From: Natrinema pellirubrum DSM 15624
GTDB taxonomy: Archaea; Halobacteriota; Halobacteria; Halobacteriales; Natrialbaceae
Reading direction: 5' to 3'
Length of the DNA stretch: 64,000 nucleotides
Assembly: GCF_000230735.2 (NCBI RefSeq)
Contig: NC_019962.1
Span: 62,001 to 126,000, forward strand
Shown: positions 1-64,000 of the stretch, one piece after another
Layout: every line of letters starts with the position of its first letter
Position numbering within the stretch: the first letter of the stretch is position 1
Made by a program: the position numbers and the translations under genes
Notes under the pieces: model-generated
Told to the model about the DNA's origin: nothing
The model's input: only the letters and a program-made list of their open reading frames with translations
Database searches by the model: none

Positions 1-60
1 TTCGCCGGGTTGGTGATCGCGCTGATCTACGGGGACCTGCTGCTTGGGACTCTACTCTAG
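1..60 (+). CDS. C-terminal end of an unidentified membrane protein (partial)
   Basis: Frame 1 reads without a stop from the window edge to a TAG at 58-60. It ends in a hydrophobic tail (FAGLVIALIYGDLLLGTLL), which looks like a final membrane helix. Too little remains to name the family. Its 3' end overlaps the 3' end of the convergent small membrane gene on the other strand by nine bases. Confidence 0.55.
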   Translation, partial: FAGLVIALIYGDLLLGTLL

Positions 61-282
61 GGTCCGCTCGTAGAGCGGCACCAGCGCCGTCCAGAAGAGG
101 ACGAAGGCGACGCCGATCCCGATCAGAACGAGCCACGGGTCGCCCCGCCCGGTCGGCACGCCAGTCGAGAGCAGGACGAAGGTACCGGCAAACAGCAGAC
201 AGCAGACGAGGACGCTGCCGAGTTCGAGGACGGTGGCGACGGGGTGGGCGCGAAACTGGGCAACGATGCCGGCGAGGGCCAT
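52..282 (-). CDS. small two-helix membrane protein
   Basis: A 76-residue protein with two clear hydrophobic stretches, about residues 18-40 and 48-68. It has a short N-terminal cytoplasmic-type segment (MALAGIVAQFRAHP) and a charged tail (YERTLE). GC3 and composition match the surrounding genes, which supports a real gene. I do not recognise the family and no catalytic motif is visible. It is convergent with the partial membrane gene at the window edge. Confidence 0.7.
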   Translation of the reverse strand: MALAGIVAQFRAHPVATVLELGSVLVCCLLFAGTFVLLSTGVPTGRGDPWLVLIGIGVAFVLFWTALVPLYERTLE

Positions 283-366
283 ACGCCAGCGTCGCGTGCG
301 GACGGCAAAAACGTCACGGCAGCCATACCGTGGCAGCCGACGGGTCGTCCACCGACGGCACCGCCG

Positions 367-672
367 TCAGTCCACGACGTAGGACTGGTGGTCGCCCCGT
401 GTTTCGGTATCGACGAACTGGTGACGCGTTCCGTCTTCTAAATCGCCCGCGAACGAGGGGTCATCCGCGTCGGTGTCGTACTCCGCGTTCGCCCCACGAA
501 GGTCGTGGGCCGCAAGCAGCTCGCGGATCTCCGTCGGCATCGACTTCCCGTCCTCGAGGTCGACCATTAGGTGGTGGTCGGTGAAGCTCTTCGCGACGAA
601 CGCGTCGGCGACGGCCTCCTTCTCGCAGAGCCGCGCCGCCAGCTCCCGCAGGGTCTCTTCCCGATCGCTCAT
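367..672 (-). CDS. conserved-looking haloarchaeal hypothetical protein
   Basis: The reading frame stays open upstream, but the start at 672 (MSDREETLRELAARLC) is preferred. It begins the acidic haloarchaeal-type sequence, whereas the upstream extension is Arg/Pro rich and reads like untranslated sequence. The 101-residue product is soluble and acidic, with a helical N-terminal half and the segment HHLMVDLEDGKSMPTEIREL. No enzyme motif is visible. It is separated from the HIT gene by about 150 bases. Function unknown. Confidence 0.7.
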   Translation of the reverse strand: MSDREETLRELAARLCEKEAVADAFVAKSFTDHHLMVDLEDGKSMPTEIRELLAAHDLRGANAEYDTDADDPSFAGDLEDGTRHQFVDTETRGDHQSYVVD

Positions 673-828
673 TCGTTCCCGACCTCGGGGCGACGGTGCA
701 AAGCCCTCGGGACGAATATATTCGCCGGCGGCGGACGACCGAGGGACGAGCGCTTCGCTCACGGAACGTGGCCGGCACGCTCGAGCGGGTGGGCCGCTCG
801 AGCGACGGCGAGAACTGAGCCGCCGATC

Positions 829-1248
829 TCAGGCGCTGGACTCGATGTCGGCAGCGATGTCGTCGAGTTCGTCGTCGTCGAGATCCGGGCGGTCGCCCGC
901 GACGGCGTGGATCGGGCCGCCGCCGTCGCCCTCGAACCGGGGGACGATGTGACAGTGGACGTGGGGTACTTCCTGGCCGGCCTCCTCGCCGTTGTTGAAC
1001 GCGACGGTGGTCGCGTCGGCGTCGACCGCGTCCTCGACGACGGGGACCATGTGGTGGACGGTCTCGTAGAGGTCCGCGGCGACGTCGTCGGGGACGTCGT
1101 TCAGCCGCTCGTACTCGTCTTTCGGGATGACGAGCGTGTGGCCCGGCGCGAGCGGATTGGCGTCCAGGAAGGCGATCGTCGTCTCGTCCTCGTACACGAT
1201 CCGTGCGGGGATCTCCCCCTCCACGATCTGGCTGAAGATCGTACTCAT
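829..1248 (-). CDS. HIT family hydrolase
   Basis: A 139-residue histidine-triad protein. It starts at MSTIFSQIVEGEIPA, the usual HIT N-terminus, followed by the strand FLDANPLAPGHTLVIPK and the signature HVHCHIVPR (His-x-His-x-His) near residue 100. HIT proteins hydrolyse nucleoside phosphoramidates or dinucleotides, and the exact substrate cannot be read from sequence. The upstream extension of the frame is Arg rich and was rejected. The uracil-DNA glycosylase gene lies 32 bases upstream on the same strand, so the two may be co-transcribed, although co-function is not evident. Confidence 0.93.
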   Translation of the reverse strand: MSTIFSQIVEGEIPARIVYEDETTIAFLDANPLAPGHTLVIPKDEYERLNDVPDDVAADLYETVHHMVPVVEDAVDADATTVAFNNGEEAGQEVPHVHCHIVPRFEGDGGGPIHAVAGDRPDLDDDELDDIAADIESSA

Positions 1249-1280
1249 ACGCGGGTATGTGTCGTCTCGTCGTAAGAAGC

Positions 1281-1988
1281 TTACTCGCCGCCACCGCTGT
1301 CCCGGCCACGACACAGGTCGTCGAGCGTCTCGGCGATCGCCGCGAGATACTCGTCGGGCTCGTATCCCAGCCGGCCGATCCAGACGTCCTGATACGAGGG
1401 ATGGAGGATCGGTACGAGCCACACGCCGAGGCGGCCACACCATACCGGCTCGAGAACGCTGTCGAGAAACCCCTCGAGGTCACGGCTCTCGGCCGTCAGT
1501 ACCGTCTCCGTCGCGTGTTTGCCGGTCGCGAGGACGACCGTCGGATCGACCTCCTCGAGTTCGGTCAGCAGGTGGGGCCGGCAGTTCGCCCGTTCCTCGG
1601 GCGTCGGCTCGCGGTTGGTGGTGGGGTCGTCCGGATCGGCTGGAAAACACTTCACCGCGTTCGTGTAGTAGGCGTCGTCGCCGTAGCCGACTCGCTCGAG
1701 CATGCGCCGGATCCGGCGGCCGGAGTGACGCGAGGTGTAGGCCTTCCCGGTCCAGTTGCCGCCCCGCCAGCGGTCCGCCTCGGGGGTCCCGTAGCCGGGA
1801 GCCTCGCCGACGACCACGACGTCGGCCTCGAGCGGGCCGGTCCCCCACGAGATACACTCGCGGCTCTCGGCCAGTTTCGGACAGCGCGCACAGTCTGGCT
1901 CGAGGACGTTGCGCTCGGTCGGAACGGCGGGATCGTCGCCGGTCGCCGAACCGTCGTCGGCGTCGGTCTCGGAATCGGACGCGGGCAC
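1281..1988 (-). CDS. uracil-DNA glycosylase superfamily protein (4Fe-4S type)
   Basis: A 235-residue protein with a GTG start. After an acidic N-terminal tail of about 25 residues it has EPDCARCPKLAESR (Cys33 and Cys36) and VVVVGEAPGYGTPEAD, the GExPG motif I of family 4/5 uracil-DNA glycosylases. NAVKCFP and NCRPHL supply two more cysteines, and the C-terminal ILHPS motif is present. Four spaced cysteines fit the 4Fe-4S cluster of these families. The enzyme would excise uracil from deaminated DNA. The acidic N-terminal tail is a typical haloarchaeal extension. Choosing between family 4 and family 5 would need an alignment. Confidence 0.9.
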   Translation of the reverse strand: MPASDSETDADDGSATGDDPAVPTERNVLEPDCARCPKLAESRECISWGTGPLEADVVVVGEAPGYGTPEADRWRGGNWTGKAYTSRHSGRRIRRMLERVGYGDDAYYTNAVKCFPADPDDPTTNREPTPEERANCRPHLLTELEEVDPTVVLATGKHATETVLTAESRDLEGFLDSVLEPVWCGRLGVWLVPILHPSYQDVWIGRLGYEPDEYLAAIAETLDDLCRGRDSGGGE

Positions 1989-2127
1989 GGTCCGGACTAC
2001 GTTCCCAGCGGTTTAGCCGAGTCGGTTCTCGGTCGCGGCTGCCGGTCGAGTAGTCGTCGCCGACCGTGTGGATGCGTCGCACTCGAGGGGACAGGTTTAC
2101 GTTGGGTGGGTGGGTAGAGACGTGCTA

Positions 2128-2358
2128 ATGACATCCCTCGGCCCGGAACTGCTCGCGGAATCACTGCAACTGGTCCTGTATACCGTCGTCGCCGGCGTCC
2201 TGACGACCGGTGGCGTCCTCGTCGAGCAGGCGAGTCTCCAACACCTCGGTACCGGCGAGGCGATGATCGCCCTGTGGCTGGGCGCGCTCGGCGGCCTCAT
2301 GCTGTACGCCGGCGCGTACGGAGTCGGTTACCAGAAGGTTCTCTCGAAGTACGTCTGA
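2128..2358 (+). CDS. small membrane protein
   Basis: A 76-residue protein starting MTSLGPELLAESLQ, with two hydrophobic helices around residues 13-33 and 45-65 and a short charged tail (YQKVLSKYV). An in-frame upstream start at 2068 would add 20 residues (MDASHSRGQVYVGWVGRDVL) that do not look like protein, so the internal ATG is preferred. No family is recognised. It is convergent with the AT-rich gene at 2477-2716. Confidence 0.75.
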   Translation: MTSLGPELLAESLQLVLYTVVAGVLTTGGVLVEQASLQHLGTGEAMIALWLGALGGLMLYAGAYGVGYQKVLSKYV

Positions 2359-2435
2359 GCGGCCGCGACCGACCACGAGGCCTCGAGCGGCGAAAACGAT
2401 CTCCCTGGGATATTGAGACAGACCGATCGTGCATC

Positions 2436-2455
2436 CCTCCGTCTTTAGGCGGAGG
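2436..2455. terminator. hairpin between convergent genes
   Basis: CCTCCG and CGGAGG form a six-base-pair stem around an eight-base loop (TCTTTAGG). It lies between the ends of two convergent genes, so a bidirectional transcription terminator is the simplest reading. A hairpin of this kind is also seen at the right ends of archaeal IS200/IS605 elements, so a remnant of such an element is possible. No tnpA or tnpB coding sequence lies nearby. Confidence 0.4.
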
Positions 2456-2476
2456 TTGACCGGGAGGTCCAGCGTG

Positions 2477-2716
2477 TTATTTTTCGTAGGTTCGATAGTA
2501 CTGATACGAGAGATACGCAAACAGGCACACCATTCCGGCGAGACCGCCAGCAAAAGTTGTTACTGCGCCAGTATTTCCGGTCGTGTACTGGCTGAGACCG
2601 ACTGCTGAGAGACCGAACACGACAATTGCACCCCCTGCAATAAATGAGAGGAATAGTGTACCCGTTAATACCACTTTGTTAGTGAACGACAGTATCGGGT
2701 CGGAAGTTTGACTCAT
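2477..2716 (-). CDS. AT-rich small two-helix membrane protein
   Basis: A 79-residue protein (MSQTSDPILSFTNKVVLTG...) with hydrophobic segments at about residues 14-38 and 50-70 and a basic/aromatic tail ending YQYYRTYEK. Codon use and GC are clearly lower than in the neighbouring core genes, and the low GC continues upstream to about 2880. This suggests recent acquisition. No family is recognised. An AT-rich promoter region (CCTTAATAAGTTC) lies directly upstream of the start. Confidence 0.7.
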   Translation of the reverse strand: MSQTSDPILSFTNKVVLTGTLFLSFIAGGAIVVFGLSAVGLSQYTTGNTGAVTTFAGGLAGMVCLFAYLSYQYYRTYEK

Positions 2717-2837
2717 ACTTGACCCAGTGACTATACCTTAATAAGTTCTTCTTGGTTTCTGAATTTTAAGCTCGCTTAGCTATTTCGAAGTTTGACCATA
2801 GAGTAGCTATTCCGATCATGTCGCTGAAAACATTCCG

Positions 2838-2939
2838 CATTTATATGTCGTGGAAAACCTAGTTTGGCCGAACGATCGTCAAACCCTGCCGACTCGGCGG
2901 ACCGAACGCCATTTAGTTTCGGAGTGAGATGGAATCTTT
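2838..2939 (+). promoter_or_regulatory. candidate ileS promoter region
   Basis: An AT-rich stretch with ATTTATATG near 2838 and ATTTAGTTT near 2910, the latter about 25-30 bases before the ileS ATG. This spacing fits a leaderless haloarchaeal transcript starting at or near the start codon. No Shine-Dalgarno sequence precedes the ATG. This is read from motif position only. Confidence 0.4.
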
Positions 2940-5900
2940 ATGAGCAGGTTCGACGAGGTCGACGACCAGTACGACCCACACGAACTCGAGCAGCGGGTCT
3001 TCGAGTACTGGGACGACGTCGACGCCTACGAGCAGACGGTCGAGCATCGGTCGGACGGTGAGTCCTTCTTCTTCGTCGATGGCCCGCCGTACACGTCGGG
3101 CTCGGCCCACATGGGGACGACATGGAACAAGTCGCTGAAGGACGTCTACCTTCGTTTCTTCCGGATGCAGGGGTACGACGTCACCGACCGCCCGGGCTAT
3201 GACATGCACGGGCTCCCGATCGAGACCCGCGTCGAGGAGCGGCTGGGTTTCGAGAACAAGAAGGACATCGAGGAGTTCGGCGAGGAGAACTTCATCCAGG
3301 AGTGTAAGGACTACGCCGACGAGCAACTCGAGGGCCTGCAGGCGGACTTCCAGGACTTCGGTGTCTGGATGGACTGGGACGACCCCTACCGAACCGTCGA
3401 ACCGGAGTACATGGAGGCCGCCTGGTGGGGCTTTTCGAACGCCGCCGACCGCGGGCTCGTCGAGAAGGGCCACCGCTCGATCTCGCAGTGTCCCCGGTGT
3501 GAGACCGCGATCGCGAACAACGAGGTCGAGTACGAGGACGTCGAGGACCCCTCGATCTACGTCAAGTTCGACCTCGAGGATCGCGAGGTCGACGGCGAGG
3601 AGGCCTCGGACGGAGCGAACGGGGACGAAGGACCCGTGAGCAGCGACGGAAAACTCGTCATCTGGACGACAACGCCGTGGACCATCCCCGCCAACACCTT
3701 CGTCGCGGTCGACGAGGACGGCGACTACGTCGGCGTCCGCGCCGAGAAAGACGGCGAGGAGGAACTGCTGTACGTCGCCGAGCCGAAGTTCGAGGACGTG
3801 CTGAAAGCGGGCCGCTACGATGACTACGAGGTCGTCGAAGAACACACCGGCGAGGACCTGCTGGGCTGGTCGTACGACCACCCGATGGCCGACCGCGTTC
3901 CGGACCACCCCGACCACGAGGGGGCCTGTCAGGTCTACGCCGCCGACTACGTCGACACGCACGGCGACGGGACCGGACTGGTCCACTCCGCGCCCGGCCA
4001 CGGTGAAGAGGACTTCGAGCGCGGTCGCGAACTGGACTTCCCGATCTTCTGTCCCGTCGGCAGCGACGGCGTCTACACCGAACAGGGTGGCGACTACGAG
4101 GGGCAGTTCGTCCGCGACGCCAACGAGGACATCATCGCCGACCTCGAGGCCGACGGCGACCTGCTCGCGTCGGAGACGATCTCCCACAGCTACGGTCACT
4201 GCTGGCGCTGTGATACGGGCATCGTCCAGATCGTCACCGACCAGTGGTTCATCACGATCACCGACGTGAAAGACGAACTCCTCGACAACATCGAGGACAG
4301 CGAGTGGCACCCCGAGTGGGCCCGCGACAACCGCTTCCGGGACTTCGTCGAGGAAGCACCGGACTGGAACGTCTCCCGCCAGCGCTACTGGGGCATCCCG
4401 CTGCCCGTCTGGACCCCCGAGGACCGCGACGACGACGAGGACCGAATCGTCATCAGCGACCGCGAGGAACTCGCCGAGCGGGTCGATCAGGAGATCGATT
4501 CCCAAACCGTGGACCTCCACAAGGACACCGTCGACGAGTTGACCATCACCGAGGACGGCACCACCTACACCCGCGTCCCCGACGTCTTCGACGTCTGGCT
4601 CGACTCCTCGGTCGCCTCGTGGGGCACTCTGAACTACCCCGAGGACGACAGCCGGTTCGACGAACTCTGGCCCGCCGACTTCATCCTCGAGGCCCACGAC
4701 CAGACCCGAGGGTGGTTCTGGTCCCAGCTTGGGATGGGCACCGCCGCGCTCGGCGAGAGTCCCTATCAGGAGGTGCTGATGCACGGCCACGCGCTGATGC
4801 CCGACGGCCGCGCGATGAGCAAGTCCAAGGACATCCTGATCGACCCCCACGAGGCGATCGATCGCCACGGCCGGGACGTGATGCGGCTGTTCCTGCTGTC
4901 GAACAACCCACAGGGCGAGGACATGCGCTTCGACTGGGACGGGATGCAGACGATGGAGAACCACCTCCGGACGCTGTGGAACGTCTTCCGGTTCCCGCTG
5001 CCGTACATGCGGTTAGACGAGTTCGACCCGACCGAAACGACCCTCGAGTCGGTCGACGATCACCTCGAGCCCCTCGACGAGTGGGTCCTTGCTCGACTGC
5101 AGTCCACGAAGGCCGAGATGACCGCGGCCTTCGAGGAGTTCCGCCAGGACAAGGCGATCGACGCCCTCCTCGAGTTCGTCGTCGAGGACGTCTCGCGGTT
5201 CTATGTGCAGGCGGTCCGCGAGCGCATGTGGGACGAGGCCGACAGCGATTCGAAGCGGGCCGCCTACGCGACGCTCTACCGCGTGCTGCGGGAGACGGTC
5301 GCGCTGCTTGCCCCCTACGCGCCGTTCATCAGCGAGGAGATCTACGGGACGCTGACCGGCGACAACGGCCACCCGACCGTCCACATGGAGGACTGGCCCG
5401 CCGTCGAGGAGTACTGGGCCGACGACCAGCTCGAGACCGACGTCGCGCTCCTCCGCGCGATCGAGGAGGCCGGCGCGAACGCCCGCCAGCAGGCCGGCCG
5501 GAAGCTGCGCTGGCCCGTTCCACGGGTCGTCGTCGCCGCCGACGACGACCGGGTCGTCGAGGCCGTCGAACGCCACCCCGGCCTGCTCGAGGAGCGACTC
5601 AACGCCCGCGATATCGAACTCGTCTCGCCCGACGAACGCTGGGGCGAACTCGCCTACAGCGCCGAGGCCGACATGAGCGAACTCGGGCCCGCCTTCGGCG
5701 ACCGCGCCGGGCAGGTCATGAACGCGCTCAACGAGGCCCGCATCGACGAGCCGAGCCTCGAGGCGATCGAAGACGCCGTGTCCGATGTCCTCGAGGACGA
5801 CGAGGGGATCACCGACGAGATGGTTTCCTTCGTCACCCAGACCCCCGACGGCGTCGCCGGCACCGCCTTCGGCCTCGACGGCGACGACCGCGGCGTCGTC

Positions 5901-6206
5901 TACGTCGACGCCTCGCTGACCGACGACATCGAGAGCGAGGGCTACGCCCGCGAGGTCATCCGCCGGGTCCAGGAGATGCGTAAGGACCTCGACCTCGACG
6001 TCGAGGAACGGATCGCGCTGGATCTCACGATCGAGGACGACCGCGTGGCCGATCTCGTCGCCGAGCGCACGGACCTCATCAGCGAGGAAGTCCGTGCCGA
6101 CGAGCGCCGCGAGGTCGAGGACGGCCACCGCAAGGAGTGGGAGGTCGAAGGTGTGACGGTGGAAATCGCGCTCGAGCCGCTGGCGGCCGCTGAGGCGTCG
6201 GACTGA
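2940..6206 (+). CDS. ileS: isoleucyl-tRNA synthetase
   Basis: A 1088-residue class I aminoacyl-tRNA synthetase that charges tRNA-Ile in the cytoplasm. The N-terminus FDEVDDQYDPHELEQRVFEYW leads to the HIGH-type signature SAHMGTTWNKSLKD near residue 57. The GxGxVHSAPGHGEEDF editing-domain motif follows (TGLVHSAPGHGEEDF), then WDVSRQRYWG-like WNVSRQRYWGIPLP, and the KMSKS loop AMSKSKDILIDP near residue 624. The anticodon-binding domain follows and the tail is acidic. Length and motif order match archaeal IleRS. A short low-complexity acidic insert (EEASDGANGDEG) near residue 220 is a haloarchaeal embellishment. The gene is monocistronic. Confidence 0.98.
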   Translation: MSRFDEVDDQYDPHELEQRVFEYWDDVDAYEQTVEHRSDGESFFFVDGPPYTSGSAHMGTTWNKSLKDVYLRFFRMQGYDVTDRPGYDMHGLPIETRVEERLGFENKKDIEEFGEENFIQECKDYADEQLEGLQADFQDFGVWMDWDDPYRTVEPEYMEAAWWGFSNAADRGLVEKGHRSISQCPRCETAIANNEVEYEDVEDPSIYVKFDLEDREVDGEEASDGANGDEGPVSSDGKLVIWTTTPWTIPANTFVAVDEDGDYVGVRAEKDGEEELLYVAEPKFEDVLKAGRYDDYEVVEEHTGEDLLGWSYDHPMADRVPDHPDHEGACQVYAADYVDTHGDGTGLVHSAPGHGEEDFERGRELDFPIFCPVGSDGVYTEQGGDYEGQFVRDANEDIIADLEADGDLLASETISHSYGHCWRCDTGIVQIVTDQWFITITDVKDELLDNIEDSEWHPEWARDNRFRDFVEEAPDWNVSRQRYWGIPLPVWTPEDRDDDEDRIVISDREELAERVDQEIDSQTVDLHKDTVDELTITEDGTTYTRVPDVFDVWLDSSVASWGTLNYPEDDSRFDELWPADFILEAHDQTRGWFWSQLGMGTAALGESPYQEVLMHGHALMPDGRAMSKSKDILIDPHEAIDRHGRDVMRLFLLSNNPQGEDMRFDWDGMQTMENHLRTLWNVFRFPLPYMRLDEFDPTETTLESVDDHLEPLDEWVLARLQSTKAEMTAAFEEFRQDKAIDALLEFVVEDVSRFYVQAVRERMWDEADSDSKRAAYATLYRVLRETVALLAPYAPFISEEIYGTLTGDNGHPTVHMEDWPAVEEYWADDQLETDVALLRAIEEAGANARQQAGRKLRWPVPRVVVAADDDRVVEAVERHPGLLEERLNARDIELVSPDERWGELAYSAEADMSELGPAFGDRAGQVMNALNEARIDEPSLEAIEDAVSDVLEDDEGITDEMVSFVTQTPDGVAGTAFGLDGDDRGVVYVDASLTDDIESEGYAREVIRRVQEMRKDLDLDVEERIALDLTIEDDRVADLVAERTDLISEEVRADERREVEDGHRKEWEVEGVTVEIALEPLAAAEASD

Positions 6207-6430
6207 TAGCGTCCGTTTCCGGAACGGGAGACGAAGTCGACCGTTCCGGTCTTTTTGGTCCAGATTTTTACGCGAGTGGTGAGGGAGGAAAGCGAGGGCG
6301 AACAGAGTGAGTCCTCGGACAGCGAGCGGTGACCAACGGGAACCGTGAGCAGCGACCGAACCCGACGCGTAAAAAGGTGGATGCCGAAGTCGCGCTCGAG
6401 CCGCTGGCGGCCGCTGAGGCGTCGGACTGA
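6166..6430. repeat. direct duplication of the ileS 3' end
   Basis: The last 41 bases of ileS, including the stop codon (6166-6206, ending GCGTCGGACTGA), recur exactly at 6390-6430, 224 bases downstream. The similarity continues past the stop: CGGGAGACGAAGTCGACCG follows the first copy and CGGGAGGCGAAGCCGACCG the second. It also extends a few codons upstream in weaker form. This looks like a partial tandem duplication of the ileS 3' end and its terminator region. Confidence 0.85.
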
Positions 6431-6559
6431 GACCGGGAGGCGAAGCCGACCGGTCTGCGTTTTGGAATCGCGAGAAACTCGCGATGGCCGCTCTTTCGTC
6501 GCCGAGTGACACTACGGCTGCCATAAAAGTCTTGTCCGCTGATTCACCAGAGAGGGATA
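6207..6559. other. 353-base intergenic region with inverted repeat
   Basis: No convincing gene is present. TTTTTACGCG at 6265-6274 and its exact complement CGCGTAAAAA at 6366-6375 bound a 111-base segment rich in GAGTG/GCGAG words. Such segments recur in haloarchaeal intergenic DNA. The right arm lies just before the duplicated ileS end. The segment may be a small non-autonomous element or a terminator complex. The T-tract CTTTTT at 6251-6256 could end the ileS transcript. Confidence 0.5.
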
Positions 6560-8608
6560 GTGACCTCCCGGTTCGTGACCCTCGCGTTCGTCGTCTTGCT
6601 CGCCTGTAGCCTCCCGGCCGGCATCGCCGCCGGGACACCGACCGATCGAGCGCCCGCGAGCGCCGATCTCGAGACTCCGTCCGTCGGCGCGGCAGCGACT
6701 GGGAGTTCGTCGGACGTCCTCCATCGAACGACGACGCTCCGCCATCGGCCGACCGACACCGACGTCTTCGAGACGGAAACGACGTTTCGGGTGCCCGACT
6801 CGGTGACTGAACTCGAGATCGAACTCGAGCAAGGTGCGACCGTCGAGTCGACGACGGGGTTCGAGCGGACCGGCGAGCGGACCCTCGAGTGGACGGGGGA
6901 CACTGACGAGCCGACGGTCCGGTATACGATGCCGGCCGATCGAACGGGTTCGCAGGGTGCCGGCGCGACCGGCGAGGGGTATTCCTTCGTCGACACCGGT
7001 GAGTGGGCGGTCGTCCCGGTTCCGGACGTGGCGATCTCGCTGCGCCGGACGGATCCGGTCGGCATCGAGGAGACGGTCCGCGTCGACGGCCCCGGGGCGA
7101 CCGGCGGCGATATCGCCTTCTTCGGCGCGGTGACCGAACGCGAACGGACCGTCGACGGGGAGCGGTTCCGGCTGGCGGTCCCCGAGGCCGCGACGCTCGA
7201 GGAGTCGCCCGACGCGATCCTCTCGGCGCTGGCCGACGCGAGCGGCCGGCTCGAGGTCGGGGCACGATCCGACGAGGTGTTCGTCGTCGCGGTCCCCGCC
7301 ACTGTCGACTGGGGACCGCGGGGTATCCAGTACGGCGAGTCCGACGCCTGGGTCGTCGCGGACGAACCCCTCGACAGTCCGAACCCGGCCTGGCTCCACG
7401 AGTACGTCCACGTCCGCCAACGCTTTGCCAACACCGCCGATGGGACGACGACCGAGACGGAGTGGTTCGTCGAGGGACAGGCTGACTACCACGCGGGACT
7501 GCTGGCTCTCGAGGCCGGTTATACCGATTTCGAGGAATTCAGCCGACTGCTCGAGCGCGGGACGGAGTCGCCCTACGCCGACGGCGCGCTCGCCGACCCC
7601 GGGACGTGGGAGCATGACCGGACCGATTACGTCAAAGGCGCGCTCGTGGCCGGTGAGATCGACCGCCAGTTACGCGTTGCGACCGACGGTGATCGAACGC
7701 TGGCGGACGTCGTTCGGGACCTGAACGCCGACGACGATGCGGCGACCGAGGCAGCCCTCCTGGGCTCGATCGAGACCTACGGCGGGACGGCCGTCCGGAC
7801 CGACGCCGAGCGCTACACTCGCACGGACGCGACGCCCGCCGTGTGGAGTCGAACGGACCACCGGGCCGCGTTCGACCAGTCGGTCGCGAGCTTCGAGTAC
7901 GGGTTCGGGACGGGTCCGATCGAGGTCGCCGGCGAGGAGTGGCCGCGGTGGTCGGCGTCCGAGGCGGGCGTCGACGCCGGCACTGACGAGGTGATCGTCG
8001 TGCCCGCCGGCGAGTCCGTGACGGTCCCGGCGGCGGTCGACAACGCCGGCGACCGCGAGGGGACGTACGACCTGACGCTGGGGGCCGACGGCCGGACCGT
8101 CGCTCATCGGCAGGGGACGCTCGCGCCCGGCGGGGAGCGCTCCCACCGGCTCTCGTGGACGCCCGCAGAACCCGGGACGTACGTCCTGCGGATCGGCTCG
8201 GAGCGACTGACCGCCGTCGTCCGCTCGTCGCCGAGCGTGACCGTCACCGACCTCCGGCTCGAGCCCGAGGCGGTCGATCCCGGCGAGCCGGTGACGGCGA
8301 CCGCAACCGTCGAGGCCGCCGGTGACGGGCCCGGGGCTGCCGTCCTCGCGTTCCGGACCGTCGACGGCGTCGCCGCCAAGCGACCGGTAGCGGTTCGTCC
8401 CGACGGGACGGCGACGGTCGAAGCCGAACTCCGGTTCGACGAGGCGAGTCAGTACGAGGTCGGCGTCGGCGAGCGAACGGCGACGATCAGCGTCGGCGAG
8501 ACGGGGCCGGCCGCGGCGATCGACGACGTACCCGGCTTCGGGGTTTTGGCGACGCTCGGCGCGTTCCTTCTGCTGGTCGTGACCGGTCTGGCGGCTCGGC
8601 GACGATAA
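6560..8608 (+). CDS. secreted gluzincin-like protein with PGF-CTERM anchor
   Basis: A 682-residue surface protein with a GTG start. Residues 1-25 are a Sec signal peptide (FVTLAFVVLLACSLPAGIAAG). The central part contains WLHEYVHVRQRF, an HExxH zinc motif near residue 280, followed about 25 residues later by TEWFVEGQADYHAG, whose Glu fits the third ligand of gluzincin metallopeptidases. The C-terminal third has two Ig-like/CARDB-type domains (residues ~470-640). It ends in PGFGVLATLGAFLLLVV plus ARRR, the PGF-CTERM signal processed by archaeosortase ArtA. Expected location is the cell surface. Proteolytic activity is inferred, not shown. Confidence 0.85.
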   Translation: MTSRFVTLAFVVLLACSLPAGIAAGTPTDRAPASADLETPSVGAAATGSSSDVLHRTTTLRHRPTDTDVFETETTFRVPDSVTELEIELEQGATVESTTGFERTGERTLEWTGDTDEPTVRYTMPADRTGSQGAGATGEGYSFVDTGEWAVVPVPDVAISLRRTDPVGIEETVRVDGPGATGGDIAFFGAVTERERTVDGERFRLAVPEAATLEESPDAILSALADASGRLEVGARSDEVFVVAVPATVDWGPRGIQYGESDAWVVADEPLDSPNPAWLHEYVHVRQRFANTADGTTTETEWFVEGQADYHAGLLALEAGYTDFEEFSRLLERGTESPYADGALADPGTWEHDRTDYVKGALVAGEIDRQLRVATDGDRTLADVVRDLNADDDAATEAALLGSIETYGGTAVRTDAERYTRTDATPAVWSRTDHRAAFDQSVASFEYGFGTGPIEVAGEEWPRWSASEAGVDAGTDEVIVVPAGESVTVPAAVDNAGDREGTYDLTLGADGRTVAHRQGTLAPGGERSHRLSWTPAEPGTYVLRIGSERLTAVVRSSPSVTVTDLRLEPEAVDPGEPVTATATVEAAGDGPGAAVLAFRTVDGVAAKRPVAVRPDGTATVEAELRFDEASQYEVGVGERTATISVGETGPAAAIDDVPGFGVLATLGAFLLLVVTGLAARRR

Positions 8609-8623
8609 TTCCCGTGCCGGCAC

Positions 8624-9163
8624 TCACTCGAGGTCGACCCGGAACCGACAGGCGTCGGCCCCGTCCGCGACGCAGTCGGTTTTCGTGACCGTCGCGTCGG
8701 CGTCGAACGCAGCGACGAGCCCGTCGAGAATTCCGTGGGCGAGCCCGCAGTACTGGCGATCTCGGTGAGTGTCGTACGTGACGATCGCGTGATCGGACTC
8801 GCGGGTACAGGACAGCTTCGGCAGCGACGTCTCGTCGGTTGCGGTTTCGATGTCGTCGTAGACGTCTTCGAGACCGACCAGCAACTCGGGCAGGTCCCAG
8901 CCGCTGCCGACGTGTGCGCTGAACGTCGAGAGTAGTTCCGGGGCCAGCCGCCGGCCGAAATCGCGTTCGATCGCGGCCCTGTCCTGCGTCGCCATCCCCG
9001 AGAGCGTCTCGAGGATGGCGTCGATCTCGTCGTCGTCGTAATGCGAGACGGGCAGGTACAGCTGTGGCTCCAGTTCCGAACGCTCGACGATCGTGTCCCA
9101 GGTGTCGTCGTCGGTCCGTTCGACGACGTACTCCTCGAGGGTCTTGTGGACGATTCCGTGCAT
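8624..9163 (-). CDS. H-NOX-like haem/NO-binding domain protein with Tyr at proximal site
   Basis: A 179-residue protein, the length of stand-alone H-NOX domains. It begins MHGIVHKTLEEYVVER, the family N-terminus, and carries YDTHR at residues 130-134, matching the Y-x-S/T-x-R haem-propionate motif. By counting against the well-known bacterial H-NOX numbering, the proximal haem His (about residue 102) falls on Tyr102 in GLEDVYDDIE. Other His residues (H84, H125, H133) lie elsewhere. H-NOX domains sense NO or O2 and signal to kinases or cyclases. No such partner is adjacent, although a PAS kinase lies 10 kb away. Family assignment is good, haem binding uncertain. Confidence 0.8.
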   Translation of the reverse strand: MHGIVHKTLEEYVVERTDDDTWDTIVERSELEPQLYLPVSHYDDDEIDAILETLSGMATQDRAAIERDFGRRLAPELLSTFSAHVGSGWDLPELLVGLEDVYDDIETATDETSLPKLSCTRESDHAIVTYDTHRDRQYCGLAHGILDGLVAAFDADATVTKTDCVADGADACRFRVDLE

Positions 9164-9257
9164 CGGGCTCCCCCGCGTCGCCGAGCGGCCGATCCGACCG
9201 CAGTCGTGCGACGCGATACCACCTAGACCCGCGTTCGGCGGCTACTTAATCGTTTAC

Positions 9258-10115
9258 TTACAGGTGTTCGGCGAGCGCGGGGGCGACCGAGACGGTATCG
9301 ACGCCCCGCTCGATGGTGTCGGTGCCGTAGATCGCCTCGACACCGGCTCGAGAGAGCTTCGTGACGGCATCGCGGGCCAACAGCGGGTGAACGCAGGTAA
9401 CGAACAGGCGGCCGGCGTCGCGATCGCAGAGGACGCTGACGGCCTCGCTCATCGTCGATCCCGTCGCGATGATGTCGTCGACGACGACGACGTCGCGGCC
9501 GGCCACGTCGACGTCGCTTGGCGAGATTTCGACCTCGGTGCCGGAGTGGCGGGTCTTCTCGAAGTAGTCGGTCTCGCCCGTCCCGTAGGCGTCGCGGGTC
9601 GTCTCGGCCAGTTCGATCGCGCCGGCGTCCGGCGAGAGAAAGACCGGTTCAGTGAGGTCGTCGGGGAGCGGATCGGCCAGCCGGCCCGCCGCGTCGACGG
9701 CCGTCGCCGTCGGCTCGAAGAACTCGCAGACGGCCGTCTCGTGGGGGTTGACCGTCAGCACGCGATCGGTTCCGGTCGAGATCGCGCGGGCGACCGCCCG
9801 CGCCGAGACGGGGTGACCCGGTTCGAACGCCGCGTCCTGCCGGCCGTAGCCCATGTAGGGGAGGACGGTGACGACCTCCTCGACCCCGGCCTCGCGGACG
9901 GCGTCCTGTAGCTGGAGGAGTTCGAGATGGGCGTCGCTCGAGACGGTCGAGGCGACGATCACGGCTCGATCTGGGTCGGCCTCGGCAACGCCGGGGGCGG
10001 CCGCGAGCAGTTCACCGTCGGGAAAGCGGTCGTACTCGACGGCGGCGAGCGGTTCCTCGAGTTCGCGTGCCAGCGCCGCGGCCAGGGCCTGCGACGTGGA
10101 TCCGCTGACGATCAT
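9258..10115 (-). CDS. prs: ribose-phosphate pyrophosphokinase (PRPP synthetase)
   Basis: A 285-residue enzyme that makes PRPP from ribose 5-phosphate and ATP, feeding purine, pyrimidine, histidine and tryptophan synthesis. It starts at MIVSGSTSQALAAALA. YMGYGRQDAAFEPGHPVSAR is the ATP/flexible loop region, and VVVVDDIIATGSTM near residue 210 is the PRPP-binding loop. The 17-residue upstream extension (MWVQNENWFS...) is not haloarchaeal-like and was rejected. HisI and HisG, which depend on PRPP-derived metabolites, are also in this window but not adjacent. Confidence 0.95.
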   Translation of the reverse strand: MIVSGSTSQALAAALARELEEPLAAVEYDRFPDGELLAAAPGVAEADPDRAVIVASTVSSDAHLELLQLQDAVREAGVEEVVTVLPYMGYGRQDAAFEPGHPVSARAVARAISTGTDRVLTVNPHETAVCEFFEPTATAVDAAGRLADPLPDDLTEPVFLSPDAGAIELAETTRDAYGTGETDYFEKTRHSGTEVEISPSDVDVAGRDVVVVDDIIATGSTMSEAVSVLCDRDAGRLFVTCVHPLLARDAVTKLSRAGVEAIYGTDTIERGVDTVSVAPALAEHL

Positions 10116-10205
10116 AGTCGGTTCGACAGCGCGGGGGCTAAACCAGTTTTCGTTCTGGACCCACACCCTCGCTCGGGCAGGCGTGAGCGCGGCCGGCGGG
10201 GTCTG

Positions 10206-10727
10206 TCACGCGTCGGTGTCGTCGACGCTCGGATCGCCGGCGCCACACGGTCCGCCGGTCGTATCGCTCAGGAGCGTCAGTTCCCCGTTCCGATCGATCC
10301 GAACGAAGAGGTTCAGACACGACGGGTCGTTCCAGTCCGCCGGCGTGACTTCGACCGGCTCGCCCTGATCGAGCCGCGTCGTCACGCGGAACTGCCCCGA
10401 CTCGGTCGGCCAGTTTCGATCGAGGGTCGTCCCGCCGCCGGCCTCGAGTTCCTCGGTCGCCCAGTCCTCGATTTCCCGGTCGAATTCGACGATGATGTCG
10501 ACCGTGTGGGCATCGCCGTCTAGGTTGTCGACGGTGATCTCGCCGAGGATCGTTCCGTCGACGGTTTCGCTTTCGGTTTCCCCGTCGGCGGGGTCCTCGG
10601 TCCCGCCGTCCCCGGAGCCGTCACCGTTCCCGTCGTCGCCGTCGTCACCGCCCATGCAGCCGGCGACCGCGCCGGTGAGGGCAGTACCGCTTACGGCTAG
10701 CAGTTTCCGTCGTGGTAGCTCTCCCAT
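10206..10727 (-). CDS. Tat-dependent lipoprotein of unknown function
   Basis: A 173-residue protein. The N-terminus has a twin-arginine signal (PRRKLLAVSGTALTGAVAGC) with a lipobox ending at Cys24, followed by a Gly/Asp/Glu-rich low-complexity linker (residues ~26-55). The folded part (TILGEITVDNLDGDAHTVDI...) reads as a beta-sandwich and has two cysteines (SCLNLFV and GPCGAG) that could form a disulphide. It would be exported folded and lipid-anchored outside the cell. No ligand motif is visible and the family is not recognised. Confidence 0.85.
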   Translation of the reverse strand: MGELPRRKLLAVSGTALTGAVAGCMGGDDGDDGNGDGSGDGGTEDPADGETESETVDGTILGEITVDNLDGDAHTVDIIVEFDREIEDWATEELEAGGGTTLDRNWPTESGQFRVTTRLDQGEPVEVTPADWNDPSCLNLFVRIDRNGELTLLSDTTGGPCGAGDPSVDDTDA

Positions 10728-10790
10728 ATATCCCGTGGGTAGCAGCCCACGTAATTAAACCTCCGTCAGACGCGGATCGGCGGTCTCCCG

Positions 10791-11624
10791 CTATCGCACG
10801 GCCAGCCCGGTCACGTCCCGGACCCCGATCGGGTGCGGTCGCCATCCGTCCTCGGCGGCCGCTAGGAAGGTTCCGCCCTCGGTCACGGCGTAGACCGTCT
10901 CGCCGTAGCCGACGTCGACGATCGGTTCGCTCGCGTCCGGGAGCGCGTCCCACTCGTCGTCGCCGGCGTAGCCGTATACTTCCTCGCTCGCGACTGCGTG
11001 TGCGCGCGTCAGCGTCCCCTGTTCCGATCGGGGATCCGCCGAGACGGCATCGAACGGTCCCTCGCGGACCGCCATCCACCCGTTTCCCAGTTTGTATAGG
11101 CCCTCGGCGGTGGCCGCGAGCGGGACGCCGGCGGCCGAGATGTCTCGTACGTCGGTCAGACCGGCGTGGTCGAGTCCGCCGTCGTGGATCCGATAGACGC
11201 CGTCTTCCGTTCCGACGAGATCGCCGTCGATCGCCCGTACCGATGCGACGGTCTCGTCCGTGAGCGTGGTCCACTCCGTGGCCCCTGCCGGCCGGCGGGC
11301 GACCCGGCCATCGGGACTGGCCGCGAGCAGCTCGCCGCCGTCGGCACCGACGGCGACCGCCGGGCCGAACCCGGTTTCGGCGAACGACTCCTCGACCACG
11401 TCCCCGTCCTCGAGCGGGGCCACGCGGACGTCCTCGTCGGTCGCGATCGCGACGCTCTCGTCGGTCGTCGCGACGTCTCGAGCCTCGCAGCGTTCGCAGA
11501 GACCGAACTCGCCGACGGTGTCGCCGGCGACGCGGACCCGAACGACACCGAACGCGCTCGCGACATAGGCGGTGATCGCGCCCTCTCGGTCGCCGTAGAC
11601 GCGTTTCTCCTCGATCGAGTGCAT
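10791..11624 (-). CDS. beta-propeller protein (HVO_0234-like)
   Basis: A 277-residue acidic cytoplasmic protein built from repeated short beta strands (DESVAIATDEDVRV, GGELLAASPDGRVARR, EDGVYRIHDGGLDH, AEGLYKLGNGWM), a propeller-like pattern. A CxxC pair (LCERCEARD) near residue 45 is notable. From memory it resembles the haloarchaeal HVO_0234 family of propeller proteins. That name is recalled, not checked. No catalytic residues can be named. It is divergent from glmM by about 100 bases. Confidence 0.75.
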   Translation of the reverse strand: MHSIEEKRVYGDREGAITAYVASAFGVVRVRVAGDTVGEFGLCERCEARDVATTDESVAIATDEDVRVAPLEDGDVVEESFAETGFGPAVAVGADGGELLAASPDGRVARRPAGATEWTTLTDETVASVRAIDGDLVGTEDGVYRIHDGGLDHAGLTDVRDISAAGVPLAATAEGLYKLGNGWMAVREGPFDAVSADPRSEQGTLTRAHAVASEEVYGYAGDDEWDALPDASEPIVDVGYGETVYAVTEGGTFLAAAEDGWRPHPIGVRDVTGLAVR

Positions 11625-11726
11625 ACGTGACCGTGGACGGGACGGGCCGAAAACGTTCCGTCCCGGGGCCGTCTTCGGCAGCGGTTTGCGGAATCACTAT
11701 GGGGCGTCCCCGCCGACTAACGCGTA

Positions 11727-13103
11727 ATGGAGATATTCGGATCGAGCGGGACGCGGGGCGTCGCCAACGAGGAGTTGACGCCCGCGTTCGTCCTCCGCGT
11801 TGCGAAGGCGGCGGGGACGATCTGGGCCGAGGACGCCGGCGCGGAGCGGGTCGGGATCGCTCGCGACACCCGCTACACCGGCCGCATGCTGGCCGATGCG
11901 GCCGCCAGTGGGTTAGCGAGCATCGGCATCGACGTCGACCGACTGGGGATCGTTCCTACCCCTGGCGCACAGACCTACGCCGAACACGAGGCGGTCCCAG
12001 TGATCGTCGTCACGGCCTCGCACAACCCACCCCAGTACAACGGGATCAAACTCGTCGGGGCCGACGGCGTCGAACTCTCGGTCGCGACCCTCGAGACCAT
12101 CGAGGACCGACTGCTGACCGAGTCGTTCACCGCGGCCGCCTGGGACGAGACGGGCCGGGTCCGCGAGATCGACGGCGTTCGCCGGGCCTACGTCGAGGGG
12201 TTGCTCGCGGCCGTCGACCGCCAGCCGATCGCCGACGCGGACCTGACCGTCGCGTTGGATCCCGGCCACGGCGCGGGCGCGCTGACCAGCCCCGAGTTCT
12301 TCCGGGAACTGGGCTGTCGGGTCGTTACCGTCAACGGCCAGCCGGACGGCCACTTCCCCGGTCGTGACCCCGAACCGGTCCCCGACAACCTCGCCGATCT
12401 GGGTCGGCTCGTCCGATCGACCGACGCCGACGTCGGGATCGCCCACGACGGCGACGCCGACCGCGCGATTTTCTTCGACGAGGACGGCGAGTACGTCGAG
12501 GGCGACGCCACGCTCGCGGCGCTTGCGGCCGCCGAACTCGAGGCCGGCGACACGACCGTCTCGGCGGTCAACGTCTCCCAGCGGCTCGTCGACGTCGTGA
12601 ACGAGGTCGGGGCCGACCTCGAACTCACCCCGATCGGTTCGACGAACATCATCACCCGCATCCGCGAACTCGAGGCCTCGGGCCAGCGGGTCCCGATCGC
12701 CGGCGAGGGCAACGGCGGGATCTTCTTCCCGAACTACCGGCTCTCCCGGGACGGGGCCTTCACCGCGGCCCGATTCCTCGAACTCGTGGCCGAGCGGCCG
12801 GTCAGCGAGATCGTCGCCCCCTACGACGGCTACGTCAACGTCCGGCGCAACCTCGAGTACGAGTCGACGGCGGAACGCGACGCGATGCTCGATGCGGCCG
12901 CCAATCAGGCCAAAGCGGCCGACGCGGAACTCAACACTCGAGACGGCTACCGGCTGGATTACGGCGATGCGTGGGTGCTGGCCCGCCCCTCCGGCACCGA
13001 GCCGCTCGTCCGGATCTACGCCGAGGCCCGCGACGGCGACCGTGCCGAGGAACTCGTCGACGACATGTACGAGGCGCTGGCCGACGCGAAGGCCGACGCC
13101 TGA
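11727..13103 (+). CDS. glmM: phosphoglucosamine mutase / phosphohexomutase
   Basis: A 458-residue alpha-D-phosphohexomutase. It opens with MEIFGSSGTRGVANEELTP (substrate-phosphate region) and has the active-site serine loop VTASHNPPQYNGIK near residue 97, the metal site HDGDADRAIF near residue 245, the sugar-recognition loop GEGNGGIFFP near residue 330, and the C-terminal phosphate-binding loop RPSGTEPLVRIY. It interconverts glucosamine 6- and 1-phosphate, or related hexose phosphates, for UDP-sugar and surface glycan synthesis. Archaeal members can act on several hexose phosphates, so specificity is not fixed by sequence alone. Confidence 0.93.
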   Translation: MEIFGSSGTRGVANEELTPAFVLRVAKAAGTIWAEDAGAERVGIARDTRYTGRMLADAAASGLASIGIDVDRLGIVPTPGAQTYAEHEAVPVIVVTASHNPPQYNGIKLVGADGVELSVATLETIEDRLLTESFTAAAWDETGRVREIDGVRRAYVEGLLAAVDRQPIADADLTVALDPGHGAGALTSPEFFRELGCRVVTVNGQPDGHFPGRDPEPVPDNLADLGRLVRSTDADVGIAHDGDADRAIFFDEDGEYVEGDATLAALAAAELEAGDTTVSAVNVSQRLVDVVNEVGADLELTPIGSTNIITRIRELEASGQRVPIAGEGNGGIFFPNYRLSRDGAFTAARFLELVAERPVSEIVAPYDGYVNVRRNLEYESTAERDAMLDAAANQAKAADAELNTRDGYRLDYGDAWVLARPSGTEPLVRIYAEARDGDRAEELVDDMYEALADAKADA

Positions 13104-13136
13104 ACCCGGTTTCTATCGTCCGCTCGAGCGGCCTAA

Positions 13137-13461
13137 CTGTTCAGTACAGGCCATGCAGGTCTCGAAGTAGTAATTAGCTCTCGCCTCTATTAACAGAAGG
13201 CATATATTATAGAAATACTATACATTATCTATGAATGACGATCAGTATTTGCTGTTAACAGCACATCTTCGTTCGATTCGTTCGGCTATCGTTGCCTTAG
13301 CGTTTGCAGTTCTTGCTGTTGTGACTAGTATAAGTGGAGACGAATCGTGGACAGTATCTCTGATTTTCATCAGTATCGCTATTTGTGTGTATTCTTTCCT
13401 GCAAACTGCTGATCATTCGTAGCCCAATCTGTCGTTCTCCATACGAATCTGTACTGAACAG
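13137..13461. repeat. AT-rich island bounded by a 13-base inverted repeat
   Basis: CTGTTCAGTACAG at 13137-13149 is matched by its exact complement CTGTACTGAACAG at 13449-13461. The 325-base segment between is much more AT-rich than the flanks and contains one small membrane-protein gene. No clear target-site duplication flanks it. It may be a small mobile cassette. Convergent termination signals are an alternative. Confidence 0.6.
13201..13422 (+). CDS. AT-rich small membrane protein with its promoter
   Basis: The gene proper starts with ATG at 13231 and encodes 63 residues (MNDDQYLLLTAHLRSIRSAI...) with two hydrophobic helices, about residues 17-35 and 42-58. The 30 bases before it (CATATATTATAGAAATAC) hold a strong TATA-like element at the spacing expected for a leaderless transcript. 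The sequence is AT-rich compared with its neighbours and lies inside an inverted-repeat-bounded island, suggesting transfer. The family is not recognised. Confidence 0.65.
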
Positions 13462-13471
13462 CGCGACCGAC

Positions 13472-13867
13472 TCAGGGAACAATCGTCACCGGAACCGCGG
13501 CCCGCCGCGTAACCCCCTCTGCGACGCTGCCCAACAACAGCCGCGAGACGCCCGCCTTCCCCTCGCTGCCCATCACGATCGCGTCGACATCGGCCTCGTC
13601 GACGTACTCGAGGATTGCCTCGGCCGCCCCCTCGCCCTCGACGACGGTCGTCTCGAGCGACCGGCCGCGGTCGTCGGCGATCGCCCTCGCGTCGGCGAAG
13701 AAGTCGGGCTCGTCGGCCCCCGAAACGATGCCCTCGTAGTCGGCCGTGAGGTCGTCGACCGCGTGGACGACCGTCAGCCGATCGGCCGGCACCCACTCGA
13801 GGGCGTGGTCCAGTGCTGCCCGCGCCGGCTCGGAGTCGTCCATCGGCACGAGGACGTGTCTGCTCAT
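13472..13867 (-). CDS. universal stress protein UspA family
   Basis: A 131-residue single-domain Usp protein. It starts MSRHVLVPMDDSEPARAALDHAL, the conserved beta1 and Asp loop. The ATP-binding signature is VMGSEGKAGVSRLLLGSVAEGV, a G-2x-G-9x-G-S type motif, near residue 100, followed by VPVTIVP. Such proteins bind ATP or AMP and act in stress responses by mechanisms that differ between members. A second family member lies at 18624-19079. Confidence 0.93.
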   Translation of the reverse strand: MSRHVLVPMDDSEPARAALDHALEWVPADRLTVVHAVDDLTADYEGIVSGADEPDFFADARAIADDRGRSLETTVVEGEGAAEAILEYVDEADVDAIVMGSEGKAGVSRLLLGSVAEGVTRRAAVPVTIVP

Positions 13868-13952
13868 ACGTGCCGTTCGGTCGGCGGCGGCTAAAGTACA
13901 GGGCTGATTTTGCGGCGACGGCGTTCTCGAGCGGCCGGGCCCCTCGCCCGTT

Positions 13953-15131
13953 TCAGACCGGGTCGTCGATCTCGAGCGCGTCCTCGAGCCGATCGCGTTC
14001 GGCCCGCAACTCCTCGAGTTCGGCCTCGACGCGGCCGTCGGTCAGCCGTCGGCGCTGGTCGGCCGAGAGCTGCGCGACCGCCTGGGCGGCCGTCTGGAGC
14101 CGGTCGTAGTCGGGATCGGTCGCGAGCAGTCGGACCTCGCGAAGGTTCGCCACGACGTCCTCGTCGGCGATCCGGGCGACGAAGGGACGGTACTCCCGCG
14201 CCCGGCGTCGCAGCGCACCGGCTGGCTCGGGCGGCCAGTCGACCGTCAGTGGCTCGGCGTCGATCCCGTCGAGAAACGTCTGCTGGGTCGCCACGTTGCG
14301 CTTGAGTTCGTCCGCGCTGTCGACGTAATGAGAGAGCTTCGACCGGGAGTAGTCGGCGTACTCGAGCAGTTCGGGGATCGTGTACTCGCCGGCGTCGTTC
14401 TCTCGGACGTACCGCGACAGGTCCTCGGGCGGTTGCTCGTAGCCCACGAACGGGTACCACCGGCTCCGCTCGAGCAGGTCGAACACCTCGCGGGCGCTCG
14501 CCTCGAGCCGGTACTCGCGAAAGGCCTCGCGGACGGCCTCGTTGTAGCGCTCGATCGGCTCGCGGAGCCGCTCGACGGGGGCGTCCAAGTCGGCGTTTGC
14601 CAGTTCGAGCAGCCGCTCTCGCTCGTCGATCTCGTCGCCGACCGTCCGGAGGCGTTTGCTCGCGGTCTTGCGGGCCTCGGCGAGGTCCGCGCGGGCGGCC
14701 TCGCGGTCGTCGAGCAGGTCGGCGTACTCAGCGGCGGGTTCGAGGGCCTCGCGGGCCCGTTCGAAGTCCGACTCGCTGAGCCGGCGCTTGTCGATCGCCT
14801 CGAGGGCGTCCTCGAAGGCCTCGTGTTCGGGGAGGTCCTCGGAGAGTCCGGAGACGAGTCCGTCGAACTTCCCCTCGAGTTCGATGTAGGCTTGGAAGTT
14901 CTCCTTGCCGGTGCCGGTCGCGCGGTCGACGTAGTCCTCGAGCAGGGTCTCGGCCCGCCGATAGGCCGTCGCGACCTCGTCGACGGTGTCTTCGTCGTGG
15001 TCGGCGATGCGGTCCTCGATGGTCTCGAGACGGTTCCGGGCGGCCTCGAGTTCCTCGAGCGGGGTCGGTTCGCCGTCGCTCCCTGCGGTAGCGCCTGCGC
15101 GCGCGTCGGAGGGCGGAGCGCGTTCGCTCAT
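13953..15131 (-). CDS. coiled-coil haloarchaeal protein downstream of hisI
   Basis: A 392-residue acidic protein that is mostly helical. Long heptad-like stretches occur at residues ~25-70 (LEELEAARNRLETIEDRIAD), 140-230 and the C-terminal 60 residues (RRLTDGRVEAELEELRAERD). A central globular part contains RSRWYPFVGYEQPPEDLSRYV. Start MSERAPPSDA follows the hisI stop by one base, so the two form an operon. It resembles a widespread haloarchaeal domain of unknown function (possibly DUF7118, recalled). No catalytic motif is seen and a histidine role is not implied by sequence. Confidence 0.75.
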   Translation of the reverse strand: MSERAPPSDARAGATAGSDGEPTPLEELEAARNRLETIEDRIADHDEDTVDEVATAYRRAETLLEDYVDRATGTGKENFQAYIELEGKFDGLVSGLSEDLPEHEAFEDALEAIDKRRLSESDFERAREALEPAAEYADLLDDREAARADLAEARKTASKRLRTVGDEIDERERLLELANADLDAPVERLREPIERYNEAVREAFREYRLEASAREVFDLLERSRWYPFVGYEQPPEDLSRYVRENDAGEYTIPELLEYADYSRSKLSHYVDSADELKRNVATQQTFLDGIDAEPLTVDWPPEPAGALRRRAREYRPFVARIADEDVVANLREVRLLATDPDYDRLQTAAQAVAQLSADQRRRLTDGRVEAELEELRAERDRLEDALEIDDPV

Positions 15132-15132
15132 C

Positions 15133-15501
15133 TTATTCGTAGACGGCGTCGGGGTCGAACACTCGTTCGCCGACGTTTTCCCCCTCGATCGTCCGGTAGA
15201 AGCACGACCGGTGGCCGGTGTGACACGCGCCACCCTCTTGGTCGACCAGATAGAGCAGCGTGTCGGCGTCGCAGTCGACGCGGACCTCCCTGACGGACTG
15301 GACGTGGCCGCTGGTTGCGCCCTTCTCCCATAACTCGTCGCGGCTCCGCGAGTAGTAGTGTGCTCGGCCCGTCTCGCGGGTCCGTTCTAAGGCCTCCGGC
15401 GAGACGTACGCGAGCATGAGAACCTCGCCGGAGTCGGCGTCCTGTGCCACGGCGGGGACGAGTCCGTCCTCGCCGAAGTCGACCGAAACTGCCTCGTCCA
15501 T
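15133..15501 (-). CDS. hisI: phosphoribosyl-AMP cyclohydrolase
   Basis: A 122-residue enzyme of the third step of histidine synthesis, hydrolysing the purine ring of PR-AMP. Landmarks are [22 protein letters not shown] near residue 30, [20 protein letters not shown], the metal site [22 protein letters not shown] (two Cys and Asp residues) and SCFYR. The length fits a stand-alone HisI without the HisE domain. Start [12 protein letters not shown] is preferred over an Arg-rich upstream extension. It is the first gene of a two-gene operon with the coiled-coil gene. Confidence 0.95.
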
Positions 15502-15570
15502 ACTCGCGGTATCGGTCGTCCGAGCGATAGGTCTTTTGCCGCGACTCGGTCGACGCAAGCGCGTCGAAAC

Positions 15571-15828
15571 TTAGCGTCCCTGCCAGCTCCAGCGGCCGAC
15601 GACGACGATCGCGATCGCGACTGCCAGCAGGCCGACCGTAATGGCGACCGTCGACGCCGCTTCGGCCAGTCCTGGAGCCAGCAGCAGGCCGATCACCAAG
15701 AACAACAGCCCGAAGATCGAGACCAGTGAGATGCCGATCCCCTCCCGAATCCCCCACTTCGTGTCGGCTGCGTCCTCGCGGGCGCTGTCGGTCGGTTGCT
15801 GTACGGTCCCGCGATTCTGCATTGTCAT
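15571..15828 (-). CDS. small two-helix membrane protein
   Basis: An 85-residue protein starting MTMQNRGTVQQPTDSARE, with a hydrophilic N-terminal third and two membrane helices at about residues 32-52 and 57-78, ending GRWSWQGR. An ATG two codons later (MQNRG) is equally possible. An upstream start at 15900 would add 24 residues of non-typical sequence. Function unknown. Confidence 0.7.
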   Translation of the reverse strand: MTMQNRGTVQQPTDSAREDAADTKWGIREGIGISLVSIFGLLFLVIGLLLAPGLAEAASTVAITVGLLAVAIAIVVVGRWSWQGR

Positions 15829-15972
15829 GTCGTTCGCCTCCGCTAGGGGAGAGCCTTCCGACGGGCATAAAGTACGTTCACGAACGGACGGACTGTCCAC
15901 ACGGTGGCGGTCAGGCTCACTCGAGCGTGAGTGTCCGGCCTCTAGTAACGGACGGTACTGCTGCTACGGTGC

Positions 15973-16008
15973 TTTTAGTAAGATACGGTACTAAGAGTAC
16001 AACCAAGA
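15973..16008 (+). promoter_or_regulatory. vapBC promoter with palindromic operator
   Basis: CTTTTAGTA at about 15972-15980 is a TATA-like element some 30 bases before the antitoxin ATG. Immediately downstream, GTACT-AAG-AGTAC (15988-16000) is a perfect dyad between the TATA element and the start codon. This is the position at which an AbrB/VapB antitoxin would repress its own operon. Confidence 0.55.
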
Positions 16009-16305
16009 ATGAGTAGTAATACACCTAGCCCAGAGGTAGTACGCGTTTCGCAGAAGGGGCAGGCGACCATCCCGAAGGCGTTACGTGAGAAATTCGGTAT
16101 CGAGACGCCTGGCGAGGTGTTCGTCTACGAGGAGAGTGATCGAATCGTCATCGAACCGGTTCCGTCACCGGACGAACTCCACGGAATCCACGCCGACGCG
16201 CGCGAGTCCGGATCGATTACCGAACGGATGCGCAAACTCAGAGACGCCGACCATCGCCGTGAGGAAGAGCAGTTCGAACGACTCCGGCCGGAGAGCGACG
16301 AATGA
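16009..16305 (+). CDS. VapB-type antitoxin, AbrB/SpoVT fold
   Basis: A 98-residue protein. Residues ~8-50 form a swapped-hairpin AbrB DNA-binding domain (VVRVSQKGQATIPKALREKF followed by PGEVFVYEE). The C-terminal half is charged and helical (TERMRKLRDADHRREEEQFE) and would bind the toxin. Its stop overlaps the PIN-domain gene start by four bases (ATGA), so the pair is translationally coupled. It should neutralise the toxin and repress the operon. Confidence 0.9.
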   Translation: MSSNTPSPEVVRVSQKGQATIPKALREKFGIETPGEVFVYEESDRIVIEPVPSPDELHGIHADARESGSITERMRKLRDADHRREEEQFERLRPESDE

Positions 16306-16742
16306 GCGATCGCTACGTTTTCGACACGGAAGCGATCATCGCGTATTTCTACGGCGAATCCGGTCACGAAGCAATCGCAGACCTACTTTCTGCTGTCTTC
16401 GCCGGTGACGTGGACGGCCTTCTCACAGAAGCGAACGCCAGCGAAGTGTTCTATCTCGTCGCTCGGTTCGAGGGTACAGACGACGGAACGCCGACCGCTG
16501 ATTCGTTTCGTGTCGCCGACCGCGATCTCCGTGCCCTCGAGCGACGGGGAGTGACTGTCACAGCTCCTGACTGGCGACTCGTCGGGAAGGTAAAATCCGA
16601 CGGACACATCTCACTAGCCGACGCGGCTGCCGTTGCACTCGCGTACGAACGGGATGCGACACTCGTCGTCGGTGGAGACGACGATTTCGACGATCTCCCA
16701 CTCGAAGTGTCGTGCGAACGGTTTCGTGACCACGGCGTATAG
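16302..16742 (+). CDS. VapC-type PIN-domain toxin
   Basis: A 146-residue PIN ribonuclease. The acidic catalytic residues are in YVFDTEAIIAYF (Asp8), TEANASEVFYL (Glu near 48), and SLADAAAVALA (Asp near 107). DDDFDDL near 128 supplies another acidic residue. VapC toxins cleave specific RNAs, often initiator tRNA or rRNA, when freed from VapB. The gene overlaps its antitoxin by four bases and has no other partner downstream. The target cannot be predicted. Confidence 0.92.
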   Translation: MSDRYVFDTEAIIAYFYGESGHEAIADLLSAVFAGDVDGLLTEANASEVFYLVARFEGTDDGTPTADSFRVADRDLRALERRGVTVTAPDWRLVGKVKSDGHISLADAAAVALAYERDATLVVGGDDDFDDLPLEVSCERFRDHGV

Positions 16743-16805
16743 CCCTACTAGATCGGATCGGGAGGAACGCTCCGCCGGTCAGAATCGGTTCTACGCTTTG
16801 TCCGA

Positions 16806-18392
16806 TCAGTTCTGACCGTTCAGCGTGATGTCGTTGATCCCGATGATCCGCTCGTCGGACTCGAGTTCCTCCTTCGCTTCCGTGGGAACCTCGCTGTCGA
16901 CGTTGTAGACGGTCAGTGCCTCGCCGCCGATGGTCTCGCGGGCGTTGAACATGCCGGCGATGTTGACGTCGTACTCGCCCATCACGGAGCCGATCTGGCC
17001 GATGACGCCGGGTTCGTCGGTGTTGCGGGCGATGACCATCCGGCCGTGGGGGATGGCGTCGACGCGGTAGCCGTCCACGCGGACGATCCGGGGATCGTTG
17101 CCGGCGAAGAGGGTCCCGTCGACGGAGACCTCGTCGTCGTCGTTGCTGACAGTCACGGAGATCAGGCTCTGGAAGTCCTCGGCCTGTCGTGTTTTCGATT
17201 CCGTCACATCGACGCCCCGATCCTCGGCGATCTGTGGTGCGTTGACCGCGTTGACCTGCCACTCGAGGGGCTGGAAGACGCCCTTGAGCGCGCTCGCGGT
17301 GACGAACTCGATGTCCTCGTCGGCGATCTCGCCCTCGTAGACGACCTCGACGTCCTCGATGCGGCCCTCGAGCAGTTGCGCGGCGACCTTGCCCGCGGTC
17401 TCGGCGATCTCGATGTAGGGCTCGACGCGGGGGAACGCGCTCTCGTCGATCGAGGGGGCGTTCAGCGCGTTCGCGACGGGCTCCTCGGCCAGTGCAGCGT
17501 TGACCTGACTGGCGGTCGAGGTGGCGACGTTCTCCTGAGCGGCCTCCGTCGAGGCACCCAGGTGGGGCGTGACGATGATCTCGTCGTGTTCCAGCAGCGG
17601 CGAGTCGGCGGGCAGGGGCTCCTCGGCGAAGACGTCGATCGCCGCGCCGGCCAGCGTGCCGTCCTCGACCTTGGCGGCCAGTGCATCCTCGTCGACGACG
17701 CCTCCGCGGGCGCAGTTGACGAGGTAGCCGTCGCCCAGCAGATCGAGTTCGTCCTCGCCGATCAGCCCCTCCGTCTCGGGGGTCAGCGGCGTGTGGACGG
17801 TTACGAAGTCGGCGGCCTCGAGACAGTCCTCGAACTCGACGAGTTCGGCACCGATGCGGTCGGCGCGCTCCTCGCTGATGTAGGGGTCGTAGGCGACGAT
17901 GTCCATGCCCAGCGAGTCGAGTTTCTTGGCGACCTCCTGGCCGACGCGGCCGAGGCCGACGACGCCTAAGGTCTTGCCGTCGAGTTCGGCTCCGAGATAG
18001 TCGCTTTTGGCCCACTCGCCGTTTTTCAGGCGGATGTGGGCCTGGGGGATCGAGCGCGCGATCGCGAACGTCATCGCGACGGTGTGTTCCGCGGCCGCCC
18101 GAACGTTGCCCTCGGGGGCGTTGGCGACGATGACGCCGTTGTCCGTTGCGGCGTCGATGTCGATGTTGTCGACGCCGATGCCGGCCCGGCCGACGATGGC
18201 CAGCTCTTCGGCGGCCTCGAGGACCTCCTCGGTGACCTCGGTCCCGGAGCGAACGATCATGCCGTTGGCGTCCGAAACCGCCTCGAGGAGTGCCTCGCCC
18301 TCGAGTTCGTAGCCCGTTTCGACCTCGTGGCCGGCGTCTCTGAGTACGTCCAGACCCGCGTCCGCGATCGGATCCGTGACGAGAACCTTCAT
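16806..18392 (-). CDS. serA: D-3-phosphoglycerate dehydrogenase
   Basis: A 528-residue enzyme oxidising 3-phosphoglycerate to 3-phosphohydroxypyruvate, the first step of serine synthesis. It starts MKVLVTDPIADAGLDVL. The NAD fold is LGVVGLGRVGQEVAKKL near residue 145. Catalytic residues are in VNCARGGVVDEDAL (Arg), Glu in VFAEEPLP and His in VTPHLGASTEAAQENVA. An ASB domain is followed by a C-terminal ACT domain (NTDEPGVIGQIGSVMGEY), the serine-binding regulatory unit of long-form SerA. Phosphoserine phosphatase lies 2.6 kb away. Eight upstream residues were excluded. Confidence 0.97.
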   Translation of the reverse strand: MKVLVTDPIADAGLDVLRDAGHEVETGYELEGEALLEAVSDANGMIVRSGTEVTEEVLEAAEELAIVGRAGIGVDNIDIDAATDNGVIVANAPEGNVRAAAEHTVAMTFAIARSIPQAHIRLKNGEWAKSDYLGAELDGKTLGVVGLGRVGQEVAKKLDSLGMDIVAYDPYISEERADRIGAELVEFEDCLEAADFVTVHTPLTPETEGLIGEDELDLLGDGYLVNCARGGVVDEDALAAKVEDGTLAGAAIDVFAEEPLPADSPLLEHDEIIVTPHLGASTEAAQENVATSTASQVNAALAEEPVANALNAPSIDESAFPRVEPYIEIAETAGKVAAQLLEGRIEDVEVVYEGEIADEDIEFVTASALKGVFQPLEWQVNAVNAPQIAEDRGVDVTESKTRQAEDFQSLISVTVSNDDDEVSVDGTLFAGNDPRIVRVDGYRVDAIPHGRMVIARNTDEPGVIGQIGSVMGEYDVNIAGMFNARETIGGEALTVYNVDSEVPTEAKEELESDERIIGINDITLNGQN

Positions 18393-18623
18393 GCGCGAGA
18401 CAACCGGGCGGAACACGTAAACCCTTCCGTTGTGGTCGGGGCCGGCAAAAAATACCGCTGTCTCCCGGTCCGTGTCTCGGCGGCGGTGTGGACGCCGACC
18501 CCGTCCCCCGCGTCGTCGATACCGTCGTTTCTCGACGGCAGTCGGCGATCGGTTCCGCCCCGACCTCCCAGTGTCCGAGAATTACGGCGTGGAGTTATCA
18601 AGCGACGGACTGTATCGTCGAGT

Positions 18624-19079
18624 ATGTACGACAAAATCCTGCTGCCGACCGACGCCGCGGAGGGAACGGAACTCGCGATCGAACACGCCGTCGCCGTCGC
18701 CGAGGACACCGGTGCGGACCTCCACCTGCTGTATGTCGTCGACAGCGACGTCTATAACTCCTACAGCGGGGACGAGTACGTCCACGAGTTCGAGAGCCTC
18801 GAGGCCGCGCTGGAACACGTCGGCGAGGAGGCCCTCGAGTCGGCCGCCGAGGCGGCCCGAGACGCGGGTCTCGAGCCGACGACGGTCGTCAGACACGGCC
18901 GCCCCCACGAACAGATCCTCGAGTACGCCGACGAGGCCGACGTCGACATGCTCGTAATGGGGTCGAAGGAACGGTCCGGCGACTACCGCCAGCTGCTCGG
19001 GAGCGTCACCGATCGCGTCGCGCGATTGGCCTCCCGTCCGGTGACGATCGTCAAGACCCCGGTCGAGGACGGCGAGTAG
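18624..19079 (+). CDS. universal stress protein UspA family
   Basis: A 151-residue Usp protein beginning MYDKILLPTDAAEGTELAIEHA, with ATP-loop motif VMGSKERSGDYRQLLGSVTDRV near residue 112 and ending VTIVKTPVEDGE. It carries the G-2x-G-9x-G-S type residues only in part (GS-KERSG-...-GS), so ATP binding is likely but not certain. It is divergent from serA, with about 230 bases between the starts. It differs from the paralogue at 13.5-13.9 kb by a longer middle segment (DSDVYNSYSGDEYVHEFES). Confidence 0.92.
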   Translation: MYDKILLPTDAAEGTELAIEHAVAVAEDTGADLHLLYVVDSDVYNSYSGDEYVHEFESLEAALEHVGEEALESAAEAARDAGLEPTTVVRHGRPHEQILEYADEADVDMLVMGSKERSGDYRQLLGSVTDRVARLASRPVTIVKTPVEDGE

Positions 19080-19088
19080 GACCGGCCG

Positions 19089-20588
19089 TTATTTCGCTCG
19101 CGGGAGGCGGACGACGACGCAACTCCCCGCGCCGTCGCGGGACGTGTAGTCGAGATAGCCCCCGTAGTCGTCGACGATGAGGCTGGCGAGCCACAGCCCC
19201 AGCCCGTTGCCGTGTCTGACCTGCGTGATCGGTTCGTCGTTGAAGATGCCGGCCCGCTCGGATGCGGGGATGCCGGGCCCGGTGTCGGCGATCCGAACGG
19301 CGACCGTTTCGTCGCTTTCGTCGACGCCGATTTCGACGGCCGGCTCGGCCGCGTCGGCGTGGACGATCGCGTTGTGGACGAGTTCCTCGAGAACGGTCGC
19401 GAGCCGATCGTCGCCGGCGACGACGGCGGCCGTCGCCCCGGTGATCGTGATCATACTCGTGGGATGTCGGTCACGGAGGTCGTCGACGACCGTCTCGAGG
19501 ACGTCACCGACGGCCACTGGCGTCCGCGGGCGGCCGTCCTCGAGGGTCACGTCGGCGAGTTCCTTCGCCGACTCGTTGAGATCGATCAACGACGCGGCCG
19601 TCGCCGCGATTTCGGCCGCGTACTCGCGGTGGGTCTCGTCCTCGAGTTCCGCCAGCAGTGTCTCCGCGAACCCGCTGATGACGTTGAGTTCGTTGCGGAG
19701 GTTGTGCCGGAGCAGTCGGTGGATGACTCGTAGGTGCTGTTCCCGGAGTTTCAGCGGCGTGATGTCCCGTCCCTCGGTGACGAGCAGCTGAATCTCGCCC
19801 CGTTCGTCGGTGATCGGCCGGATCGAAAAGTCGATGATCGCGGTTCGGTCGGCACCTCGGATCCGGAGTTCGTCCCGGAACAGCTCTCCGTCGCCGGCGC
19901 GTTCGACGGCCTCGAGGGCAGTCTCGCGCGCCTCGTCGTCCAGCTGGAACCAGTAGGTGTCCCAGACCGGTTTCCCGACGACGTCGGTTCGTTCGACCCC
20001 GGCGAAGGAAAGCGCCGTCCGGTTGACTTCGAGGACGGTCCCGTCGGGCTCGAGGAGACCGGTGAACTGGTAGGTGTTGTTGAAGACGGCCTCGAAGCGG
20101 CGCTGGCGGGCCTTCCGGCCGGAGAGATCACGAAAGAGGCCGGTGAACAGCCGCTGGCCCTCGTGGGTGTGTTCCCGGAGGCTTACCAGCACGGGGACTT
20201 CGTGGCCGTCCTTGTGTAACGCGGGGAGTTCGATCCCGTCCCAGTCGATGTGTTTCTCGCCGGTTCGGAGATACTTCTCCAACCCGGCGGCGTGGGCGTC
20301 CTGCAGCCGTTCGGGGATCAACGTCATCTTCGAGGAGCCGATGAGTTCCGCGGGGCTGTAGCCGAGGATCGACTCGATCGCTGGATTGGCGAAGACGATG
20401 GTACTCTCCTCGTCGATGGTCAGCAACCCCTCGGAAGTGTTGGCGACCAACTGCCGGAAGAACTCGCCCTCCTCGAAGGGAAACAGCGGCGACTCGAGGC
20501 CGTCGGTCGAACTCGACCGCTCACACGCCCGGTCGCCGTCGGTCACGCCAGGGAAACAGTACGCTGAACCTATATAAACATCGGCCAC
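19089..20588 (-). CDS. PAS-domain sensor histidine kinase
   Basis: A 499-residue soluble kinase with no membrane helix. PAS1 (residues ~42-160) contains NTSEGLLTIDEESTIVFANP, and PAS2 (~165-285) contains ILDEPDGTVLEVNR-like LLEPDGTVLEVNRTALSF. The dimerisation/phosphoacceptor helix is IHRLLRHNLRNELNVISGF, with His in RHNLRNEL as in haloarchaeal kinases. The ATPase domain has ELVHNAIVHA (N box), VRIADTGPGIP (G1) and HGNGLGLWL (G2). No response regulator is adjacent, as is common in haloarchaea. The signal is unknown and a cytoplasmic redox or small-molecule cue is likely. The gene ends close to the convergent Usp gene. Confidence 0.95.
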   Translation of the reverse strand: MADVYIGSAYCFPGVTDGDRACERSSSTDGLESPLFPFEEGEFFRQLVANTSEGLLTIDEESTIVFANPAIESILGYSPAELIGSSKMTLIPERLQDAHAAGLEKYLRTGEKHIDWDGIELPALHKDGHEVPVLVSLREHTHEGQRLFTGLFRDLSGRKARQRRFEAVFNNTYQFTGLLEPDGTVLEVNRTALSFAGVERTDVVGKPVWDTYWFQLDDEARETALEAVERAGDGELFRDELRIRGADRTAIIDFSIRPITDERGEIQLLVTEGRDITPLKLREQHLRVIHRLLRHNLRNELNVISGFAETLLAELEDETHREYAAEIAATAASLIDLNESAKELADVTLEDGRPRTPVAVGDVLETVVDDLRDRHPTSMITITGATAAVVAGDDRLATVLEELVHNAIVHADAAEPAVEIGVDESDETVAVRIADTGPGIPASERAGIFNDEPITQVRHGNGLGLWLASLIVDDYGGYLDYTSRDGAGSCVVVRLPRAK

Positions 20589-20618
20589 CGGGCGGAAGCG
20601 TGAGCCGATCGTCGTCGG

Positions 20619-20853
20619 TTACCGAGCCGGTCCGGCCAGTCGCGAAACGGCGGCGACGGCGGCCCCGACCCCGACCGCGAACGCGCTCACGCCGGCGGCG
20701 AGTCCCTTTCCAAGGCGCGACGGCGATTCCCGTCGGTCGACCGCTCTCCGCTGGTTCGGCGTCGCTCTCGTTGGCGTCCGCGTCACCGTCCGACCGGTCC
20801 CCTTCCTCGAGACTCGGCCCCTTCTCGTACTCGGAACATAGAATATCCGACAC
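20619..20853 (-). pseudogene. probable frameshifted small haloarchaeal protein
   Basis: From a GTG at 20853 the frame reads an acidic haloarchaeal N-terminus (SDILCSEYEKGPSLEEGD, then SDGDADANESDAEPAESG). It then turns Arg rich. In the neighbouring frame, from about 20735, the sequence becomes typical again (ESPSRLGKGLAAGVSAFAVG and a hydrophobic helix) and ends at a TAA at 20619. GC3 bias switches frames at the same place. This suggests a one-base frameshift in a roughly 78-residue gene with one membrane helix, either a real mutation or a sequence error. The rest of the 384-base gap around it holds nothing I recognise. Confidence 0.45.
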
Positions 20854-20972
20854 ATACGCGCTACTGTGGGCGGCTCGATACTACGTTTCGGTTCGGCTCT
20901 AGCTGAAAGAACGGCAACTCTCGCGATGGGAAACCTGAACTGGTTTATCCCGGGACCGTCAACCGGCGAGCG

Positions 20973-21665
20973 ATGACAGTCGTCGCTTTCGACTTCGACG
21001 GGACGCTTTCCGATTCCGAGATGACGGTCCTGCTGGGCGATCGCCGCGGCGTCGCCACGGACATGGACGAGATCACCGAGCGCGCGATGAACGACGAGAT
21101 CGAGTACGCCGAGAGCCTGCGCAAGCGCGCGGCCCTGCTCGAGGGGCTGCCGGAAGCGGAGGCCGAGGCCGCCTTCGACGAGGTCGTCCTCCGGGAGGGC
21201 GCGGCCGATCTCATCGCCGAGTTGAACGACGCCGGCGTCACGACCGCCATCCTCACGGGCGGGTTCGAGCGCGGGGTCGCGGCCGCGTTGGAGCGCGAGG
21301 GCGTCTCCGTCGATCACATCGTCTCGAACCGGCTGCCGATGACCGGGGGCGAGAGCGAGGCGACAGCCTCGGACAGTACGAGCGGCGATCAGCCGCGAGT
21401 ACTCACCGGCGCGGTCGAGGGGCCGCTGATCGAGGGCACCAAGGACGACGCCCTCGCGGACCTCGCCGACGAGGTCGGCGTCGACCTCGCCGACACCGTC
21501 GCGGTCGGCGACGGGGCCAACGACCTGCCGATGCTCGAGGTCGCGGGGCTGGCGATCGGGTTCGAACCCAAACCGGCGGTCGAACCCCACTGTGATACCG
21601 TCGTCTCGACGATGGCCGAGGCCCGCGAGACGCTCGTCGCGGACGGCGTCCTCGACGACGAGTGA
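20973..21665 (+). CDS. serB: phosphoserine phosphatase (HAD family)
   Basis: A 230-residue HAD phosphatase completing serine synthesis. Motif I is FDFDGTLSDSEM (nucleophile Asp8 and Asp10). Motif II is TAILTGGFERG (Thr/Gly) and motif III/IV is VAVGDGANDLPML near residue 180. IEGTKDDAL supplies the Lys. A short acidic insert (GGESEATASDSTSGD) near residue 130 is a haloarchaeal extension. It lies in the same 5-kb neighbourhood as serA. Other HAD substrates are possible, but the GDGANDxxML form and the context favour phosphoserine. Confidence 0.92.
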   Translation: MTVVAFDFDGTLSDSEMTVLLGDRRGVATDMDEITERAMNDEIEYAESLRKRAALLEGLPEAEAEAAFDEVVLREGAADLIAELNDAGVTTAILTGGFERGVAAALEREGVSVDHIVSNRLPMTGGESEATASDSTSGDQPRVLTGAVEGPLIEGTKDDALADLADEVGVDLADTVAVGDGANDLPMLEVAGLAIGFEPKPAVEPHCDTVVSTMAEARETLVADGVLDDE

Positions 21666-21831
21666 GCGACCCGTAACCGCCGGTTGTATCACTCGTCGAT
21701 ATCCGGTTCTCCGTTCCTACCGTCTCTACTCGCCGTTTCGTCTCGTTACCCGGCTCGGCGTGACTCTCAGGACTAACTGCTGATTTCGGCACCGAACAAG
21801 TTATTAACTCGTGACCGAGTAAGTACTGCTG

Positions 21832-22209
21832 ATGATGTGGCAAGACCTCGTATTCATGCTCGGCAGCGGCCTCTCGATCGTCTTCCTCGCGCCCACCCTT
21901 CGCGACTCGAGCGCACGGGTTCCGTTAGGCACGAGTCTCCCGTCGATGGGGATCGGCTTCGTCTACGCGACGACGTTCTTCACGCTTGGGATGACTTTTT
22001 CGGCGATGGGCGCGTTCGCCGCCGGGACGATGTGGTCGCTGATTGCGCTGTTCCGATCGCCTCAGGGCATCTCGATGAAGCTGCTCGCCCGGGAGAACCT
22101 CGCGCTGTTCGTCTCCGATCTCCAGTACTGGCTCGCGCGCCGGCGGTCGAACCGATCGTACGCAGAGCAGTACGTCGCGCTCGAGCAGGGTCACGAACAC
22201 CAGTCCTGA
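21832..22209 (+). CDS. small membrane protein
   Basis: A 125-residue protein with about three hydrophobic segments (residues ~5-22, 38-58 and 58-78) and a basic, then polar C-terminus (WLARRRSNRSYAEQY...QGHEHQS). TTATTAACT about 30 bases before the ATG is a TATA-like element, giving a leaderless start. A second ATG directly follows, so the start is uncertain by one codon. No family recognised. Confidence 0.75.
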   Translation: MMWQDLVFMLGSGLSIVFLAPTLRDSSARVPLGTSLPSMGIGFVYATTFFTLGMTFSAMGAFAAGTMWSLIALFRSPQGISMKLLARENLALFVSDLQYWLARRRSNRSYAEQYVALEQGHEHQS

Positions 22210-22329
22210 TTCTTTCGACCACACCACGGCCGTGACTGTCGGTGTGCGTTCGTTTCGGTCCGTGTGAGAAATCGATAGGTTCGATCCGTCGTTCGATTCG
22301 GCTCCGCGCGTCGATAAGCGACTCGAGCG

Positions 22330-23121
22330 TTACTGGACCTTCGCCATCACCGTCTCGAGGGCGTCGCGGGGCTGCGTGAGCAGGCCGCCGACGGCTCCGA
22401 GGATCGCCGGCACGATGATCCCGGCAAAGAGGAGCGCGTCGGTGGTCGACGGACCGAACTCGGCGTTGGTGGTAACCGAATCGCCCGCGTCGTTGAGGTA
22501 CTCGCTGGCCTCGAGGCCCAGTACACCGCTGCTCTCGGGACCGATGAGGCTCGCGACGGTGGGCACTTCGGAGTAGCTGTGGCTCATCAGGAACGCCGCG
22601 ATGGCGGCGAACGCGACGTAGGGGAGCGCGACGGTGACACCCGCCTTCGCGGCGTCGACGGTATCGTCGGCGTCGGTGTACTTGGCGACCGCGTACCCGG
22701 CAGCGACGATCCCCCCGACCGTCACGAGGAAGAGAAACAGCGCCGACAGGAAAAATGGGCTACCCGGGCCGCTGCCGAACGCGGCAGCGTGATTCGGGGC
22801 ACCGCCGAGCGCCGCGGCTTCGCCGTCGACTTCGAATCCCGTCCCGAACACGCTGAGGTAACTCCACCCGGCGGCCTTCCAGGAAGGAACCATCTCCGTG
22901 ATGATCAACGAGTCCTCACCCGTTCCGACCGCCTCGGCGATCGGCGATGACTGTGCCGTCGCGATCATCGTCAGGAGCAGGTGCGTGAGATACGTCGCGA
23001 CGACGGCGATGGCCCCGAACACCGCCCCCTCTTTGACCGGCAGTTCGTTCCCGCTGCCCTGCGGGACCTGCCGTTGTACGTCCGATTCATCCTCGTAATC
23101 GAGTTGCTTCCCGTCTGACAT
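22330..23121 (-). CDS. multi-spanning haloarchaeal membrane protein
   Basis: A 263-residue protein starting MSDGKQLDYEDESDVQRQV. A polar acidic N-terminus of about 30 residues is followed by four or five membrane helices (AVFGAIAVVATYLTHLLLTM, FFLSALFLFLVTVGGIVAAGYA, AKAGVTVALPYVAFAAIAAFL, LLFAGIIVPAILGAVGGLL). Between the first two lies a long extracellular-type loop. The upstream frame extension lacks coding character. No transport or enzyme signature is visible. Function unknown. Confidence 0.8.
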   Translation of the reverse strand: MSDGKQLDYEDESDVQRQVPQGSGNELPVKEGAVFGAIAVVATYLTHLLLTMIATAQSSPIAEAVGTGEDSLIITEMVPSWKAAGWSYLSVFGTGFEVDGEAAALGGAPNHAAAFGSGPGSPFFLSALFLFLVTVGGIVAAGYAVAKYTDADDTVDAAKAGVTVALPYVAFAAIAAFLMSHSYSEVPTVASLIGPESSGVLGLEASEYLNDAGDSVTTNAEFGPSTTDALLFAGIIVPAILGAVGGLLTQPRDALETVMAKVQ

Positions 23122-23258
23122 CACCAATACATCAGACAGACAGGTATTATAATTTACGGCACTGTTCCCCGCTGACACCGATATTGGCTGGCGAAACACC
23201 GTGTGAATCGGCCCAACTACCTGTCGAATTTCCGTCTGGTATCGTGGCTGCCACGATC

Positions 23259-24518
23259 TCACTCGGAAAACAGACTCGTATGGACCGGCGCGAACTCACC
23301 GGAGTTGTCGGACTCGGATTCCGGTTCGGTGTCGGTGATCGCCCGTCCCTCGAGCCCGCTTGCGAGCAGGTCCGACAGCGGCGGGCCGACCTTCTCGGGT
23401 TCGACGAGGAAGGCGTCGTGGCCGTGATCGGACTCGACGACGTGATGAGCGACGTCGACATCGGCCGCGCGGGCGGCCTCGGCCAGCGCTTCGGCCTGTT
23501 CGGTGGTGAAGTGCCAGTCGCCGGTAAAGGAGAGCAAGAGGAGTTCGCCCTCGAAGGCCGCCAGCGCATCGGCGTCTCCCTCGTAGCCCGCCGACAGATC
23601 GAAGTCGTCCATCGCGCGGGTCATGTAGAGGTAGCTGTTGGCGTCGAACCGGTCGACGAACTTGTCGGCCTGATAGTCCAGATAGGACTCGACCTCCCGA
23701 TACGGGAAGAAGGCGGCCGCGGGGTCTGGCTGTTCCTCGCGGACCGTCTCCCGGCCCGCCGACCGCCGGCCGAACTTCCGGCCCATCGAGGCCTTCGAGA
23801 GGTACATGATGTGGCCGATCTGGCGGGCTCGAGCCAGCCCCTCCTCGGGTTCGGCCCTCCCGTCGGACGAGTCCGACGACCCTCCGTTCGCGTCGCTCTC
23901 GGCGGCGCCGTAGTAGTGGCCGCCGTTCCAGTTCGGGTCGCTCGTGATGGCCCGGCGGGCAACGGTATCGAGCGCGAGACACTGCGGATCGAGGCGGGCG
24001 GCGGTTGCGACCGCACCGGCGCGTTCGACGTCGTCCGGATAGCGACGGAGCCAGTCCAGGACGTTCATCCCGCCGACACTGCCGCCGACGACCGCGTGGA
24101 GCCGGCCGACGCCGAGTTCGTCGAGCAGTTTCCGCTGGGCGCGGGTCCAGTCGCCGACCGTGACCGGCGGGAAGTCGGTGCCGTAGGGTTTGCCGGTCTC
24201 GGGGTTCTCGCTGGCTGGGCCGGTCGTCCCGTAGCACGATCCCGGCACGTTCGCACAGACGACGTAGTACTCCGTCGTGTCGATGGCCTTCCCGGGGCCG
24301 ACCACGTCGCCCCACCAGGCTCGAGCCTGTCCTGCGGTCTCGTCGCCCGCGTCCGGCCGGCGGGCGACGTGGGCGCTACCGGTCAGCGCGTGACAGATCA
24401 GCACCGCGTTATCGCCGGTAAACTCGCCGTAGGTCTCGTAGGCCACCTCGAGGGTCGGGATCGACTCCCCCGAGAGGAACTGGAACTCCCCGAGGTCGGC
24501 CGTCTCTTTCGTCGTCAC
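23259..24518 (-). CDS. metX: homoserine O-acetyltransferase
   Basis: A 419-residue alpha/beta-hydrolase enzyme activating homoserine with acetyl-CoA for methionine synthesis. Landmarks are the N-terminal strands ([14 protein letters not shown]), [16 protein letters not shown] (oxyanion region), the nucleophile elbow [14 protein letters not shown] near residue 147, the lid region [18 protein letters not shown] with the catalytic Asp, and [13 protein letters not shown] with the catalytic His. An acidic insert ([20 protein letters not shown]) and acidic tail are haloarchaeal additions. Its start overlaps the end of metY by four bases, so both are expressed from the met promoter. Confidence 0.96.
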
Positions 24519-25894
24519 GCCGTCTCACCCGCCGCTTGCGTCGCGGCCGCGATCGCACTCTCGAGGTCCGCGAGGATGTCTTCGGGGTCCTCGATACCCA
24601 CCGACATCCGGACCAGATCGTCGGTGACGCCGGCCTCCTTGCGCTCTTCGGGCGTGAGTTGGCCGTGGGTGGTGCTGGCTGGGTGGATCACCAGCGTCTT
24701 CGCGTCGCCGATGTTCGCGAGGAACGAGGCCAACTCGACGTTCTCGCAGAAGGCCTTGCCCGCCTCGTACCCCTTCTCGAGGCCGAACGCGACCATCCCG
24801 CCGTAGTCCTCGAGATATCGCTTGGCGTTGTCGTGGGTCGGGTGGTCCGCGAGGCCGGGATGGGTGACCCAGGCGACGTCCTCGTGATCGTCGAGGTAGT
24901 CGGCGACGATCCGGGCGTTCTCGCAGTGTTTGTCGACGCGCAGGGGCATCGACTCCAGCCCTTGCAGGGTCTGCCAGGCGTCGAACGGCGACTGCTGGTT
25001 ACCGAGACTGCGCAGCGAGCGGTAGCGTGCGGTCGCGGCGAAGGGGGCCTCGGGGAAGTCCCGCGAGAAGTCGACGTCGTGATAGGCGTGGTTCTGGCCC
25101 GCGATCTCGTCGTAGCCGTGGTCGCCCCAGGGGAACGAGCCGCCGTCGACGAGTACCCCGCCGACGGTCGTCCCCGAGCCGTGGAGCCACTTGGTCGTCG
25201 ACTCCCAGACGACGTCGGCCCCGTGTTCCAGCGGTCGACACAGCGCCGGCGTCGCGAACGTGTTGTCGACGACGAGGGGGACGCCGTTGTCGTGGGCGAT
25301 CTCGGCGACCCGCTCGAAATCCGGCGTCACCAGCGAGGGGTTGCCGATCGTCTCGACGTGGACGAACGCGGTGTCCTCGTCGATGGCCTCGGCGTAGGCG
25401 TCGTACTCGAGCGTAGGGACGAACGTCGGTTCGATGTCCCGCCGAGTTGCGGTTTTCGAGAAGTAGGCCGTCGTCCCGCCGTAGGTATCGGTCGAACAGA
25501 CCACGTTGTCGCCCGCCTCGGCGAGGATCAGGACGGCGGCGTCGAGCGCGGCCATGCCGCTGCCGGTCGCGACCGCGCCCGCACCCCCCTCGAGGTCGGC
25601 GAGGCGGTCCTCGAGCGTGGTGACCGTCGGGTTGGCCATCCGCGAGTAGATGTAGCCGTCGTCCTCGAGGGCGTATCGGTCGGCGGCGGTGTCGGCGTCC
25701 TCGAAGACGTAGGAGGTCGTCTGATAGATCGGCGGTGCCATCGCACCGGTTTCCGGATCGGGAGACTGGCCGGCGTGGACGCTGCGGGTGCCGAGCCCGC
25801 GCTCCTCGCTACCGGCGGTGTCACCGCCTCCATCCCGGGACACCTCCGGTGTCTCACCGTCGGCGTCGTACCCGTCGCTGGCGTCGTCGCTCAT
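24515..25894 (-). CDS. metY: O-acetylhomoserine sulfhydrylase (aminocarboxypropyltransferase)
   Basis: A 459-residue PLP enzyme of the Cys/Met metabolism family. An acidic N-terminal leader of about 30 residues precedes [20 protein letters not shown]. Motifs are [35 protein letters not shown] and [15 protein letters not shown], where Lys is the PLP lysine (near residue 235). It incorporates sulfide into O-acetylhomoserine to give homocysteine, using the product of metX directly downstream. The N-terminal tail and 459-residue length fit haloarchaeal MetY. Cystathionine gamma-synthase activity is an alternative within the family. The promoter carries two of the phased repeats. Confidence 0.94.
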
Positions 25895-25896
25895 GT

Positions 25897-25970
25897 TTCA
25901 TATGCATACTTCTCCACATTCATATGCACCGCAGTAACGGCAAAAATAGCAGCCTAGACATTCACATGCA
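25897..25970. promoter_or_regulatory. three phased TTCAtATGCA repeats at the met promoter
   Basis: TTCATATGCA occurs at 25897-25906 and again at 25919-25928, and TTCACATGCA at 25961-25970. The starts are 22 and 42 bases apart, close to two and four helical turns, so all would face the same side of the DNA. The first begins three bases upstream of the metY start codon. The second covers the position of a TATA box for a leaderless metY transcript (25-34 bases upstream). A repressor bound there would block initiation. The DsrE gene lies on the other side. Confidence 0.7.
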
Positions 25971-26041
25971 CGGACTCCGTCGACGACTCCACGTCACCTG
26001 CAGGCTCAACCGCTATCCGCGGGGGCCGCTACCCTCGAGCC

Positions 26042-26380
26042 GTGCAGACAGTGTTTCATCTCATCGCCGACGAGCCGGCACAGCGAGCGACCGCACTCAC
26101 GATCGCGCAGAACCTCACCGAGGACGACTCCGTCGATGTGGATGACATCGCTATCGTCGCACAGGCCGACGGCATCGAGCCGCTGACGGCCGGCGGCGAC
26201 GACAGCGGGATGGTCGAATCGCTGCTCGAGACGGGTGTCGCGGTCAAGGCCTGCGGGAACACGCTCGACCTGAAAGACCTCGCGGAATCGGACCTCGTCG
26301 AGGGCGTCGAGACCGTCCCCTCGGGCGGCGGCGAACTCACGCGACTACAGAACGAAGGCTACGCGTATATTCGTCCGTAG
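26042..26380 (+). CDS. DsrE/DsrF-like sulfur-relay family protein
   Basis: A 112-residue protein with a GTG start. It has a DsrE-type alpha/beta pattern: MQTVFHLIADEPAQRATALTI, VDDIAIVAQADGIEPL, VAVKACGNTLDLKDL with Cys near residue 75 at the usual position of the family's persulfide cysteine, and the end LTRLQNEGYAYIRP. DsrE proteins carry or transfer sulfur. It is divergent from metY-metX and shares the repeat-bearing intergenic region, which suggests a link with sulfur supply for homocysteine formation. That link is inference. Confidence 0.85.
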   Translation: MQTVFHLIADEPAQRATALTIAQNLTEDDSVDVDDIAIVAQADGIEPLTAGGDDSGMVESLLETGVAVKACGNTLDLKDLAESDLVEGVETVPSGGGELTRLQNEGYAYIRP

Positions 26381-26412
26381 CCCGCCTCCGTACGGCCTCG
26401 GCTCGGGCGTCG

Positions 26413-27069
26413 CTACGCGTGTTCGAGCGACTCGAGCATCGTCCGAACAGCCCCGGACTCGGTCTCGAATCCGTGAACCTGCGGGAAGACCGCGACGGGA
26501 ATCACGAAATCGTCGCCGTGGGTCACCGGTTCGCCGACCAGCAGGAAGACCTCGAGCGACGCGCCGGCGCTGACGAGTCGTGCGCGCGCCTCGTACCGTG
26601 CGAGCGTCGTCTCGGTTCCTAGGACCGACACCGACTCCGACCCGACGCGCTCGACGTTCTCGAGTCGGTCGTATCGGTTCTGGATCAGCGCGACGAGGTC
26701 GTCCGTCGAGTAGTCGCCGACGGGATTGAACGTCTTCCCGAGGACCGACACCTGCGGCGTCGAGAGGACGGCGACGACCGCCGCCTGGACGCGCGTCAGT
26801 CCGACGGCAGCGAGCGAAATCGAGCGGTCGTACTCGGCGTACCAGTTCCGGGCCTCGATCGTCCGTTCGATCCCGAACCGGCTCACGGTCCGTTCGACGG
26901 GCACTTCCTCGGCGGTGCGTTCCTCGTACCCGGTCTCCTCGAGCGCGGCCGGGGCGACGGTCGCCGCCTCCGAGGCCAGTTCGTCCTCGAGGACTCCGGC
27001 ACAGCCGGCGACGGTCGCGGTCCCGGCGGTCATACCCGTGGCGAGCAGTCGGCGACGCGTGAGTGCCAT
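26413..27069 (-). CDS. Tat lipoprotein (DUF6517-like)
   Basis: A 218-residue lipoprotein starting MALTRRRLLATGMTAGTATV, with a twin-arginine signal and lipobox AGC at Cys22. The mature part contains PAALEETGYEERTAEEVPVE, ARNWYAEYDRS, VLSTPQVSVLGKTFNPVGD and VSVLGTETTLARYEA, a pattern I associate with the haloarchaeal DUF6517 family (recalled). It would be lipid-anchored outside the membrane. The divergent MFS gene starts about 120 bases away. Function unknown. Confidence 0.8.
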   Translation of the reverse strand: MALTRRRLLATGMTAGTATVAGCAGVLEDELASEAATVAPAALEETGYEERTAEEVPVERTVSRFGIERTIEARNWYAEYDRSISLAAVGLTRVQAAVVAVLSTPQVSVLGKTFNPVGDYSTDDLVALIQNRYDRLENVERVGSESVSVLGTETTLARYEARARLVSAGASLEVFLLVGEPVTHGDDFVIPVAVFPQVHGFETESGAVRTMLESLEHA

Positions 27070-27187
27070 CGATCGATGCAGGTCGTTCGCCGACGAAAGC
27101 GCGTCGGTTTCGGCTACACGGGGGACGCGGCCGAAGGCGTCGTCGGAGACGGACGACTTGATACCCCCGTAGTACAAAGGGCCGCCC

Positions 27188-28420
27188 GTGCACTCGAGTG
27201 ACCGTGATCGGGTCGTGCTGGCAGCCCTCGTCTTCGCAGTGATGTTCTCCCAGCTGCTGCTCTATCCGGGCGTCGCGACGCTCGTCGAGGCGCTGGGGGC
27301 CGACGCGGCGACGTCGGCGTTCGCGGCGACGCCACTCGACGCGAGCATGTGGTTCCTCGTGGCCGAGTTCGCCGCCTACGTCGGCTTCGTCGGCGTCTGG
27401 GGGGTCGCGAGCGACGCGACCGGGCGACGGGTCCCGTTCATCGTCGCGGGCTCGTTCGCCGGCGCGGTCGGCTACGCGTCCCTCGCCGCGGTGCCGGCGG
27501 TCGGTTCGATTCCCTTCGAAGGCATCCTCGCCCTCCGGGTCCTCCAGGGCGCGATGACCATCGGCGCGTTCTCGCTGACGATGACCATGCTGATGGACCT
27601 CGAGGGGGGCCACGGCCGGAACATGGGCGCGGCGGGGATCGCCATCGGCACCGGCGCGGCCCTGGGTGCGCCGATCGGCGGCCAGTTGACCGAGGTCGAT
27701 CCGCTCGCGCCGCTGCTGGTCGCCGCCGGGCTCCTCGTCTGCGTCGGGGCGCTCGTGACCCGCGTCGAGGACCGAACGCCCGACCGTGGGCGGAGCGCTC
27801 GCGCCCTCGTCGACGGTCTCCGACGGCAACCGGTCCTGTCGATCCCGTACGCCTTCGGCTTCGTCGACCGGCTCACCGCGGGGTTTTTCGCGCTCGTCGG
27901 CACGCTGTACTTCCAGGAGACGTTCGGACTCGACGCCGGGGCGACCGGTCTCATGCTGGCGTGTTTCTTCGGTCCGTTCGCCCTGTTGCAGTACCCCATG
28001 GGCGCGCTCTCGGACCGGATCGGACGAACCGTCCCCATCGTCGTCGGCTCGGCCTGCTACGGTGGCGGGATCCTCCTCGTCGGGGCGTCCCCGTCGGTCG
28101 CTACCGCCGCCATCGCGATGATCGGCGTCGGGATCCTCGGTGCGCTCGTCTCCCCCGCGACGATGGCGCTGGTTACCGACCTCGCCGACGAGAGCGAACG
28201 CGGCGTCGCCATGGCCGGGTTCAACCTCGCCGGAAGCCTCGGCTTCCTCGGTGGCTTCCTCGTCGGCGGCACCGTCGCCAGCAACCACGGCTACGACCTG
28301 GCCTTCCTCGTCGTCGGCGGCTTCGAGATCGCGATCGCCGTCGTCACGATCCCGGCGTTTCTCCGGCTCTCGCTCGAGCCGACCGAGCGGTTCCGATCCG
28401 GTGACCGGGGCGATGCCTGA
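27188..28420 (+). CDS. major facilitator superfamily transporter
   Basis: A 410-residue membrane protein with a GTG start and about twelve helices. Between helices 2 and 3 is the MFS motif-A-like loop GVASDATGRRVPFIV, with a second copy GALSDRIGRTVPIVV in the C-terminal half. RVLQGAMTIGAFSLTMTM matches the motif-B region. The central loop carries DRTPDRGRSARALVDGLRR. It is probably a drug or metabolite efflux antiporter, but the substrate cannot be assigned. The upstream intergenic is short and the divergent neighbour is a lipoprotein. Confidence 0.92.
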   Translation: MHSSDRDRVVLAALVFAVMFSQLLLYPGVATLVEALGADAATSAFAATPLDASMWFLVAEFAAYVGFVGVWGVASDATGRRVPFIVAGSFAGAVGYASLAAVPAVGSIPFEGILALRVLQGAMTIGAFSLTMTMLMDLEGGHGRNMGAAGIAIGTGAALGAPIGGQLTEVDPLAPLLVAAGLLVCVGALVTRVEDRTPDRGRSARALVDGLRRQPVLSIPYAFGFVDRLTAGFFALVGTLYFQETFGLDAGATGLMLACFFGPFALLQYPMGALSDRIGRTVPIVVGSACYGGGILLVGASPSVATAAIAMIGVGILGALVSPATMALVTDLADESERGVAMAGFNLAGSLGFLGGFLVGGTVASNHGYDLAFLVVGGFEIAIAVVTIPAFLRLSLEPTERFRSGDRGDA

Positions 28421-28542
28421 GAGTGGCCGTGCGTCCGACAGGCCACCCCGTCTTGATCGTACAAATATTGTGGTATGTATATTCACATCATTGTAGTGGG
28501 AGAAGGTATCAACTTTTATGCTCTCAATCCCTATTCCCGGTG

Positions 28543-29010
<468 letters not shown>

Positions 29011-29128
29011 TCCGTTGCGGGTGCAGTGGGTGTAACCGTACTACAACGGTGACGGTAAGGTACCTCAGCGAACCCGCCACGGCGATCGCTTTGATCGGCT
29101 GTGTTGAATCACCATACGGCGTTGGATT

Positions 29129-30116
29129 TCACTGTTTGACGGCCCGCTTGATGTTATAGACAACACACATCAAGGCGATTTCACGGAACTCTCGATACCA
29201 GGTACGCGCTTGCACGGTGTAGCCGAGCGAGCGCTTGATTGCGGAGTTCACGGTTTCAGTCATTGACCGCTGAGCGTACCGGTCTTCGTCAATACGTGCG
29301 TTGTGTGCGTGATCGTAAGGAGCGAAGATCCGGTGTTTGATCAGCGGACGAATGTCGAGTTCACGGAGCTGTTCGCGGAGCGCTTGCTTATCGTAGCCCT
29401 TGTCAGCGGCAAGTGACTGCAGATCGCCCGCGTTCCGGCGGGCGATCTGCTCACAAAGGTCTGCGTCACTTCCTTCTAACGTCGTCGAGCAGTGAAGATC
29501 GAGAACGGCTTGCGTTGCTGTATCGACGAGTTTTGTGACTTTGATCGTTTGAACGCGGTAATTTGTTCGGTGGCAGCAGTGGCGGCTCGCACGATCACGT
29601 TCGTAGAATGTCGTGTCGACAGCGGCGTGTTCAGAAGAGTTGTGCAACTGCCCGACTGGCGCAGCAGCACTCGACAGACACACATCTCGATCCGGTCAAA
29701 CGCCTTACATAGCGTAGATGGAGCGGGGAAATCGGCCACGTCAAGGCCGATCTCCCCTGCTATTTGCGGCATTTCCTTCAAGAGATCGATCGCCATCCGA
29801 TAGGACGTATCAGAGCGTGTCATAGAATAGTTCTCAGGAGGCGTTGTTCACGGTTTCGCCCTTGAGCAAAACCCATGACTGACGAAATTCATAGGATTAC
29901 ACGCGAATTGGAAGCTGTATAATCGCCAAGTTGAGGGTATGAGACGTATTCTATGACACGCTACGTATCAAGGTAAATCCGGCGACAATGCAGCGAAATG
30001 AGGGCATAGTCGGCGAATCCGCCGCCACCGGTCGGGGTGGCGGATTCGCCTCGTTCACCCGTAACTCTTTGTGCAATCGAGACGCAACGCTCGGTGAAGC
30101 GGGAGGTTTGCGTCAT
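29129..30116 (-). pseudogene. IS5-family DDE transposase, interrupted and frameshifted
   Basis: The original start is ATG at 30116 (MTQTSRFTERCVSIAQRV), running through GGGGFADYALISLHC and YLDT. It is then cut by the MITE and resumes as SYRMAIDLLKEMPQIAGEIG. Deleting the MITE and one target copy rejoins YLDT-SYRM in frame. A second lesion, one base lost in a G run near 29651-29653, shifts the frame after RVLLRQSG, and QLHNSSEHAAVDTTFYERD continues to the stop. The DDE residues are still visible: VDTTF, AADKGYD and TETVNS. The transposase cannot be made intact, so the element is not autonomous. Confidence 0.88.
29805..29970. mobile_element. 149-base MITE nested in the transposase gene
   Basis: AGCGTGTCATAGAATA (29814-29829) and its exact complement TATTCTATGACACGCT (29947-29962) are 16-base terminal inverted repeats. 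The 8-base target ACGTATCA is present on both sides (29805-29812 and 29963-29970), with one extra base at the left junction. The interior has no reading frame of note. It has the structure of a non-autonomous miniature element moved by a transposase encoded elsewhere. Confidence 0.9.
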
Positions 30117-30283
30117 GGACAACCAAATTTTCCCGCTTCAACTCCTTCGATTTACTGACCTTTCCTGACGCCGTCTAGTGATTCAACGCAGCCCTTTGAT
30201 CGGCGCGAGAACCCTTTTGGAACGGCGATAATCCGGATATTGCTCTCGCCGCGGACTCACACGCTGACTGAGGACCTCTCACT

Positions 30284-30696
30284 ATGCGGATATATGGGGT
30301 GAAACTGACCGACAGCTGCGACCGGTCTTCTCGCGGGTTGTCTGGACGAGACGTTCGAGCTGATCGAATTCGAGACGACCGTCGAACTCCGATCGCTGGC
30401 TATGTCCTGGGAGAGTGTCGCGCCGTCTCAGATCGAAGGCGTGGAGAACCCCACCCTCACTCTCCGAAAGGGCGAGAACTACACGATAACGTGGACAGAG
30501 GACGAGCAGGGCGCCCACAACCTCGCGGTCTACGGCGACGGCGAGTCGGCCGGCGTGGGACCGACTGAGGTGTCCAGCGCGAACGACCCGGCCTAAGCCT
30601 CGATTCGAAGCCTCGAGTAATACCGTCGAGTTCGTCTGTGAGCCCCACTACTACATCGGAATGCGGGGCACTATCGAGGTCCGAAGCGGCGAGTGA
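30284..30696 (+). pseudogene. decayed second halocyanin-like cupredoxin
   Basis: Fragments align with the intact halocyanin upstream. The lipobox tail TGLLAGCLDETFELIEFE runs in frame into SWESVAPSQIEGVENPTLTL, which corresponds to the WVGIAPDSIADEENPTLIL stretch of the intact protein, and then into HNLAVYGDGE. The frame is lost near 30590 and resumes as RFEASSNTVEFVCEPHYYIGM (broken here: RFEASSN, then VEFVCEPHYYIGM), ending at TGA 30694-30696. Copper ligands His and Cys-x2-His-x4-Met are preserved across frames. A stop and frameshift also separate the lipobox from the Tat signal remnant. At least two frameshifts make it non-functional. Confidence 0.75.
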
Positions 30697-30767
30697 CACC
30701 GGTGTCGACCGATCATCAAAAGTACCATACTGCCTCGTTCCGCAGTAGCCCGTATCAGGTGATATCC

Positions 30768-31880
30768 GTGACCGAAAAACGCGAATACATGGGCGACTAC
30801 CCCGACAAGACGCTGTATATTCCGGGCCCGACCGAGGTGCGCGAGGACGTCATCGAGGCGATGTGCGAGCCGATGTTCGGCCATCGCATGGACCGGATGA
30901 CCGATCTCTATACGACCATCGTCGAGGACACCAAGGAGTTCCTCGGCACCGACAACGAGGTCGTTATCCTGACCGGGTCGGGCACGGAGTTCTGGGAGTC
31001 TTCGACGCTCAACCTCGTCGACGAGAACATCCTCGTCCCGACCTGTGGTAGCTTCAGCGAGCGCCACGCCAACGTGGCCGAGCGACTGGGCAAAGACGTC
31101 GACCGCCTCGAGTACGACTGGGGCCAGGCGATCAAACCCGAGGACATCCGCGAGGAACTCGAGGCAAGCGACACCGACTACGACGTCGTCGCGACCGTCA
31201 TGAACGAGTCCTCGACGGGCGTGCGCAATCCCATCGAGGAGATCGGCGACGTCGTCGCCGAGTATCCGGACACCTACTTCGTCGTCGACGCCGTCTCCTC
31301 GCTGGGCGGGGACTACGTCGACATCGACGAACACAACATCGACGTCATCTTCGCGTCGACCCAGAAGGCGTTCGCGATGCCGCCAGGGCTGGCGGTCTGT
31401 GTCGTCAGTGACGAGGCCTACGAGCGCGAACTCGAGAAGGACTCCGCCTCGTGGTACGGCGGCTTCCAGCGGACGATCGACTACTACGAGCGGAAGGGCC
31501 AGACCCACTCGACGCCGGCGATCCCGATCATGCTCGCGTACCGCAAGCAGATGAAACACATGCTCGAGGAGGGCCACGACGCCCGGGACGAGCGCCACCG
31601 TGAGATGGCCGAGTACACCCGCGAGTGGGCGCGTGACCACTTCGACATGTTCCCGGAAGAGGGGTACGAGTCCCAGACCGTGAGTTGCATCGAGAACACG
31701 CAGGACATCGACGTCGCCGCGACGATCGAAGCCGTCTCCGAGGAGTACGACTTCGTCTTCTCGAACGGCTACGGCTCGCAACTCGGCGAGCAGACCTTCC
31801 GCATCGGCCACATGGGCGAACACGACCTCGAGTCGATCAAAGAGCTGACCGACGCGATCGAGGACGTCGCCGGGCTGTAG
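30768..31880 (+). CDS. class V PLP-dependent aminotransferase (alanine/serine-glyoxylate type)
   Basis: A 370-residue aminotransferase. A GTG start (MTEKREYMGDYPDKTLYIPGPTEV) is preferred, and an ATG seven codons later is possible. Motifs are LYIPGPTEVREDV, GHRMDRMTDLY, LTGSGTEFWESS, VDAVSSLGGDYVDID and FASTQKAFAMPPGLA with the PLP lysine near residue 203. The family includes alanine-glyoxylate and serine-pyruvate aminotransferases. With serA and serB on the same stretch of chromosome, a role in serine metabolism is plausible but unproven. It directly follows the halocyanin remnant. Confidence 0.9.
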   Translation: MTEKREYMGDYPDKTLYIPGPTEVREDVIEAMCEPMFGHRMDRMTDLYTTIVEDTKEFLGTDNEVVILTGSGTEFWESSTLNLVDENILVPTCGSFSERHANVAERLGKDVDRLEYDWGQAIKPEDIREELEASDTDYDVVATVMNESSTGVRNPIEEIGDVVAEYPDTYFVVDAVSSLGGDYVDIDEHNIDVIFASTQKAFAMPPGLAVCVVSDEAYERELEKDSASWYGGFQRTIDYYERKGQTHSTPAIPIMLAYRKQMKHMLEEGHDARDERHREMAEYTREWARDHFDMFPEEGYESQTVSCIENTQDIDVAATIEAVSEEYDFVFSNGYGSQLGEQTFRIGHMGEHDLESIKELTDAIEDVAGL

Positions 31881-32013
31881 GTCCCGGACGTCCCACACCG
31901 CGTCTCGGTATGAGGATCGCGAGTACGGATGCGAGGCTGTGATCGGTCGCTCACGTCGATACCGTATCAATGGTGATTTGTTTTCGATGGGTACTGTCGG
32001 TGGGGCAGAAGCA

Positions 32014-33360
32014 ATGAGAGGATCCAAGTACACGTTCGAGACGGGTACCAGACCGACCGACGACATCGCAAGCGAGATCGAGGCCGTCATCGACCAACTC
32101 GACGGAAACGGCTACGTCGACGACTGTCTGGACAACGTCTACTGGAGTCCCAGCGGAAGTACCTACGACGGGGCGTGGAACGACAAGGCTCCACCGGCGG
32201 AAATCGAGGCACCACTGGTGGCGAAGACCTCGATAGAGGACCACAGTTACAGCGGACAGGTACGACTGTACCGTCAGTTCGACGGCGAGTACGTGGCCGT
32301 TGACGTCTTTCGATCCCTCTCACACAGCTTTTGGGCGATCGCGGACTACTCGGCGGCTAACTACGGTCTCGTCCCGGCTCTCAACGACGGCTGGTACCGG
32401 CTGTTTTCGGAGGAGCGACGGCTTCCAGGCCGTCGCGGACTTCCACTGGACGAGTCCGAGTCGGAGCGACAGGTGGCTCCGTCGGCCGTCCTCCGGGACC
32501 AACGCGACGACCTCTCGTTCGAAGCGGCGACGACGCTGCTGGACTGCGACGAGTACTACCACCTGCTCGCGACGAAGCTTCCCGATGCGGTCGAGGACAC
32601 GGAGATCGATCGACGGATCGCCGACTGGCTGGAAAGCGACGATCCGGATCGAAACGGGCGGGCCGTTCGGTGGATCGGTGCCGTCGCGGCCCGTCCGACC
32701 GATCGCTCGTGGGGAACGGTACCCGCGGGGAAAGAACAGTCGAGCCACACACCGGATGCCGTCCCCTCGATCGACGGGGACGATACGTTCGAACGGTTCG
32801 TCCGCACGCTTCCGGCGGTCGATGCGGCGACACAGCGGCTGGTCGCGCGGACGCTCTGGGAACCGTGGCTACTGAGCGCCGACACACCCCCGAAGCCGGA
32901 CCACGTGAGTACGCTGGCGGACCTCCTCGACGCCGAGTTGCCGGAGATACGGGTGGGGGCACTCCACGGCGCCAGCCGCCTCCTCGGCGACCTCATCGTC
33001 ACCGCCGAGAACGCCGACGACAGTCCCGACTCCCTCGAGGCGCTGGTGCCCGCGATCGAGGCGTTCTACGACGCGTACGTCGCCGCGCTGTCCGACGAGC
33101 ATCCGATCGTACGAGCGCGAGCCGCCGACCTGATGGTGTCCGTCCTCGCGGGGGAGCGTGGCGACGGTGTGATGCTGGTCGCCGAGCGGCTGCTGAACGA
33201 GGTTCCCCTCGAGACGCGAACGGAGATGGTCCGCGGTCTCGTCCGGCTGACCGAAGGGCGAGACGCGATCGCGACCCGGATCATCGACCAAAACGTCGAA
33301 AGCCTGTCCGAGCGCGTGTTCGACGACGAGGACGCGACCGGCGGGCGCTCGAACGAATAA
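32014..33360 (+). CDS. HEAT-like helical repeat protein of unknown function
   Basis: A 448-residue protein. The start MRGSKYTFETG is preferred because GGTGGGG precedes it by eight bases, while the in-frame ATG at 31987 lacks this. The N-terminal domain (residues ~1-150) contains DNVYWSPSGSTYDGAWND and GQVRLYRQFDGEYVAVDVFR. The C-terminal half has helical pairs with HEAT-like spacing (ADLLDAELPEIRVGALHGAS, SDEHPIVRARAADLMVSVLA, ETRTEMVRGLVRLTEGRDAI). No enzyme motif is seen. The family is not recognised. The gene is separate from the convergent subtilase. Confidence 0.75.
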   Translation: MRGSKYTFETGTRPTDDIASEIEAVIDQLDGNGYVDDCLDNVYWSPSGSTYDGAWNDKAPPAEIEAPLVAKTSIEDHSYSGQVRLYRQFDGEYVAVDVFRSLSHSFWAIADYSAANYGLVPALNDGWYRLFSEERRLPGRRGLPLDESESERQVAPSAVLRDQRDDLSFEAATTLLDCDEYYHLLATKLPDAVEDTEIDRRIADWLESDDPDRNGRAVRWIGAVAARPTDRSWGTVPAGKEQSSHTPDAVPSIDGDDTFERFVRTLPAVDAATQRLVARTLWEPWLLSADTPPKPDHVSTLADLLDAELPEIRVGALHGASRLLGDLIVTAENADDSPDSLEALVPAIEAFYDAYVAALSDEHPIVRARAADLMVSVLAGERGDGVMLVAERLLNEVPLETRTEMVRGLVRLTEGRDAIATRIIDQNVESLSERVFDDEDATGGRSNE

Positions 33361-33548
33361 ATAGACCCCTACTCGTGGCGAGCAACCGGGCGCAGTAGGT
33401 GACGGCCGCCACGAACGTCCCGCCGTACGCTATGATTCCCGCGGCTCCGAACGATCGAGCCGGTTCTCGTTGCCTTCGAGACCGCCGAGCGGACGTTGAG
33501 CGACCGAGTGACGCGTGACGAGTCCGCTCGAGCGGTCGCTACCGCGGA

Positions 33549-34892
33549 TCACTCGAACAGCCCGAGGAGCCACTCGAAAAAGCCCGCGATCAGATCCACG
33601 AGTCGCTCGAGTAGCGAACGGAGGCCGCCGATGGGGCCGTTGCTCCAGTCCGATCCCTCGGTCGCACGCTCGTCACCGAGTGCCGCCCGGGCGTTCACGA
33701 GCCCGTCGCCTTCCGCGCAGGTTCCGAGTACCGTCTCGGCCGTCTCGCCGAGGATCTTCCGAACTGGCTCGTTCGGTCCCGGGCCGTCCTCCTCGCGGGT
33801 TTCCCAGACGAGCGCCGCGACGCCGGTGACGAACGGACAGGCCATGCTCGTCCCGCTTGCCTGCGCGTACCGGTTGTCGACGGTCGTCGAGTTGACGTTC
33901 GTTCCCGGTGCCAGCAGGTCGACGGCCGACCCGACGCTACTGTAGGATGCCAGCCGGTCGTCCTCGTCCATCGCGGTAACCGCGATGACGTTCTCGTGGG
34001 TCGCCGGGAAGGTCATCGTCTCCGCGCCACAGGAGTCGGGTCCGTCGTTGCCCTCGTTGCCGGCCGCACAGAGCAGGAGGTGTCCCGCCGAGTGTGCTTC
34101 GTCGATCGCCCGGGCCAGCGAGGTGTTTTCGGCCTTGCCGCCGAGACTCATCGAGATCAGCTCGACGTCGTTGGACAGACACCAGTCGATCCCGGCGACC
34201 AGTTGGCTGTAGCGGCCGGCACCGTCGTCGTTGAGGACCTTCACCGCGTGCAGGTTCACGTCGGGGGCGACGCCGACGACGCCGCGGTCGTTGTCCAGCG
34301 CGCCGACGATCCCGGCGACGTGTGTCCCGTGGCCGTGGCGATCCTCGTAGTCCCCGGGCGGCCCGTCGCCGGTGAAGTTCCGCCCGCCGGCGACCGACAG
34401 ACTGCAGTGTCCCGACTGGATCCCCGTGTCGAGGATCCCCACGTCGACGCCCGCTCCGTTCGGGTCGACGCCGTCGGCACCGATGCGTTCTACCCCCCAC
34501 GACGGTCGCTGGTCGGGATGGGTGGCACAGTCGGAGCCGTCAGGGGGATTCAGGAGGTCCGGCAGGGACGGCGACCAGTTCCCGGGGATTCCGGTCTCGT
34601 CGTCGTCTTCGATGAACGCTACGCGGTCGTCGCGACGCAACTCCTCTAGTCCGGCCGACGGGACCTCCGCGACCACGAACTCGAAGTTGTCGAACTCGAG
34701 GAGCGTGGTTCCGCCGACGGCCTCGATGAGCCCAAAGAGATCGCCGAGGCCGTCGAGCAGCCCCGTTTCGGGGTGGACGAACACCCGCTCGGTGTCGGGT
34801 TCGAACTCCGCGGCCGACGCGGGCGTGCCGACCAGCCCGGCCACAGCGCCGGCCCCGATACCGCCGAGTACTCGCCGCCGGCTGTATTTCAT
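33549..34892 (-). CDS. halolysin-type subtilisin-like serine protease (S8)
   Basis: A 447-residue Tat-exported protease. The signal is MKYSRRRVLGGIGAGAVAGL, ending near TPASAAE. An inhibitor-like propeptide follows (residues ~35-115, VFVHPETGLLDGLGDLFG). The catalytic triad is Asp in VDVGILDTGIQSGH, His in DRHGHGTHVAGI and Ser in ASGTSMACPFVTG. Asn in CAAGNEGNDG forms the oxyanion hole. Acidic surface and extra cysteines (DSCGAETM, TCAEGDG) fit haloarchaeal halolysins. The C-terminus GGLRSLLERLVDLIAGFFEWL is an unusual amphipathic helix that may associate with the membrane. A six-residue upstream extension was excluded. Confidence 0.93.
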   Translation of the reverse strand: MKYSRRRVLGGIGAGAVAGLVGTPASAAEFEPDTERVFVHPETGLLDGLGDLFGLIEAVGGTTLLEFDNFEFVVAEVPSAGLEELRRDDRVAFIEDDDETGIPGNWSPSLPDLLNPPDGSDCATHPDQRPSWGVERIGADGVDPNGAGVDVGILDTGIQSGHCSLSVAGGRNFTGDGPPGDYEDRHGHGTHVAGIVGALDNDRGVVGVAPDVNLHAVKVLNDDGAGRYSQLVAGIDWCLSNDVELISMSLGGKAENTSLARAIDEAHSAGHLLLCAAGNEGNDGPDSCGAETMTFPATHENVIAVTAMDEDDRLASYSSVGSAVDLLAPGTNVNSTTVDNRYAQASGTSMACPFVTGVAALVWETREEDGPGPNEPVRKILGETAETVLGTCAEGDGLVNARAALGDERATEGSDWSNGPIGGLRSLLERLVDLIAGFFEWLLGLFE

Positions 34893-35254
34893 GCGCGGGT
34901 CGATGCACAACGACTGAATAAGTCTTCTGTGTCGGGCGACAGTCAGTCGACGCGACCGATCGCGCGTTCCTGAGCAGTACGGCGCCAGCGATGTTTCGAC
35001 TGGGTGATTTCAGAACGCTACCACTGAAAATGGGGAACGGGCTTCGTCGGGCCGTGAAACTATCTACCCGAATTCTCGGCGAGCGAGTGGTTTGGAAAAC
35101 CCGAGCGAAGCCGTTCACCGCGAGCGCCAAAGGCGCTCGCGGGCCGACGACTGACCCGTAATGAACGCAGTGAATGAAGGGGAAGGAGGAGCGCTTTTCA
35201 TCGAAGTTTTCCCGAGGGTGCGCCTTCGGCGCACCCGCAGAGGAAAAGTTCGGT
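34893..35254. other. 362-base intergenic region with two strong hairpins
   Basis: No gene is visible. CGCGAGCGCC-AAA-GGCGCTCGCG (35119-35141) and GGGTGCGCC-TTC-GGCGCACCC (35216-35236) are perfect hairpins with 10- and 9-base-pair stems and three-base loops. Between them are GAACGCAGTGAATGAA-type words that recur in haloarchaeal intergenic DNA. They may terminate the aIF1A transcript (the aIF1A stop is at 35255) or be remnants of small repeats. Confidence 0.55.
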
Positions 35255-35545
35255 CTACTGGATATGGCCTTCGTCGCGCAACTGATCGGCTTCGCTTTTC
35301 TCGTAGCGCCAGGTGATGTCGGCTTTCTCGTCCTGCCAGTCCCAGGGTTCGACGAGGACGACGTCGTCCTCACGGATCCAGATGCGTTTTTGCATCTTCC
35401 CGGGAATCCGCGCGGTGCGTTCGGTGCCGTCGGCACAGCGTACCTTGACTCGATTCGCCCCGAGCATGTTCGTGACGGTCGCGAAGACCTCGTCGTCCTC
35501 GGGCATCCGGAGGTTCTTCCGACCGCCCTCGCCGTCGTCGCTCAT
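35255..35545 (-). CDS. eif1A: translation initiation factor aIF1A
   Basis: A 96-residue protein of the OB fold, the archaeal eIF1A homologue that helps scanning and start-site selection on the 30S subunit. The N-terminus ([20 protein letters not shown]) leads to the OB core: [40 protein letters not shown] and [20 protein letters not shown]. The acidic tail ends EGHIQ. Length and motifs fit the family. The divergent small gene at 35681 is part of the same core neighbourhood. Confidence 0.96.
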
Positions 35546-35680
35546 GGCCCCAGATTGGCGGTCGAGGGGTTTAACCCTTTACTGATTGCGTGGACGGAAT
35601 CGCTAGCCGTCGCGGTTGCGGTCGACCGCCCGATCCACGAAACCACGCCGTTTATCTCGCTCGGATCGGCAGTCATCCGT

Positions 35681-35860
35681 ATGCTAAAGAATCTCGGTGC
35701 GTTGGGGATCGCTGGTCTCGTGATCGTCCTCGCCGGAATCGGTCTTATCGCCTACGTGAGTCCGCTGATCGCGACCGGCATGGCCCTCGTCGTCGCGGGG
35801 CTGGGGCTGGTCGTCAAGTCCCTGATCTCCGGCATGCTCCAGAACTTCGGTATGTTCTGA
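35681..35860 (+). CDS. small membrane protein (DUF7470-like)
   Basis: A 59-residue protein with two membrane helices (LGALGIAGLVIVLAGIGLIA and GMALVVAGLGLVVKSLI) joined by a short loop and ending MLQNFGMF. The start MLKNLGAL follows CATCCGT. From memory it matches a haloarchaeal family of about 60 residues (DUF7470). It lies between aIF1A and the DUF460-type gene. Function unknown. Confidence 0.78.
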   Translation: MLKNLGALGIAGLVIVLAGIGLIAYVSPLIATGMALVVAGLGLVVKSLISGMLQNFGMF

Positions 35861-35938
35861 TACGGTCTCCGATCGGTTATTTCGGTGGGACCGCGACCGT
35901 CCTGTGGTCTCACCGGTACACCGGGACAGCAAACCGCC

Positions 35939-37915
35939 TCACACTTCGTTGTCGCCGGCCCGGTGTTCGCTGATCACCTGGTCGACCATCGAGGCCTTGC
36001 GCTGTTTCCGTCGTTCGCGGGCCCGGTCGTGCCAGTCGTCGATGACGGCTTCGACGTCGTCCTCGCGGGCGACGGCGAGTTCGTCGACTTCCTGCATCGC
36101 CACGTCGTCGGCGGGGCCGACCGGAACCTCGGCCTCGAAGAGGATCTCGTCGGCGATCTCCGAGAGGCCGCCCTCTTTGAGGATCACACGGGGGTCGAAC
36201 TCCGCCATGAGCTGGGCCGTCGAGCGACCCGCGCCGCTGGCATCCCGGATGTAGACTACGTCGCCGCCGGCGATCCCGTATTGCTCGTCGGCCTCGCGGA
36301 TCGCACCCTTGGTGAACTTCTCGACGACCTTGACCGGAACCAGCCCCTCCTTCTTCGCCGAGACGTCGCTGAAGTTCGAGTGATCGAGCTTCCAGAGCGC
36401 CTTCATTCGCTCGACTTTCTTCTCGAGCGTCTCGACCGTCTCCCGGGCCTCGTCGCGCTCGCGTTCCAGACGGGTCGCCTTTCGCTCGAGGCGGTTCACC
36501 TCGCGGTCCTTGCGGACCTGCGTGCGTTCCTCGCGCCGGGCCAGCGAGAGTTCGGACTCGAGTTCGTCGATGCGGTCGTCCCGGTCCTCGAGGCGGCCCT
36601 CGAGGGTTTCGACGTGTGATTGCAGCCGTTCGACCTGTCGCTCCAAGTCCTTGATCCGCTGCTCCTCTTCGGTGAGTTCACGGGGCTCGTGTTCGGTGGT
36701 CTCGTCGTTCTCGCTGCCGTCGTCGTCGCGAAGGTCCGTCAGGACGGCCTCGACGCTCTCCTCGCCGGCGACGACGCGGGCGGTGACCTTTCCGCGGTCG
36801 ATCCCCGGCGGCAGCTTGTCGGCGATCCGCTCGAACTGATCCGCGTGGGCGTCGATCGCGTAGAGGGCGGCGGCCATCGCGTCGCGTTGGTGGTCGTTGT
36901 CGTAGGGCTGTTCGCGAGTGCGGTGTTGCTTCTCGTCGACCGGGAGGTCGCTGTCGGGCGTCCAGCCGGCGGCGTCGAAGCTCCGCCGGAACTTCTCGAC
37001 GGTTTCGGGCATCGGCGTCACGTCCGCGGCGACGATGACCGGCCGACCGCGCTCGACGATCCACTCGATCACGTCGGCGGTGTCGCTGGTCCGTGAACTC
37101 CAGACGTCTAACACCTCGCCCTCGAGGGAGACGATGGCGACGGCGGTCGTCGTCCCGGGGTCGATACCGACGACGACGTGATCGCGCCGTTTTGCGAGCG
37201 GGCGGAACTCGATGCCGTCCCGCCGTTCTCGTTCGATCTCGACGCGGACGTCGCCAGAGCGGTTTCGCGAGACGGGGATGTCCTGTGGGCGCGCTTCGAC
37301 GGTGAAGACGGCGTTTGCGAAGCCGCCGTAGGCCTCCCGGACCTCGCGCTCGTAGGCGAGGTTCGCGTCCTCGAGTTCGGACTCGACCTCGCGGGCCCGT
37401 TTCTTGACGGAGCCGTGGATGCGGCGGGTGTAGCGGTCCTCGCTCCAGCCGCCGCTGCCGGTCGAGCGGCCGCGGGCGACCTTGACTTCGGTCGTGTCGG
37501 TAAATGCCGATACCTCGTGGCCGACGTTGTGGGCGGCCAGTCGGGCCGCGGCCTCGGCCTCCTGCATGGGGTCTTTCCCGTAGGGGACGCCGTGGCGTTT
37601 CGCGACCCGCGAGAGGGGTTCGGGTTGCTCGGCACCCGTCACCTGAACGAGCATGGTGTCGGCGGGCAGCGATCCCAGGAAGTGGATGAGCTGGTCCTTG
37701 TCGGCGGCCAGCTCGTACATGTTGTCGGTCGCGACGATCGCCGGCTCCTCGTCGTCGATCAGTCGCCGGAGTTTCCGGTGGGTGACGACGTCACGTGTGA
37801 CGCCGTCGCCGTCGTAGACGGCCAGTGCGTACGATGGCGCGTCGCCGCGTACGTCACCGCTCTGGATGTCGACACCGAAGACGACTGCATCGAGCGCACT
37901 CGTTCGGGTACTCAC
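35939..37915 (-). CDS. DUF460 RNase H-like / coiled-coil protein
   Basis: A 658-residue protein with a GTG start (VSTRTSALDAVVFGVDIQSG). The N-terminal region and the second module VVVGIDPGTTTAVAIVSLEG (residues ~240-330) have an RNase H/RuvC-like fold signature with GxDPGTT, and ending YDNDHQRDAMAAALYAI contains the late acidic residue. A long coiled coil follows (residues ~430-540, ERQVERLQSHVETLEGRLED). A conserved C-terminal domain contains GGDVVYIRDASGAGRSTA. It corresponds to the archaeal DUF460 family, probably acting on nucleic acid, but its activity is not established. Confidence 0.85.
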   Translation of the reverse strand: MSTRTSALDAVVFGVDIQSGDVRGDAPSYALAVYDGDGVTRDVVTHRKLRRLIDDEEPAIVATDNMYELAADKDQLIHFLGSLPADTMLVQVTGAEQPEPLSRVAKRHGVPYGKDPMQEAEAAARLAAHNVGHEVSAFTDTTEVKVARGRSTGSGGWSEDRYTRRIHGSVKKRAREVESELEDANLAYEREVREAYGGFANAVFTVEARPQDIPVSRNRSGDVRVEIERERRDGIEFRPLAKRRDHVVVGIDPGTTTAVAIVSLEGEVLDVWSSRTSDTADVIEWIVERGRPVIVAADVTPMPETVEKFRRSFDAAGWTPDSDLPVDEKQHRTREQPYDNDHQRDAMAAALYAIDAHADQFERIADKLPPGIDRGKVTARVVAGEESVEAVLTDLRDDDGSENDETTEHEPRELTEEEQRIKDLERQVERLQSHVETLEGRLEDRDDRIDELESELSLARREERTQVRKDREVNRLERKATRLERERDEARETVETLEKKVERMKALWKLDHSNFSDVSAKKEGLVPVKVVEKFTKGAIREADEQYGIAGGDVVYIRDASGAGRSTAQLMAEFDPRVILKEGGLSEIADEILFEAEVPVGPADDVAMQEVDELAVAREDDVEAVIDDWHDRARERRKQRKASMVDQVISEHRAGDNEV

Positions 37916-38021
37916 AGGGGGTCGTAGGGACGAGGCGGCTATAAATCCGGCGCGGGACCGCACCTGCTTCGACTGCGGGCCGGCATCGAGCGTGGCACAC
38001 ACTCGACCGGTTCGCCGTCGA

Positions 38022-38966
38022 TCACGTCTCGTCGCCGTCGGGGTACGGAATCTCGAGCGCGTCCCCGTCGTCGGGGACGAACACGGCGTCGGGGTCGCCC
38101 GCGAAGACCTCGCGGGCTTGCTCCTCGTGATCAGCGGTGTAGCCGGCGTAACGCGAGGACAGATGCAGCAGTGCGAGCCGGTCCGCACCCGCCCGGTTCG
38201 CGATCTCGGCGGCCTGTCTCGCAGTGGCGTGGGCGGTCTCGGCCGCGCGGTCGGCGCGGTCATCGGCGAAGGTGGCGTCGTGGATCAGGAGGTCGGGGTC
38301 GTCGGCGACCTCGATCGTCGCCTCGGTCGGGCGGGTGTCGCCGGTGTAGACGATCGACCGACCGGGGCGGGAGTCACCGACGACCTGTTCGGGGTCGACG
38401 ACGGTGCCGTCCTCGAGTTCGACCGACTCGCCCTCGTGGAGTCGTGAGAACTTCGGGCCGACGGGGACACCGAGTTCCTCGGCGCGCTCGCGGTCGAACC
38501 GGCCCTTGCGGTCGTCCTCGAGGAGCGCGTAGCCGACCGAGCGGGTGTCGTGATCGGTTCCGAACGCGCGGACCTCGTACTCGTCGGCGCGGTAGGCGAC
38601 GTCGCCGTCCCCGACTTCGTTGATCCGCACGGGAAACGAGGGGCGGTTTCCGAGCGCGTTGATCAGGCCCTTGATCTGCCCGCGCGTCCCGTGGGGGGTG
38701 TGGATCGCCAGCGGCTCGTCCCGGTCGTTGAACGCCATCGTCTGGAGCAGCCCCGGGATCCCGAGGACGTGATCGCCGTGACAGTGCGTGACGAATAGCT
38801 GCGAGACGGAAAACCCCGTACCGAAGCGCATCATCTGGCGCTGTGTCCCTTCGCCGGCGTCGAACAGCAACTCCTCGCCCTCGCGGGCGACGAAGACGCT
38901 GCTTGGATTCCGGTCGGTCGTCGGGATCGCCCCGGCCGTCCCCAGAAACGTCACGCGCAGTGGCAT
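38022..38966 (-). CDS. rnz: ribonuclease Z (tRNA 3' endonuclease)
   Basis: A 314-residue metallo-beta-lactamase enzyme that trims the 3' trailer of pre-tRNA. It starts MPLRVTFLGTAGAIPTTDRN, with FDAGEGTQRQMM and the two-zinc motif VTHCHGDHVLGIPGLL near residue 62. Further ligands are in VYTGDTRP (Asp), EATF-like IHDATFADD and HLSSRYAG (His). The RNase Z exosite region (KGRFDRERAEELGVP) is present. Length matches short-form RNase Z. Confidence 0.96.
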   Translation of the reverse strand: MPLRVTFLGTAGAIPTTDRNPSSVFVAREGEELLFDAGEGTQRQMMRFGTGFSVSQLFVTHCHGDHVLGIPGLLQTMAFNDRDEPLAIHTPHGTRGQIKGLINALGNRPSFPVRINEVGDGDVAYRADEYEVRAFGTDHDTRSVGYALLEDDRKGRFDRERAEELGVPVGPKFSRLHEGESVELEDGTVVDPEQVVGDSRPGRSIVYTGDTRPTEATIEVADDPDLLIHDATFADDRADRAAETAHATARQAAEIANRAGADRLALLHLSSRYAGYTADHEEQAREVFAGDPDAVFVPDDGDALEIPYPDGDET

Positions 38967-39234
38967 CGCCCAAGACTCGGCGGGCCGCGACTAAACCGGC
39001 TTCGGATCGCTCGAGGGCGGCGTTCGATACCGCCGGGCGATAGTAGGCGGTGACAAACGCCGTGGCGGCGGCGCGTGCCGGTCGAGTTTCGAGTCGGCGC
39101 CCGAACGGACAGTCTCCGTGAACTGTGGTAAGCGGAGACTATTCGGGAAAACCGATTCGAACCGATTCGCCGTCCTGCGAACGGACGACGCGTTTTACCA
39201 CCGTCGGCCCGAATGGGGGAACGACGACCCCCAG

Positions 39235-40353
39235 ATGAGCCCGCAACTGACGTTCGGCACGGTAAAGCGGATCGGCGCGATCTTGCTCGCGATCGCGATC
39301 GTCCTCGCCGCCGGGATCGTGGTCGGGCAGGCTCCCGCCATCTTCGGCGTCGAGGAGGATCCCGAGGCGTCGATCACGTTCGAGGACCAACAGGGCAACG
39401 GCACCGCGGTCACCATCCGTGAGGTCTCCCTCTCCGAGGGCGGCTACGTCGTCGTCACCGACGGCAGCGACGAGCCGCTTGCGGTCTCGAACCGGCTCGA
39501 GGCCGGCACTCACGAGAACGTCACCGTCGAACGCGCCGACGACGCGACTCGCGAACTCGTCGGCCAGCTGACGGCGACGGTCCACCGGGATACCGCGGAC
39601 CAGGAGGGATACGCCTACGGCGAGACCGACGGCGAGGAGGACCAGCCCTACCTCGAGGCCGGGTTCCCGGTCAGCGACACCGCGACGGTGACCACGAGCG
39701 AGGAAGACGCACTGAGCGATTCCTTCGCCGTCGAATCGATCGACGCGCCGGCGTCGGCGACGACCAACGAGACGATCCGGGTGAACGCGACGATCCGCAA
39801 CCCGACCGAGTTCCAGACCCAACAGCCCGTCGAGGTCCGCATCGACGGCGCGGTCTTCGAACGGCAGATCCTGGAACTCGAGGGTGGCGAGTCCCGAACC
39901 GTCACCTTCGAGACCGATACGAGCGGCGCGCCGCCGGGCGAGCGGACGATCGGAATCTACACCGACGCCGACGGCGCGGTCTCGACGATCGACCTCGAGT
40001 TCCACACTGAGCCGAGCGTTTCCGTCGCCGATGGCACCACCGAGAGCGTGACGGTCGCCGCGGCGATCCCCGAACGAGGATTCGTCGCCGTCGAAGACAA
40101 CGGGTCGGTGGTCGGTACGAGTGACCAGCTCGAGCCGGGCGAACACGAGAACGTGACGATCGATCTCTCGGACGACGCGTCGATCGACGAAGACGACGAC
40201 CTGACGGCCGCCCTCTACGCGGGGAGCCCGGCCGACGCCGACGCGGCGTCGCCGATCGAGTTCGAGGGCGAACCGGTCGAGACGACGTTTACGATCGCGC
40301 AGGCGGGGGGCGGTGCGGACGACGGCGACGGAAACGAGTCCGACGGCGGGTAG
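39235..40353 (+). CDS. membrane-anchored surface protein with DUF7282-like domains
   Basis: A 372-residue protein starting MSPQLTFGTVKRIGAILLA, with one N-terminal membrane helix acting as signal or anchor. Two related domains occur: residues ~50-150 (VSLSEGGYVVVTDGSDEPLA and AGTHENVTVE) and ~265-360 (AIPERGFVAVEDNGSVVG and PGEHENVTIDL). These resemble the haloarchaeal DUF7282 family (recalled). Between them is a CARDB-like Ig domain (TTNETIRVNATIRNPTEFQT). The C-terminus is a Gly/Asp-rich tail. It is likely exposed outside the cell. Function unknown. Confidence 0.78.
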   Translation: MSPQLTFGTVKRIGAILLAIAIVLAAGIVVGQAPAIFGVEEDPEASITFEDQQGNGTAVTIREVSLSEGGYVVVTDGSDEPLAVSNRLEAGTHENVTVERADDATRELVGQLTATVHRDTADQEGYAYGETDGEEDQPYLEAGFPVSDTATVTTSEEDALSDSFAVESIDAPASATTNETIRVNATIRNPTEFQTQQPVEVRIDGAVFERQILELEGGESRTVTFETDTSGAPPGERTIGIYTDADGAVSTIDLEFHTEPSVSVADGTTESVTVAAAIPERGFVAVEDNGSVVGTSDQLEPGEHENVTIDLSDDASIDEDDDLTAALYAGSPADADAASPIEFEGEPVETTFTIAQAGGGADDGDGNESDGG

Positions 40354-40417
40354 TCGACCCGGCCCGGCCGCCGCCTAACCGACCGATTCTTACCCGCCTG
40401 TCCCCTATCCGCTGGCG

Positions 40418-41422
40418 ATGGACGCGCCGCTGTGGACCGAGATCCACGCCCCGGAGCTGGCCGAGTTGCCACAGGACGACGCTCGCGAGTACTTGGAGCG
40501 AGCCGTCGAGGAGCCGATCAACCTCCTCCTGCAGGGCCCACCCGGGAGCGGGAAGACCGCCGCGGCGCGCGCACTGGCCCGCGAGGCCCACGACGATCCG
40601 GACAACGACTTCGTCGAGATCAACGTCGCCGACTTCTTCGGGCGGACCAAGACCGAGATCAAGAACGATCCGCGGTTCGAACACTTCCTCGTCGGCCGAT
40701 CCTCGATGTCCAAACGGGACATGATCAACCACGTCCTCAAGGAGTCCGCGAGCTACGCGCCCGTTTCGGGCGGGTACACCACTATTTTGCTCGACAACGC
40801 CGAGGACGTCCGCGAGGACTTCCAGCAGGCCCTGCGCCGGATCATGGAGCAACACCACCGGACGACGCAGTTTATCATCGGGACGCGCCAGCCCACCAAG
40901 CTCATCCCGCCGATCCGCTCGCGGTGTTTCCCCGTTTCCTTCCCCTCGCCGACCAGCGAGGAGATCGTTACCGTCCTCGAGCGGATCGTCGAGCGCGAGG
41001 GCGTCGACTACGACGCGGACGGCCTCGAGTTTGTCGCGGGCTACGCCGACGGCAACCTCCGACAGGCCATTCTCGCAGCGCAGACGACCGTCGAGGACGC
41101 GGGCGAACTCACGATGAGCGCGGCCTACGAGACCCTCGGCGAGGTCGGCCTCGAGGACGAGATCGAGTCCATGCTCGACGACGCCGAGGCCGGCGACTTT
41201 ACCGACGCCCGGTCGACGCTGGACGACCTGCTCGTCGACGAGGGACTCGACGGCAACGAGGTCCTCGAGGCGATCCTTCGGATCGCTCGCAAGCGGTATC
41301 AGGGCGAGCAACTCGCCGAGATCCACCGGCTGGCGGCCGACGTCGACTTCGAGATGCACGAGGGGACCAGCGACCGACTCCACGTCTCGGGGCTGCTCGC
41401 CGAACTCGGTCGAGACGCCTGA
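40418..41422 (+). CDS. rfcC: RFC small-subunit-like AAA+ ATPase (RfcC type)
   Basis: A 334-residue clamp-loader-type ATPase. MDAPLWTEIHAPELAELPQ is the start. Walker A is LLQGPPGSGKTAAARALA near residue 40. Walker B is TILLDNAEDVREDFQQALRR, where Asn-Ala replaces the usual Glu-Ala of DEAD. The arginine finger is PPIRSRCFPV and the C-terminal collar is helical. Haloarchaea carry several RFC-like subunits, and this one matches the RfcC-like paralogue. It would load PCNA with the other RFC subunits. The altered Walker B raises doubt about full ATPase activity. Confidence 0.87.
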   Translation: MDAPLWTEIHAPELAELPQDDAREYLERAVEEPINLLLQGPPGSGKTAAARALAREAHDDPDNDFVEINVADFFGRTKTEIKNDPRFEHFLVGRSSMSKRDMINHVLKESASYAPVSGGYTTILLDNAEDVREDFQQALRRIMEQHHRTTQFIIGTRQPTKLIPPIRSRCFPVSFPSPTSEEIVTVLERIVEREGVDYDADGLEFVAGYADGNLRQAILAAQTTVEDAGELTMSAAYETLGEVGLEDEIESMLDDAEAGDFTDARSTLDDLLVDEGLDGNEVLEAILRIARKRYQGEQLAEIHRLAADVDFEMHEGTSDRLHVSGLLAELGRDA

Positions 41423-41506
41423 TCGGGGCTCGGACCGCGGGCGGTATTCTCCGGTCAATATCGGTCGAGAACGGACCGTTATCCGCCCGCCGTTCGAAGG
41501 GCGAGT

Positions 41507-42022
41507 ATGGCGACGCTTCTCGAGACCCACATCAAGAACCGCTTTCGCGTCCAGCCCAACCACTACCTTCGAACGTAAGTCGGTGAACGAATTCGCCCGA
41601 GTGCCGGGCGAATTTGGGTAACCGTTACGTTCGAAGGTAACGCGAACAACAACGACACGCTCCACGGCGGCAACCTGATGAAGTGGCTCGACGAGGTGAG
41701 CGCGATGTCGGCGATGCGCTTCGCCGGCGAGACCTGCGTCACCGCCCGCGTGAACGAACTCGACTTCGAGCGGCCGATCCGGATCGGCGACACCGCCCTC
41801 GTGGAGGCATACGTCTACGACGCCGGCCGGACGAGCGTCCACGTGGCCCTGCGCGCCTGGCGCGAGGAACCTCGCAGCGGCGAGACCGAGAAGACCACCG
41901 AGTCGACGTTCACCTTCGTCGCGATCGACGAGAACGGGGAGACGGTCCCCGTTCCTGACCTCTCCGTCGAGACCGAGAAAGGGGAACGGCTTCGGGATCG
42001 CGTCCACGAGATCGAGAACTGA
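41507..42022 (+). pseudogene. hotdog-fold acyl-CoA thioesterase disrupted by a palindromic insertion
   Basis: The 5' part from ATG 41507 reads MATLLETHIKNRFRVQPNH and then, across a 78-base insertion (41564-41641), continues NNNDTLHGGNLMKWLDEV to the stop at 42022. Together they give the typical short acyl-CoA thioesterase core (NDTLHGGNLMKW is the hotdog helix). The insertion carries TAA directly after YLRT. The part from the internal Met (MKWLDEV) can still be translated, but lacks the first strand and catalytic loop. Removing the 76-base element and one copy of the AC duplication restores CAC GCG AAC in frame. Its likely role was hydrolysis of acyl-CoA esters. Confidence 0.85.
41564..41639. 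mobile_element. 76-base nested palindromic insertion
   Basis: The ends TACCTTCGAACGTAA (41564-41578) and TTACGTTCGAAGGTA (41625-41639) are perfect complements. Inside them AATTCGCCCG (41590-41599) and CGGGCGAATT (41605-41614) form a second perfect stem with a five-base loop. A two-base duplication (AC) flanks the element. It can fold as one long hairpin over its full length. No coding capacity. It is a miniature palindromic element rather than a normal IS. Confidence 0.85.
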
Positions 42023-42052
42023 ACGGGATCGCTGCGGTGGCGCGCGCCGGGG

Positions 42053-42077
42053 CGCGGTTCGTCACCGACGAACCGCG
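42053..42077. terminator. hairpin after the thioesterase remnant
   Basis: CGCGGTTCGTC-ACC-GACGAACCGCG is a perfect 11-base-pair stem with a three-base loop, starting 30 bases past the thioesterase stop. It may terminate that transcript. It is followed by GAACGAGTGAACGTAGTGAG-type words common in haloarchaeal intergenic DNA. The rest of 42078-42233 shows nothing recognisable. Confidence 0.45.
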
Positions 42078-42233
42078 ACCTAACGTTGCGCGAGGGATGA
42101 ACGAGTGAACGTAGTGAGCGAGTGAATCGGTTGGGGAGGGTGTGGTGACTCCGTGTTGCCACGATAGCAGCAAATCCGTTTCCCCGTCGTTCTGTATCCG
42201 GTAGACGGATTTAGCTACCATAACCGACAGACG

Positions 42234-43355
42234 TTACGAAGATTCTCGCTCGAGAACCAGCACGTACCGCGTCAGCGACCGATGGACCCGGCGTTCGAAG
42301 GCCGACTCGACCTCCCAACCCGCGGCCCGCGCCTCGCCGGCCCACGAGCGATCGGCGATCATGACCGCTCGCGGCGCGACCCGGTGGGCTTCCTCGAGCG
42401 CGCCCGCGACGAGGTCCTCGAGCCGGTGGGTGTCGATCTTCGACTGGCGGCCGTAGGGCGCGTCGAAGACGACGCTGTCGACCGCGTCGTCGGCGAGCGG
42501 AAGGCGGGTCCCGTCGCTGCGGGCGACGTGCCAGTCCCCGCGGGCGACGCCGGTCGGCGACGGCTCCTCGCGCTCGAGGAAGTGAGTGAGGTTCTCGCGC
42601 GCGCCCCGGACCATCTTCGCCTGTGCGTCGGTGCCGATCACGTCCGCGCCGACGAGGCCGGCCTCGACGAGGCCGCCACCGGTCCCACACATCGGATCGA
42701 GGATCGTCGCTCTTGGCCGAGCGCCCGCGAGGTTCGCGACGGCCCGCGCGAGCAGGGGGTCCATGCTGCCGGGCTGGAAGAACGGTTTGTCCGTCGGTGC
42801 GCGCGTGCCGAAATCGCGGACGCTCTCGGCCGCGAGCCAGCCAAGCGCACAGACCGAGGTCGGGTCGCCGTCGGTTCCGGCCCCGACACTCGTCTCGTCG
42901 CCGGCCGACTCGAGGAGGTCACCGCTGCCCGCGAGCGCGCCTTCGGCAAAGACGACCCGCAGGCAGTGATCGGGGTCCTCGAGGTCGACGGAAAACCCCC
43001 GGTCGACCAACACCGCGCCCAGCTCGCGTTCGGCCCGTTCGGTACTCACGCCCGTCGAACCGTGAACGTCGGTCGCTCGGACCGCGACCGATCCCTCGCG
43101 GTCGATCGCGGCGGCCTCGAGGATCGCGCGGGCGCTCGCGAGGTCGGCGTCGCCCTGGCCGACCAGTTCGCTCGCGCGATGGGTGTAGGCGAGGCCGCGG
43201 ACCCGCTCGGGGACGACCGCGTCGGCGACGGCCAGCCCGGGCGCGATCCTATCGACGCCGACCGCGGCGCTTTCGGCCTCTCGGGCCGCGAAGGCGTCGT
43301 CCTCGCCGCCCAATTCGAGCAGATACACGCCCGATGGTCGCGGCGGCGCGGCCAT
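42234..43355 (-). CDS. tRNA (guanine-N2) methyltransferase, TrmG10/Trm11 type
   Basis: A 373-residue enzyme. The N-terminal half is a THUMP-like RNA-binding region (residues ~40-170). The C-terminal half is a SAM methyltransferase with ATILDPMCGTGGGLVEAGL (motif I, DPxxGTGG), VIGTDAQAKMVRGA and VVFDAPYGRQSKID, where DAPY stands for the N/DPPY catalytic motif. It methylates G10 of tRNA. The start MAAPPRPSGVYLLELGG is preferred, because the 20-residue upstream extension lacks haloarchaeal character. Confidence 0.9.
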   Translation of the reverse strand: MAAPPRPSGVYLLELGGEDDAFAAREAESAAVGVDRIAPGLAVADAVVPERVRGLAYTHRASELVGQGDADLASARAILEAAAIDREGSVAVRATDVHGSTGVSTERAERELGAVLVDRGFSVDLEDPDHCLRVVFAEGALAGSGDLLESAGDETSVGAGTDGDPTSVCALGWLAAESVRDFGTRAPTDKPFFQPGSMDPLLARAVANLAGARPRATILDPMCGTGGGLVEAGLVGADVIGTDAQAKMVRGARENLTHFLEREEPSPTGVARGDWHVARSDGTRLPLADDAVDSVVFDAPYGRQSKIDTHRLEDLVAGALEEAHRVAPRAVMIADRSWAGEARAAGWEVESAFERRVHRSLTRYVLVLERESS

Positions 43356-43487
43356 GAGCCTACCGCTTTCCGCGAACCGGATACTGTGATCGAATACCAC
43401 GGCCTGAAACCGCAAGCAGCCCGGAATCGGCGTCTCGGCCGCTTCGGCGCGGAGGGTATATACCGGATATATCAGGTGGCGGTACCA

Positions 43488-43525
43488 ACCTTTATAAACC
43501 TTAAATACGTCTTTTTAAGCGACTA
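43488..43525 (+). promoter_or_regulatory. tbp promoter
   Basis: CCTTTATAAACC (TTTATAAA at about 43491-43498) and CTTTTTAAGC form TATA-like elements about 30 and 12 bases before the tbp start at 43526. The first is at the standard distance for a leaderless transcript. Confidence 0.55.
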
Positions 43526-44086
43526 ATGACGGATCCGAAGGACACCATCAACATCGAAAACGTGGTGGCGTCGACCGGCATCGGACAGGAACTCGACCTC
43601 CAGAGCGTCGCGATGGACCTCGAGGGGGCCGACTACGATCCCGAGCAGTTCCCCGGTCTCGTCTACCGCACCCAGAATCCCAAGTCCGCCGCGCTGATCT
43701 TCCGGTCGGGGAAGATCGTCTGTACCGGCGCGAAAAGCACCGACGACGTTCACGAGAGCCTTCGAATCGTCTTCGACAAGCTCCGTGAACTCCAGATCCA
43801 GGTCAACGAGGACCCCGAGATCGTCGTCCAGAACATCGTCACCAGCGCCGACCTCGGTCGGAACCTCAACCTGAACGCGATCGCGATCGGGCTGGGGCTG
43901 GAGAACATCGAGTACGAGCCCGAGCAGTTCCCCGGGCTCGTCTATCGACTCGACGACCCCGAGGTCGTCGCGCTGTTGTTTGGCTCGGGCAAGCTCGTCA
44001 TCACTGGCGGCAAGAAGCCCGAGGACGCCGAACACGCCGTCGACAAGATCGTCTCCCGGCTCGAGGACCTCGGCCTGCTCGAGTAA
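43526..44086 (+). CDS. tbp: TATA-box binding protein
   Basis: A 186-residue general transcription factor with the two direct repeats of the TBP saddle: NVVASTGIGQELDLQSVAMD with PEQFPGLVYRTQNPKSAALI, and NIVTSADLGRNLNLNAIAIG with PEQFPGLVYRLDDPEVVALL. GKIVCTGAKS and GKLVITGGKK close the two halves. The short acidic tails fit haloarchaeal TBPs. It recruits TFB and RNA polymerase at TATA boxes. Haloarchaea often have several TBP genes, but only this copy is visible here. Confidence 0.98.
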   Translation: MTDPKDTINIENVVASTGIGQELDLQSVAMDLEGADYDPEQFPGLVYRTQNPKSAALIFRSGKIVCTGAKSTDDVHESLRIVFDKLRELQIQVNEDPEIVVQNIVTSADLGRNLNLNAIAIGLGLENIEYEPEQFPGLVYRLDDPEVVALLFGSGKLVITGGKKPEDAEHAVDKIVSRLEDLGLLE

Positions 44087-44446
44087 CGGCGTCCGTTTTC
44101 GTGCCGCGTCACCCGCGGCCGACGCTACCACCTCTTCAGTCGCGGACGCGTCGACATCGCCCAGCGCGTCCGGCGGCGTTGCCGATCGTTCCTCTCAGTG
44201 TCTCGACGTTAGCTGCGATGCCGTTCTCCGCCGCGCCGGTAATATCGGCTTACTTGCGTTCGGTGTCGCCCGTTCCGTTCGGTTCGCTTCGCTCACCTCG
44301 ATAGTCGCCCGTTCGGCCGTCGCTTTCACCGAATTATCGACCGTTCAATTCCCACCTAGCGCGCTCGACTCGCCTGAATCGAGTCGGACTCGTCGAAACG
44401 ACCGCTCGCGTTTATCCGGGTCTCCGTCCCTGACTCTCACGTGCCC
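44087..44446. other. 360-base intergenic region
   Basis: No gene or strong repeat is visible between tbp and the HTH gene. GCGTTTATCCGG near 44408 is a TATA-like element about 30 bases before the downstream start and is the only likely regulatory signal. Confidence 0.5.
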
Positions 44447-44866
44447 ATGACGATCCACCCAGATCGACCGACGGTCGTTTCGGACCGGTCGCGGCTCGGC
44501 AACGACGGCGGTATCGGTCGCCGACCGCCCTCGCGGGAGACGATCCGTCAGGCCGTCGACAGCGACCGGCGGCGCGAGGTCATCCGCTGTGTCCTCGTCG
44601 CCGACGGCCCCGTCCCATTGCGGACGCTGGTCGGTCGACTCGCAGACGCCGAACACGATCCGACCGTTGGGACGACGATCCACCGACTGCGCCAGCGGAT
44701 CCACACCTCGCTGTGTCGAACCCACCTGCCGCTGCTCGAGGATCACGACATCGTCACCTGGGACCGCGCCCGGAGCCTCGTCGGCCCGGCCGCCAACTGC
44801 GGAGCGTTCGAATCCGTCCTCGAGATCGACTCGCTCGAGCGGCCGATTTCCGCTCGCTTGGAGTAA
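44447..44866 (+). CDS. winged-helix DNA-binding domain protein (DUF7344-like)
   Basis: A 139-residue protein. A polar N-terminus of about 35 residues is followed by a DUF7344-type winged helix: RREVIRCVLVADGPVPLRTL, GRLADAEHDPTVGTTIHRL, the recognition-helix region RIHTSLCRTHLPLLEDHDIV, and TWDRARSLVG as the wing. The domain recurs in haloarchaeal regulators and usually acts as a transcription factor. An upstream GTG at 44441 would add MP and is also possible. Target unknown. Confidence 0.8.
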   Translation: MTIHPDRPTVVSDRSRLGNDGGIGRRPPSRETIRQAVDSDRRREVIRCVLVADGPVPLRTLVGRLADAEHDPTVGTTIHRLRQRIHTSLCRTHLPLLEDHDIVTWDRARSLVGPAANCGAFESVLEIDSLERPISARLE

Positions 44867-44882
44867 GGAGTACCGCCCGCGG

Positions 44883-45740
44883 CTACTCGACGAGTCGCTC
44901 GATCTCGGTCACCAGAATATCGCTCGCGCCGGCCTCCTTGACCGCCGTGATCGTCTCGAAGACGTCGCTCTCGTCGACGACCGCGTGGACCGCCACCTTC
45001 TCCCCATCTTCGTCGTCGGCGATGTCCATGACCGTCGGCCCGCCCAGTCCCGGAATGACGTCACGGACCGCCTCGAGTCGGTCCTGCGGGACGTTCATCA
45101 TCAGGTAGCGTTTGCCTTCGGCCTGCTTGACGGAGCCCAGGGCGGTCCGGACCTCGTCGACTTTCGGGTCGTCGAGGACGTCCTCGCGGCCGAACAGCCG
45201 GACCGAACTGGCAAGGACCTCCTCGACGACCGCCAGCCGGTTCATTTTCAGCGTGGTCCCGGTACTCGTGATGTCGACGATGGCGTCGGCCATCTCGACG
45301 TGGGGGGTGAGTTCGGTCGCGCCCGACACCTCGACGATGTCGGGGTCGACGCCGGTGTCGGCGAAGAAGTCCGCCGTGATGTTCGGGAACTCGGTCGCGA
45401 CGGTCTTGCCCGTCAGATCCGCGACGCTGTTGGTGTCTCCGTCTTCGGGGGCTGCGAGGACGAGACGGCAGCGCCCGAACTCGAGATCCAGTAGCTCCGA
45501 GACGTTGTCAACGCGTGCTTCCTGCACTTGGTCGAAGCCCGTAATGCCCAGATCGGCCGCGCCGTCGGCGACGTACTCCGGAATGTCCGCAGCGCGGGCG
45601 AACAGCACCGTCACGTCGGGATCGACGGTATCCGCGTAGAGCTTTCGGTCCGCTCCGTTCTCGAGGTGCAGCCCCGCCCGCTCTAAGAGATCGATCGTCG
45701 GCTCGTGCAGGCGGCCCTTGTTGGGAACGGCGATTCGCAT
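44883..45740 (-). CDS. hisG: ATP phosphoribosyltransferase, long form
   Basis: A 285-residue enzyme of the first committed step of histidine synthesis, condensing ATP with PRPP. It starts [20 protein letters not shown]. Motifs are [63 protein letters not shown] (PRPP-binding loop), and a C-terminal ACT-like domain ([20 protein letters not shown]) marking the long, histidine-inhibited form. A GTG two codons upstream (MHM) is possible. Confidence 0.96.
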
Positions 45741-45822
45741 ATGCACGTCCTTGGACGGCGACGGGGAACTGTCTTTTCATCCGAGCGGTCGGTCTCGAGG
45801 GGTCGCCGGTCAGTCCGCCCGC

Positions 45823-46191
45823 TCACTCGTCCCGCTCGAGCGCGTCTCGGCGCTGTTCGTACTCCTCGTCGCTCAGGTCGCCGCGAGCGTACGCCAGCCG
45901 CAGTTCCTCGAGCGCGCGGTCAGTGTCGTCCCTGCCGGCGATCGCCTGGTAGACGAGGTAGCCGCCGCCGACGATGGCGGCGACGAACAGGAGCTGCAGC
46001 AGGACGGCGACGAGCGGCAGCCAGCCGGGTGTCGTTCCGCCGTCCCACATCCCGTGGCCCCACATGCCGCCCATCATCGGGCCGAACCCCATCATTCCGA
46101 ACCCCATGAACGCCATTGGCAGTACCACGAGGGCACCGATGGCGATGAGGACGATCGTGGCGAGTCGCGTATCGCGTGTGTCGGTTGCCAT
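45823..46191 (-). CDS. SHOCT-domain membrane protein
   Basis: A 122-residue protein with two membrane helices: ATIVLIAIGALVVLPMAFMG and LPLVAVLLQLLFVAAIVGGG. Between them is a Met/Gly/His-rich loop (GFGMMGFGPMMGGMWGHGMW), a plausible copper-binding segment. The C-terminus RLAYARGDLSDEEYEQRRDA is a SHOCT motif. It is divergent from the YHS permease, and an upstream element resembles that of the CopZ-like gene. Its loop and location support a metal-related role, which is inference. Confidence 0.85.
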   Translation of the reverse strand: MATDTRDTRLATIVLIAIGALVVLPMAFMGFGMMGFGPMMGGMWGHGMWDGGTTPGWLPLVAVLLQLLFVAAIVGGGYLVYQAIAGRDDTDRALEELRLAYARGDLSDEEYEQRRDALERDE

Positions 46192-46595
46192 GCAATCTCA
46201 CCGGCGACGGAACGGTCCGTCTCCGGCTAGGGATACGGGGTTGTGACTCAATGCAGTTCTCCTTTGGAATGCAATGTCTGGGAAGGATCTCACTTCGACT
46301 TTCACAGTTCTATCGTCGGCCACTGACGCGATCGAACCGTGATCCATCGCTGTCACAGTGTGGCGGTTCCCGCCCCATCGGGAGTTCGACGCGAGACGGT
46401 CACGAGGAGACGGTGCTGGTACCCCGGAGATCACCGCGTAGTATTCCTGAACCGGCTTCTGCTGCTTCTGGGCGGTCGGTCCGTACCACTACGGCGTGTG
46501 GTTCGCGGCCGCTTTCGACCCCGTCGTTCCGGACGGGCGATGTCATCGGTTTCCCAAGGGAAATCGCAATAGTCGATTCCCACGACGTCCTATAC
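46192..46595. other. 404-base regulatory region between SHOCT gene and permease
   Basis: No gene is present. GGATCTCACTTCGACTT at 46285-46301, continuing to CTATCGTCGGCCACT at 46310-46324, nearly repeats the sequence at 48281-48317 upstream of the CopZ-like and Lrp-TRASH genes. It contains one TTCGA half-site of the dyads described below. Weak similarity extends about 40 bases farther toward the SHOCT gene. Confidence 0.6.
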
Positions 46596-47993
46596 ATGGC
46601 CGTATCACTCGTCGAGGGCGTCCTCGAGTCGCTCCGGATCGGCGTCGGATTCCTCTGGACGGCGGCGTGGGCGATCATCATGGGATTGACGATCACTAGC
46701 CTCGTGCAGGTGTACGTCTCGAAGGAGCGAATGGCCCGCGTTCTCGGGGAGAGCGACTTCTCGAGTCTCGCGACGGCGACGGCGTTCGGCGCGGCCAGCA
46801 GCGGCTGTAGTTTCGGTGCTGTCGCAATCGGAAAGGGGCTGTTCGCGAAGGGCGCACACGCGGTGAACGTCCTCGCGTTCATGTTCGCGTCGACGAACCT
46901 CATCGTCGAACTCGGGCTGATGATCCTGCTCCTGCTCGGCTGGGAGTTCCTCGTCGCGGAACTGCTCGGCGGTCTCGTCCTCATCGCGGTCATGGCCGTC
47001 ATCGTCCGGCTGACGCTCCCGGAGCCGCTGTTCGACGAGGTCCGTGCGGAACTCGAGCGCGAGGACCGCGAGAGCGGCGGGATGACGGATCCGACCTGCG
47101 GCATGGAGGGGTCGGACGAACACACGATCGTGACCGACGGTGGCGAGACGTTGCGGTTCTGCTCCGCGGGCTGTCTGGAAACCTACCGACAGCAAACCGC
47201 CAGCAGCGGCGCGTGGTCGGACGAACTCCGGTCGTGGGGCGGCTGGTACAAGATCGCAAACCAGTACCGGAAGGAGTGGTCGATGATCTGGACCGACGTC
47301 ATCGCGGGCTTTCTCGTCTCGGGCTTCGTCATCGTGTTCGTCCCCCAGTCGGTCTGGAACGCGCTGTTTCTCGGGGGTGACGGCCTGCTCGTGACCGCCG
47401 AGAACGCAGTTATGGGCGTCGCAATCGCCGTCGTCAGCTTCGTCGGGAGCATGGGCAACGTCCCGTTCGCGGTCGCTCTCTGGGGTGGCGGGATAAGCTT
47501 CGCCGGCGTCATCGCGTTCGTCTACGCCGACCTCATCACGGTTCCGGTACTGAACGTCTACCGGAAGTACTACGGCTGGGCGGTCATGCTGTACATTCTC
47601 GGTGTCTTCTTCGTGACGATGGCGTTTACCGGCTTTCTCATGGAACTGCTGTTCGACGCGCTCGGCATCGTCCCGAACTTAGCCGGCGGCGAGACGGCGA
47701 CCGAGCAGCGGTACTTCGAGCTGAACTACACCTTCTCTCTCAACCTCATCGCCTTCGCCGTCTCCGGGTTCCTCCTGTTCGTGTACCGTCGCGGGCTCGG
47801 TGCCCCTGGACAGTACCGCGACCCGGTCTGTGGAATGCGAACCGACGACGACGGTCCGAGCGCCGCACACGACGGCGAGACCTATTATTTCTGTTCGACC
47901 ACCTGCAAGCGGGCGTTCGAGGACGCGCCGGCCGACTTCGCGGCGCACCCGCCGCGGGTGTCGGACGACGGGTCGTCGCACGACCACCACTGA
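46596..47993 (+). CDS. permease with two YHS/TRASH metal-binding domains
   Basis: A 465-residue protein with about nine to ten membrane helices in two halves. The first half has GAASSGCSFGAVAIGKGLFA and the second FVGSMGNVPFAVALWGGGIS, the paired motifs of the SO_0444/ArsP-like (DUF318) permease family. A YHS/TRASH domain lies after the first half, residues ~164-200 (DPTCGM, RFCSAGC), and another at the C-terminus, ~408-445 (DPVCGM, YFCSTTCKRAFE). The end is His rich (SSHDHH). The cytoplasmic metal sites and neighbours suggest copper or zinc efflux. Confidence 0.85.
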   Translation: MAVSLVEGVLESLRIGVGFLWTAAWAIIMGLTITSLVQVYVSKERMARVLGESDFSSLATATAFGAASSGCSFGAVAIGKGLFAKGAHAVNVLAFMFASTNLIVELGLMILLLLGWEFLVAELLGGLVLIAVMAVIVRLTLPEPLFDEVRAELEREDRESGGMTDPTCGMEGSDEHTIVTDGGETLRFCSAGCLETYRQQTASSGAWSDELRSWGGWYKIANQYRKEWSMIWTDVIAGFLVSGFVIVFVPQSVWNALFLGGDGLLVTAENAVMGVAIAVVSFVGSMGNVPFAVALWGGGISFAGVIAFVYADLITVPVLNVYRKYYGWAVMLYILGVFFVTMAFTGFLMELLFDALGIVPNLAGGETATEQRYFELNYTFSLNLIAFAVSGFLLFVYRRGLGAPGQYRDPVCGMRTDDDGPSAAHDGETYYFCSTTCKRAFEDAPADFAAHPPRVSDDGSSHDHH

Positions 47994-48022
47994 CGCCGCC
48001 GTCAGTCGTTGAAAAAAACGGG

Positions 48023-48220
48023 TTAGGCCGACGCGTCGTAGCCGGCCTCGTCGACCGCGCTGACGAGCGCTTGCGGGTCCGCATCTCCCTCGACGGTGGC
48101 CTGTTCGGTCTCCCGGTCGACGGCGACCGATTCGACGCCGTCGACGCCCTCGAGGGCGTCCTCGACGGTCTGTTCGCAGTGTTCACACGACATTCCTTCG
48201 ACGGTGATCGTCTGACTCAT
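48023..48220 (-). CDS. CopZ-like HMA-domain copper chaperone
   Basis: A 65-residue single HMA domain: MSQTITVEGMSCEHCEQTVE with the CxxC copper site, then GVDGVESVAVDRETEQATVE and ending EAGYDASA. Such proteins bind Cu(I) and pass it to Cu ATPases. It is divergent from the Lrp-TRASH regulator, so the two share one control region with a TTCGA dyad. A 32-residue upstream extension of the frame comes from the promoter and was rejected. Confidence 0.92.
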   Translation of the reverse strand: MSQTITVEGMSCEHCEQTVEDALEGVDGVESVAVDRETEQATVEGDADPQALVSAVDEAGYDASA

Positions 48221-48280
48221 ACGAGAACGTAGGGACGCCGCTTCTTTGTGTGTTTCTGCTTTCGATGCTAACGCTCGGAT

Positions 48281-48317
48281 GGATCTGACTTCGACTTCGA
48301 AAACTATCGTCGCCACT
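48281..48317. promoter_or_regulatory. candidate copper operator A
   Basis: TTCGA-CT-TCGAA (48290-48301) is a dyad within GGATCTGACTTCGACTTCGA, between the divergent CopZ-like and Lrp-TRASH genes. The surrounding bases closely match those at 46285-46324. The half-site TTCGA is shared with the perfect palindrome before copA. Confidence 0.6.
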
Positions 48318-48346
48318 CTCTTTGGCAGTCGGATCGAACGACGGGT

Positions 48347-48937
48347 ATGCGCGACCTCGACGAGACCGACATGGAAATCCTGCGACTGCTGGGCGAGAAC
48401 GCCCGGCGGCCGTTCAGCGAGATCGCCGACGAAGTCGACCTCTCCGGGCCCGCCGTCTCCGACCGCGTCGACCGCCTCGAGGAGGCCGGGATTATCAACC
48501 GGTTTACGATCGACGTAGACCAGTCACAGCTCCGGGCGGGGGTGCCGGTGTTCGTGCAGGTCACGGCCCCGCCGGGCACAGTCGAGGACTGCCGAACGGC
48601 AGCCGCCGAGGCCGACGCCGTCGAACACGTGTTCGTCACCGCCGACGGCGGGGTCTGGTTCTACGCCCGCGCACAGGTCCAGCGGGTCCGCGAGTGGCTC
48701 GAGGGACTGCTCCCCGACGCTGCGGGCATCGCCTACGACGTGACGCTGATGGACGACGCCGAGTGGACGCCTTCGCTCGATGGGACGCAGTTCGCGCTCA
48801 CCTGCGCGGAGTGTGGCAACACCGTCGACAGCGAAGGGGAATCGAGCCGGATCGACGGCGACGTCTATCACTTCTGCTGTTCGTCCTGTCAGGGCCGGTT
48901 CGAGGATCGCTACGACCGGCTCGAGGAGGGTGCCTGA
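48347..48937 (+). CDS. Lrp/AsnC-family regulator with C-terminal TRASH domain
   Basis: A 196-residue regulator. The N-terminal winged helix is LDETDMEILRLLGENARRPF with SGPAVSDRVDRLEEAGIINR as recognition region. An Lrp-type ligand-binding domain follows (residues ~60-140). The C-terminus is a TRASH metal domain: FALTCAECGNTVDSEGE and YHFCCSSCQGRFED, with Cys residues for metal. In haloarchaea such Lrp-TRASH proteins control copper ATPase expression. The neighbouring chaperone and CopA make it a copper sensor candidate. It is followed by copA. Confidence 0.92.
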   Translation: MRDLDETDMEILRLLGENARRPFSEIADEVDLSGPAVSDRVDRLEEAGIINRFTIDVDQSQLRAGVPVFVQVTAPPGTVEDCRTAAAEADAVEHVFVTADGGVWFYARAQVQRVREWLEGLLPDAAGIAYDVTLMDDAEWTPSLDGTQFALTCAECGNTVDSEGESSRIDGDVYHFCCSSCQGRFEDRYDRLEEGA

Positions 48938-48953
48938 CTTTCGACTCGAAAGT
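48937..48953. promoter_or_regulatory. perfect 17-base palindrome before copA
   Basis: ACTTTCGA-C-TCGAAAGT is an exact inverted repeat with a one-base centre, overlapping the last base of the Lrp-TRASH stop codon and 69 bases upstream of copA. One base is too short for a hairpin loop, so a dimeric protein operator is more likely than a terminator. GTAAATACT follows as a possible TATA-type element. Confidence 0.7.
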
Positions 48954-49021
48954 AAATACTCCTCTGTACTTTGGATTCTGGTCAGTAAAGGGGGTAAGAC
49001 GGGATCCCCTACTAGCTGGTA

Positions 49022-51619
49022 ATGAGTACTGAGACCACACACTTGGACATCCGGGGCATGAGCTGTGCGAACTGCTCACAGACTATCAGTGACGCCCTGG
49101 AATCCCGAGACGGCGTGGCGCAAGCGAACGTCAACTTCGCGACCGACGACGGCACCGTCGAGTACGATTCCGAGACGATCACGCTGGCCGAGATCTACGA
49201 GACGATCGACGAGGCCGGCTACGAGGCCGACCGCGCGAGCCGCTCGATCGGGATCACCGACATGAGCTGTGCGAACTGCGCTGAGACCAACGAGACGGCT
49301 CTCGAGTCCGTGCCCGGCGTCATCGACGCGGAGGTCAACTACGCGACCGACGAGGCGACCGTCACGTACAACCCGGCCGACGTCTCGCTCGAGTCCCTCT
49401 ACGCAGCCATCGAGTCAGCCGGTTACACGCCCGTTCGAGACGGGGACGGGGGCGACGAGACGTCCGATCAGGAGCGCCGCGACGCGGCCCGACAGGCGGA
49501 GATCCGCAAACAGCTCCGGCTGACCCTCTTCGGTGCAGTGCTTTCCGCCCCGTTCCTGTTCTTCCTCGCCGACAAGTTCCTGCTCGGCGGGACGTACGTT
49601 CCCGAGACGGTCTTCGGGGTCTCGTTCGGCTGGGTCGAGTTCCTGCTTGCGACGCCGGTCTACGTCCTGCTGGGGCGGGAGTTCCTCGTCAATTCCTACA
49701 CGGCGCTGGTGCGCAATCGCACCGCCAACATGGACGTGTTGATCGCGCTCGGTTCCTCGACGGCGTATTTCTACAGCCTCGTCGTCCTGCTCGACCTGCT
49801 CGCGGGCAATCTCTACTTCGACACCGCCGCGATGATCCTCGTGTTCATCACGCTGGGCAACTACCTCGAGGCCCGTTCGAAGGGCCAGGCCGGCGAGGCC
49901 CTGCGGAAACTGCTCGAGATGGAAGCCGAGACGGCCACGCTGGTCGACGAGGAAGGCACCGAGGAGGAAGTGCCGCTCGAGGACGTCGACGTCGGCGACC
50001 GGATGAAGGTCCGGCCCGGTGAGAAGGTGCCGACCGACGGCGTCGTCGTGGACGGCCAGTCGGCGGTCGACGAGTCGATGGTCACCGGCGAGTCCGTGCC
50101 GGTCGAAAAGGGCGAGGGCGACGAGGTAATCGGCTCGACGATCAACGAGAACGGTGTGTTAGTCGTCGAGGCGACTAAGGTCGGCTCGGACACGGCCCTC
50201 CAGGGGATCGTCCAGACGGTCAAGGAGGCCCAGTCGCGCCAGCCGGAGATCCAGAACCTCGCGGACCGGATCTCGGCGTATTTCGTCCCCGCGGTCATCC
50301 TCAACGCGATGTTTTGGGGCCTGGTCTGGTTCCTCTTCCCCGAGACGCTGGCCGGCGTCGTCGACGCGGTGCCGGTGCTGGATCTGGTCGGCGGCGGCCC
50401 GGACGCACTCTCGACGTTCGAGTTCGCGATCGTCGTCTTCGCCTCTTCCGTGTTGATCGCCTGTCCCTGCGCGTTGGGGCTTGCGACCCCCGCCGCGACG
50501 ATGGTCGGCTCCACGCTGGGTGCCCAAAACGGCGTCCTGTTCAAGGGTGGTGACATCTTGGAACGGGCTCGAGACATCGATACCGTCGTCTTCGACAAGA
50601 CCGGGACGCTGACCACCGGCGAGATGACGCTGACCGACGTGGTCGCACTCGAAGGGGAGTCGGCCGCGACGGACGGCGGTGAGACGGCGGCCGACGGCGG
50701 GGCGGTAGTGACCCGCGACTCGCTCGACGAGGACGCGGTCCTCCGACTTGCCGCCAGCGCCGAGCGCAACAGCGAACACCCGCTCGCCCAGGCGATCGTC
50801 GAGGGCGCCGAGGAACGGGGCCTCGAGCTAGCCGATCCCGAGGACTTCGAGAACGTCCCCGGACAGGGCGTCCGGACGACTGTCGAGGGCCGTGAGGTGC
50901 TGGTCGGCAACCGACGGCTGCTCGAGGGTGACGGCGTCGATCCCGCGCCGGCCGCCGCGGAGATGGAGCGGTTAGAACGCGAGGGAAAGACGGCGATGTT
51001 GGTCGCGGTCGACGGCACGGTCGCGGGCGTGGTCGCGGACGCCGACACCGTCAAGGACAGTTCCGCGGACGCGGTCGCGGCCCTGCGCGAGCGCGGCCTC
51101 GACGTCATGCTGATCACCGGCGACAACGAGCGGACGGCCCGCGCCGTCGCCGAGCGCGTGGGGATCGACCCCGACAACGTCCGTGCGGGGGTCCTCCCCG
51201 AGGACAAGGCCGGCGCCCTCGAGGACATCCAGTCGACGGGCCGCAAGGCGATGATGGTCGGCGACGGGGTCAACGACGCGCCCGCGCTGGCGGTCGCCCA
51301 CGTCGGCTGTGCAATCGGCTCCGGGACCGACGTGGCCATCGAGGCCGCCGATGTGACCCTGATGCGCGACGACCCGCTCGACGTGGTGAAGGCGATCCGG
51401 ATCTCGGAGGCTACGCTGGCGAAGATCAAGCAGAACCTCGTCTGGGCGCTGGGGTACAACACCGCGATGATCCCGCTTGCATCGCTCGGACTGCTCCAGC
51501 CCGTCCTCGCGGCCGGCGCGATGGCGCTGTCGTCGGTGTCGGTCCTCTCGAACAGCCTGCTGTTCCGCCGGTACACGCCGGATCGGGACTACGAACTGCT
51601 CGGCCGACTTCGGCGCTGA
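49022..51619 (+). CDS. copA: copper-exporting P1B-type ATPase with two HMA domains
   Basis: An 865-residue Cu(I) pump. Two N-terminal HMA domains carry [16 protein letters not shown] (residue ~13) and [16 protein letters not shown] (~81), both with CxxC. The actuator has [11 protein letters not shown] near 355, the membrane metal site is [10 protein letters not shown] near 480, the phosphorylation site is [13 protein letters not shown] near 523, SEHPLAQAI is the ATP-binding His-Pro motif, and [10 protein letters not shown] is near 746. Eight helices are expected. The CPC motif indicates Cu(I). It would receive copper from the CopZ-like protein upstream. Confidence 0.97.
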
Positions 51620-51717
51620 TCGGCGCTCGAGCGGCCATCGATCCGGTTTAGAAGAATCCGCCGCGTCGCACCCCGAGCGTGCCGTACTCGAGAGCGTACC
51701 ACGGTGCGGTCGACCGA

Positions 51718-52518
51718 TCAGTCGTCGGCGTTCGCTTCGGGCACACCGTTTCCGTTCCCGTCGTTTCCGTCGCCGTTGCTGCGGTTTTCGTCGTTATCGT
51801 CCTCGTCGGCCTCGTCTTTATCGACGTCGCGGATCTCGACGTCGTCGCCGGTGCCGCTCTGGCTGATCACCGGTTTGAGGACGTACTTCCCGCTCCCACC
51901 CGCTTTGTGCGGCGCGATGTCGTAAACGAAGTCGATCGATTCGTTGTCGCCGACGGTGAACGCCGAGTTCAGTTTGAGCTTGTTACTCGGGAGTTTCACG
52001 TTCGTCTCGTTGCCGTCGGTCAGGACGCCCTCGGTGTCGCTGACGTAGATGAAGACCGTCTCGTAGTCGCCGGCCGGGAGGTCGAACTCGTCGATCATGG
52101 ACGCGTTCGCGCCCTTCAGCTCGGTGAGGTCGACCGTTCGGTTATCCACGTCGTGTTCGATCCAGCCCTCGTCGCTGTCGGTCTCGTTTTCGGACGTGGT
52201 CGACTCGCTGCCGTCATCGGTCTCGTTGCCGTCAGTCTCGTTCGAGTCGCCGTCGGGTTCGCTCGAGCCGTCGCCGCTCGCGGCCGGCTTGAAGCCGACC
52301 TTCGTGATCGTCACGTTGAGGTGTTCGAAGTCGTCGATCACGTTCGGCTCGTCGCTGATGTAGAACGCGGCCGTTCCCATCGCTCCGCTCGAGTCGTCCG
52401 TCATCGGGGAATCGCCGTCCGCCGATTCGTTCGCCGGTTGTCCGCCCATGCCACCGGCACAGCCGGCGACGGCCACGAGGGCCGCGACGACTACCAGTTG
52501 GATCGTTCGTCTGTTCAT
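51718..52518 (-). CDS. DUF4382 lipoprotein
   Basis: A 266-residue lipoprotein starting MNRRTIQLVVVAALVAVAGC with a lipobox at Cys20. Residues ~45-230 form a DUF4382-type domain: AAFYISDEPNVIDDFEHLNV, TITKVGFKPA, VDLTELKGANASMIDEFDLP, AGDYETVFIYVSDTEG and FVYDIAPHKAGGSGKYVLKP. An acidic insert (residues ~80-115) and an Asp/Asn-rich tail surround it. It is anchored outside the membrane. Ligand unknown. Confidence 0.87.
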   Translation of the reverse strand: MNRRTIQLVVVAALVAVAGCAGGMGGQPANESADGDSPMTDDSSGAMGTAAFYISDEPNVIDDFEHLNVTITKVGFKPAASGDGSSEPDGDSNETDGNETDDGSESTTSENETDSDEGWIEHDVDNRTVDLTELKGANASMIDEFDLPAGDYETVFIYVSDTEGVLTDGNETNVKLPSNKLKLNSAFTVGDNESIDFVYDIAPHKAGGSGKYVLKPVISQSGTGDDVEIRDVDKDEADEDDNDENRSNGDGNDGNGNGVPEANADD

Positions 52519-52617
52519 AGCCAGTGACAGTCAACGACCCGGTAAAAAGGGCGCGACACTTGGGACCGTTCAGGACCGTTTATACCGGCTGAACTGGTCG
52601 AAACCGTCGAGTCGTGC

Positions 52618-53295
52618 CTATGGTACCCCCGCTCCCCCGAGTCGCTCGGTGAACAGCGCCTCGAGCAGTGCGGGCGTGACGAAGGCCTCGACGAACGCGG
52701 CGACGACCAGCAGGAGCCAGCCGGCGAGGACGAGGAGCCCAGTTCGGTAGAGGTACCGCTTCGTGAGGATCGCGTCGCGGCTGCCGCGGAGCCGTTGCCC
52801 GATCCGGTACAGCAGCCGGAAGCCGACGCCGGCGGCGATAAACAGCGCGGGCAGTTCGAAGATCCCGTGGGGGAGCAGGCCGACGAGGATAAAGCCCGGC
52901 CCCACGTCGGCGGCGATGGCGGCACCGACGTTGCCGACGATGATCCCGTTGAACACCATCGCCCAGGCCGTCAGGAGACCGAGCGACAGCGCACCGACGA
53001 TCGAGAGCAGGAACGCCCGGCTGTTGTTCACGAGCAGGAACCGCGCCAGCTCGAGCCCGGAGAAGTCGGCGATCTCCTCGGGGAAGAGACCCTCGCCGAG
53101 CAGGTCGGCGATGATCTCGAGGAGGTTGTAGCCGGCCGCCAGCAGGAGGATGCCGACGACGACGCCGAACGCGAACAGGCCGGCCGCGAAGCCGACGAAC
53201 CGACTGTGTTCGTCCCAGGCGTCGGCCAGTGCCGCTCTCGGCGGGTAGCCGGCGACGAACGCGCGGACTCCGTTCCGTCGGGGTGGGTCGTCCAT
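52618..53295 (-). CDS. SpoIIM-family membrane protein
   Basis: A 225-residue protein with an N-terminal soluble stretch and four or five membrane helices. Motifs typical of the SpoIIM family are NNSRAFLLSIVGALSLGLLT and IIVGNVGAAIA, followed by GFILVGLLPHGIFELPALFI, where LPHGIFELPA is the family signature. In archaea, which do not sporulate, the role is unknown. The gene is divergent from the MTA/SAH deaminase. Confidence 0.9.
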   Translation of the reverse strand: MDDPPRRNGVRAFVAGYPPRAALADAWDEHSRFVGFAAGLFAFGVVVGILLLAAGYNLLEIIADLLGEGLFPEEIADFSGLELARFLLVNNSRAFLLSIVGALSLGLLTAWAMVFNGIIVGNVGAAIAADVGPGFILVGLLPHGIFELPALFIAAGVGFRLLYRIGQRLRGSRDAILTKRYLYRTGLLVLAGWLLLVVAAFVEAFVTPALLEALFTERLGGAGVP

Positions 53296-53428
53296 ACCGG
53301 ATGTTCCGCCACCGAACTGTTAAACCCGCCGACTGGTCCAGTCGGGATCGAGCCGTCGATCCTCGCCGAAACCGAACTCGGTACGCCAGATCGACACTAT
53401 AAGGCCACCCGGCGAGAATCCTCGAGCA

Positions 53429-54727
53429 ATGACGACGCTTGCGATCACCGGCGGGTGGGTCCTCCGACCCGACCTGACGGTGACGACCGCGGACGTACTG
53501 ATCGATCGAGACGCCGGCGAGGTTCGCGAGGTCGGTCCCGACCTCGGCGGCGCGGCCGACGAGACCCTCGACGCCGACGGATCGCTGGTCACCCCGGGGT
53601 TCGTCAACGGCCACTGCCACGTCGCGATGACGCTGCTTCGTGGGTACGCCGACGACAAACCGCTGGACGCCTGGCTCCAGGAGGACATCTGGCCGGCCGA
53701 GGCCGAACTGACCGCCGAGACCGTTCGCGCGGGGACCGAACTCGGCGTCCTCGAGATGATCAAGTCCGGCATCACTGCCTTCGCGGACATGTACTTCTTC
53801 GTGCCAACGATCGCCGAGACGGTCGCCGACGCCGGCCTGCGGGCCCGACTCGGCCACGGCGTGATCTCGGTGGGCAAGGACGACGAGGCGGCCCGCGAGG
53901 ACGCCCGCGAGGGCCTCGCGGTCGCCGAGGAGATCGACGGACTGGCCGACGGCCGGATCTCGTCGGCCTTTATGCCCCACTCGCTGACGACCGTCGACGG
54001 CGAGTACCTGTCGGAGTTCGTGCCACAGGCCCGCGATCTCGACGTTCCGATCCACTACCACGCCAACGAGACCGAAGACGAGGTCGCGCCGATCGTCGAC
54101 GAACACGGCACGCGCCCCCTCGAGTACGCCGCGGAACGGGGCATGCTCGAGTCCGAGGACTTTATCGCCCACGGCGTCCACGTCGACGACCGGGAGATCG
54201 AACTGCTGGCCGAGGCCGGGACCGGCGTGATCCACTGTCCGGCCTCGAACATGAAACTGGCCAGCGGGATGGCCCCCGTCCAGCGCCTGCGCGAGGCCGG
54301 CGTCACCGTCGGGCTCGGCACCGACGGCGCGGCCTCGAACAACGACCTCTCGATGCTCGACGAGGCCCGCGACGCGGCCATGCTGGGCAAGCTCGCCGCC
54401 GACGACGCGAGTGCGGTGCCCGCTGAGGCGGTCGTCGAGATGATGACTCGAGGGAGCGCCGACGCGATCGGCCTCGAGTCGGGCCGGCTCGAGGCGGGCG
54501 CGCCGGCCGACCTCGCGGTGATCGATCTCGAGACGCCGCATCTGACGCCGCGTCACGACCTCGTGAGCCACCTCGCGTACGCGGCCGCGGCGGCCGACGT
54601 GCGCCACACCGTCTGTGACGGCCGGGTACTCATGCGCGACCGCGAGGTCCTGACCCTCGACGAGGCGGCGGTTCGAGAGCGAGCGCTCGAGTCCGCCGAG
54701 TCGTTGGTGGCTCGCGCCAGCGAGTGA
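53429..54727 (+). CDS. mtaD: MTA/SAH deaminase-like amidohydrolase
   Basis: A 432-residue metal-dependent amidohydrolase. It starts MTTLAITGGWVLRPDLTVTT. Metal ligands are in FVNGHCHVAMTLLRG (HxH near residue 65), MPHSLTTVD, DVPIHYHANETEDEV (His and Glu), CPASNMKLASGM and GLGTDGAASNNDLSM (Asp near residue 295). TRPLDAWLQEDIWPAE-like DDKPLDAWLQEDIWPAE fits the MTA/SAH deaminase subfamily. It removes the amino group from S-adenosylhomocysteine or methylthioadenosine. AhcY is two genes downstream, consistent with a shared pathway. Confidence 0.9.
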   Translation: MTTLAITGGWVLRPDLTVTTADVLIDRDAGEVREVGPDLGGAADETLDADGSLVTPGFVNGHCHVAMTLLRGYADDKPLDAWLQEDIWPAEAELTAETVRAGTELGVLEMIKSGITAFADMYFFVPTIAETVADAGLRARLGHGVISVGKDDEAAREDAREGLAVAEEIDGLADGRISSAFMPHSLTTVDGEYLSEFVPQARDLDVPIHYHANETEDEVAPIVDEHGTRPLEYAAERGMLESEDFIAHGVHVDDREIELLAEAGTGVIHCPASNMKLASGMAPVQRLREAGVTVGLGTDGAASNNDLSMLDEARDAAMLGKLAADDASAVPAEAVVEMMTRGSADAIGLESGRLEAGAPADLAVIDLETPHLTPRHDLVSHLAYAAAAADVRHTVCDGRVLMRDREVLTLDEAAVRERALESAESLVARASE

Positions 54728-54760
54728 ACCAGTGAGACATCCCACCGACTCACTCGAGAT

Positions 54761-54787
54761 AAACGCTCAAAACGCTCTATAAACGCT
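54761..54787. repeat. three AAACGCT repeats before the secreted repeat protein
   Basis: AAACGCT occurs at 54761, 54770 and 54781, spaced 9 and 11 bases apart. TATAAACG and TTAAATC overlap or follow them, giving a TATA-like region about 90-100 bases before the start at 54877. They may be activator sites. A TTTATCTAATAAAC stretch nearer the start is another possible TATA element. Confidence 0.45.
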
Positions 54788-54876
54788 TAAATCTCGTTTG
54801 GCTCCGTTTTAACACCAAGCAAACGCCGAGAACTGCCGGCGGGGTTTATCTAATAAACCGGGAAAGTCAGGAGCGG

Positions 54877-55755
54877 ATGAAGAACAAACTGCTCACGATG
54901 ACGCTGGTCGCCGTTATGGTCACGTCCGTGTTCGCCTCGGCGGGCGCGGCCGCGGCCACCGTCGACGGTGACCTCGACGTGTCCGTCGACGACGGCGAGG
55001 ACGTCGTCGTCGGCGTCACGGCAAACGACACTGCGGTCGCGAACGCGACCGTCGACGTATCGACAACTGACGAGAACGCGACCTACGAGGGAACCGGGAC
55101 GTACACGACGGACAACGACGGGACGGTCGAACTTCCCGACCCCGTCGAAAACGTCACCGTCTCGGTGACCGCGACGGCCGACAATCGGACGGCCTCGACC
55201 ACGGCGACGCTGACCGCAGCGAGCAACGAGACGCTGGACGGCAACGAGACCGTGGATGGGAACGAGACCGACAACGAGTCGGCCAACGAGACGAGCTTCG
55301 GTTCGCTCGTCTCCGATTTCGTTGAGACCCAGCAAAACGAGTCCAACGAGTCGACCGGTATCGCCGTCGCGAACTTCGTTGTCGCCAACAACCCCGGCAA
55401 CGCGCCGAGCCACGCCGGTCCGCCGAGCCACGCCGGCCCGCCGGACGCGGATGACGACGACGACGAGGACGATGAGGATGAAGACGATGACGACGAACGC
55501 GGTCCGCCGGAACACGCCGGCCCGCCGGCTGACGGCGACGACGAAGACGAAGGCGACGAGCAGGTCGACGACGATGACGACGAACGCGGTCCGCCGGAAC
55601 ACGCCGGCCCGCCGGCTGACGGCGACGACGAAGGTGACGACGAGCAGGTCGACGACGATGGCGACGAACGCGGTCCGCCGGAACACGCCGGTCCGCCGGC
55701 TGACAGCGGCGATGAGGACGAGACGGACGACGAGACCGCCGACAGCGAACAGTAG
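54877..55755 (+). CDS. secreted acidic repeat protein (GPPEHAGPP units)
   Basis: A 292-residue protein with a Sec-type signal (MKNKLLTMTLVAVMVTSVFA, then SAGAAAA). Residues ~28-115 form an Ig-like beta domain. A linker rich in Asn-Glu-Thr has several Asn-x-Ser/Thr sites. From about residue 172, SHAGPPSHAGPP leads into three copies of the unit DERGPPEHAGPPADGDDE separated by acidic spacers. No membrane anchor or sorting signal is seen at the C-terminus. It would be secreted or loosely cell-surface. The family is not recognised. Confidence 0.8.
   Translation: MKNKLLTMTLVAVMVTSVFASAGAAAATVDGDLDVSVDDGEDVVVGVTANDTAVANATVDVSTTDENATYEGTGTYTTDNDGTVELPDPVENVTVSVTATADNRTASTTATLTAASNETLDGNETVDGNETDNESANETSFGSLVSDFVETQQNESNESTGIAVANFVVANNPGNAPSHAGPPSHAGPPDADDDDDEDDEDEDDDDERGPPEHAGPPADGDDEDEGDEQVDDDDDERGPPEHAGPPADGDDEGDDEQVDDDGDERGPPEHAGPPADSGDEDETDDETADSEQ
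55492..55715. repeat. 84-87-base tandem coding repeats
   Basis: Three copies begin GACGAACGCGGTCCGCCGG at 55492, 55579 and 55663, giving unit lengths of 87 and 84 bases. The copies are nearly identical at DNA level over about 50 bases, which suggests recent duplication, and copy number may vary between strains. Confidence 0.85.
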
Positions 55756-56007
55756 CGCCCTCGAAACCGATACCCGACGCCGGGCGACGATCGAGCGGAT
55801 CGGCGTCGCCGGCGTCGGGCTCCGGTCGCGGCGGTCCGGAGACGGCCGCGACCGAGCGGGCACGTAGTGCGGTCGATCCACCCACCACTTTCGTTACGCC
55901 TTTTTCACAGTCGCCGAGTCGGTACGCGGCCGCCTCGAGCCCCGGGACCGGTCCGGAGCCGAACCGGGTTCGGTAGCGTTTTGGCCACGGTCCCACTCTG
56001 TCGAGCC

Positions 56008-57297
56008 ATGACCGACACCGAGTATCCCCCGATCAGCGAGCAACTCGACGACCTCGAGTCCGCTCGCGAGGAGGGCCGTCGGAAGATGGACTGGGCCGCC
56101 CAACACATGCCGATCCTCGAGTCCGTCCGCGAGGAGTTCGTCGCCGACCAGCCCTTCGCGGGCGAGCGAATCGGGATGGCGATGCACGTCGAGGCCAAGA
56201 CGGCGATCCTCGTCGAGACGCTCGCGGAGGGCGGCGCGGAGGTCGCCGTCACGGGCTGTAATCCGCTCTCGACCCACGACGACGTCTCCGCGGCGCTGGA
56301 CACCCACGAGAACATCACCAGCTACGCCAAACGCGGCGTCGACGACGACGAGTATTACGCCGCGATCGAGGCTGTCATCGCCCACGAGCCGACGATCACC
56401 GTCGACGACGGGATGGACCTCGTGGCCGCGATCCACGAGGACTACCCCGAACTGATCGATGGCATTGTCGGCGGCGCGGAGGAGACCACCACCGGCGTCC
56501 ACCGCCTGCGCGCGATGGACGACGACGGGGCCCTGGAGTACCCCGTCTTCGCGGTCAACGACACGCCGATGAAGCGGCTCTTCGACAACGTCCACGGCAC
56601 CGGCGAGTCCTCGCTGGCCTCCATCGCCATGACCACGAACCTCTCGTGGGCCGGCAAGAACGTCGTCGTCGCCGGCTACGGCTACTGCGGGAAAGGCGTC
56701 GCACAGAAGGCAGCGGGCCAGAACGCCAACGTCATCGTCACCGAGGTCGAGCCCCGCCGCGCGCTCGAGGCCCACATGGAGGGCTACGAGGTCATGCCGA
56801 TGGCCGAAGCGGCCGAAATCGGCGACGTCTTCCTGACGACGACGGGCAACCGCGACGTCATCGTCGAGGACCACTTCGAGAAGATGCAGGACGGCGTCTT
56901 GCTCGCGAACGCGGGCCACTTCGACATCGAGATCGACCTCGAGGCCTTGGACGATCTCGCGGTCGAGCGCTACGAGGCCCGCGACGGCGTCGAGGCCTAC
57001 GAGATGGACGACGGCCGCAAACTGAACGTCATCGCCGAGGGACGACTCGTGAACCTCGCTGCGCCCGTCTCGCTGGGCCACCCCGTCGAAGTCATGGACC
57101 AGTCGTTCGGCATTCAGGCCGTCTGTGTGCGCGAGATGCTCGAAAACGGTGACGCCTACGACGCCGGCGTCCACGACGTCCCCGACGAACTCGACAAGGA
57201 GATCGCCGAGATCAAACTTGAGGCCGAGGGCGTCGACTTCGACTCGCTGACCGACACCCAACACGAGTATATGGACAGCTGGGACCACGGGACATAG
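56008..57297 (+). CDS. ahcY: adenosylhomocysteinase
   Basis: A 429-residue NAD-dependent enzyme splitting S-adenosylhomocysteine to adenosine and homocysteine. It starts MTDTEYPPISEQLDDLES. Motifs are GMAMHVEAKTAILVETLAEG, GCNPLSTHDDVSAAL, GGAEETTTGVHRL, VNDTPMKRLFDN, and the NAD fold VVVAGYGYCGKGVAQKAAG near residue 220. HFDIEIDLEAL and SFGIQAVCVREM follow. It keeps methylation going by removing SAH, and returns homocysteine to the methionine pathway. The upstream 47-residue extension of the frame is Arg/Pro rich and was rejected. Confidence 0.97.
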   Translation: MTDTEYPPISEQLDDLESAREEGRRKMDWAAQHMPILESVREEFVADQPFAGERIGMAMHVEAKTAILVETLAEGGAEVAVTGCNPLSTHDDVSAALDTHENITSYAKRGVDDDEYYAAIEAVIAHEPTITVDDGMDLVAAIHEDYPELIDGIVGGAEETTTGVHRLRAMDDDGALEYPVFAVNDTPMKRLFDNVHGTGESSLASIAMTTNLSWAGKNVVVAGYGYCGKGVAQKAAGQNANVIVTEVEPRRALEAHMEGYEVMPMAEAAEIGDVFLTTTGNRDVIVEDHFEKMQDGVLLANAGHFDIEIDLEALDDLAVERYEARDGVEAYEMDDGRKLNVIAEGRLVNLAAPVSLGHPVEVMDQSFGIQAVCVREMLENGDAYDAGVHDVPDELDKEIAEIKLEAEGVDFDSLTDTQHEYMDSWDHGT

Positions 57298-57300
57298 CGG

Positions 57301-58074
57301 TCAGCGCTCCGGTCCGCCGTCGCCACTCTCGACCACGAACACTAGACTCCCGTCCGCGAGCCCGCCCAGTCGCAACTGGACGGGGAACGTCTCTCCGTCC
57401 CGCCGCATCGCCGTACAGCCGCCGGTCCACCGCCAGCCGTCGGCGACCGTCGGGATCGCCGTCGACTCGAGTCGGTCGACGGTCGCGTCGGGAAACAGCG
57501 CCCGCCAGTCGGTCCCCGAGAGCGTCTCGAGGTCGTAGCCGAACCGCACCGCGAGCGAGCGGCTCGCGAACTGGATCTCGTCGTCGGGAGTGACGATCGC
57601 GATCGATTCTCCAACGAACTCGACGCTCGCCAGCGAGCGCCGCGACAGCGCGGCCAGCCGCCGCCGTTCGACGAGGTCCCACGCCCGTGCCGGCAGCCGC
57701 TCGAGGGCGTCCCGATCGAGGACGGCGGTCAGCCGCCGCTCGTGACGGGGGGCCGTGACGGTATCGGCGCCATCGGTGACGACGATCATCGGTTCGTCGG
57801 ACGCGACCGCTCCGTCTCCCCCGTGGCAGTCGGCATCCTCGGTCGTCCGTTCGTCGCCACCGAGCGCCGCCGTCGGAACGACGAGACAGTCGGCGTCGTC
57901 GCTCTCTTCCAACGCGGCCGAAAGCGACGACACCGTCTCGAGGGCGTAGTCATCGCGCTCGCCGCAGGCAGTGGCGACCGCCTCACGGAGGTCGTCGCCG
58001 ACGACGCGGAGCCGCAGCTCGGTCGGTCGTACTCGAACCCCGTCATCGGCTGCGTCGGTGAGCGGACTCAGCAT
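57301..58074 (-). CDS. PAS-domain protein with receiver-like N-terminus
   Basis: A 257-residue protein. The N-terminal half has the strand pattern of a degenerate receiver (LRLRVVGDDLREAVATACGE, DCLVVPTAALGG, MIVVTDGADT). The C-terminal half is a PAS domain (SVEFVGESIAIVTPDDEIQF, SRSLAVRFGYDLETLSGTDW, WTGGCTAMRRDGETFPVQLR). No kinase, receiver Asp site or DNA-binding region is evident. It may be a small-signal sensor working with the nearby Bat-type regulator. Its stop is next to the end of the convergent ahcY gene. Confidence 0.75.
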   Translation of the reverse strand: MLSPLTDAADDGVRVRPTELRLRVVGDDLREAVATACGERDDYALETVSSLSAALEESDDADCLVVPTAALGGDERTTEDADCHGGDGAVASDEPMIVVTDGADTVTAPRHERRLTAVLDRDALERLPARAWDLVERRRLAALSRRSLASVEFVGESIAIVTPDDEIQFASRSLAVRFGYDLETLSGTDWRALFPDATVDRLESTAIPTVADGWRWTGGCTAMRRDGETFPVQLRLGGLADGSLVFVVESGDGGPER

Positions 58075-58137
58075 CGTCGATCACCGGCGTCGGGTCGTGA
58101 TCGGCGGTCGGTTTCGGTGTGGTCGAACCCTCCCGAC

Positions 58138-58395
58138 CTATCTACTCCCATGGACCGTCCCGTTGACCGTAACGGTGCCGTCACCTCGGACTTCGACGGG
58201 CATGCCGTGATACTCGAACTCGACGCGGACGGCTGCCCCCGAACCCGACTGAAAGAGCTGGTCGAGCGCCTCGGGATCGACCACGTCGTACAGTGGCTCG
58301 AGGTCGCTGGCGTCGGTGTTCGTCGCGTCCGCAAGTGCGTCGATTACTTGCAGACTGACGGAGTCAGTGTGGTAGTCGAGAGTAGCGCCGGTCAT
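58138..58395 (-). CDS. HalOD1 domain protein
   Basis: An 85-residue protein matching the haloarchaeal output domain HalOD1: SLQVIDALADATNTDASDLE, PLYDVVDPEALDQLFQSGS and VRVEFEYHGMPVEVRGDGTV. The domain usually occurs alone or as output of sensor proteins, with unknown action. It ends 64 bases upstream of the start of the PAS protein and lies divergent to the large Bat-type regulator. Confidence 0.87.
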   Translation of the reverse strand: MTGATLDYHTDSVSLQVIDALADATNTDASDLEPLYDVVDPEALDQLFQSGSGAAVRVEFEYHGMPVEVRGDGTVTVNGTVHGSR

Positions 58396-58437
58396 TGTAG
58401 ACTCACCAATGCGTCCCGGTGGTATCGGGCTGGCCGT

Positions 58438-58478
58438 TATACACGTAATCTCTTCGCGACCCCGACACTATGTGTATA
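58438..58478. promoter_or_regulatory. inverted repeat in the HalOD1/Bat divergent region
   Basis: TATACAC (58438-58444) and GTGTATA (58472-58478) are exact complements 27 bases apart in the 261-base gap between the two divergent sensory genes. They could serve as a paired regulator site or as TATA elements for each direction. Confidence 0.35.
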
Positions 58479-58656
58479 GCGTCGTCCCGACGATGGGACG
58501 GTCGGGGCAGACCGACTGGGCGGCTATCGTCACGCTGTCCCCGAAACCGCCGCTCGAGCCGCCGACCGATCAGGGTCCGTGACGGTACTATTGGGACGAC
58601 ACACAGGGCGTGAAAGTAACCGCTCGTATCATTGTGTCTGGTTTCGTAGGGGACGT

Positions 58657-61600
58657 ATGATCGCTGCCGTGGCTCCTCTCGAGGCGCTCGCGGGACGGCG
58701 GGGACGGCTCACGGTCGTTGGGACGATCGGCGTTCTCGTCGCGCTCGTCCTCGGGACGACGCCCGCCGTCTCGCTCCCGTCCGAGCAGATTCCCGGACTC
58801 GTCGTCTTCGGGCTCGCCGCCCGTCGGGACGCCGACCGTCCGACCGATATCGAACGACTCACGGACGAACTCCGGGGGTTCGTCTCGCAGCTCGAGGACG
58901 CCGATCCGACCGCCGACGACGGCTCTCTCCCGGCCGAGCCGGATCTGGCCGAGTACGAGCGCGACCGAGACGACGAGATCGGCCGGCTCTCCGCGGCCGT
59001 CGACGACCTGGCGACGGCGGTCCGGGACCGCGAACGGCAACGGGCCGAGAGCGAGCGCTACCGGCGGGAACTCGCCCGGATCACGTCCGATTCGGGGCTG
59101 GGGACAGAGACGAAGATCCGCCGGCTGCTCGAGTTGGGCTGTGAGCGGCTCGGTCTCGAGACGGGACTCGTCTCGCACGTCGACGAACCGGCCGACCGGT
59201 ACGAGATCGAGGCGGCCGTCGGAGCCGAGGCCGACCTCGAGGGAGCGGTACTGGACCTTTCGGAGACCCATTGCCGGAACACCGTGACGTCGGACGACGT
59301 GGTCGGGATCTCGGAGACGCCGGCGGCCGACGTCGACGTGGGTGCGGCCGTCGAATCCGCCGTCGGCTGTTACATCGGCGGGAAGATACGCGTCGATGGG
59401 GACCTCTACGGCACGGTCTGTTTCGTGAGCGACGATCCGCGGGACCGGCCGTTCTCGCCGGCAGAACGGTCGTTCGTCGATCTGCTCGCCCGGTGGGTCA
59501 GCGGGGCGTTCGAACGCCGCGAGTACGTCGCGGCCATCGAAGAACGGGAGCGCCGCCTCGAGCGGACACAGGCGTTTACCGACGACATGTTAGACGCCGT
59601 CGACGACGTTGTCTACCTGCTCGAGGAAGACGGCGACCTCAGGCGGTGGAACGAGACGCTGGTCGACGTGACGGGGTATTCGGACGCGGAGGTCGCGGAG
59701 ATGAACGCCGTCGACTTCTTCGACGCCGAGAACGAGGGGGCGATTCGGGAGTCGATGGAGGAGGCGTTCGAGACCGGCGAGACCCTCGTCGAGGCCGAAC
59801 TCCGGACGAAATCGGGCGAGCGGATCCCCTACGAGTTCATCGCGTCGGTACTCGAGGATCCGAACGGGAACCCGGTCGAGGTCGGAATCGGCCGCGACAT
59901 CAGCGACCGCAAGGAACGCGAGCGCCGCCTCGAACGGACGACGTCCCTGCTCGAGCAGTCCCAGCGGCTGGCCGACGTCGGCGCGTGGGAACTGGATGTC
60001 TCCACGGAGCCGTACGACCTCCAGTGGACCGCCGAGATCCGCCGCATTCTCGGCGTTTCACCGGACGAACCGATCGACCTCGAGCGTGCGTTCGAGTTCT
60101 ACCACCCCGAGGACCGTCCCCGCATTCGCGAGGCGGTCGAGCGTGCGATCACCGACGGGGAGCCCTACGACATAGAGCTTCGCATGTGGACGGCCGACGG
60201 CGACCGGCGGTGGGTGCGGACGATCGGCGAACCGGTCCGCGAGGACGGCGAGATCGTCACGCTCCGTGGCTCGTTCCAGGACGTTACGGAGCGGAAAGAG
60301 CGCGAACGCGATCTCGAGCGCGCCGAGACGGTCCTCCAGGCGCTGGACGAACTCGTCTACACGATCGACGCGGACGGGGAGTTTACCTACCTGAACGACG
60401 CCCTCGAGGGAATCACCGGCTACGAGCCCGACGACCTGATCGGCGACCACGTCTCGACGATGATGGACGACGACGACATCGAGACGGCCCGGGACCGGAT
60501 CCGTGACCTCCGCAGTGCCGGCGAGCCCACTCGAACCTTCGAGATGGACCTCGAGACCGCCGATGGCGACGTGATCGACGTCGAAAATCACATGGCGCTG
60601 TTGCCCAGCGACGACGGCGAGTTCGCCGGGACCGCGGGGGTCCTTCGCGATATCACCGATCGCAAGGAACGGGAACGCGACCTCGAGCGGTTCGAGGCGA
60701 TCGTGCAGGCGCTGGACGAACTGGTCTACACGCTCGACGAAGAGGGACGATTCACCTATTTGAACGACGCTGCCAAGCCGATCCTCGGCTACGAGCCCGA
60801 GGAACTGATCGGCAAACCCGCGGCGACAGTGATCCCGTCGGCGGACGTCGAGCGGGCACAGGACCGGATCCGCGAACTCCTCCGGTCGGACGTTCCCTCC
60901 CAGACGGTCGAGATCGTCCTCGAGACCGCCGACGACGAGGTGATCGACGTCGAAAATCACATCGCGTTGTTGCCAAGCGACGACGACGAGTTCGTGGGGT
61001 CCGCGGGGGTCGTCCGCGACATCACGGCGCGCAAGGAGCGCGAACGCGACTTGGAGCGGACGACCGAACTCCTCAAACAGGCCGAGCGCCTCGCCGGCAT
61101 CGGCGGCTGGGAACTCGACCTCAGCGGCGAGACGCGGAACGTGACCTTTACCGACGGGTTACATCGCCTCTACGACCTCCCGCTGGACGCGACGGTCGAC
61201 TCGGAACTGGCGACCTCGTTCCCCCATCCCGAGGACCGAGAACGCGTCCTCGAGATCGTCGATCGCACGATCGAAGCGGGCGAGGGATACGACATCGAAC
61301 ACCGAATGCGGACCATGACGGGGGACGAACGGTGGGTCCGTTCGACCGGCGAGCCGATCCGTGCGGACGGTGCCGATGACGCCGGCATCGTCGGCGTCCG
61401 CGGGACGATTCAGGACATCACCGACCGCAAGGAGCGCGAACTGACCCTCGAGTCGCTACACGACGCGGCCAGGGACTTACTCGGCACCGACACCGAAGCG
61501 GAGGTATCGGCGCTGGTCGTCGAGACCGCCGCGGACATCCTCGAGGCGTCGGGCGCGGCCGTGTACCGGCTCGATCCGGCGGTCAATCGACTCGTCCCTG

Positions 61601-63153
61601 CCGCCTCGACCGAGGCCTTCGATCGCCTCTGTAACGACGCGCCGTCGGTCGCCATCGGCGACGGCGAGTCCGCCCTCTGGAGTACCTACGTGACCGGGAC
61701 GGGGACCGTCATCGACGATCCGTCGTCGGTCGATCGGTCGCAGGTCTTCGGTCCGGCCGTCGAGAGCGGGGTCATCGTCCCGATCGGCGACTACGGCGTC
61801 TTCACGGTCGCGACCGACGCGGAGCCGATCGACGCCGAGGCCAGGCGGCTGATCGAGACGCTCGTCGCGACGACCGAGGCCGCGTTCGACCGCCTCGAGA
61901 GCGAGGCCAGCCTCCGCGAGCGGGAGGCACAACTCGAGGCCCGAAACCAGCGGCTCAACAGACAGATCGAGACGACGGAACTGATCAGGCGGATCGATCA
62001 GGTCCTCATCGGGGCCGAGAGCCGCGGGGAGATCGAGCGGACCGTTCCCGAGCGACTACTGGAGGCCGACTCGGTCGCGTTCGCCTGGATCGGCGACCGC
62101 GACCCGAGCGGGACCCGTCTCGAGCCCCGTGCCTGGGCCGGTGACGGGCAAGCGTATCTCGACGACGTCTCCCTCGCGGACGACGCCGCCGAGCCGGCCG
62201 TCCGAACCGCCATCGACGGGACGCCGACGGTCGTCTCCAACGTCGTCGAGGGGCTGCAGGGCGATCCCTGGCGGCGTCGGGCGGTCGACCGGGGGTTCCA
62301 GTCGGTCATCAGCGTCCCGCTGTCCCACGCGGAGTACTCCTACGGCGTCCTGACGATCTACGCCGACGAACCCGACGCATTCGGCGACCTCGAGCGGACG
62401 GTCCTGACGGAACTGGGTGAAGGGATCGCCAACTCGATCACCGCGATGAAGACCCGAGAGGCGCTGCACGCCGAACGGTTGCTCGAACTCACGCTCCGGA
62501 TCGACGGCGACGAGGACCCCCTCTCGCGGCTCGCGGCGAAGATAGGGGCCGACGTCGAGTACGCGGGCATGGGTTCACACTCGAGCGACGAGACGCTGCT
62601 GTTCGTCGAGACCGACGGCATTGCGCCCGATGACGTTCGATCGGCGCTCGCGGAGCTGGTGTCGGTCACCGATTCCCGGCTGATCAGCGAAACCGACGGG
62701 ACGTGTCGGTTCGAGGCGACCGTCTCCGGCGACCCACTGGCCGCCCGGCTGGTCCGTCACGGCGGCAGTCCGCGCTCGATACGGGCCGACGGCGAGGGGC
62801 TCGAGGTCGTCGTCGACGTCCCGACCGGGACTGACGTCCGCGAGTTCGTCGAGACGCTCGGGGAGGGACACGGCGGCGTCGAGTTGCGGGCGCGTCGCCA
62901 CGTCGAGCGGTCGATGGGGACGCGCAGCGAACTCGTGACGTCGTTGTTCGACGCCCTGACCGACCGCCAGCTCGAGGTTCTCCGGACCGCCTACTTCGCC
63001 GGCTTCTTCGAGTGGCCCCGCGAGAGTACCGGCGAGGAAATCGCCGAGATGCTCGCGGTAACGCAGCCGACGGTCAACCGTCACCTGCGGCTCGCACAGG
63101 GCCGACTGCTGGCACAGTTGTTCGAGGATCAGATCCCGCTCGACTCGAACTGA
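58657..63153 (+). CDS. large PAS/GAF sensor with Bat-type HTH output
   Basis: A 1498-residue regulator. One or two N-terminal hydrophobic helices (residues ~18-55) and a helical linker are followed by GAF1 (~150-295), five PAS domains (~302-425, 427-552, 554-675, 677-800, 801-925), GAF2 (~930-1090), GAF3 (~1108-1270), a BAT/bacterio-opsin-activator domain (~1275-1420) and an HTH_10 domain (LFDALTDRQLEVLRTAYFAG and MLAVTQPTVNRHLRLAQGRL, ~1430-1490). PAS3 and PAS4 are almost identical in DNA (60571 and 60940). It is a one-component sensor that binds DNA itself. Signal and targets are unknown. Confidence 0.9.
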   Translation: MIAAVAPLEALAGRRGRLTVVGTIGVLVALVLGTTPAVSLPSEQIPGLVVFGLAARRDADRPTDIERLTDELRGFVSQLEDADPTADDGSLPAEPDLAEYERDRDDEIGRLSAAVDDLATAVRDRERQRAESERYRRELARITSDSGLGTETKIRRLLELGCERLGLETGLVSHVDEPADRYEIEAAVGAEADLEGAVLDLSETHCRNTVTSDDVVGISETPAADVDVGAAVESAVGCYIGGKIRVDGDLYGTVCFVSDDPRDRPFSPAERSFVDLLARWVSGAFERREYVAAIEERERRLERTQAFTDDMLDAVDDVVYLLEEDGDLRRWNETLVDVTGYSDAEVAEMNAVDFFDAENEGAIRESMEEAFETGETLVEAELRTKSGERIPYEFIASVLEDPNGNPVEVGIGRDISDRKERERRLERTTSLLEQSQRLADVGAWELDVSTEPYDLQWTAEIRRILGVSPDEPIDLERAFEFYHPEDRPRIREAVERAITDGEPYDIELRMWTADGDRRWVRTIGEPVREDGEIVTLRGSFQDVTERKERERDLERAETVLQALDELVYTIDADGEFTYLNDALEGITGYEPDDLIGDHVSTMMDDDDIETARDRIRDLRSAGEPTRTFEMDLETADGDVIDVENHMALLPSDDGEFAGTAGVLRDITDRKERERDLERFEAIVQALDELVYTLDEEGRFTYLNDAAKPILGYEPEELIGKPAATVIPSADVERAQDRIRELLRSDVPSQTVEIVLETADDEVIDVENHIALLPSDDDEFVGSAGVVRDITARKERERDLERTTELLKQAERLAGIGGWELDLSGETRNVTFTDGLHRLYDLPLDATVDSELATSFPHPEDRERVLEIVDRTIEAGEGYDIEHRMRTMTGDERWVRSTGEPIRADGADDAGIVGVRGTIQDITDRKERELTLESLHDAARDLLGTDTEAEVSALVVETAADILEASGAAVYRLDPAVNRLVPAASTEAFDRLCNDAPSVAIGDGESALWSTYVTGTGTVIDDPSSVDRSQVFGPAVESGVIVPIGDYGVFTVATDAEPIDAEARRLIETLVATTEAAFDRLESEASLREREAQLEARNQRLNRQIETTELIRRIDQVLIGAESRGEIERTVPERLLEADSVAFAWIGDRDPSGTRLEPRAWAGDGQAYLDDVSLADDAAEPAVRTAIDGTPTVVSNVVEGLQGDPWRRRAVDRGFQSVISVPLSHAEYSYGVLTIYADEPDAFGDLERTVLTELGEGIANSITAMKTREALHAERLLELTLRIDGDEDPLSRLAAKIGADVEYAGMGSHSSDETLLFVETDGIAPDDVRSALAELVSVTDSRLISETDGTCRFEATVSGDPLAARLVRHGGSPRSIRADGEGLEVVVDVPTGTDVREFVETLGEGHGGVELRARRHVERSMGTRSELVTSLFDALTDRQLEVLRTAYFAGFFEWPRESTGEEIAEMLAVTQPTVNRHLRLAQGRLLAQLFEDQIPLDSN

Positions 63154-63229
63154 GTTCGAGCCGGCTCGAGCGACCGTCTCCATGGCCGGGAGTGAAACGC
63201 CCAAGGGTCCGGTGGCCGTACGACCGGTC

Positions 63230-64000
63230 ATGGCAACATCAACGCGCCGTCGGACCGACGGGCCGCTTCGCTCGACGCTCGTCGCTGCCGCGCTCGCGAT
63301 CGTCGGCCTGGCATCGCAGCAAGTGACGACGATCCCCGCGTTCCTGCTGGATCCACAGTTGCTCGAGGGGCCGACCGAGGCGTCGATCGCCAGCCGAACG
63401 CTGTTGTTGATCCTGAGTTTCCTCGGGTTCGTCCTCGTCGGCGCGCTCTATCTCGCCGTCACCGGTCGCGGCTGGTCGTACGTCGACCTTCGGACGCCGA
63501 CGCTGCGAGATCTGGGATACGCCCTCGCGGGCGTCGTCGGCGGCTTCGCGTTCTTCGTCCTCGTCAGCTTACTCGTCCAACTGTTCTCGTTGCCGACCGC
63601 GGACAACTCCGTCACGACGTACATCGGCGACGACCAGACGATGGTCCTCGTCATGATCGGTATTGTCTTCTTTTTCAACGCACCGGCCGAGGAGTTCCTG
63701 TATCGAAATATCGTCCAAAAACGCCTCTACGACGCCTTCTCTCGCCCTCGAGCGGTCGCTATTGCCAGTCTGATATTCGGACTGATCCACTTCCCCGTCT
63801 ACGCCGTCCTCTCGGAGTCGCTGCTGGCGACGATGGTGCCGGTCGTCGTCGTCGTCGGCGGTGCCGCGATCTTCGGCTTCCTCTACGCGAAGACGGACAA
63901 CCTGCTGGTCCCGATCGCGGCCCATGCCGCGTTCAACGCCGTCCAGTTCGGCCTGCTGTATCTCGCCCTCGAGTACGACCTCGAGACCGCGGAGCCGACG
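63230..64000 (+). CDS. CPBP-family intramembrane metalloprotease (partial)
   Basis: The 257 visible residues start MATSTRRRTDGPLRSTLVAA and contain five or more membrane helices. The family motifs are present: FFFNAPAEEFLYRNIVQKRL (EExxxR near residue 160), FGLIHFPVYA (His) and IAAHAAFNAVQFG (His and Asn near residue 245). CPBP (Rce1-like) enzymes cleave near the membrane or process prenylated or peptide substrates. The end runs off the window, so length and C-terminus are unknown. Confidence 0.9.
   Translation, partial: MATSTRRRTDGPLRSTLVAAALAIVGLASQQVTTIPAFLLDPQLLEGPTEASIASRTLLLILSFLGFVLVGALYLAVTGRGWSYVDLRTPTLRDLGYALAGVVGGFAFFVLVSLLVQLFSLPTADNSVTTYIGDDQTMVLVMIGIVFFFNAPAEEFLYRNIVQKRLYDAFSRPRAVAIASLIFGLIHFPVYAVLSESLLATMVPVVVVVGGAAIFGFLYAKTDNLLVPIAAHAAFNAVQFGLLYLALEYDLETAEPT

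What the first reader, a model, noticed from the sequence alone, without database searches (positions are those of the whole stretch)
29089..30201. Nested insertion: a MITE inside an IS5-type transposase, both with exact 8-base target duplications
The IS has inverted ends and CTTTGATC duplicated on both sides. Inside its transposase a 149-base element with 16-base perfect inverted repeats is flanked by ACGTATCA twice. Removing it rejoins YLDT and SYRM in frame, so insertion order is clear: IS first, MITE later. The transposase then also lost one base near 29651.
Basis: seen in the sequence. Interest (0 to 1): 0.75.

Follow-up and report, generated by a model that had tools for sequence, protein, structure and literature searches.

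The report
Nested archaeal MITE with identified helper
A short, gene-less jumping DNA has landed inside a bigger, now-dead jumping gene in a salt-loving archaeon; the genome holds 12 more near-identical copies, and two of them moved together with a neighbouring intact jumping gene, which shows which enzyme most likely drives them.

Summary
Window 29097-30193 is an IS5-family insertion sequence with 26-nt imperfect ends and 8-bp duplications (CTTTGATC). A MITE sits in its transposase gene, and the transposase also lacks one base at 29651/29652. Related IS copies lack the 158-bp insertion and keep the missing base. The MITE is 151 bp, not 149 (29813-29963). The genome (a Natrinema species) holds 13 full copies: ten identical and three sharing one SNP. 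Copies are normally flanked by exact duplications of variable length (5-9 bp). New here: the likely helper is identified. The MITE's terminal ~24 bp match an intact 1,070-bp ISH11-type element present in four identical copies. At one locus that IS and a MITE inserted 15 bp apart, each with its own duplication. The whole 1,244-bp block (IS + 23 bp + MITE) then occurs at two other sites, where only the block, not its parts, is flanked by duplications (ACTTATTA; ACGTCTGCT). So the ISH11-type transposase most likely used one IS end and one MITE end as a transposon. This is a clean natural record, but of a known kind: MITEs mobilised by a resident IS, and composite transposons.

The parts
29089..29096 (.). 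left 8-bp target duplication of the host IS (CTTTGATC)
29097..30193 (-). host IS5-family insertion sequence: 939 bp of IS (with one duplication copy) interrupted by a 158-bp insertion; transposase on the minus strand
   Evidence: 26-nt inverted ends; NF033579 IS5 hit above cut-off and DDE_Tnp_1; aligned relatives
30194..30201 (.). right 8-bp target duplication of the host IS (CTTTGATC)
29129..29683 (-). open frame holding the C-terminal part of the broken transposase (DDE_Tnp_1 domain)
29651..29652 (-). site of the lost base (frameshift) in the transposase
   Evidence: eight of eight related copies have an extra G here
29813..29963 (.). 151-bp MITE (GAGCGTGTCATAGAATA...TATTCTATGACACGCTA)
   Evidence: 13 full copies in the genome with identical borders
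29806..29812 (.). left target duplication of the MITE (CGTATCA; ACGTATCA if the outer A is counted with the target)
   Evidence: empty site in relatives
29964..29970 (.). right target duplication of the MITE (CGTATCA)
29961..30122 (-). N-terminal fragment of the broken transposase upstream of the MITE (53-aa ORF as listed)
   Evidence: continuity with the downstream part shown by intact relatives

Best explanation
A MITE inserted into the transposase gene of an older IS5-family element. The MITE has no protein of its own. It is most likely moved by the transposase of a resident ISH11-type IS (336 aa, DDE_Tnp_1), which recognises the shared terminal ~24 bp (GAGCGTGTCATAGAA...), cuts the target with a variable stagger and so leaves 5-9 bp duplications. 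Shown by sequence: insertion order, empty sites, copy number, shared ends, variable duplications of both elements, and a 1,244-bp IS+MITE block at three sites. Inferred: that this particular transposase (rather than one of the ~79% or ~73% identical ISH11-type subfamilies in the same genome) moved the MITE in trans; that the block moved by transposition, which its own target duplications strongly indicate.
For: 13 full MITE copies: ten identical, three sharing A66G. Five related host-IS copies have the empty site. The 1,070-bp ISH11-type IS has four 100% identical copies with an intact 336-aa transposase and shares end sequence with the MITE (24 bp, 92% at one end, 26 bp, 88% at the other; interior unrelated). 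L005 locus: IS flanked by CACCAGCC and MITE by GTAACAAC, each with its own duplication. L007 and L009: identical 1,244-bp blocks including the 23-bp former flank, with only the outer borders flanked by ACTTATTA and ACGTCTGCT. MITE duplications are 5-9 bp and IS duplications mostly 5-9 bp (one 12 or more), far above the shuffled expectation. Public records call relatives of the IS 'IS5-like element ISH11 / ISHti7 / ISHla6 / ISHma6 family'.
Against: No experiment. The MITE's ends also match two other ISH11-type subfamilies in the genome, which could also have moved solo MITE copies. Copy L006 has no clean duplication, and about a third of related insertions have none, probably from decay or recombination, which was not tested.
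Confidence: 0.9

Rival explanations
1. The MITE is moved in trans mainly by another ISH11-type subfamily of the genome (copies ~79% or ~73% identical to the 1,070-bp IS), and the IS+MITE block is a rare by-product.
For: These subfamilies have more copies and share 15-27 bp of end sequence with the MITE.
Against: The blocks join the MITE specifically to the 1,070-bp type. MITE bp 1-24 match its left end at 92%.
Confidence: 0.3
2. The three 1,244-bp blocks arose by homologous recombination, gene conversion or segmental duplication rather than by transposition.
For: Identical multi-copy IS are recombination substrates.
Against: Flanks beyond the block are unrelated. The block includes 23 bp of the old flank, and each new site has its own 8-9 bp duplication exactly at the outer IS and MITE ends, while the parts have none.
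Confidence: 0.04
3. The 158-bp segment is an ordinary coding part of this transposase or a chance inverted repeat.
For: None found.
Against: Absent from every aligned related IS; 12 other full copies in unrelated places; introduces stops in all three minus-strand frames.
Confidence: 0.01

Closest known systems
ISH11-type IS (IS5 family), e.g. ISH11 of Halobacterium salinarum, ISHti7, ISHla6, ISHma6
   Same: Whole-element DNA similarity (about 73-78% to the helper IS), one DDE_Tnp_1 transposase, GAGSGTGTCATAGAA-type ends. A 1.1-kb ISH11 insertion with a 10-bp direct repeat is reported in H. salinarum (PMC7193027).
   Different: The MITE keeps only the ends. Duplications here are mostly 5-9 bp.
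MITEs of Haloquadratum walsbyi (PMC3119063)
   Same: Short non-coding elements sharing only terminal repeats and target duplication with an IS; often found inside other mobile elements.
   Different: For at least one of those (HqIRS39) no intact helper was found in the genome; here four intact identical candidates exist and three lie joined to a MITE.
MITEAba12 / ISAba12 in Acinetobacter (PMC6382973)
   Same: A 113-bp MITE with ends and duplication length of a coresident IS; identity confined to the ends.
   Different: Unrelated sequence, fixed 9-bp duplication; composite there (Tn6645) carries cargo genes.
TIME-COMP composites of Tn3-derived miniature elements (PMC4133298)
   Same: Miniature elements supply functional ends for a larger unit that transposes and makes target duplications.
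   Different: Those units lie between two miniature elements and lack a transposase; here one end is a full IS with its transposase and the other a MITE.

Membership tests
MITE (miniature inverted-repeat transposable element) | short, non-coding, terminal inverted repeats | tested here: met
   151 bp, 16-bp perfect outer repeats; stops in all three minus-strand frames
MITE (miniature inverted-repeat transposable element) | multiple dispersed near-identical copies | tested here: met
   13 copies, 99-100% identical, on all three contigs
MITE (miniature inverted-repeat transposable element) | target site duplication on insertion | tested here: met
   5-9 bp at most copies
MITE (miniature inverted-repeat transposable element) | ends shared with an autonomous element supplying the transposase | tested here: met
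   ends shared with the resident 1,070-bp ISH11-type IS
IS5 family (host IS, 29097-30193) | IS5-type DDE transposase | tested here: met
   NF033579 165.7 bits against a cut-off of 140; PF01609
IS5 family (host IS, 29097-30193) | inverted ends and target duplication | tested here: met
   26-nt ends and 8 bp here; another copy on C3 flanked by GTATTGAC
ISH11-type IS (helper) | whole-element similarity to named ISH11-type elements | tested here: met
   73-78% identity over 81-86% of the query to records annotated ISH11, ISHti7, ISHla6, ISHma6
IS5 family (helper) | NCBIfam IS5 equivalog cut-off | tested here: inconclusive
   Only below cut-off IS5 and IS1182 hits; IS5 assignment rests on RefSeq names of relatives
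composite transposon | two elements bounding a segment that moves as one unit with its own target duplication | tested here: met
   L007 and L009 blocks
composite transposon | movement demonstrated experimentally | not testable with these tools

The most novel reading that the evidence does not exclude
An intact ISH11-type IS and a MITE that happened to land 15 bp beyond its target duplication have fused into a new self-mobile 1.24-kb element with four usable ends, which has already spread to two further sites; the transposase makes target cuts of variable stagger (5-9 bp, perhaps more).
Probability: 0.85. Interest if true: 0.4.

Novelty: new member of a known kind. Interest (0 to 1): 0.33.

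Why it matters
MITE helpers in archaea are usually inferred from end similarity alone. Here one genome preserves the parental arrangement and two daughter copies of an IS+MITE block, so the MITE's outer end can be read as a working substrate of a named IS. It gives a ready test system for trans-mobilisation and for variable target-duplication length in an IS5-related transposase. The nested insertion itself is ordinary.

Tried and rejected
Rfam found no known RNA family in the region. The MITE folds strongly as RNA (z -4.7 and -7.8); the outer stem is simply the inverted repeat, so no RNA function is claimed. No phage record holds the MITE. A genome-collection scan with a 24-bp MITE end gave two contigs that do not look like full copies of this MITE on inspection. 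No second IS+MITE block was found in 28 congeneric genomes. An empty site for the host IS itself was not found: the flanking genes match separate places in congeners. Literature search by end sequence gave nothing usable. A 9-bp MITE duplication with one mutation was rejected because the outer G is in all 13 copies and absent from empty sites.

Full report
Observation. The window lies in a 4.35-Mb genome of three contigs (G000:C1:62001-126000). Its congeners include Natrinema records with identical coordinates (for example G024 C2:1050211-1050360 and NZ_CP100757.1), so the host is most likely a Natrinema species.

Host IS. The C-terminal frame (29129-29683, minus strand) matches DDE_Tnp_1 and NCBIfam IS5 model NF033579 above its cut-off; the middle part matches the adjacent stretch of the same model. 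A 93%-identical copy on contig C3 reads straight through the insertion point and has an extra G where the window reads ...CTGC-CCGAC.... That C3 copy is itself split by another DDE_Tnp_1 element and flanked by GTATTGAC. Four IS copies in other genomes (L110, L111, L113, L114) also align across the empty site, and all eight relatives tested carry the lost G. IS first, MITE second is thus established; the relative date of the base loss is not.

MITE borders and copies. The own genome has 13 full copies on all three contigs, ten identical and three sharing A66G. All 13 carry G outside the left and A outside the right 16-bp repeat, so the element is 151 bp. Exact duplications then are 7, 8, 6, 6, 8, 8, 7, 6, 5 and 6 bp at ten copies. 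Copy L006 has no clean one, and L007 and L009 have none of their own. Diverged relatives (72-83% identical over full length, shorter matches to 91%) occur in 28 of 149 genomes searched, within the same order, and in 20 plasmid records, all haloarchaeal.

Helper. Weak end matches led to 336- and 332-aa DDE_Tnp_1 transposases in elements of about 1,070 bp. Plasmid records call relatives of this IS ISH11, ISHti7, ISHla6 or ISHma6, IS5-like. MITE and IS share only their terminal ~24-26 bp. The MITE is therefore of the kind that shares ends only.

Composite movement. At L005 the IS is flanked by CACCAGCC and, 15 bp beyond that duplication's end counting to the MITE (7 bp plus GTAACAAC), the MITE is flanked by GTAACAAC. 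At L007 and L009 the same 1,244 bp (IS, 23 bp of old flank, MITE) is identical. There neither IS nor MITE has its own duplication, but the block has ACTTATTA and ACGTCTGCT. A solo IS copy exists elsewhere with its own duplication (L046). L005 is therefore the parent arrangement, and the MITE's right end worked as a transposon end together with the IS end. Among 28 congeners no such block was found.

Variable duplications. Over 55 flank pairs, 35 have an exact duplication of at least 5 bp, against a shuffled mean of 1.1. A published ISH11 insertion had a 10-bp repeat (PMC7193027). The shared spread is a further link between MITE and helper.

Mechanism and status. Shown from sequence: nesting order, copy number, shared ends, block with its own duplications. 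Inferred: enzyme identity and transposition as the cause of the block. This agrees with published views that MITEs use a resident IS transposase in trans (PMC3119063, PMC6382973) and that miniature elements can bound composite units (PMC4133298). Novelty is modest: a new family member with unusually clear evidence for its helper.

Noticed in passing
L003 (G000:C2:259871-260021): A MITE copy with 6-bp duplication TTTATC interrupts a long gene whose upstream part matches BREX PglX (PADLOC PDLC02518, E 9.6e-236) and Eco57I methylase; the insertion (157 bp) shifts the frame, so this defence gene is probably broken.
   Followed up: partly
L011, L012 and L008: Other MITE copies interrupt a phage-integrase-like gene, a gene with an AsnC-type helix-turn-helix, and the end of a carboxymuconolactone-decarboxylase-family gene.
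   Followed up: partly
L102:711-3285 (G000:C3): Second nested insertion: a copy of the same host IS is split by another DDE_Tnp_1 element (444-aa ORF at L102:1030-2364) with an apparent duplication of about 11 bp.
   Followed up: partly
window 28423-29010 and 30402-30699: The IS lies between a gene for a small signal-peptide-like protein that resembles copper-binding halocyanins (my reading; no Pfam hit) and a degraded relative of it; congeners have related genes in other arrangements.
   Followed up: partly
L051, L053 (ISH11-type copies) and L006 (MITE): Full-length copies without matching flanks, possibly from recombination between copies.
   Followed up: no
window 30012-30050: 15-nt inverted repeat (GGCGAATCCGCCGCC / GGTGGCGGATTCGCC) inside the host IS transposase gene.
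   Followed up: no
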